Part shown: positions 1 through 34,312 of the stretch, one piece after another
Layout of the letters: every line of letters begins with the position of its first letter
Position numbering within the stretch: position 1 is the stretch's first letter
Source of the DNA: Streptococcaceae bacterium
GTDB taxonomy: Bacteria > Bacillota > Bacilli > Lactobacillales > Streptococcaceae
NCBI GenBank assembly: GCA_031285775.1
Contig: JAITVN010000075.1
Location: 1-34,312 of the forward strand
Direction: 5' to 3'
Length of the DNA stretch: 34,312 nucleotides
Program-made: the position numbers and the translations under genes
The notes under the pieces: model-generated
The model's input: only the letters and a program-made list of their open reading frames with translations
What the model was told of the DNA's origin: nothing
The model's database searches: none

Positions 1-51
1 ATTGAACCTGAACATCTCAATTATACTTGCTTTTGGTCAAACCGACTAACG

Positions 52-80
52 CCACCCGCATAGCGGGTGGTTTTCTGTTT
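52..80 (+). terminator. GC-rich hairpin followed by T-rich tract
   Basis: CCACCCGC-ATA-GCGGGTGG then TTTTCTGTTT. Confidence 0.5.
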
Positions 81-307
81 CGCACGCTCCGCGCACTCAA
101 CTGGCTCACGAGCCGTAATGAAAGCGAAGCTTTGCTTTCGGCCTGTACGCCTTTTGGCACGATTTTTCGTAACGGAACGGACTAAGTCATCAGTCTGAAA
201 TCTCGATATAAAACGAGATTTTCCAATTATTATTTATTTTCTTATTTGTGTTCTGCGCTCAAACGCTCGGTCGTGACGCAGTGCGTCAGAACCTCCCTCA
301 ATTGAGC

Positions 308-1501
308 TTAATTCGCTGCGCTCAAACGCTCAACATCGCGAGCGATCACTAATTCCTCGTCAGTCGGAATCACGAAAATCCTTACGCGTGACTCTGGCAG
401 CGAAATATCGCCTGTTGCGCCGATTACATTTTTTTCTGGATCGACCACGATACCGAGCCAATCCATTTCATCCAAAACTGCTGCGCGGAATGGTATGGAA
501 TTTTCGCCTACACCAGCTGTAAAGACCAGTGCGTCTGCGCCGTTTAGCACTGCTAGATATTGGCCGATGAACTTCTTCACACGGTCAACATACATTTCAA
601 AAGCGAGCTTGGCATTTTCATTTTTATCCATATTGTCAATGATGTCCCGCATATCTGAAGAAACACCAGAAACGCCAAGAAGCCCCGACTGCTTGTTCAG
701 CATATCAATGGCATCCTGAGAATTCTTTATGTCTGGATCTTGTTCAATCACAAACGGCAGAATTGACGGATCCAAATCGCCTGAACGCGTGCCCATCATG
801 ATGCCCCCGAGCGGCGTGAAGCCCATTGACGTATCTACAGATTTTCCGCCTTTCACTGCCGTGATTGATCCGCCGTTGCCAATGTGGCAGGTAATCATTT
901 TTGTCTCTTCTATCGGTTTACCTAAGAGTTTAGCTGCTTCCCGAGACACATAGAAATGTGATGTCCCATGTGCACCATACTTTCGAACCGTATATTTGTC
1001 GTAATACTTGTTAGGCATAGGATATCTGTAAGCTTTCGCAGGCATGGTTGTATGGAAAGCAGTATCAAAGACGGCTACCGAAGTCGCATTCGGCAGAATA
1101 TCATCGAAAACGCGCATGACAACTGCTTCTGAGGGATTATGCAGAGGGGCATAAGGCGCCAATTCCTCAATTTTCTTCAGAACTTCAGGCGTCACCACAG
1201 TGGACTCTTTAAAATCCTCACCGCCAGCCACAATGCGATGGCCAACACCTGTGATTTCGCTGATGTCTGACACAATCTTGAGACGCTTTAAATCATCAAG
1301 TAAGATCGTGACTGCTGTTTTGTGATCTGGAATTTCAAGTGTACGCTCATCCTTTGTCTCGCCGAACTTCACGGTTGAGATGGCGTCAGGCAAGCCGATT
1401 CGCTCAATTAAACCTTTGGCAATCACTTTTTCTGCCGGCATTTCATACATCTGCCATTTCAGAGAAGAGCTTCCTGCGTTGACTGCAAGTGTTTTGGTCA
1501 T
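308..1501 (-). CDS. ackA: Acetate kinase
   Basis: 397-aa [20 protein letters not shown] start, [14 protein letters not shown]-like ([41 protein letters not shown]) acetokinase motifs. Confidence 0.97.
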
Positions 1502-1701
1502 TTAGTAATTCTTCTTTCGTTTTTTCATTTCTATTTAATTTTATCACAATAATAAAAATAAAAGAACCGCGAAGCAGCTCTATTTAATGGTTCATATAAA
1601 GGAAGTTTGTGAATCACTTATCATGAAAAATCGGATGAAAATTTCAGATTTGCATTTCAGAGCGTCGGGGCCTGTTTCCGCACATCTCATGCATAGCTTT
1701 C

Positions 1702-3033
1702 CTAAAGAATATTTGTCGTCAATTGTGCAAGCAGCTCCTCAAACGCATATTCATATTTCTGAATATCGCCAGCGCCCATGAAGACATAAACTGCCTGATC
1801 ATGATTGAGAAGTGGGGAAGTGTCATTTTCTGGAATGACTTTGACTGGCTTTTTAATTTTTGCTGCCAAATCACGAACATTGACATCGTGATGGTCGACT
1901 TCTCGAGCTGAACCGTAGATTTCTGCCAAATAAACAGAATCCGCATGATTCAATACTTCTGCAAATTCGTCGAGAAGTGCAATTGTACGTGTAAATGTAT
2001 GCGGCTGAAAAACGGCTACAATTTCACGGTCAGGGTATTTCTGGCGTGCGGCATCCAGCGTTGCTTCAATTTCAGTCGGATGATGCGCAAAATCGTCAAT
2101 AATCACAATGTCATTGATTTTCTTTTCAGAAAAACGGCGCTTAACCCCCTTAAAAGTGGCCAAATATTCGGCTGATTTCTGCATGTCCTCATGAAGCTGA
2201 TGAAGTACAGCAATGACAGCCAGCGCATTCATTACATTATGCTTGCCGAAAACCGGGAGTGTGAAATCGCCCAATTTTTCTCCATGAAAATAGGCGGAAA
2301 AAGTCGAGCCAGTCGTGGTGCGATTGATGTTACGGGCTTGATAATCATCTTTTTCATGAATACCATAGTAAAAAATAGGTGTTTTGCTCTTCAGTTTGCG
2401 CAGATACTTGTCTTCACCGAACGCAAATACCGCATTCTTTACATTGTTCGTATAATCCTGAAAGGCCGAGAAAACATCATCAATGTCATGGAAATAATCA
2501 GGATGATCAAAATCTATATTGGTAATGATACTGTACTCAGGATGATAAGGGATGAAGTGGCGCTCGTATTCATCCGACTCAAACACGAAATACTTGGCAT
2601 CTTTGTGCCCTTGACCAGTGCCGTCTCCAATCAAATAAGAAGTGTCTTCCAGCTGTGAAAGCACATGACTGAGCATACCTGTCGTGGAAGTTTTGCCATG
2701 TGCGCCAGCCACACCAATCGAAATGAAGTGCTTCATAAACTCACCCAAAAAGTTATGGTAGCGTTTATAAGGAAAATTATTGCGCTCCTCAAAAGCGACC
2801 TCAACATTATTGTCTGCTCGGAAAGCGTTTCCGACAATCAGTTCATATTCAGGCTTGATATTTTTTTCATCAAAAGGCAAAATGGGAATACCAGCTCGCT
2901 CCAAGCCTCGTTGTGTGAAGTAATAATTTGGCTGATCAGAACCTTGAACTTTTTTGCCCATCTGCTGCAGCAAAAGAGCTAAAGCAGACATTCCAGCGCC
3001 CTTAATCCCAGTGAAGTGATAAGTTTTTGACAT
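1702..3033 (-). CDS. murC: UDP-N-acetylmuramate--L-alanine ligase
   Basis: 443-aa [14 protein letters not shown] nucleotide-binding start, [13 protein letters not shown]-loop, Mur ligase domains. Confidence 0.96.
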
Positions 3034-3274
3034 TTATTAAACCTTTCCTCGCGAACTTTTCTTCTATTTGAGAGTCAAATTGAAGAAGAAAACGCTAGAA
3101 TTTTTATAGAAAATAACAGTGCTTGCTGGAAGGCATTTATCCAGCAGCTTATCGCTCTTTCTTGAATCGCAAAGCGATGATTGTTTTTGACAGTGCCTTC
3201 TAGAGGTACTCTGATGTTCAGAACCACATGCGCACAAGCAATGGCGCTGCTCATTTTATACTCAGCCATATCAA

Positions 3275-3299
3275 TAGCCGAATATAAATTCGGCTATTT
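3275..3299 (-). terminator. Hairpin downstream of the 3311-3880 ORF
   Basis: ATAGCCGAATATAAATTCGGCTAT inverted repeat with flanking A/T-rich sequence. Confidence 0.5.
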
Positions 3300-3310
3300 C
3301 ATGATATATT

Positions 3311-3880
3311 TTAAATTCCCCGCTCAAAGAGACTTTCGCGTTTCTGCTTAAAGTAATCCGTGGCTTCTCTGGAAAAGAGATCGCCTTGAATGGCTTTTTC
3401 AGCACTGGCACTATCAAATGTTACCTTGTTTGAGACATTCATTTCTGTGCGGTTCTTGTACTCCTGATAGCGCTCTTCGTTAATCTTTGGTTTCTCTTCT
3501 ATTTTTGAATGCAAGGTGGGGCGAACACGTTCGGTTGGGTAAACATAACCCTTTGGCCTACGCGGCGTTACTGCTGCACGTTTAGCTCGCTCTTTCGACT
3601 CCTCCACAGCAGTGCGGCGATGACTCCGCTCATAAGTGTTGACAGGCTCAGCTGCGGCTACAGATCCAAGAGGACGCTTCACTGAGTTATAAGTTGTACG
3701 CTGATTTTGCGGTAATTTTGAAGGTGTTTTCGGCACGTCCATAAAGCTCATCGTCCGCATCAAAGATTCCTCCTGATTGCGGTTTGGTGAGCGCGTGAAA
3801 ATCTGCTGATTATTCATCAGCGCACGATTGTCCGGCGGAAATGTCATTTCATCCGGATAAAGTGGAAAATTTATTGACAT
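3311..3880 (-). CDS. Hypothetical basic, low-complexity protein (probably largely disordered)
   Basis: 189-aa ORF, rich in K/R/P/E/N, no recognised domain. Confidence 0.7.
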   Translation of the reverse strand: MSINFPLYPDEMTFPPDNRALMNNQQIFTRSPNRNQEESLMRTMSFMDVPKTPSKLPQNQRTTYNSVKRPLGSVAAAEPVNTYERSHRRTAVEESKERAKRAAVTPRRPKGYVYPTERVRPTLHSKIEEKPKINEERYQEYKNRTEMNVSNKVTFDSASAEKAIQGDLFSREATDYFKQKRESLFERGI

Positions 3881-3977
3881 AGAAAAACCCCTATAATCCC
3901 TGATTTAAATGATCTTTGTTAATTTTAACTTATCTAAAAAACTTTGTCAAGGCAAACGCTGATTTTTCGTAAAATTC

Positions 3978-4958
3978 TCAGTGTTTTTCATGGCAATGCA
4001 CTTGAAAATCTGCAAGATATTCTTGAAAATCAGAGATCAATAAATCTCGATCTTTGATCCATTTTTGGCGCTCGTCACGGTAATAGACACGATTGGAAAG
4101 GAAAATAACTGCAGATTGCCTGCGCAAATTCATCAAAATAAATGTCCCCGTATAGCCTGTGTGCAATAAGTAATCGTCAGGCAGGAGATCCCACGCTAAG
4201 CTTCTCGCCTTATTTCCAGTGTTTGTATAATCCTGTAAGAGCCGCAAATACCTGTCATCCGCAAAGTAGCCTTGAACAAACTTTATCAAATCTGACACGC
4301 TGCTGAAAAGTCCGGCTGATCCACAATGAATACCCAAAACGCGTGCCTTGGGGTCATGCACCACACCAGCTGGTTGATCTTTCACAGTCGGAAAGGCATT
4401 CTTGACAGGGCCGAAATGAGTTTCAGTCATCTTCCAGCGATCAAAAACCTCTGCTTGAAAGAGCTTATCCAAAGATTGGCCCGTCTGCTTCTCAAGCATG
4501 AAACCCAGCAAAATAAAGTTGACATCAGTATATTTGAATGACTTGTCGGAAGTGACCTTCAAATGATTCATGGCATCCTTCAACTCAACAGAATTCAATT
4601 GGTCACGATTCAGGATGAATGGGTCAATGCCGCTGGTATGTGTTAATAGCTGACGAATTGTCACAGTTGCTTCGTGCCAGGAAGGATAATAATGCTGCAA
4701 ACTTTCATCCAGTTTTATTCGGCCTGAAAAAATTCTGTCAATCAGTACGGTTCCTACGCCGACAACTTTTGTGACGGAAGCTAAATCCCAAAGCTTTCCA
4801 GCTCGATCAGAGTCACTGGAAAATGCCTCGCTTGCATTGCTAAAAAAGCAGGTTTTTACATTGCCTTGGTTGATGACTGCGATTTCACAACTTTCAAAAA
4901 TTCCTTGCTTTAAGTAAGAATTGATGCGCTCAGTAATGTTTTTCAAACCAGATCTCAA
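3978..4958 (-). CDS. Serine hydrolase, class C beta-lactamase/penicillin-binding-protein-like
   Basis: SVTK (SxxK) motif in DLASVTKVVGVGTVLIDRI, downstream YTDVNF (YxN-like) and HTGYTG motifs. Confidence 0.88.
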   Translation of the reverse strand: MRSGLKNITERINSYLKQGIFESCEIAVINQGNVKTCFFSNASEAFSSDSDRAGKLWDLASVTKVVGVGTVLIDRIFSGRIKLDESLQHYYPSWHEATVTIRQLLTHTSGIDPFILNRDQLNSVELKDAMNHLKVTSDKSFKYTDVNFILLGFMLEKQTGQSLDKLFQAEVFDRWKMTETHFGPVKNAFPTVKDQPAGVVHDPKARVLGIHCGSAGLFSSVSDLIKFVQGYFADDRYLRLLQDYTNTGNKARSLAWDLLPDDYLLHTGYTGTFILMNLRRQSAVIFLSNRVYYRDERQKWIKDRDLLISDFQEYLADFQVHCHEKH

Positions 4959-5673
4959 GTCCTTCCGGCAAGTATACAGACAGCAATTTTTGCTCTTTGT
5001 CTAAATAAGGTTCATATCCAGAAAATCTATCATACAGCTCCTTAAGATCTGATGACTCGGGCAGTTGAACCAAAATGGCCTCAATGTCCCATGTATTCTG
5101 AAGCGCATTTGGCACTTGTTCATTAAATGTCAGTTTAAAAACAGTAGAAATTTCGTTGAAGATCTCAAAATCTCGTCTTGCAGTTGTTAAAGACGCGACA
5201 TTGAGTTTCAACTCAGAAACTAAAAAATCAGACAAGCCAGTATTTAGGCTATCGCACTTCTGAAAAAAATCCGAAGCAATCAGCCAGAACTCGTCACCTT
5301 CTGGGGATAAAGCAGAGAATCCCTCGTTTCCCAGGAATTCGACCTTTTTATTTGAAATATTATTTCGAGAAAGTTTGTTTACCTCATCCGCATTTGCAAA
5401 GATGACTGTTCGAGCATGCTTTTTTACCGAACCAGCTGATGCATACTTGACCTTTGCAGGCGACTCTTCAAGCAAGACACGTGCTTCCTGATTTTGATGA
5501 CCTCCAAGCTCAACCATCGCGCCCTCTTCCAAGTGAACTTTCATGCCAAGAACATTTTTGAAAAAGTTTAGATTTATCTCACGGTTATTGATGCGATAAA
5601 CTGGAAGGATATTGTCTGCTTTCATTTCCATTACCTCTAACTTTCTTTCATCAACTTTTACTTTACCACTCAC
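4930..5673 (-). CDS. cppA: CppA-like protein (glyoxalase/VOC-like N-terminal fold)
   Basis: LPVYRINNREINLNFFKNVLGMKVHLEEGAMVELGG resembles the CppA N-terminal family; overlaps the downstream serine hydrolase start. Confidence 0.65.
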   Translation of the reverse strand: MSGKVKVDERKLEVMEMKADNILPVYRINNREINLNFFKNVLGMKVHLEEGAMVELGGHQNQEARVLLEESPAKVKYASAGSVKKHARTVIFANADEVNKLSRNNISNKKVEFLGNEGFSALSPEGDEFWLIASDFFQKCDSLNTGLSDFLVSELKLNVASLTTARRDFEIFNEISTVFKLTFNEQVPNALQNTWDIEAILVQLPESSDLKELYDRFSGYEPYLDKEQKLLSVYLPEGLEIWFEKHY

Positions 5674-5869
5674 TCTCTGCTTTTCAAATCCAAATGGGTA
5701 ATCATTTTTATCGCAGTCTCATGTTTTACTGTTTTCTTCAATGGTAATTTTTTTCTATGCTTTACGGAAAACGCTCAACTTCCTTTTTCTCTATTCTATC
5801 AAAATTAACACTTTCTTCATCAAAAAAAGCATTTGTGTTTTTTATTGTCATTTTTGTTACAATCAGTCT

Positions 5870-6610
5870 ATGACTTCATTTTTTACCTTACTCATTCTTA
5901 TGGCGATCGTGGTTGGGATTGTTTTGCTTTGTGTGCTGACACAACGGTTTCGGCATTGGTTCTGGCTGCTTTTAGCCTCACAAATTCCTATGACTTTGCT
6001 CAGCATTTTCATGTCAATCAATCAAAACTATGGGCGGAGCTTGCTGGGAGATAGCCTCGAAATCATAATTTGGGCGGCTGCTGTGGGAACATTTATCTGG
6101 CTGGCGTATCGGGCAGCCAGAAAATATAATGTCATTCCGCCTTTTAACATGAAGTTCTTTCGATGGGGACGGATGTTTATCGGCTTGCTGATGCTTTACT
6201 TTTCCTCTTTGCTGGTCAATATTGTGACTGTAATGCTGACGAATTCAGCTGCCTCAACACAAAACCAAGCATCTTTGGACACACTTGCACTGCAGATACC
6301 TTTTATTATTTACTTTCTGTCAGTCATACTTGCCGGCTTTTTTGAGGAACTTGTTTTTAGAGTAGGAATTTTTGAAATTCTCCTGCCTAAACATCAAAAT
6401 TGGGCCTTTATTGTTTCTGTTATTCTTTTTACAGCCGCACATGGTCCGACAGATTGGCCAAGCCTCTTCATTTACGGCTTTTATGCAATTATTCTAGGTG
6501 CATTTTACTATAAATATCGAAACTATTACCTCAATATGTCCATCCATATGTTGTTGAATCTGGTCGGTGTGACAACATTTTTCCTGAGTCAATTCCTACA
6601 CATGTTTTAA
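5870..6610 (+). CDS. CPBP family intramembrane glutamic endopeptidase (ORF 5741-6610, likely start at 5870)
   Basis: Multi-TM protein with EELVFR motif and downstream H(G) and H motifs typical of CPBP/Abi proteins; N-terminal extension of the listed ORF is A/T-rich leader. Confidence 0.82.
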   Translation: MTSFFTLLILMAIVVGIVLLCVLTQRFRHWFWLLLASQIPMTLLSIFMSINQNYGRSLLGDSLEIIIWAAAVGTFIWLAYRAARKYNVIPPFNMKFFRWGRMFIGLLMLYFSSLLVNIVTVMLTNSAASTQNQASLDTLALQIPFIIYFLSVILAGFFEELVFRVGIFEILLPKHQNWAFIVSVILFTAAHGPTDWPSLFIYGFYAIILGAFYYKYRNYYLNMSIHMLLNLVGVTTFFLSQFLHMF

Positions 6611-6638
6611 AAAAATCCGAGTTTTTCGGATTTTTTTA
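6608..6638. terminator. Bidirectional terminator between CPBP gene and glpF
   Basis: AAAAAAATCCGAGTTTTTCGGATTTTTTT. Confidence 0.8.
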
Positions 6639-7502
6639 TTATAGGTAAATGACTTTAAAGAGGGCGATGGCACAGATACCTGCCAGAATTGGCATGACGA
6701 ATGGAACCCAAGCGTACCACCATTTGCTGTCGCCCTTGTGCGTGCCTAGCACTGATTTTGGCAAAAGCCAATGTATGAGGCGCGGACCAAAATCTCGACC
6801 TGGGTTGAGTCCTGGTCCTGTTGGGCCTCCTAGGCTGGCTACCAGTACCATCACTAGAAAACCTAGTGCCATGTGCGCGATTGCAAGGCCAGGAAAGGCA
6901 TAAATCTTTGTTTGTGCGACATTTGCCAGATTTGACATGTCTGCCCCATTACCTGATAAGGCTTTTGTGATAAATGAGATTGACTCGGCGCCGAAGTAAA
7001 GCCTGGTTAAGCCCATTGCACCGAAAAAGAGCACAAAGGAGCCGATGAATTCGTTGAGCGCGCCGTTGATAGTGGCCACCTTTCGGGAGCTGATGCTGCC
7101 GTCGTCAGCTGCGGAAATGGTCGAAAACGAGCCTAAGATGGCATTTGGATTCGACGTTTTCCTATAATAGGGTAAATATGCTGCAACGACAAGTAATTGG
7201 CCGAACATTGCGCCCAGAAGTTGTGCAATGAGGTAAGGCACGACATGTGCCCATGGAAAGAGGCCTGCTACTGCTAAGCCTAGGGTAAAGCCAGCATTGA
7301 TGTGATTTCCAGACACATTGCCGAACATGAGCGCAGGAACCATGACACCGACGCCGTAGCCGATGCCGATGATAAGCCAACTCTGCCCGTGGGCTTTAGT
7401 TCCTTTTAATTCTACATTTGCGACTGCGCCGTTGCCTAGAACGACCAGCAGTGCGGTTCCAATAAATTCTGTGATGTATTTCACAGTCCAAGAATAATCC
7501 AA
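6639..7502 (-). CDS. glpF: MIP family aquaglyceroporin / glycerol uptake facilitator (likely TTG start at 7502)
   Basis: GNHINAGFTLGLAVAG (NxA-type) and GLNPGRDFGPRL (NPxRD) motifs; GAGGAG ribosome-binding site 5' of TTG at 7502; divergent neighbour of pepX. Confidence 0.9.
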   Translation of the reverse strand: MDYSWTVKYITEFIGTALLVVLGNGAVANVELKGTKAHGQSWLIIGIGYGVGVMVPALMFGNVSGNHINAGFTLGLAVAGLFPWAHVVPYLIAQLLGAMFGQLLVVAAYLPYYRKTSNPNAILGSFSTISAADDGSISSRKVATINGALNEFIGSFVLFFGAMGLTRLYFGAESISFITKALSGNGADMSNLANVAQTKIYAFPGLAIAHMALGFLVMVLVASLGGPTGPGLNPGRDFGPRLIHWLLPKSVLGTHKGDSKWWYAWVPFVMPILAGICAIALFKVIYL

Positions 7503-7621
7503 AAAAATCTCCTCAAAAAAATTATACTTTCCTAGTATACCAAAAAAGTTTAAATTTGTTGGTTTTTTACAATGAGTTTTTATGATAAAATTGAAAGGGT
7601 AAATGATTCGCTGAAAATGGA

Positions 7622-7736
7622 AGGTGTGAAACACGTTCGCTTTGAAGCCTAGAAATTTAGAAAAATGGGGTTCTGCCGACAGGCAGGTTCTCAATTTGTC
7701 TAATTTCCTAGCTTCAGACGTGTTGAACCCGGTTAA
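7622..7736 (+). ncRNA. Short copy of dispersed structured element in the pepX 5' region
   Basis: Ends align with the 34-kb copy: GGTGTGAAACACGTTCGCTTTGAAGC ... CTAGCTTCAGACGTGTTGAACCCGGTTAA; terminal helix AACACGTT/GACGTGTT, inner helix TGAAGCcTAG/CTAGCTTCA, hairpin CTGCCGACAGGCAG. Confidence 0.6.
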
Positions 7737-7746
7737 AGGAGAAAAT

Positions 7747-10029
7747 ATGGTACATTTTAATCACTTTTCGCTGGTTGAGAAAACGCTTGCTGAAAAGCTC
7801 GATGAGCTCAACAATCTAGGCTTTCAATTCGCTGGTTTAAATGAAAAAGAGATTCTAGAAGAATTCTTGAGGCGCACGCCAATCAATGAAACCGAGCTTC
7901 AAGCCACTTCTTCTTCGAACTTGATGGACTTTTTGACCAGTACAGAGGCAATGAACTGGAATGCTTTTTGGGCAATCGCCCTACAGCTGCAAGGCTTCGT
8001 TGCGAATTTCGAGTTTGAGATTGATAAAGCCAACGACTTTGCTCGTTCTGTTAATTTACCACGCATTGAAGGAGAATTGTCCACTGATAATCTGATTTCG
8101 GCCTTATATCTTTTGCTTTTATCTCGCGGAAAAGGTGGAATGACGCTCGTTGAAGCTTGGGTCAGTGAGGGCTTATTAGCTGTAGATAATCAGTATCACT
8201 TCTTTAATGACAAGGTACTGGCAACTTTTGATACTGCAGCTGTGAAAAGTGAAAAAGTCTGGGTCGAGACACCTGTAGACACGCAGAATCGTGGACAGTA
8301 TGACCTGGTCTGTGTGGAAATCTATCGACCGCTCTATGAAGGCGGCAAAGTTCCATCGGTCATGACTGCAAGCCCTTATCATGTAGGCATGAATGATGTT
8401 GCTTCCGACAAAGGCCTGCACAAAATGGAGACCGATTTGGCAGAAAAAACAGCTGGAAAGATTTCTACATATCCGCGTCTGCCAGAAGATCCTGCTTATG
8501 CAAAAACTCCTGCTGATGAACTTGTCAGTGAAGCTGAGCAGAGTTTTACGCACGGTTGGACCTATTCGCTCAATGATTACTTCTTGGCGCGCGGTTTCGC
8601 CTCAATCTATGTGGCAGGCGTTGGCACCAAAGACTCAGACGGCTTCCAGAGTTCTGGCGACTATCAGCAGATTTACTCGATGAAAGCGGTGATTGACTGG
8701 CTGAACGGTCGGGCGCGAGCTTTCACTTCACGTCGACGTGATAAGGAAATAAAGGCCGATTGGGCCAATGGCAAGGTTGCTATGACTGGTCAGTCATATC
8801 TAGGGACAATGTCCTACGGTGTTGCCACAACTGGCGTGGACGGGTTAGAAGTCATTCTCGCACAGGCAGGCATCTCCAGCTGGTACAATTATTATCGCGA
8901 AGGAGGGCTTGTGCGCTCGCCTGGCGGTTTTCCAGGAGAGGATTTAGATTCATTGGCAGAATTGACCTACTCTAGAAATATGACAGGTGCAGATTATTTG
9001 GCTGGAAACGAGAAATACCAGACACAACTGGCTGAAATGACCAAAGACTTGAACCGCACAACTGGTGACTACAATCAGTTTTGGGAGGATCGCAACTATC
9101 TGCCGAATGTAAAGAATGTCAAGGCGGATGTGCTGATTCTGCACGGTCTGCAGGATTTCAATGTGACGACGGATCAGGCGCTGAATTACTGGAATGCTCT
9201 GCCGGCTGGCGCTCACAAGCATGCTTTTTTGCATCGCGGGTCGCATCTGCCGATTCATAACTGGCAGTCGATCGATTTTACTGAGGTAATTAATACTTAC
9301 TTTACGGCAAAGTTGCTGGATCGTCCGCTGAATTTGGAGCTGCCGCCTGTTGTGCTGCAGGAGAACGGAAAGTACGAGAGCTGGACATCTGTTGATGCTT
9401 GGGGAAAAGACGAGAAAACTGAGCTGACCCTAGGTGACCACCATGTCAAGTTTGAGAATGCTTATGAAAATGCTGATTTCATCCGTTATGGACAAAATTT
9501 TCAGACTTTCAAGAGTGAGCTTTTTGAGGGGAAAATCACTGAAAATGCAGTCCTATTAGACTTGAGCTTACCTTTTGCAGTGATGATCAATGGGGCGCCG
9601 ATACTTGAAATCAAGCTGAAAATCAATGACAGCAAAGGCTTGATTTCTGCTCAGCTGCTGGACTTCGGCAATAAAAAGCGCCTTCCTGATACACCCGTCC
9701 CAGTTGAATCACTCGCACTTGACCGCGGACGACTTTTCAAGCAGGAAAATCTTGTAGAAATTCCGCTTCGCGAGAGCCAATACCAAGTCATCAGCAAAGG
9801 CTTTCTGAACCTGCAGAATCGTGAGAATCTTACGACGATCTGCCCCGTCACAGCGGGCGAATGGATGACTGTGCGGATGTCACTCCAGCCGACGATTTAC
9901 AGCTTGGAAGAGACAGATAATCTGCGGCTTTTGATTTACAGCAGCGATTTTGAACACACTGTTCGTGATAATCGTGATGTCACCTATGAGATTGACCTCT
10001 CCCAGTCAAAATTAATTCTACCAGATTAA
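7747..10029 (+). CDS. pepX: Xaa-Pro dipeptidyl-peptidase (X-prolyl dipeptidyl aminopeptidase; ORF 7642-10029, likely start 7747)
   Basis: MVHFNHFSLVEKTLAEKLDEL start; GKVAMTGQSYLGTMSYGVATTGVDGLE (serine nucleophile), GDYNQFWEDRNYL; AAAGGAG ribosome-binding site. Confidence 0.96.
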   Translation: MVHFNHFSLVEKTLAEKLDELNNLGFQFAGLNEKEILEEFLRRTPINETELQATSSSNLMDFLTSTEAMNWNAFWAIALQLQGFVANFEFEIDKANDFARSVNLPRIEGELSTDNLISALYLLLLSRGKGGMTLVEAWVSEGLLAVDNQYHFFNDKVLATFDTAAVKSEKVWVETPVDTQNRGQYDLVCVEIYRPLYEGGKVPSVMTASPYHVGMNDVASDKGLHKMETDLAEKTAGKISTYPRLPEDPAYAKTPADELVSEAEQSFTHGWTYSLNDYFLARGFASIYVAGVGTKDSDGFQSSGDYQQIYSMKAVIDWLNGRARAFTSRRRDKEIKADWANGKVAMTGQSYLGTMSYGVATTGVDGLEVILAQAGISSWYNYYREGGLVRSPGGFPGEDLDSLAELTYSRNMTGADYLAGNEKYQTQLAEMTKDLNRTTGDYNQFWEDRNYLPNVKNVKADVLILHGLQDFNVTTDQALNYWNALPAGAHKHAFLHRGSHLPIHNWQSIDFTEVINTYFTAKLLDRPLNLELPPVVLQENGKYESWTSVDAWGKDEKTELTLGDHHVKFENAYENADFIRYGQNFQTFKSELFEGKITENAVLLDLSLPFAVMINGAPILEIKLKINDSKGLISAQLLDFGNKKRLPDTPVPVESLALDRGRLFKQENLVEIPLRESQYQVISKGFLNLQNRENLTTICPVTAGEWMTVRMSLQPTIYSLEETDNLRLLIYSSDFEHTVRDNRDVTYEIDLSQSKLILPD

Positions 10030-10040
10030 TAATTTTGTAT

Positions 10041-10071
10041 AAAAAAGTGAGCCAAACCCGCTCACTTTTTT
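10041..10071. terminator. Bidirectional terminator between pepX and MATE gene
   Basis: AAAAAAGTGAGCCAAACCCGCTCACTTTTTT. Confidence 0.85.
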
Positions 10072-10086
10072 CATGACTTACCCTCC

Positions 10087-11451
10087 TTAGTCTATATCTC
10101 TTGCCCACAAATCATCCCCATCATGCGCTTTCCTATAAGTGCGATACATCCGAATCGTAGTCGGAATCAGCACCGATGTTGAGCCGATCCAAGCCATAGG
10201 GCTGGCAAAAACAACGATATGGTAATTCATGAGGGAGACGCCAATGACAGCGACAATCACGCGCATTCCTAGCTCCATGAAGCCGCAGATGGTCGGAATC
10301 TTCGCATTGCCCAAACCTTGCAACGTGCTTCGGGTGATGAATAGAATCGCCAAAAGCCAGTAAAATGATGAGTTGGCCACATAATAGATCTGAGTCAAAT
10401 CGATGATTTTTGTCGCTGACCGAGTAATAAATGCTGTTGTCACATAAAAATGGAAAATCTGCAAGAGAACTGCGAATGCGACAGACCAGACGATTCCCAT
10501 TAAAAGGGCATTTCGTAGTCCTTCATTGATACGTTTGTAGCGTTTAGCCCCATAGTTCTGCCCTGCAAAGGTGGCCATGGCAAGTCCCAGCGACATCATC
10601 GGCAGCATGGCAAACTGGTCGACCTTTGATGCAATCGAATTTGCAGCCACAGCATTCTCGCCCAGCATATTGAGTGCCACCTGGAGAGTGATAGAACCAA
10701 TCGCGATAATTGATGACTGAAAAGCCATAGGAAAGCCAAGTCTGGCATGTTCTTTAATTTCTCTGGGATTGTAGCGCATATCTTCGCGACTGAAATGAAA
10801 GTCTGGAAGTTTTTTCTTGATGTAGACAATAAGAAAAGCCACAGAAAAAGCTTGTGAAATCAGTGTTGCCAGGCCTGCACCCCATACGCCGGTATGAAGA
10901 CCTAAAATGAACAGGTATTCCAGGCCGATATTCAGAACCGAGGCTAGAATAATGGCGTAAAGCGGCGTCTTTGAGTTTCCTAGTGAGCGCATGGCATTCG
11001 CCAAATAGGCATAGAGATTCGGCACAATCATTCCGCCGAGTCCAAAATACATGAAGTTACGACTGTTCTCTATCAGCATTGCAGGCGTCTGCATGAGTTC
11101 CAGAATCTGCTCCAGGAAAATCAGGGAAATCCCGCCGAGCACTAAGGAAATAGTAACAGTAAACAGAAGGCCAGTATAGAAAGAACGACGCACACCATCA
11201 ATGTCTTTGGCACCAAAACGCTGCGCAATGATAATTGCCAGCCCGCCCGTCATTCCTTGGGCAAAGCCCACAATGAGAAAATTAATTGCTCCAGTCGCAC
11301 CTACAGCAGCCAGAGCCATCGGGCCTAGTGTTTGTCCGACAATGAGTGTATCAACTGTTGAATAAAAAACTTGAAAAAAATTGCCAATCAGCAAGGGAAC
11401 AGTAAACCAAATGATACCTTTGAAAATACTGCCTGTAGTTAAATCGCGCAT
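10087..11451 (-). CDS. MATE family efflux transporter
   Basis: 454-aa 12-TM protein; GNFFQVFYSTVDTLIVGQTLGPMALAAVGATG typical of MATE transporters. Confidence 0.92.
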   Translation of the reverse strand: MRDLTTGSIFKGIIWFTVPLLIGNFFQVFYSTVDTLIVGQTLGPMALAAVGATGAINFLIVGFAQGMTGGLAIIIAQRFGAKDIDGVRRSFYTGLLFTVTISLVLGGISLIFLEQILELMQTPAMLIENSRNFMYFGLGGMIVPNLYAYLANAMRSLGNSKTPLYAIILASVLNIGLEYLFILGLHTGVWGAGLATLISQAFSVAFLIVYIKKKLPDFHFSREDMRYNPREIKEHARLGFPMAFQSSIIAIGSITLQVALNMLGENAVAANSIASKVDQFAMLPMMSLGLAMATFAGQNYGAKRYKRINEGLRNALLMGIVWSVAFAVLLQIFHFYVTTAFITRSATKIIDLTQIYYVANSSFYWLLAILFITRSTLQGLGNAKIPTICGFMELGMRVIVAVIGVSLMNYHIVVFASPMAWIGSTSVLIPTTIRMYRTYRKAHDGDDLWARDID

Positions 11452-11611
11452 GTAATCATTCTATCATTAATTCTGAAAAAAACGAAATAATTCATCAGAT
11501 TTTACGGTAAAGTTTAAAAGAGCCTGGCCTGATTTTATATGATAAAATTATTAGGCTACACTAAAAAATTTTAGAAGCGTCACTCGTCTTACAAGTGACT
11601 GGAGAATATAG

Positions 11612-12553
11612 ATGCAGAAAAAACAGGGTGTCTTAATGGTAAATCTTGGAACACCAGCAAGCACACAAACAAAAGATGTCAGAAGTTATCTGGCGAAATT
11701 CCTTTCAGATCAGCGCGTCATAAAAAATCCCAAAATTTTCTGGCTGCCGATTTTGCACGGTATGATTTTGCGAACACGACCAAAAAAATCTGCCGAACTC
11801 TATAAATCTGTTTGGAGCGAAAATGGCTCGCCGCTTTTACATTATGCTTTGAAACAGCAGGAAAACCTTCAGACACTGATGCCTGACGTACAGGTTGAAA
11901 TCGCCATGTCTTATAGTGAACCGTCAATACCTCAGGCGCTTGATAAACTTTTGTCGCAGAGTATCACAAAAATTACCGTAATACCGATGTATCCCCAGTA
12001 TTCAGGTACCACGGTCGGTTCTGTCTTTGATGAAGTTATGAAATACTTCGCTAAGTCGGATAAAATTGTAGATTTGCATTTCATTCATTCCTATTGTGAA
12101 GATCCTGATTACATCTCATACCAGGTAAAGAAAATTCGCCAGGCTCTTGAAAAGGAAGACTATGACGCTCTTCTCTTCTCCTATCATGGTATACCGCTCT
12201 CATATGCCGAGGCGGGCGATAAATATCCCGAAGAATGTCGAAAAACCACCGAATTAATAATGCAACAACTGGGAGAGATCCCCTACTATCATACTTATCA
12301 GTCTAAGTTCGGGCCAAGTGAATGGCTGAAACCTGCAACCGATGAAACTTTGAAATCGCTGCCAAGTAAAAATATTAAGAAAATAATGGTCATTTCTCCA
12401 AGTTTTGTCGCAGACTGCCTGGAAACGCTCCATGAGTTGGAAATTGAGAACAAAGAATACTTCATGGAAAACGGCGGTACAAAGTTCACCTATCTTTCCC
12501 CTTACAACGATGACATCGAGTTTGCTGAACTGATGAAGAAACTAGTGAATTAA
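11612..12553 (+). CDS. hemH: Ferrochelatase
   Basis: MVNLGTPAS start, YPQYSGTTVGSV, SYHGIPLSY, and C-terminal SPSFVADCLETLHELEIE motifs. Confidence 0.95.
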   Translation: MQKKQGVLMVNLGTPASTQTKDVRSYLAKFLSDQRVIKNPKIFWLPILHGMILRTRPKKSAELYKSVWSENGSPLLHYALKQQENLQTLMPDVQVEIAMSYSEPSIPQALDKLLSQSITKITVIPMYPQYSGTTVGSVFDEVMKYFAKSDKIVDLHFIHSYCEDPDYISYQVKKIRQALEKEDYDALLFSYHGIPLSYAEAGDKYPEECRKTTELIMQQLGEIPYYHTYQSKFGPSEWLKPATDETLKSLPSKNIKKIMVISPSFVADCLETLHELEIENKEYFMENGGTKFTYLSPYNDDIEFAELMKKLVN

Positions 12554-12590
12554 AAAAAATAGGGCCTGTCAAGTTGACAAGTCCTATTAA
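12554..12590 (-). terminator. gltX terminator
   Basis: On - strand: TAGGACTTGTCAACTTGACAGGCCCTATTTTTTTT. Confidence 0.65.
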
Positions 12591-12594
12591 GTTA

Positions 12595-14046
12595 TCAGGC
12601 TTTAATCGCTTTTTCAAGTCGCTCCAGCGTCTCTGCGCGTCCGAGGATTTCAAGCGCCTCATGAAGCTGCGGGCCATGCGTAAATCCGGTTGTAGCAACC
12701 CGAATGGGCATCCAGAGAGATTTTCCTTTTACTCCAGTCTCTTTCTGTACTTCTTTGAAGAGGGGCAAAATGGCATCCGCCTTGAAGTCTGCCTCGCTCA
12801 GCGCTGAAATATGCTGGTAGAATGACTTGACCGCAGTCAACGCAGTCTCCTCAGACATGACCGCCTGCTCTGCCTCCCCAAGCTCAGGATAAGGCTCATA
12901 GAAGAAATTGGTCAGCTCGACAATTTCTTCGCCGTATTTGAGCTGGGGCTGGTAGAGTTTGACCAATTCTTCGGCGTGGGCATCGTATCGGCCACAGGCC
13001 TCGAGAAATGGCTTCGTTAAGGCCATTACGGTTGATAAGTCAGCGTGCTTGATGTACTCGCCGTCCATCCAGTCCAGTTTCTTTTGATCAAAGGATGCTG
13101 GGGCTTTGCTGAGCCGCTCTGGCGTGAAAAGCTTTATCAGCTCGTCGCGTCCGTAAATCTCCTCTTCCCCGCCAGGGTTCCAGCCTAAGAAGGCAATGAA
13201 GTTGAAAATGGCTTCGGGCATGTAGCCTTTGGCGCGGTAGTCCTCAATGAACTGGAGGGTGTTGGTGTCGCGCTTGGAGAGCTTTTTACCAGTTTCAGTG
13301 TTGATGATCAGGGTCATGTGGCCGAAAATCGGGGGCTCCCAGCCGAGCGCCTCGTAGATCATCAGCTGCTTGGGGGTGTTAGCAATATGGTCGTCGCCGC
13401 GCAGGACGTGCGAGATCTCCATCAGGTGATCGTCAATGACCACGGCGAAGTTGTAGGTCGGGTAGCCGTCAGCTTTCTGGATGACCCAGTCGCCGCCGAT
13501 GTTGCCGCCCTCAAAGCTGGTGTGCCCCTTGACGATGTCTTCCCAAGCGTAGACACGGGTTTCGTGGACTTTTATCCGAACGGTCGGGACAATGCCCTGC
13601 GCTTGGCGTTCTGCCACATAGACTTTGCGCGCCTCCTCATCCATTCCGGCGTATTCGTCTACGTAATGCGGTGCGACGTGGTTGGCTTCCTGCGCCTCGC
13701 GAATGGCCTCAAGTTCTTCCGGCGTGACATAGCTATAGTAGGCTTTGCCTTCATCGAGCAGCTGCTGTACATACTTATGATAAATGTCCAGGCGCTCTGA
13801 CTGGCGGTATTGCGCGTTGGTTTCTGGCGACTCGTCCCAGTCCATGCCCAGCCAGCGCAGATTGTCAAGCTGTGAACGCTCGCCGTCTGCGACATGACGC
13901 TTTCTGTCAGTATCTTCAATACGGATAATGAAAGTGCCGCCGAAGTGGCGGGCAAATAGATAGTTAAACAGTGCTGTACGTGCATTTCCGATGTGCAGGA
14001 GACCAGTTGGGCTGGGTGCATAGCGGACGCGGATTTTATCACTCAT
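12595..14046 (-). CDS. gltX: Glutamyl-tRNA synthetase
   Basis: [26 protein letters not shown] (HIGH) and KLSKRD (KMSKS-like) motifs. Confidence 0.97.
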
Positions 14047-14213
14047 TATATAAAAACCTCTCGAAAAATTTGATTACGTTAATAGTGTTTCAACCCTGTT
14101 ATTTTACCATAAATTCGGTCTAATTAACACGATTCTTATTCCTTTACGTGTGTGGTATAATGTTTGTATCGTCAATCGCGCTAAAGGGTAGACTATGAAT
14201 GAGGGGAGGCTTC

Positions 14214-14498
14214 GTGGAAATAAGAGTCATTCGGGAAAATAAGTAACAATTTTTGGACTAGCTTTTGCTCGCCGACGAGCAAGAATCCATGATAGATAGA
14301 TATCTAGAGCGGGGCGAACTCTTCGCCTTATATGACCCTGACTTGAAAGCCGTTTGCCTTGTTGCAAAAGTGAGTGGGACTGTTTGCGAGTTGAAAAACA
14401 TCTAAAGTTAAGATTTTTTTGTTGACAACTATAACCATCTCATATTTGATCAAGGAATTCAGTTAGTCGACATGATTTATCTGAGAAAAACACTCTGA
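14214..14498 (+). pseudogene. Decayed GNAT family N-acetyltransferase
   Basis: One frame reads VEIRVIRENK*QFLD*LLLADEQESMIDRYLERGELFALYDPDLKAVCLVAKVSGTVCELKNI*S*DFFVDNYNHLIFDQGIQLVDMIYLRKTL*; resembles GNAT N- and C-termini with in-frame stops and an internal deletion. Confidence 0.75.
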
Positions 14499-14690
14499 CT
14501 CTTACCTGAGTTAATTTCTTGACAAGTCACTCAAAGAATGTTAAATTTTTGTTAGAAAGCGGATACATAACTAAGCTTTCAAATCTACCAAACACTGCGT
14601 AAACACACTTATTGTCAAGTGCCCACACAGATGCAATTCAAAAGAGAATGGCCAAGCTCTCGAGCGAATGCCTTTCCAAAGGAGAACAAT

Positions 14691-15809
14691 ATGAAAATTG
14701 GCGTCCCTAAAGAAATCAAGAAGTTTGAATACCGTGTCGGTTTAGCTCCAAACTACGCTGCTGACTACGTTAATGCTGGTCACGAGGTCTACATCCAGTC
14801 AGGGGCTGGACAAGGCTCAAGCTTTTCGGATGCAGACTATGAAAAAGTCGGCTGCAAAATTCTTCCGACTGCCGATGACATCTGGAAAATCGCCGAGATG
14901 ATTGTCAAGGTGAAAGAGCCGCTTGAGCCTGAATATAACCTCATGCGTGAGGGACAGATACTCTTTACTTATTTCCACTTAGCAGCTGACCGAGCATTGA
15001 CCGAGGCAGTTCTGGCGAGGAAAGTTATTGCCATCGCTTACGAAACCATTCGCGACCATCAGGGCAAGCTTCCATGTCTGGCACCAATGTCAGAAATTGC
15101 AGGACGCATGTCAATTCAAGAAGGGGCCAAATATCTTGAGGCACCTCAGGGCGGACGCGGCATTCTTCTGGGAGGTGTTTCAGGCGTGCTGCCGGCAAAT
15201 GTGCTTGTTCTCGGCGGTGGCGGCACAGTCGGGCAAAATGCGGTGGCGATGGCCGTCGGTCTGCACGCTAATGTTACAGCTGTGGATGTAAATCTTGACA
15301 GCCTAACGCGTCTTGAGCAGGAATATCGTGGTCAGGTCCATACTGCCTTTTCTACAGACTCTGCCATTCGTGAGCTGATTGCAGATGCAGATTTGGTCAT
15401 TGGGGCTACGCTGATACCTGGCGCTGAAACGCCGCAGCTCATCAAAAAAGATTACTTGCCGCTAATGAAGAAGGGCTCAGTTATAGTTGATGTGGCCATT
15501 GACCAAGGCGGTACCTGCGAAACTTCACATGTAACCTATCATGATGACCCTGTCTTTGAAGTTGAGGGCGTCATTCACTATTGCGTCGGCAATATGCCTG
15601 GAGCTGTGCCGATTACATCTACCGCAGCATTAAACAATTCCACGCTACATTATGGTCTGCAGATCGCTAATCGTGGCTACATGGAGGCTCTCAAAGCTGA
15701 TTCTGGCTTAAAGCTGGGACTAAATGCCCACCTAGGCAAACTCACTTTGCTGAGTGTCGCTGATGAATTTGGAATTGAATATACAAGTGTAGATACAGTC
15801 ATGAACTAA
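14691..15809 (+). CDS. ald: Alanine dehydrogenase (ORF 14619-15809, likely start 14691)
   Basis: [20 protein letters not shown] start, [19 protein letters not shown] Rossmann motif; AAAGGAG ribosome-binding site. Confidence 0.96.
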
Positions 15810-15816
15810 TCATTCG

Positions 15817-15847
15817 AAAAAACCTGTCAAATTCGGCAGGTTTTTTG
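15817..15847. terminator. Terminator between convergent ald and aguA
   Basis: AAAAAACCTGTCAAATTCGGCAGGTTTTTT. Confidence 0.8.
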
Positions 15848-15857
15848 ACTTGCTGCT

Positions 15858-16955
15858 TCAGGCACTTGGTTGTTGTTGTGTAATACAGTGTATATTTCCT
15901 CCGCCATAGACGATTTCAACTGTGTTGACGCCGACAATTTCCTTATCTGGGAACATTTCCTGAATCTGTCGAAGTGCCAAGGCATCATTTTCATCGCCGT
16001 ACTGCGGCACGATGACACCTCCGTTTGTGATGAGAAAATTCATGTAGGAAGCAATGCAAATGTCGCCGTCTTCTCGAGGCAAAGTTCCTTCGACACTGTC
16101 AATCTTGAAGTCTCCTTTGATTGTGACGTTCTTAATCGGACAACATAGCTTGTGAATTTTTAGCTGACGCCCTTTCGCATCCGTCATTTCACTCAGGCGA
16201 TGGTAGGCATCTTGAGCAGCTTCATAAAAAGGAGAGTTGGTGTCTTCTGTGTAGATACAAGCGGCTTCCCCTGGCGCGACAAAACATGCAATATCGTCCA
16301 CGTGGCCGTTGGTTTCGTCGGGATCAATGCCGTCGCCCAGCCAAAGTACTTTTTCGACATTCAAGTGTGATTTGAGCATATCCTCAATTCCCACGCGCGA
16401 CATGTGCGGGTTTCTTCCTTCAGAAAGTAGACACATTTCGGTCGTTAGTACAGTTCCTTCGCCATCCACATGGAAAGAACCGCCTTCGAGGACAAAATCG
16501 CTCGTCCGATAAGAATCCACACGCTCAAGTTCACATACCTTCTGAGCCACGAGGTCATCCTGGTCCCACGGGAAATACAGACCGTCAACGAGACCGCCCC
16601 AGGCATTGAAAGCCCAGTCATTCGCTCGGATTTCACCCTTGTCGTTGATGATGAAAGTGGGCCCGCAGTCACGTACCCAAGAATCATTGTTGGACATTTC
16701 CAAAACACGAATTTCTTCAGGAAGCTGGTAGCGTGCATTTTGATATTGTGCACGAGAAACCAGCATCGTCACTGGTGTGAACTGATTAATTGCAGCTGCC
16801 ACGTTGCTGAAAGCCTCCTGAGCTGGTTTTCCTCCATTGCGCCAATTGTCTGAGCGCTCCGGCCAGATCATGAAAACCTGGTCCTGCGCTTCAAATTCTG
16901 CCGGCATTCTATAGCCATCTTGTTTCGGCGTTGAGCCAATGATGCGTTTTGACAT
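15858..16955 (-). CDS. aguA: Agmatine deiminase
   Basis: GYRMPAEFEAQDQVFMIWPERSDNWR, LEGGSFHVDGEGTVLTTEMCLL, DETNGHVDDIACF, C-terminal YGGGNIHCITQQ. Confidence 0.96.
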   Translation of the reverse strand: MSKRIIGSTPKQDGYRMPAEFEAQDQVFMIWPERSDNWRNGGKPAQEAFSNVAAAINQFTPVTMLVSRAQYQNARYQLPEEIRVLEMSNNDSWVRDCGPTFIINDKGEIRANDWAFNAWGGLVDGLYFPWDQDDLVAQKVCELERVDSYRTSDFVLEGGSFHVDGEGTVLTTEMCLLSEGRNPHMSRVGIEDMLKSHLNVEKVLWLGDGIDPDETNGHVDDIACFVAPGEAACIYTEDTNSPFYEAAQDAYHRLSEMTDAKGRQLKIHKLCCPIKNVTIKGDFKIDSVEGTLPREDGDICIASYMNFLITNGGVIVPQYGDENDALALRQIQEMFPDKEIVGVNTVEIVYGGGNIHCITQQQPSA

Positions 16956-16980
16956 ATTTTACCTCAATTCTTATTTTTTT

Positions 16981-17230
16981 AACTGAGTTCGGTGCACCTG
17001 AAGCTAGTAAGCAGACCGTTTCGGCTTCAGCCGATTACGGGTCGCTTTCACCTTTAGGTGGAGATTTCCCCTTTAGGGGGGGAATCTCTACACAGGGCTA
17101 AAGCCCTAACAATTTCTAGAAGCTAAAGTTTCTGAAATTGTCTGCGTCCTGAGGCGCTGCTGTCCATTCTCGCTACGACGCTGAAGCGCCAAGTCAAATG
17201 GCACGCTTCTAAGCTGGCGCACCTCACACC
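16981..17230 (-). ncRNA. Full-length copy of dispersed multi-hairpin structured element, between aguD and aguA
   Basis: Alignable to + strand 33919-34194; terminal helix GTGCGCC (17222-17216) with GGTGCAC (16998-16992) plus several internal covarying hairpins. Confidence 0.65.
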
Positions 17231-18586
17231 TTACTTGATTTTCCTGACGTGGATGATCGTTTCCCCAATCGCAATAAATACTACTGCGCCAATCGTGATT
17301 GGCAGCTGAGCTTCTAATGTGGCTTTGTCAAACTGTAATGGCAAAGCTGTGAAAATAAGTGAAATGATGATGATGATCAATGGCAGCGCTGTATACATCA
17401 TCAGCCGAGCTGGACCGCCAGATACTTTGAAAGGACGAGCTGTATCAGGATCTGATTTTCTAAGTTTATAAAAGGCAGGAAAAACCGGGAGATACGAAAG
17501 CAGAAACAGCACCAAGTTCAGCGAGAAGAATGACCAGAATAAGTCTTCATTCGGAAGGAACGGCGCAATCAGAACCACCACTGAAGCAAAAATCCCGTTC
17601 ATCAGCGCTGCGCCAATTGGAATATCATTTGATTTCCTGCGCTTTGAAAAAAACTTCGGCATGTCGCCATTATCAGCCGCATAACATGCCACATTATTGA
17701 CGCCCATTGACCAGGAAGCCATGTTGCCGAATAAGGTAAGCAGGAAGAGGAAGGCAATGACACTGATAAAGATGCCGCCCTCTGTCCCTAGCATGGCCTG
17801 GAAAGAATCCACTAAGCCGCTACTGGTTGAGAGGTCAGCGGTCGGAATGGCCACGCCGATGCCGAAGGCCGAAAACATGTAAATTGCCGCAATCAGGACA
17901 CCACCGATGATAATCGCCTGCGGAATCTGCTTCTTGGGATTTTCCATGCTGTCTGCGAAAGTACAGATGACTTCGAAGCCCAGCAGGTTGAAGATGATGA
18001 CCGAGATAAAGGACAGACTGTTCAAATCAAAACTCGGCAGGAGTGAGGACACCGTGATAGGATTGGCAAAGCCTTTGGTGACCGCAAAATAGATGCCGAA
18101 ACCTCCCAGCATGACCGCCAGCAAAATTTTGATAGCCGCGCCGCCTTTGAGAATCCAGACGCTGTCACTGATCGGGAAAAGACTGATGAAGACAATTACC
18201 CAAATGAAGACCAGCTCAATGATCAGCGCCGTCATCGTATTAATTTCTATGCCGAAAATCGTCTGCAGTAGCTCAGGACAAAGCACCGCCAGCGACGCCA
18301 TCCAGAGCGGAAAGTTGACCCAGTAATACCAGGATGCCCGTGCGCCCCAGCGATGCCCGAAAGCTTTAGACACCCAGTCATATAAGCCGCCTTCCCCGAC
18401 ATAAGTGGTACCGAGTTCTGAAGTAATCAGCCCATAGGGAATCAGAAATGCAACAATGAGGACAATCCACCAGAAAAACATGGAATTCCCGATCGCCGCA
18501 ACTGGTGCGGCTGCTTCAGCGACAAAAACGACGCAGATAACTGAAAGCAGCACACTGAATAAATTGAATTTTTTCTTATTTTCCAT
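17231..18586 (-). CDS. aguD: APC family amino acid/polyamine transporter, probable agmatine/putrescine antiporter (ORF 17231-18601, likely start 18586)
   Basis: 12-TM APC permease located between ptcA and aguA; AAGGAA ribosome-binding site before ATG at 18586. Confidence 0.88.
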   Translation of the reverse strand: MENKKKFNLFSVLLSVICVVFVAEAAAPVAAIGNSMFFWWIVLIVAFLIPYGLITSELGTTYVGEGGLYDWVSKAFGHRWGARASWYYWVNFPLWMASLAVLCPELLQTIFGIEINTMTALIIELVFIWVIVFISLFPISDSVWILKGGAAIKILLAVMLGGFGIYFAVTKGFANPITVSSLLPSFDLNSLSFISVIIFNLLGFEVICTFADSMENPKKQIPQAIIIGGVLIAAIYMFSAFGIGVAIPTADLSTSSGLVDSFQAMLGTEGGIFISVIAFLFLLTLFGNMASWSMGVNNVACYAADNGDMPKFFSKRRKSNDIPIGAALMNGIFASVVVLIAPFLPNEDLFWSFFSLNLVLFLLSYLPVFPAFYKLRKSDPDTARPFKVSGGPARLMMYTALPLIIIIISLIFTALPLQFDKATLEAQLPITIGAVVFIAIGETIIHVRKIK

Positions 18587-18628
18587 ACAAAGTTCCTTCA
18601 TTTGTAAGAATTCTACGAGCTTAAAATC

Positions 18629-19651
18629 CTACCTGCTTGCCATATATGCTTCCAAGTCCCCTTTCGCCTCGGCCTGGGCACTCAAATCAAATGGATTCTT
18701 GCGAGCATAATCGTCCAGTAGATACACTAGTAATCCGCGAATTGAGGTCAGACGATTCTCAGCTTCATCGAAACAGATAGAATTTGCACCATCAATCACC
18801 GCGTCAACTACTTCTTCACCTCTGGAAGCCGGCAGACAGTGCATGAATTTCGTCTCCGCGCCAGCCTTGGCCATCATTTCAGGCGTCACCTGATACTTCG
18901 GATAGAAAATCTTCATGCGCTCCTCTTCTGACAACTCGGCATCGTAAAGTCCGTACCAGACATCAGTGTAAAGAAAATCTGCACCAGCAATTGACTCAAT
19001 GTCGTCTGATATCGTGAAGCTTCCGCCCGAAATTTCACAGTTTGCCGCCAGTTTTGCCTGATTTTCTTCGCTTATTTGGAAACCTTTCGGCCCAAATTGA
19101 ACAAAATGCATCCCCATTTTCGTCGTAATAAGTCCTAATGAGTAGCAGACCTGAGTGGCGTCCCCTACAAAGACAACCTTGCAGTCTTCGAGTTTTTTCC
19201 CTGCTGGCAAATACTCAATCATCGTCACCAAATCACCCAATTCCTGCGTTGGATGATTGTAGTCAGACATACCGTTCAAAACTGGGATCGACGAATGTTT
19301 CGCCAGATTATCCACATCTACGTGACGGTCAACACGCGCCATAACAATGTCAAGCAATCTGGATAAAACTGTACTTGTGTCCTCAATTGTTTCATGTCCG
19401 CCCAGCTGAATCTGTCCTGGCGCCAAGTACTCTGCGTGACCGCCTAGCTGTGTCATTGCAGTTTCAAAAGAAACTCGCGTACGCGTTGATGTCTGCTGGA
19501 AAATCATTCCCAGCGATTTATTCTTTAACAGCGGGGGATAGTAACCATTCTTGATGGTTGATTTAATTTTCAGGGAAATGTTCACAATGTCCAGAATCTC
19601 TTCTTTTGTGTAAGTTTCCGTGGTGATAAAGTCGCGCTTGCTCATTTGCAA
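18629..19651 (-). CDS. ptcA: Putrescine carbamoyltransferase
   Basis: [48 protein letters not shown] and [11 protein letters not shown]; PTCase-type sequence and agmatine operon context. Confidence 0.93.
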
Positions 19652-19678
19652 GACCTCCTGTTTTTATTGTCTAATGAC

Positions 19679-19707
19679 ATGATACCGCTTTCTTCATAAT
19701 GTGTCAA
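19679..19707 (-). promoter_or_regulatory. Sigma-A-like promoter of the agmatine operon with overlapping cre-like site
   Basis: On - strand TTGACA-17 nt-TATCAT; AGAAAGCGGTATCA (19693-19680) matches cre consensus TGWAARCGYTWNCW at 12 of 14 positions by eye. Confidence 0.7.
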
Positions 19708-19984
19708 CTATTTATTAAGAACATATTAAATTTTTACATAATTGCTTCAATTTTCTTTCCCTTCTTAATAAATTATGTAAACTTCCCATTCCTTATAACC
19801 ACACGGGTTTTCATCATAAACCATAAAATCACGAGTTTTATTTTTTCATATTGAATGAGTTTTCTTTTATTATTCATTTTTATAATCTAATATTCAGAAA
19901 ATAATAAATATTGCAATATCAAGCTTTTTCACATCTGGAAAATACTTTTCCTACATTTTCTACAAAACTTCCGAAATAAAAATG

Positions 19985-20004
19985 ATATACTTATGTATAT
20001 ACAT
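19985..20004 (+). promoter_or_regulatory. mazEF promoter region with perfect palindrome, candidate operator
   Basis: TGATATACT -10-like box followed by ATGTATATACAT (19993-20004) just upstream of the ribosome-binding site. Confidence 0.5.
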
Positions 20005-20018
20005 TCAAAGGAGCAAAG

Positions 20019-20279
20019 ATGTCTGAAATACAAATCAAATCTTGGGGGAACAGCGCTGCAATTCGTCTGAATAAAGAAATTTTAGGTGCGCTTGGTGCAA
20101 AAATCGGCGATGATCTTGATGTCAAGCTTTTCAATCAGACACTGACACTTAAACTCAAAACAAATCAAAGTTTAGATGAGCTGTTCAAAGGTTACTATGG
20201 CACACCTGAGAGCTACGACATGCTTTTTGAGCATCAGAACTGGCTAGAAATGCAGCCTGAAGGAGAGGAGTTATGGTAA
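20019..20279 (+). CDS. mazE: AbrB/MazE-family antitoxin
   Basis: 86-aa; IQIKSWGNSAAIRLNKEILGALGAKIGDDLDVKL SpoVT/AbrB-like fold; overlaps the toxin ORF. Confidence 0.88.
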   Translation: MSEIQIKSWGNSAAIRLNKEILGALGAKIGDDLDVKLFNQTLTLKLKTNQSLDELFKGYYGTPESYDMLFEHQNWLEMQPEGEELW

Positions 20280-20614
20280 GTGAATACCGGCCCATGCAAG
20301 GCGACATTGTCCTTGTCAGATACCTCTCAACTCTCGGCCGAGAAGACTACGATGAACGGCCTGGCTTAATTATCAGCAATGACAAACTCTCAGAAACCAC
20401 CCCATTTGTCTGGATCGTCCCCATATCCAGCGGTAAATATTTTCATCCCTTTCATGTCAATTTGAACCACTACACCAGAACAAGGGGAACAATACTACTA
20501 GAGCAACAACTTTCGATTGATTATTTCTATCACAAGCTGACTTTTGTAGAAAAACTACCTCAGAATCTTCTAGACGAGGTTCTGCATCTGTTGACACTGA
20601 TCGCTAGCCAGTAA
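20273..20614 (+). CDS. mazF: MazF/PemK-family toxin (endoribonuclease)
   Basis: 113-aa; GDIVLVRYLSTLGREDYDERPGLIISND and downstream GTILLEQQLSIDY typical of MazF/PemK. Confidence 0.88.
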   Translation: MVSEYRPMQGDIVLVRYLSTLGREDYDERPGLIISNDKLSETTPFVWIVPISSGKYFHPFHVNLNHYTRTRGTILLEQQLSIDYFYHKLTFVEKLPQNLLDEVLHLLTLIASQ

Positions 20615-20700
20615 AGCGACATTGGGTCATCATTTCTTAGAATTAACCAAAAGTTCATCTTCAAAATTAGACATTATATTAATTTCAATAGATTTTATAA

Positions 20701-20730
20701 AAACCAGCCCTTTTACAGCGGCTGGTTTTC
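20701..20730 (+). terminator. mazEF terminator
   Basis: AAACCAGCCCTTTTACAGCGGCTGGTTTTC. Confidence 0.7.
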
Positions 20731-20865
20731 ACAATTTGAACTTAATTTTTTTCTCTGCTCAATAATTCTTTTTTCTGAATCAGAAAGCCCTTTCGAGAAT
20801 AGCACAGGTCATATTCTGCAGCATAATGAGTCACGATCATTGAGGAAAACCCGACTTTCTCATCA

Positions 20866-21621
20866 CTAAACTGCCTTCTTGTAAAGAAAATCAGCAATAA
20901 CAAAACCGAGCACGGTAATTACAGTCATCCAAATGAGCGCCGTCCAGAGTTCCTGTCCCACTGGCTGCTGATTCAGCAAATTTCGAATGGCATTTGTAAT
21001 AGAAGTCAATGGTTGATTCTCTGCAAACCAGCGTACAGGTCCAGGCATCGTCTTGGTCGGCACGAAGGCTGAGGACAACATGGGCAGGAAAGTCAGCGGA
21101 TAAGCTAATGCACTCGCGCCAGTCATAGACTTGGCCAAGATTCCAGGAATGGCATTGAGCCAAGTTAAGGCTAAAGTCAAGAATAAAAACAGTCCAATCA
21201 CAGAAAGCCAAGCGCCAATTCCAGCCCCTGTGCGAAATCCCATCAGCAAAGCCAGACCAATGATTATGGCGAACGAAATCATGTTGGAAATCAACGAAGT
21301 CAACACATGCGCCCAGAGAAAGCTTGAAGAGCGAATCGGCATAGATTTCACGCGCGCAAACATTCCCTTTTGTCTATCTTCGAAAAGACGATAACCCACA
21401 TAAGAGGTCCCCATCGCTGCAGCCATAATCAAAATTCCAGGTAATAAGTAATTAATATATGCAGTACCACTGCCTAGTGATGCCTTAATTGAACCGCCGA
21501 AAACATAGACGAAGAGTATCATAAAAGCAACCGGCATCATCACCGTAGTAATAATTGTATCGGCGCTGCGCGTAATATGCTTCATCGTCCGACCAAATAA
21601 TATTGTTGTATCCCTAACCAT
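20866..21621 (-). CDS. ABC transporter permease (ABC-2 type, drug-efflux-like)
   Basis: 251-aa multi-TM; NYLLPGILIMAAAMGTSYVGYRLFEDRQKGMFARVKSMPI typical of ABC-2 permeases; follows the ATPase. Confidence 0.9.
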   Translation of the reverse strand: MVRDTTILFGRTMKHITRSADTIITTVMMPVAFMILFVYVFGGSIKASLGSGTAYINYLLPGILIMAAAMGTSYVGYRLFEDRQKGMFARVKSMPIRSSSFLWAHVLTSLISNMISFAIIIGLALLMGFRTGAGIGAWLSVIGLFLFLTLALTWLNAIPGILAKSMTGASALAYPLTFLPMLSSAFVPTKTMPGPVRWFAENQPLTSITNAIRNLLNQQPVGQELWTALIWMTVITVLGFVIADFLYKKAV

Positions 21622-21622
21622 T

Positions 21623-22426
21623 TTAGTTTCCTCCTTCTGCTGCTGTATCTACATCTGTAGAGTCAGATTTCTTTGAGACAATATTTAGAAAAATGTCTTC
21701 AAGCGTCGGCTGTTTTTCAACCATTTCAATTTTCGGCGCCGGAATCAACTTCTTCAACTCATCAAAAGTTCCCAGCGCCACAATCTTACCCTCATGCAGG
21801 ATAGCAATATGCTCAGCCAACTTTTCCGCCTCTTCCAAATACTGTGTCGTCAAGAAGAAGGTCGTTCCGCCGTCTTTGAGCTTCTCGATGAGATCATAAA
21901 CCTCGTTTCGCGCCTCAGGATCCAGCCCCGTCGTTGGTTCATCCAAAAAAATTACGGCTGGCGCGCCAATCATCGACATCGCCACATCAATCCGCCGCCG
22001 CATCCCGCCAGAGTATGTAGCCAATGGTTTATCAGCTGCCTCAGTTAAACTAACCTTTTCCAGCATTTCGACCGCCACTTTTTTAGCTTCGGGGACTTTG
22101 CGGAGTTTGGCAATAAGCTCCAAATTCTCACGACCTGTGAGCACATCGTCCACAGCCGCGAACTGCCCAGTGAGGCTGAAAGACTGCCGTACCTTCATTG
22201 CCTCTTTCAGCGTATCAAAGCCATGTACCTTGATTTCTCCAGCATCTTGCCTCAGCAACGTTGCCATCATGTTGATCATTGTGGTCTTGCCCGCACCATT
22301 TGAACCCAGCAGAGCGAAAATCTCACCCTTCTCAACCTTCAAATCCACTCCACGCAGCACTTCCTTTGTTGACTTTTTTGTGGTAAAGGACTTTTTCAAA
22401 CCTGATACCTCAATTATGTATTCCAT
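21623..22426 (-). CDS. ABC transporter ATP-binding protein (daunorubicin-resistance/DrrA-like)
   Basis: LLGSNGAGKTTMINM Walker A, YSGGMRRRIDVAMSMIGAPAVIFLDEPTTGLDP signature/Walker B. Confidence 0.95.
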   Translation of the reverse strand: MEYIIEVSGLKKSFTTKKSTKEVLRGVDLKVEKGEIFALLGSNGAGKTTMINMMATLLRQDAGEIKVHGFDTLKEAMKVRQSFSLTGQFAAVDDVLTGRENLELIAKLRKVPEAKKVAVEMLEKVSLTEAADKPLATYSGGMRRRIDVAMSMIGAPAVIFLDEPTTGLDPEARNEVYDLIEKLKDGGTTFFLTTQYLEEAEKLAEHIAILHEGKIVALGTFDELKKLIPAPKIEMVEKQPTLEDIFLNIVSKKSDSTDVDTAAEGGN

Positions 22427-22500
22427 TTGTATCTACCTTCTACTTCTCATCACTGAATATAAGTACTACTTACTAGTGATGCTAAATTTAAGAGATGAAA

Positions 22501-22857
22501 TCATCTCTTCGCAAAATAATCATTCAGAGCCTGACGGTGTTTGTCCAGCCAGTTGATATTGCCATTTTCCCGACCGAAGAAAGCATCACAGAACTCAGCC
22601 ACATCGCCGCTCACAACATCTTTGACTGGAAGACCGTCCAGCACTGAAAGCTCGAACAATTCCAGCAAATCATTAAATCGCTGCCAGTCATTGTTGATAA
22701 GTCCAACATTATAACAGTAACTCTGAATTGACTTGTAAACCTTCTCATAATCATCCGGCAGCGCCTTTACGCGCGCCTGAAGCTCACGGTAGTCTTTCTT
22801 CTCTTCGCGCCAATTTTTCCCAAAAACCGTTTCTAAAATCGCCATTTCATTTTCCAA
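22501..22857 (-). CDS. DUF1048-family protein
   Basis: 118-aa; ALPDDYEKVYKSIQSYCYNVG resembles its paralogue at 22847-23197; PadR/ABC operon context. Confidence 0.8.
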   Translation of the reverse strand: MENEMAILETVFGKNWREEKKDYRELQARVKALPDDYEKVYKSIQSYCYNVGLINNDWQRFNDLLELFELSVLDGLPVKDVVSGDVAEFCDAFFGRENGNINWLDKHRQALNDYFAKR

Positions 22858-23197
22858 CTTTCTTATTCAGCTTTTCACGCTGCTTACTCTCCCAAGTATT
22901 CTTGTCCGCCATGTCATCAAGGAAAGCTGCCACATCTGGCCCCGTCACATCCGTCACCTTTCGGCCTTCCGCCGCCAACTCCTCAAGCATATCAAGCACA
23001 TGATCAAAAACAAACTTAATGTCGCGCCACTTACTTATTCCAGTCAGCCAAATATACTTCTTCATCTGCTTATAGTCTTCGAAATAGTCCGCCGGCAGAG
23101 CTTTAGCACGCGCCTCAAACGCTCGCCAAACCTTTTTTTCCTCAAGACCTAACGCACGGTCAAATAAGTTCCTTTTCTCAGCCATAATATTATTCAC
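22847..23197 (-). CDS. DUF1048-family protein
   Basis: 116-aa; EARAKALPADYFEDYKQMKKYIWLTG; overlaps neighbouring ORFs. Confidence 0.8.
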   Translation of the reverse strand: MNNIMAEKRNLFDRALGLEEKKVWRAFEARAKALPADYFEDYKQMKKYIWLTGISKWRDIKFVFDHVLDMLEELAAEGRKVTDVTGPDVAAFLDDMADKNTWESKQREKLNKKVGK

Positions 23198-23585
23198 TCC
23201 TTTGTGTTACAGAATAGTCAACCGACACATGGGCTGGCTTACGCAACTCTTCAATTTTCTCGGAGACAAAGTCCCACTTTTGCCAGAATTTACTCAACTC
23301 AGCCTTCCCCGCCTCATTTAACCTATAGAACTTACGCGGCGGTCCCTGCGTTGACTTACGCTTCTCTATATCAACCAGACCATTCTTTTCCAGCCGCATC
23401 GTAATCGTATAGACAGTCCCCTCAACAATGTCAGTGAACCCGAGATCCCGCAATTTCTGTGTAATCTCATAACCATAAGTCTCGCCACGGCTAATTATCT
23501 CTAACACACAGCCTTCCAGCGACCCTTTTAACATTTCTGTGATATCTTCCATCTTATAATTTCCTTTCGCAGTATTTTGTATCAA
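23190..23585 (-). CDS. PadR family transcriptional regulator
   Basis: MLKGSLEGCVLEIISRGETYGYEITQKLRDLGFTDIVEGTVYTITMRLEKNGLV, classic PadR winged helix. Confidence 0.93.
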   Translation of the reverse strand: MIQNTAKGNYKMEDITEMLKGSLEGCVLEIISRGETYGYEITQKLRDLGFTDIVEGTVYTITMRLEKNGLVDIEKRKSTQGPPRKFYRLNEAGKAELSKFWQKWDFVSEKIEELRKPAHVSVDYSVTQRSE

Positions 23586-23592
23586 CGATATT

Positions 23593-23643
23593 CTGTACTA
23601 CTAACTACAGGTATATAATAACACAGACTACTGAACTTGTCAA
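23593..23643 (-). promoter_or_regulatory. padR operon promoter with candidate operator
   Basis: On - strand TTGACA-17 nt-TATTAT, then CTGTA-N8-TACAG inverted repeat (23593-23610). Confidence 0.6.
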
Positions 23644-23940
23644 CTAATAAGTATCACAAAATAGCCATTTTTTACCATAATCGTGAAACTCCTTGATACA
23701 CAAGTATCTCCTTCTTAACAATATCAATTCATCTGTCCATTTTCCCAACCATTTTTCCTAGAAAATGTTTTCTGAACTCATTTAAAGAATCAAAAGCTAG
23801 AGAAGTGGAATAATTCATTTCCTGCTCCCTCCAAAGAAAGTAAAGTGACTTCTAAGCGCCGAAACGATGAGATTCTGCTTGGCTCAGAAGATTCTTTCTC
23901 TGTCTAAGAATTGCGGATTCACAACCAAATAGAATCAACT

Positions 23941-23978
23941 AAAAAGCCCGAATTTCCATACAAAATTCGAACTTTTTC
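23941..23978 (-). terminator. Terminator downstream of PIN/TRAM gene
   Basis: AAAAAGCCCGAATTTCCATACAAAATTCGAACTTTTTC imperfect hairpin. Confidence 0.6.
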
Positions 23979-24009
23979 AGATTTTAGAACTATAGCAGAT
24001 TCTTAAGAA

Positions 24010-25068
24010 TTATTTCTTAACCTCCGCAAAAATCATCCGGCCTGCACTGGTCTGCAATACTTTTGTGACAGTTGACGTCACAGTTTTACCAATCAGGCGA
24101 TCGGTGTCTTCAATGACAACCATTGTGCCGTCCGGTAAATATGCGATACCTTGATGACGCTCAGTTCCTTCTTTAACAATGACAACCGACAAATCTTCAC
24201 CAACCATAACTTGCTGCTTGACCGCATTAGCCAAATCATTGATATTCAGCACTTTGATGCCTTGTATTTCAGCCAGTTTATTAAGATTAAAATCATTGGT
24301 CACGAGTTTTGCGCCTTTTTCGTTCGCATAACGCAAAAGTTTTGCATCAACCTCTTTCAGGTCTTTATAATCCAAATCAGAAATCACAACTTCATTACGA
24401 ATGGCATTAACCAAATCGAGACCGCGACGTCCCTTCGCCCGCTTCAATGCATCGTTTGAATCCGACAAAGTCTGAAGTTCCAGCAAAACAAAATTAGGTA
24501 CAATAATCTGTCCATCCAAAAACCCAGTTTTGATAATGTCGAAAACGCGACCGTCTATAATAACACTGGTATCAAGCAATTTCATATTTGTTTCAGAACT
24601 CGGAAGTGTTGCTGCATCTACAGCATTTATCTTCTTCCCTTGACGGAAAATCGTTCGCACAATATCTTCTCCGCGACGGTAAAAAATAATATAACCCAGA
24701 TAACCAAGCACAATAATAACTAATGCTGCAAGAACATTGGACAAAATTGGAATATTCAACATGGTGATTGGAAAACTTATCAAAAGTCCAACCAGTAAAC
24801 CAAGTATTACCCCGATAACGGTATAAATACTTTTTGACAAATTTAGTCCTGCAACCATATTATCAATGTGCTTCAGCCCAGCCAAGATAGAGTTCATCAA
24901 GAAAAATATTATCACTAAAAAAATAAATGCGCCAATAATTCCATTTAGCCACTGATGATTCCAACTTGCATGCTGCTGGCCAAACAGCTCCCAAAATGCT
25001 GGAAGAGCTGCTATACCAACTGATGCGCCGATAATTGCTGCAAGGACGTACACAATAATACGTCTCAT
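24010..25068 (-). CDS. yacL: PIN/TRAM domain membrane protein (YacL-like)
   Basis: N-terminal TM helices, KLLDTSVIIDGRVFDIIKTGFLDGQIIVPNFVLLELQ PIN domain, C-terminal TRAM-like region; directly downstream of radA. Confidence 0.9.
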   Translation of the reverse strand: MRRIIVYVLAAIIGASVGIAALPAFWELFGQQHASWNHQWLNGIIGAFIFLVIIFFLMNSILAGLKHIDNMVAGLNLSKSIYTVIGVILGLLVGLLISFPITMLNIPILSNVLAALVIIVLGYLGYIIFYRRGEDIVRTIFRQGKKINAVDAATLPSSETNMKLLDTSVIIDGRVFDIIKTGFLDGQIIVPNFVLLELQTLSDSNDALKRAKGRRGLDLVNAIRNEVVISDLDYKDLKEVDAKLLRYANEKGAKLVTNDFNLNKLAEIQGIKVLNINDLANAVKQQVMVGEDLSVVIVKEGTERHQGIAYLPDGTMVVIEDTDRLIGKTVTSTVTKVLQTSAGRMIFAEVKK

Positions 25069-25141
25069 ATGAAAAAAACCTCTCTTTTTATATTTTTATA
25101 ATACTTTGCTTATTATAACACAAATTACGCAACTAAGTCTC

Positions 25142-26506
25142 CTATTTGAACACCAGAGCTAAAACCTCAGCAATGGTCTCAACCCCTATGACGTTCAGTC
25201 CCTTTGGAATATCAAGGTTATCCATCGAAGATTTAGGCACATAGGCTTTCTTGAAGCCAAGTTTGGCTGCCTCATTAATACGCTGTTCCATACGCACCAC
25301 GCGTCGGATTTCTCCCGTCAGCCCGATTTCACCAATGAAACACTCAGAAGGATTCGTCGGTTTCTCTTTATAGCTCGAAGCAATGGCCACAGCAATGGCC
25401 AAGTCAATCGCTGGTTCATCAATTTTCACACCGCCTGCAGATTTCAAGAAAGCATCCTGATTCTGCATCAAAAGTCCTGCACGTTTTTCAAGTACAGCTA
25501 ATATTAATCCAACACGATTATAATCAACACCAGAAACCGTCCGCTTTGCATTTCCAAACATTGTCGGTGTTGTCAACGCCTGAATTTCCACTAATATCGG
25601 ACGTGTACCTTCAAGTGCTGCTACAATTGCTGAACCTGTTGCCCCCTCCAAACGCTCACTCAGAAAAACCTCAGACGGATTAAGCACCTCACGCAGCCCG
25701 CTGGTCTGCATTTCAAAAATTCCAATTTCATTGGTTGATCCAAATCGATTTTTAACTGCCCGCAAAATCCTAAAAGAATTCTGCCGCTCGCCTTCAAAGT
25801 ACAAAACAGTGTCCACCATATGCTCAAGCGTACGCGGGCCAGCCAGAGTTCCCTCTTTGGTAACATGACCAACAATAAAAATTGCAATATTGTTCATTTT
25901 AGCAATCTGCATCAGCTCATTTGTCACCTGGCGTACCTGAGAAACACTTCCTTGAGTCGACTCAATCTCTGGCGACATAATCGTCTGGATAGAATCGATA
26001 ATCAGAAAATCCGGTTTGAGACGCTCAATTTCCTGACGTACAGCCGACATATTTGTTTCTGCATAGACATAAAAATCTGCATTCTCGTCCTCTGTCAAAC
26101 GCTCTGCCCGCAATTTAATCTGCTGGGCAGACTCCTCACCGCTGACGTAGAGCACTTCTCCACGAGTTGCTAATTGCGCTGAAACCTGCAATAAAAGCGT
26201 TGACTTACCAATTCCAGGATCTCCGCCAATCAAAATCAAAGACCCAGGTACAACACCTCCACCGAGCACATGGTTGAACTCCTCCATGTCAGTTAGGACA
26301 CGGGGAACATCGTGCCTGTCAACCTCCCCCAGCCTGATCGGAGATGACTTTTCCCCAGACAGTGTCTTGCGTGCGTTGGGTACCTCTTTAATTTCACGTT
26401 CTTCCACAAAAGAAGCCCATTCACCACAATTTGGACAGCGGCCAAGCTCCTTAGATGACTTATAACCGCAATTCTGACAAACAAACATTGATTTATATTT
26501 AGACAA
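25142..26506 (-). CDS. radA: DNA repair protein RadA
   Basis: [21 protein letters not shown] zinc finger, [14 protein letters not shown] Walker [12 protein letters not shown] motif. Confidence 0.96.
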
Positions 26507-26669
26507 GTTTTCTCCTCAAAATAGTCGAAGCAATTCAGAAACTTTACTTCTTAAATAATAATACGCAAAAGAACGGCAAATGTCACGAAAAAATACCAAA
26601 AATTTGACAGAAAGAAATAATTTGATAAAATAAACAAGTACATTTCTTATCGCGCCAATATCTGTACAC

Positions 26670-27138
26670 TCGCTAGCGCTCGAAGCACTGCTTCGAGGTA
26701 ACGGATGAAGATTTGCGAAGCAAATCTACATATCGCTGCTCACCGAATGAGTGACAGTGATATATCAGAATTCAGAATAAACTCCTAATAGAGTAGTTAA
26801 CTAATAATAAGCCGTTGTAGCTCAGTCGCTAGAGCTTGAAGCACTGCTTCGAGGTAACGGATGAAGATTTGCGAAGCAAATCCTCCAATCGCTGCTCACC
26901 GAATGAGTGACAGTGTTATATCAGAATTCAGAATAAACTCCTAATAGAGTAGTTAACTAATAATAAGCCGTTGTAGCTGCAGTCGCTAGAGCTCGAAGCA
27001 CTGCTTCGAGGTAACGGATGAAGATTTGCGAAGCAAATCTACATATCGCTGCTCACCGAATGAGTGACAGTGATATATCAGAATCCAGAATAAACTCCTA
27101 ATAGAGTAGTTAACTAATAATAAGCCGTTGTAGCTCAG
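26670..27138 (+). repeat. Three tandem ~156-bp units (hairpin cluster + A/T-rich leader + 5' tRNA-Thr fragment at the internal junctions)
   Basis: TCGCTAG anchor recurs at 26670, 26826 and 26983, with the tRNA equivalent (TCGGTAG) at 27139; near-identical sequence between. Confidence 0.9.
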
Positions 27139-27196
27139 TCGGTAGAGCAGCACCATGGTAAGGTGAAGGTCGTGTGTTCGATTCACATCAATGGCA
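27124..27196 (+). tRNA. tRNA-Thr(GGT)
   Basis: GCCGTTG acceptor / CAATGGC; D-arm GCTC-AGTCGGTA-GAGC; anticodon loop ATGGTAA (GGT); T-loop TTCGATT. Confidence 0.88.
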
Positions 27197-27218
27197 AATA
27201 GGGCAACCAACCCATTAC

Positions 27219-27240
27219 AAAGCCTTTTAAGGCTTTTTTA
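27219..27240 (+). terminator. Terminator downstream of tRNA-Thr
   Basis: AAAGCCTTTTAAGGCTTTTTT. Confidence 0.75.
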
Positions 27241-27327
27241 CAGTCATTAAAGAGTATTATCAACCAACCAATCAGTATCCTTCTGTGAAGTCCTTCAGAA
27301 ATCATAACTTTCACGAGGAAGGTCTAG

Positions 27328-27356
27328 AAAACCTGTCAAAACTGACAGGTTTTTTC
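27328..27356 (-). terminator. ezrA terminator
   Basis: AAAACCTGTCAAAACTGACAGGTTTTTT. Confidence 0.75.
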
Positions 27357-29094
27357 ACAAACGATATTCAGGAACAGTCTTCGTATTTTCATAAACATTG
27401 ACGATACGCTCTGTAGCACCTGGATCAACTTCTTCAATAGCTGCCGAAATCGTATTGAATGAAGCGGTATAGTCTCGGTCACGCTCGAATAAAGTCAGTG
27501 AACGCTCCATCGCGCTGGCTACATTCGCATTGGTCAATTTGAAACGATTGGCATACTGCATGAGCTGCTCCGCTAGCGCTGCATTATCCACTAATTTGTC
27601 AGTCTCCGTTTTCAAGCGCTCAAGCTGTTCTTTGGCCAAGTCCGCCATATGCTTGATCGTTTCCATATTGATACGAACTTTATCCATCTCTTTGAAAAGT
27701 TTTTCCACTTGGCTGCTGACAGTAAAGAACAAATCCAGATAGGCAGTCGGCAAGCCTGGAAGATTTCGCTTTTCAACAAAGCGTTTAATCATGCGAATAC
27801 GCGTGTCTAAGTCTTGAGCAGTTTCACGCGCCTTTTTCTCGTCTTGAGAGAGTGAAGTAATCTGCTCATTTATTTGCATCTGCTGTTCTTCGATTTCCTG
27901 CAGTGAAGCAATAACCGCATTTACACGACGATTAATCATAGAATAAGGCTGCTCTTGCACTTGAACATCTTTCAGCTTCAAGATATTATCAGCTTCAATT
28001 TCCAGATCATCTAAGCGCAGCTGTGCTGAACGTACTGATGCCTTTTCATTGTCAGATAAAATATAAGCTTGCAGCGCATGATCAATTTCAAGCAGAAGAC
28101 TGCGGTTGTTTTCACGGGTATGCTCAATATAAGGCTTGAGGATAGGGGCATTCTTTTCAAAATTCTTGCGTCCGCTGTATTCTTTTTCAAAAATATCGTA
28201 CAAGCCGTTAATCTGCTGTTTCGTTTCCTGAAGCAGGTTTTCCGCGCGATCAAGCTCAAAACGCTCTAGATTTTCTTTGGTTTCCTTTAAGCGGTTCCTG
28301 ACATTTTTGATAGATTGTTCAAGATTGAACGTTTCTGGGAACTTATAGTTCTTTTGGGTGAAATCTTTGTAGTTCTCTTCCAGCTCAGAAAGTTGCTTCT
28401 CATAATCATCATCAACTAAGTGGATAATTTCAGGAATACGCTCTGTAATGTTATTCAAAGCTATTGTATGCTCTTCAGCGATTTCTAAAATCTCAGCGGC
28501 CTCAACAGGATCTCCCTTCGAATTCAACTCTACAAACTGATTAAACTCAGTTTCGATATTGCTCAGCGACTCCTCAATCATGCCAATAGTCGAGCCGTAA
28601 TGTTCCGCATTGTCCGCAATATGATTACGTAATTTATCATACATGTCAAGCGCATCTTGAATTTTCGTGGAATTATAGCGCTCCTGTTCCATCAGTTCAT
28701 TCAAGCCGCTGCGAATCGCCTCCGCATCGGTCTCCATCATCTTTATCAGCGATTCTGCTTCCAGCGCAGCCTCTTTTGCCTTCCCCCAACGAAAACTATC
28801 ATTTAGCTGCTCAGCTTCAAAAATACTGTTTTCCAGCTCGGCAAAAGAATTCTGCGACAAGTCAACCCATTTTTGGTGCCATTCTCTATATACTTTCTGC
28901 GACTGACCTACTAAATGCATCGACTTTACCTTATCAAACTCATCCTGGACAGGCAAATCAAAAAGCTCTTCCTTGCGTTCTTCTAGTGCAATGATGAAGC
29001 CCTCTGTCTGACGGCGACGGATCATCGAATAAACATAGAATGCGACAATGAGAACAAAGATAATGACTAAAACAATGATAATAGTGGTTGACAT
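27355..29094 (-). CDS. ezrA: Septation ring formation regulator EzrA
   Basis: 579-aa; single N-terminal TM then long coiled coil, typical EzrA composition (RRQTEGFIIALEERKEELFDLPVQDEFDKVKSMHLVGQSQ). Confidence 0.93.
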   Translation of the reverse strand: MSTTIIIVLVIIFVLIVAFYVYSMIRRRQTEGFIIALEERKEELFDLPVQDEFDKVKSMHLVGQSQKVYREWHQKWVDLSQNSFAELENSIFEAEQLNDSFRWGKAKEAALEAESLIKMMETDAEAIRSGLNELMEQERYNSTKIQDALDMYDKLRNHIADNAEHYGSTIGMIEESLSNIETEFNQFVELNSKGDPVEAAEILEIAEEHTIALNNITERIPEIIHLVDDDYEKQLSELEENYKDFTQKNYKFPETFNLEQSIKNVRNRLKETKENLERFELDRAENLLQETKQQINGLYDIFEKEYSGRKNFEKNAPILKPYIEHTRENNRSLLLEIDHALQAYILSDNEKASVRSAQLRLDDLEIEADNILKLKDVQVQEQPYSMINRRVNAVIASLQEIEEQQMQINEQITSLSQDEKKARETAQDLDTRIRMIKRFVEKRNLPGLPTAYLDLFFTVSSQVEKLFKEMDKVRINMETIKHMADLAKEQLERLKTETDKLVDNAALAEQLMQYANRFKLTNANVASAMERSLTLFERDRDYTASFNTISAAIEEVDPGATERIVNVYENTKTVPEYRL

Positions 29095-29187
29095 AAAAAT
29101 TTTCCCCGAATAAATCAGTAATTAATGCAATTATAGCATAGTTTTAAAGAAAAGTGTCAGCTGTTCAAAGCTTTTGCTGGCATCTTC

Positions 29188-29808
29188 TCAAATAATTTTT
29201 GTCCCATGAACAAAAGTTGCGCCCGTCAAATCGGCTAATTCTCCAGCATTTCCCGCCGTCACTCCACCGCCGATCATGATGTCAATGCGACCATCAGCAT
29301 AACGTATCAGTTCTTTGAGCAAGGCCGTATTCAAGGGTTCAGACAAAGGGCCGCCATGACTTAATATCTTCGCAATTCCAGCCTCGGCCAATAAGTCAAT
29401 GGCTGCAAAAGGGTCTTCAATCTCATCAAAAGCCATGTGGAAAGTGACTGGAAGCCCTTGGCTAGCAATTACCAAAGTATTCATCGCTTCAGTATCTATT
29501 TTATTGTCCTCGGTAAGTGCGCCGAAAACTAATGCCTGAGCACCCGCCTCAATTGCCTTGAGAACATCGATTTCCATGATCTTTAGTTCTTGTGAATTGT
29601 AAACGAAATCTCCGCCGCGGGGACGGATCATCACTGCCAGCAGACTTTGCGAATCCTGTAAATAATCGGCAGTCTGTGAAATAACGCCATAGGACGGTGT
29701 TGTACCGCCTACGGCCAAATTATCACAGAGCTCAATCCGTTCAGCCCCAGCCCGCACTGCTCTTGGAATATCAGTGAAGTTTTCTGCACAAAATTCGCGT
29801 ATAATCAT
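29188..29808 (-). CDS. cutC: Copper homeostasis protein CutC family
   Basis: AGAERIELCDNLAVGGTTPSYGVI, VMIRPRGGDFVYNSQEL, TFHMAFDEI, ILSHGG motifs. Confidence 0.93.
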   Translation of the reverse strand: MIIREFCAENFTDIPRAVRAGAERIELCDNLAVGGTTPSYGVISQTADYLQDSQSLLAVMIRPRGGDFVYNSQELKIMEIDVLKAIEAGAQALVFGALTEDNKIDTEAMNTLVIASQGLPVTFHMAFDEIEDPFAAIDLLAEAGIAKILSHGGPLSEPLNTALLKELIRYADGRIDIMIGGGVTAGNAGELADLTGATFVHGTKII

Positions 29809-29882
29809 AGAATTATTGTATCACAGTTTTATCCAATTCAAAAGGCAAAATAGTTTTTGAAAAACATATTTAGTAATTTATA

Positions 29883-29908
29883 TGAAAAAAGCCCCGAAAG
29901 GCTTTTTC
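29883..29908 (-). terminator. Terminator of the lipoprotein gene
   Basis: AAAAAAGCCCCGAAAGGCTTTTTC. Confidence 0.75.
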
Positions 29909-29924
29909 ATTCACTTTTATGAAA

Positions 29925-31109
29925 TTAGCTTGCTGCTTTAACAGCAACTTGACCTGTTACATCAAATTTGTTCGCATCAGGCAAAGCATTGTACGTGTCT
30001 AATTGATCTTGGCTAGAGAAGTAAAGGTTGCCGTCAATCTTAGACTTGATAGAAGCGCCCGTCGTATCTTTCATTTCACGAGACAGGATAGCTCCAGTCT
30101 TTCCTACATAAACATCACCCTTGACATTTCCGCCTTCAAAGTCAAACATAGGCGAGTTCACAATCAATTTGCTTACAGTCAAATTAAACACTTTAGTCAC
30201 TTGACGCTTGTCATTTTGAGCGATCATTGCAAGTGTACGCTGTACTTCACCGGTATCATTAAGGAAGATGCCGCTGACTGTGATGGTCTTGCCTGAAGCA
30301 TCTACATCACCATTTGATGAAACCAGCCAAGCACCTTTATCACCTAAAGCTGAGCTCAAAACTTTTGCATCAGTCGTACCTGTTGTAGCTCCGGATTGAA
30401 CGTCAGAACCGTTGCCCTTGAATGCGTAAGTAGCACCACCGTGAGCATTCACAGTAATAGCACCAATTTCACCCTTTACAACACTGCCGATCGATGCGTC
30501 AACTTTTGTTTCACCAGTTACTTTGACTTTAGCAGTATCAGCAAGCTTGTTATATTCATCAAGTAAGTCCTGGCTTGCAAAGATAAGGTTGCCTTCAATC
30601 GTTGCTTGAGCAACAGAGCCGTCTGTCTTCTTGCCGTTTTGGGCATGGAAACCTGAAGCAAGTACTTCAACATTTCCTTTGACTGTTCCGTTTGAGATGT
30701 AGAAGTCAGGTGATTTCACAACGATCTTATCAAGAGTCAAGGTATATTGCTCAGTTACTTGATGATTATCGTTCTGGTTGTATATCGCCAGCTTACGCGC
30801 AACCTGTGCTTCGCCAGTATCAGCATTTGTAAGGAAGACACCTTCAACAGTCAGAGTCTTGCCAGTTGCGTCCATATCCTTGTTGGTAGCACCCAACCAT
30901 GCACCATTTGCAGCAAAGCCTTTCTGCAGACTATCAAAGTCTTTTGCAGCAACAGTCGCACCTGTATAAACATCAGTTTTAGACGAGCTGGCGACAGAGC
31001 TTGATTTTGAAGTGCTGGTTTTTGTATCTGAAGTAGAGGAGCAAGCAGTAAGAATACCAATAGACAGAGCAGAAACTGCAAGCAATGAAATTACTTTAGA
31101 CTTTTTCAT
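29925..31109 (-). CDS. Secreted lipoprotein with two homologous ~145-aa domains
   Basis: Signal peptide with lipobox LTAC; S/T-rich linker; repeated GAWL...D(A)xGKT(L/I)TV(E/S)G(V/I)FL...QND..QVT pattern. Confidence 0.88.
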   Translation of the reverse strand: MKKSKVISLLAVSALSIGILTACSSTSDTKTSTSKSSSVASSSKTDVYTGATVAAKDFDSLQKGFAANGAWLGATNKDMDATGKTLTVEGVFLTNADTGEAQVARKLAIYNQNDNHQVTEQYTLTLDKIVVKSPDFYISNGTVKGNVEVLASGFHAQNGKKTDGSVAQATIEGNLIFASQDLLDEYNKLADTAKVKVTGETKVDASIGSVVKGEIGAITVNAHGGATYAFKGNGSDVQSGATTGTTDAKVLSSALGDKGAWLVSSNGDVDASGKTITVSGIFLNDTGEVQRTLAMIAQNDKRQVTKVFNLTVSKLIVNSPMFDFEGGNVKGDVYVGKTGAILSREMKDTTGASIKSKIDGNLYFSSQDQLDTYNALPDANKFDVTGQVAVKAAS

Positions 31110-31427
31110 GTTTGAAAAATCTCCTAATTTTGTTTATTTATTTGTTGATATTTATTATTATATTACTCCAGCAGTCGTTTGTCAAGATTTGTAGACCGAT
31201 TCACAATCTCACAATATGAGAGAATTAGAGGTTATACGGATTTTGTTTGTTTCATTAGAACTTTTCAAATATTTGGAAAGGTTCAACTTGTAAAGTCTGC
31301 CTTTAGATGTTAAAATACTAACATAGACAAGATGACAAATTGAGCTTTTTCCAGAGATTCTACATCAATGTCACTCAACTTATCAGAATAAAACTTTGCA
31401 AAATAATAACATGCAAAAAGGAGAAAA

Positions 31428-32396
31428 ATGGTTTACCAAGATCCAAAATTGTTGCTCTTTTCTTTAAGCTCTAATCGCGAACTTGCTGAAAGGGTCTCGC
31501 AGATTACGGGTGTACGACTTGGAAAAGTAACTTCGAAACAGTTTGCAGACGGTGAAATTTATGTTGACATTGAACAGTCTGTCCGAGATCATGACGTCTA
31601 TATTATACAATCTACAAATTTCCCTGTTAACGACCACCTCTGGGAACTGTTGATTATGATTGATGCCTGCAAACGCGCTTCTGCACACACAGTCAATATT
31701 GTTATTCCTTATTTTGGATACGCCCGTCAGGATCGTACTGCAAATCCGCGCGAACCAATCACTGCAAAGCTAGTTGCCAACATGCTGGTGAAAGCTGGTA
31801 TCAACCGTATCTTAACTTTGGATCTGCATGCCGTGCAGGTTCAAGGCTTCTTTGATGTTCCTGCAGATAATCTGTTTACTGTACCGCTCTTTGCTGATTA
31901 CTACAAGGAAAACGGTTTGGGCGGAAATGATACAGTGATTGTTGCGCCAAAAAACTCAGGAATTAAACGGGCAAGAGCATTGGCTGAACATCTCGGTTCT
32001 GGCTTAGCCATCGTTGATTATAATGGTGAAGATGAAAGAAATCGAGAAAACGGCTATCTTATCGGCTCAGTTGAAGGCAAGAAGACAATAGTTATTGATG
32101 ATATTCTGACGACAGGTGCGACCTTTACGAATGCCGCGGCTGTCTTAACAAAGAATAATGCTGCAGAAATTTATGTCTGTGCCAGTCATGGCCTTTTCTT
32201 GCCTGGAGCCGCCGAGCGGTTGAATGCCAGCCCGATTAAGGAGGTGCTGGTAACTGACTCCGTTGACTCTATTAATCAAAAACCAGACAATGTCAAGTTT
32301 ATCACTTGTTCTAGCTTGTTGGCCGATGCCATTATCCGTATCCACGAAGGTCGGCCTGTTTCACCACTTTTCGATTATGATAAGGTACAGGATTAA
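31428..32396 (+). CDS. prs: Ribose-phosphate pyrophosphokinase
   Basis: [70 protein letters not shown]-binding loop. Confidence 0.96.
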
Positions 32397-33523
32397 TGAT
32401 TTATTTAGACAATGCAGCAACAACCCAGCCTTTTCCAGAAGTCGCTGAGAAGATGCGCTCTAGCTTGATAAATACCTTCGGCAATCCATCAAGCACTCAC
32501 ACAGCAGGACGGTCGGCGGCAAAGCTGCTTCGGGATTCGCGGAAAAAAATAGCGAGAATTCTTCAGGTACCGGCTAAATCTTTGATTTTCACTTCTGGTG
32601 CCTCCGAGGCCAATAATTCAGCCATTATCAGCTACGCACTGGCCAATATTGAGCATGGCCGACATATTGTAACGACGGCAATTGAACATCCTAGTGTTCT
32701 TGAAGCAATGCGCTATTTGGACTATCGTTTCGGTTTCGAGATAACAACAGTTACGCCCGATTCCGATGGAAATCTGTCCGCATCAAGAGTTTTGTCCGCC
32801 GTCAGACCGGATACCATTCTTGTCTCAGCCATGCTGGCCAACAATGAAACTGGACAGATTTTACCCGTCGCAGAAATTGGTAAAGTTTTGGCACCAGTTG
32901 AAGATATTGCTTTTCATGTTGATGCCGTCCAAGCAATGGGAAAGATTCCGGTTCTGCCGCTGGAAATTGGTGCAGATTTTTTGACTGCTTCTGCTCATAA
33001 ATTCCATGGCCCAAAGGGTGTAGGCTTCCTCTATCATTCCCCGAATGTTAAATTTGACAGTCTTATTCACGGCGGCAACCAGGAAGATAAACGTCGTGCC
33101 GGCACTGAAAACTTGGCAGGGATCTCCGGTATGGCAGCTGCGTTAGAAATTTCACATCAACACTTGAGTGAAAACTATCAAAAAGTTCTGCAACTCCACG
33201 ATCACTTACTCTCTAATCTGAATAATTTGAAAATTGATTTCTATGAAAACCGTTTTGGTCTTGAAAACTTGCCCCATGTGCTAAATCTGGGCTTTCCCGG
33301 TGTCAGAAATGATCTACTGCTGATGAGGCTTGATATGACTGGGGCAGCTGTGTCTACTGGTTCTGCTTGTACCGCAGGCGCAGTTGAAACAAGCCATGTC
33401 CTCGAAGCTGTTTACGACTCAGACTCTCCAAGACTGCATGAAAACCTTCGGATTTCCTTGTCTGAGATGAACACTTTGGAGGAAATTGACCAGTTTACTA
33501 CACTATTGAAAAATTGTTTATAA
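32396..33523 (+). CDS. Cysteine desulfurase (NifS/IscS family)
   Basis: YLDNAATTQPFPEV, FTSGASEANNSAI, SAHKFHGPKGVGFLY, STGSACTAGAVE motifs; overlaps the prs stop. Confidence 0.95.
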   Translation: MIYLDNAATTQPFPEVAEKMRSSLINTFGNPSSTHTAGRSAAKLLRDSRKKIARILQVPAKSLIFTSGASEANNSAIISYALANIEHGRHIVTTAIEHPSVLEAMRYLDYRFGFEITTVTPDSDGNLSASRVLSAVRPDTILVSAMLANNETGQILPVAEIGKVLAPVEDIAFHVDAVQAMGKIPVLPLEIGADFLTASAHKFHGPKGVGFLYHSPNVKFDSLIHGGNQEDKRRAGTENLAGISGMAAALEISHQHLSENYQKVLQLHDHLLSNLNNLKIDFYENRFGLENLPHVLNLGFPGVRNDLLLMRLDMTGAAVSTGSACTAGAVETSHVLEAVYDSDSPRLHENLRISLSEMNTLEEIDQFTTLLKNCL

Positions 33524-33577
33524 ATAAATAGCAGCGCGTTTTCACTTTTATTTACCTTATTTGAAGGAGATCGATTT

Positions 33578-33922
33578 ATGGCCTTTGTTACTGAAAAGCA
33601 GCTCACAGACTGCAAATACAAGTACGCAATTTCACCGAACATCAAAAAATATACGCTGCGAGATGTGACTTTTATCCCGACCAAGCTGGGGCAATATGAA
33701 TTTTCCCGCATTCTTGAAGTCAAACCTAACTCTGGCGAGGGATTTCTGATGAAAATCATCGTCAACTCAGATTTGACCGGATTCAAACTGTCTGTGACAG
33801 ATAAATCCGGCTTGCGCAATGTCAACATTTTTAAAAATGCGGATCCGATTATCGTTGAGAAATTTTACTTCCAAATGCAGCTCTTTGTGGATCGTGAAGT
33901 ATTTACTGAAATCAAGATGTGA
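33578..33922 (+). CDS. DUF1831-family protein
   Basis: 114-aa; small protein downstream of NifS-like gene, consistent with DUF1831 neighbourhood. Confidence 0.75.
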   Translation: MAFVTEKQLTDCKYKYAISPNIKKYTLRDVTFIPTKLGQYEFSRILEVKPNSGEGFLMKIIVNSDLTGFKLSVTDKSGLRNVNIFKNADPIIVEKFYFQMQLFVDREVFTEIKM

Positions 33923-34194
33923 GGTGCGCCCGTTTTGAAGCGAGCCATTCGACTAGGTGCTTCAGCACCTTAGCGAGAATGGACAGCAGCGTCCGAAGGA
34001 CGCAGACAATTTCAGAAGCTCTAGCTTCTAGAAATTGCTAGAGCTTTAGCTCTGTGTAGAAATTTACCCCTACAGGGGAAAGCGACCTCTAAGTGCTAAA
34101 GCACTAAGAGTCTGCTTAGGGATTTGAGGTTCTGCCTTTAGGCAGGTTCTCGAATCGTCTATTTTCCTAGCTTCAGGCGCGCCAAACTCAGTTA
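33919..34194 (+). ncRNA. Full-length copy of dispersed multi-hairpin structured element
   Basis: Terminal helix GTGCGCC (33924-33930)/GGCGCGC (34177-34183); TGAAGC/GCTTCA; CCATTC/GAATGG; AGGTGCTTCAGCACCT; AGAGCTTTAGCTCT; CTCT-AAGTGCTAAAGCACT-AAGAG; homologous to the 17-kb copy. Confidence 0.65.
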
Positions 34195-34199
34195 ATCGA

Positions 34200-34312
34200 G
34201 TAGAGGGGAGTAAGAACCATTTTCATACTCCGCCCCTCTCACACCACCGTACGTACCGTTCGGTATACGGCGGTTCAATTTATATTACAGTATGAACTTT
34301 CAAATAATAAGA
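34200..34312 (-). mobile_element. Group II intron 3' end (domains V and VI), truncated by the window edge
   Basis: - strand reads GAACCGCCGTATACCGAACGGTACGTACGGTGGTGTGAGAGGGGCGGAGTATGAAAATGGTTCTTACTCCCCTCTAC: domain V-like hairpin, domain VI stem, terminal AC. Confidence 0.85.

Follow-up and report, generated by a model that had tools for sequence, protein, structure and literature searches.

An array of three tandem repeat units lies directly upstream of the tRNA-Thr(GGU) gene in the window (the whole 34,312-nucleotide stretch analysed here, a contig from a member of the Streptococcaceae). We consider it likely that this array is a BOX-type mobile element which inserted in the D-loop of the tRNA gene and was later amplified to three copies. 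The initial annotation had described a triple repeat of about 156 bp at this place, and this is borne out: the one array that Tandem Repeats Finder detects in the window spans 26670-27148 (period 156, 3.1 copies, 95% matches), and a repeat search of the window returns three 169-nt copies with spacings of 156 and 157. The 156/157-bp units occupy 26670-27138, between a promoter and the tRNA-Thr(GGU) gene, which is the sole tRNA gene of the window according to ARAGORN and Rfam. At the gathering score, Rfam detects this tRNA alone in the window and no family matching the array. Units 1 and 3 are identical at 154 of 156 positions, and unit 2 differs from either of them in 8 of 157 alignment columns. 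The units differ from one another at several positions and so cannot be simple copies made by the assembly. With 119 contigs and about 90% completeness, the draft genome is of the kind in which an artefact could arise, but the same layout is found in many other assemblies, some with few large contigs, and we regard an assembly artefact as highly improbable.

The element reads, from 5' to 3', tRNA 5' copy, core, antisense arm, leader and intact tRNA (Table 1). It is thus placed between a truncated 5' copy of the tRNA and a complete leader plus tRNA, and the gene stays intact. There is one core per unit; what is repeated is the whole unit. The truncated copies that had been noted before units 2 and 3 are present as described, including TCGCTA in place of TCGGTA and the extra G in the second of them. 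A possible 5' arm also stands before unit 1, but it is too diverged to be called a tRNA copy. Compensatory pairing of this diverged arm with the antisense arm of unit 1, which seemed possible by eye, was dropped, as 57 of 500 shuffles were equally good. Three helices per unit, as proposed earlier, are generally present, but in unit 2 the first hairpin contains a U-G pair and the third helix is damaged.

Table 1. Features of the array and its surroundings, in window coordinates.
Feature	Position	Strand	Basis or remark
Promoter TTGACA-16-TAAAAT, TG before second hexamer	26604-26631	+	11/12 match; precedes units 1, 2 and 3
Degenerate 5' arm before unit 1, at original tRNA start position	26652-26678	+	sequence
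Repeat unit 1, comprising core, arm, leader and the following truncated tRNA 5' copy	26670-26825	+	repeat finding, unit alignment
Unit 1 boxB-like core	26679-26727	+	P2 26679-26697, joining GGTAACGGATGA, P3 26709-26727; covariation
Unit 1 antisense arm	26735-26756	+	complements tRNA-Thr from about position 6 to position 28
Truncated tRNA-Thr 5' copy preceding unit 2	26811-26834	+	sequence
Repeat unit 2	26826-26982	+	repeat finding, unit alignment
Unit 2 boxB-like core	26835-26883	+	P2 26835-26853, P3 about 26866-26882
Unit 2 antisense arm	26891-26912	+	arm pairing, unit alignment
Truncated tRNA-Thr 5' copy, one extra G, preceding unit 3	26967-26991	+	sequence
Repeat unit 3, running into intact tRNA	26983-27138	+	repeat finding, unit alignment
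Unit 3 boxB-like core	26992-27040	+	P2 26992-27010, P3 27022-27040
Unit 3 antisense arm	27048-27069	+	arm pairing, unit alignment
Intact tRNA-Thr(GGU), rebuilt 3' of array	27124-27196	+	ARAGORN, Rfam

The array is flanked by radA (25142-26506, minus strand) and an ezrA-like gene (27355-29094, minus strand), both named by content. The spacing of the promoter resembles that of the uninterrupted tRNA-Thr in a congener (G003, locus L015). Between promoter and tRNA, no terminator-like site was found and promoter-like matches were weak (9/12 at best); for these reasons, tRNA-Thr(GGU) is probably transcribed through the array. With the promoter reading through, the tRNA would be produced from a long leader, which RNase P would remove.

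The core consists of two hairpins, P2 and P3, joined by a GGTnnnGGAT segment. In an alignment of 18 sequences, 99.6% of the cells in the core hairpins are standard pairs (shuffles: 81.9%), and 11 of the 15 core pairs are changed on both sides, compared with 5.6 in shuffles. P2 remains 100% paired over 32 elements from several genera, with 6 of its 8 pairs changed on both sides. A covariance model, R1, was built from the genus of the window only. It matches the cores of units 1, 2 and 3 at 26678-26729 (E 1.8e-13, this sequence being itself part of the model), 26834-26885 (E 8.6e-13) and 26991-27042 (E 1.8e-13), respectively. Outside this genus, it matches about 65 genomes of one large genus of the family, which by content is Streptococcus: the matches read boxA-boxB-boxC, the published BOXA2R primer sequence (PMC7291552) adjoins the core in 7 loci, and a named S. 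hohhotensis locus is matched (E 1e-12). Matches in Streptococcus BOX copies reach an E value of 1e-13. The boxB module has been described as a 45-bp tandem unit (PMC3102655), and tandem 45-bp core copies are present at one of the loci (L177). The core and the boxB module of BOX elements in Streptococcus are homologous. In an Rfam search with three sister loci at a lax cut-off, the core matched no family. Neither boxA nor boxC is present in the window or in the other tRNA-linked copies, which have tRNA-derived flanks there. Conversely, the 5' duplication is absent from all Streptococcus BOX copies that were fetched; scores were at shuffle level except for the tandem boxB copy itself. Dozens of dispersed core copies per genome, outside tRNA genes, are seen in G004, G437 and G454 and in genus g4. 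A mimicry of the acceptor stem (GCCGTT with AACGG after the first hairpin) was visible by eye at Thr-GGU and Asn and lacking at Val and Lys, and was judged to be due to chance.

The hairpin unit also occurs elsewhere in the same genome, which the initial annotation had suggested to look for: there are 11 matches to unit 1, eight of them outside the array. In a survey of the stretches around tRNA genes and core matches, the core was found before nine tRNA species or isoacceptors (Thr-GGU, Thr-UGU, Thr-CGU, Lys-CUU, Lys-UUU, Asn, Phe, Val and Pro). tRNA-Thr(UGU) has the core at two genes, and tRNA-Asn and tRNA-Val carry two tandem units each. Wherever the contig allows this to be seen, the core is preceded by a truncated 5' copy of that same tRNA, which ends in the D-loop, after GG or after GAG. 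In the congener G003, the element is located at Thr(CGU), Thr(UGU) and Asn; the tRNA-Thr(GGU) genes of G003 and G002 are without element, but these tRNA alleles differ from that of the window. Among Lactococcus species and their relatives, the core precedes tRNA-Thr, -Pro, -Lys, -Val, -Phe, -Asn and -Arg genes. L. garvieae, L. petauri and L. ileimucosae carry the element at the same radA/tRNA-Thr(GGU) site as the window, and the tRNA-linked layout also occurs in L. laudensis, L. termiticola, Lactococcus sp. dk101, MAG Lab288P3bin9 and further relatives. A clear 5' duplication is seen at 35 loci, and 31 of these are at tRNA genes; arrays of tandem units are frequent (Val, Asn, Thr, Pro, Lys). 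As to whether the core spreads within genomes or is inherited at its site, the comparison of core identities gives a mixed signal (0.685 within the same genome, 0.688 at the same tRNA, 0.603 otherwise). This spread across Lactococcus, the kinship with BOX and the antisense nature of the third helix described below are beyond what was seen in the initial annotation.

The layout is also seen at the start of a few protein genes. At a low-molecular-weight phosphatase gene of L. termiticola (L257), the arm match ranks first of 35, and the differences between the two gene starts all appear synonymous by eye. The start of pfs shows the layout, again by eye, in L. termiticola (L264) and in the genome of the window (L200, contig C31). 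At a thiI-like gene of G004 (L141) the layout is present, but the arm match is not significant (rank 8 and 12 of 35). A further match (L160) is a second partial core and was not used as support.

The third helix proposed earlier is real, but it is part of an arm that lies 3' of P3 and is complementary to the D-arm of the intact tRNA. Against the 5' 40 nt of tRNA-Thr, the arm of the window beats 200 of 200 shuffles, and tRNA-Thr ranks first among 15 tRNAs. The complementarity extends 3-7 nt beyond the cut point of the upstream truncated copy, and this copy can thus not be the only partner of the arm. Over all elements, arms fit their own targets better than permuted ones in summed arm-target score (730 versus 529 +/- 22), in pairing energy (-29.0 versus -22.3 +/- 0.9 kcal/mol) and in matched bases past the truncation point (3.05 of 5 versus 1.96 +/- 0.18), although these permutation tests take in related sequences and the figures overstate independence. 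The arm also tracks differences between species in the tRNA itself (TACCT/TACTT in tRNA-Pro, CAGCA/CAACA in tRNA-Thr). L. laudensis has two tRNA-Thr genes with identical cores, each with an arm that fits its own tRNA (CAAC or CAGC). Elements of the GG type have a more generic arm, CTACCAAxTG, which fits the D-loop of many tRNAs.

That the element was inserted into tRNA genes, one of the two origins put forward in the initial annotation, gains support from its presence before many tRNA genes and above all from a relative in which the event can be reconstructed. At a tRNA-Lys gene next to an rnz-like gene, G453 carries a 69-bp insert between two exact 32-bp repeats, and the same locus in G450, G444 and G455 has neither the insert nor a second 32-bp copy. 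When the insert and one repeat are removed, G453 aligns with these three empty sites; the promoter region of the locus aligns in G450 and G444. Target duplication upon insertion is, on this comparison, demonstrated for the tRNA-Lys of a relative and not for the window's own locus. No terminal inverted repeats are present on the G453 insert, which begins with CTTGAAGC and ends in GAGGGAT. The same tRNA-Lys locus has a tandem array in G443. Upstream of tRNA-Lys in G452 (L324), there is a decayed remnant, in which the second hairpin, the arm and the leader are kept and the first hairpin and the truncated copy are gone. A duplication starting from the transcription start, as would be expected for an RNA copy, is not supported, since at the tRNA-Lys of G453 it begins well downstream of the expected start. 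An origin from a phage or plasmid was likewise dropped, as the similarity matches fell on the tRNA part of the query, and the exact core pattern was not found in viral contigs.

The second proposed origin, tandem amplification together with the tRNA leader, also agrees with the data. The three units of the window have their arm and 50-nt leader in common, and at the start of copies 2 and 3 there is a hybrid tRNA/element end (TCGCTAGAGC). Due to these shared parts and hybrid starts, unequal crossing-over fits the array better than three separate insertions. Insertion in tRNA-Thr(GGU) would have left the first 5' part of the gene after the promoter, where it is now degenerate, and the tRNA would have been rebuilt downstream; units 2 and 3 would then have arisen when the truncated copy and the tRNA recombined by unequal crossing-over. 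A scheme without transposition is conceivable, in which template switching between inverted repeats keeps correcting the arm to the tRNA and the unit is a by-product of tandem duplication. The arm and the intact tRNA are indeed inverted repeats at a distance of 20-60 nt, which is a favourable setting, and the frequent tandem arrays would be in line with it. However, it leaves unexplained why the same covarying core is found at unrelated tRNAs and in ordinary BOX copies, and how a clean insert with corresponding empty sites came about; we thus consider this scheme very unlikely. Independently of the window, a tandem array of tRNA 5' copies has formed upstream of the tRNA-Thr(GGU) gene of G004 (L341), where the insert seems to have been reduced to one hairpin.

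Insertion followed by amplification being the preferred reading, the match between arm and target has to be accounted for. Exact duplications of 22-36 bp together with matching arms are found at five loci (L238, L242, L249, L258 and L268). Because copies with still-identical duplications already have matching arms, we infer that the arm was matched to its target at the time of insertion, and slow selection is not needed to produce the match. The arm may select the target through base pairs that span the insertion point; alternatively, its sequence may be copied from the target as the element inserts. In the most far-reaching version, which we regard as rather doubtful, insertion is guided by pairing, with the 3' arm choosing or copying the target, and the inserted element afterwards acts as a self-contained switch on the tRNA supply, in which pairing of the arm to the nascent tRNA is opposed by the upstream copy. 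If true, this would be a pairing-guided insertion system without a protein gene of its own, and a new kind of tRNA leader control.

A related possibility is that the element, whatever its origin, is now a cis-regulatory tRNA leader. In the nascent transcript, the arm would pair either with the truncated copy, leaving the tRNA free to fold, or with the intact tRNA, which would be blocked, and the two-hairpin core would bias this choice, e.g. through a bound ligand or protein. For 31 of 32 elements, the intact tRNA is predicted to be the stronger pairing partner of the arm and the truncated copy the weaker one (mean energy -28.1 versus -17.2 kcal/mol), but the 42-nt tRNA stretch used in the comparison exceeds the truncated copy in length, and the energies are biased by this. 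The pair probability of the cloverleaf drops from 0.84 for the tRNA alone to 0.30 in the leader, in an equilibrium folding, which takes no account of the order of transcription or of processing. The cloverleaf is not recovered when the arm is scrambled, since the truncated copy also contends for the 3' half of the tRNA. Changes in the arm lean to transitions that keep the pair (23 versus 8), the element at tRNA-Thr has been kept in L. garvieae and L. petauri, where changes in P2 are compensatory, and the tracking of tRNA-Pro and tRNA-Thr differences between species points in the same direction. On the other hand, the distribution is patchy, the G452 copy is in decay, and the arms of young insertions are already matched. 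Many diverged duplications and the occurrence at the same tRNAs across species indicate that some copies are old and inherited, which would fit selection for function as well. Altogether, we think a present regulatory role of this kind unlikely.

The element invites comparison with several known systems. BOX elements are composed of boxA, boxB and boxC and are transcribed in S. pneumoniae (Croucher et al. 2011, PMC3049150; PMC3102655); they have been interpreted as dormant parasitic repeats with an unproven link to ISSpn2 (PMC3049150). The tRNA-linked elements have the same two-hairpin core, corresponding to the 45-bp boxB module, and are likewise short, non-coding, intergenic and modular. In place of boxA and boxC, however, they have the 5' part of the target tRNA and an antisense copy; they are located at the start of tRNA genes with a target duplication of 22-36 bp, whereas BOX is dispersed; and whole units are repeated, whereas boxB is repeated head to tail within one BOX element. 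In the open-access literature, we found no link of BOX to tRNA genes and no description of tRNA-linked Lactococcus repeats or of truncated-tRNA repeats. To our knowledge, the mechanism by which BOX elements move has been an open question since their discovery. Clean target duplications and empty sites at defined tRNA positions make this movement testable, and the target-matched arm suggests pairing-guided insertion or templated copying, neither of which has been described for BOX.

RtT repeats, in the tyrT operon of E. coli, are tandem repeats that each contain the 3' end of a tRNA and are located downstream of it. Like the units of the present array, they are repeated in tandem next to a tRNA gene, have a similar length and each carry a piece of that tRNA; the array differs in carrying the 5' end, in its upstream position, in its BOX-like core and in its occurrence at many tRNAs. 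With MITEs, the element shares small size, non-autonomy, strong folding and a target duplication with a known empty site (tRNA-Lys of G453). As the 69-bp insert has no terminal inverted repeats, it is not an ordinary MITE, and the duplication is much longer and the placement in the D-loop region of the tRNA strict. Integrative elements that target tRNA genes also insert there and restore the gene, but they typically carry an integrase and usually use the 3' part of the tRNA. In the present case, it is the 5' part that is restored, the element is non-coding and about 70-110 bp long, and a single core is used at many tRNAs. For Lactococcus, our observations imply that many tRNAs would be produced with long leaders which can base-pair with the very tRNA; such self-pairing leaders could affect the tRNA supply in industrially used bacteria.

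Two further observations concern other folded repeats. In G000 (contig C69, about 8930-9110, L201), three tandem units of about 60 bp with a boxB-like second hairpin are found shortly before a coding start. In G003, truncated 5' copies lie upstream of tRNA-Phe (L134), tRNA-Ile (L137) and tRNA-Ser (L123), and after them comes a different folded insert that is devoid of the boxB core. The inserts at tRNA-Phe and tRNA-Ile have CATCAGC...GATGGAATGGACAAAC in common, and the inserts at the three tRNAs suggest a second class of elements with the same habit.
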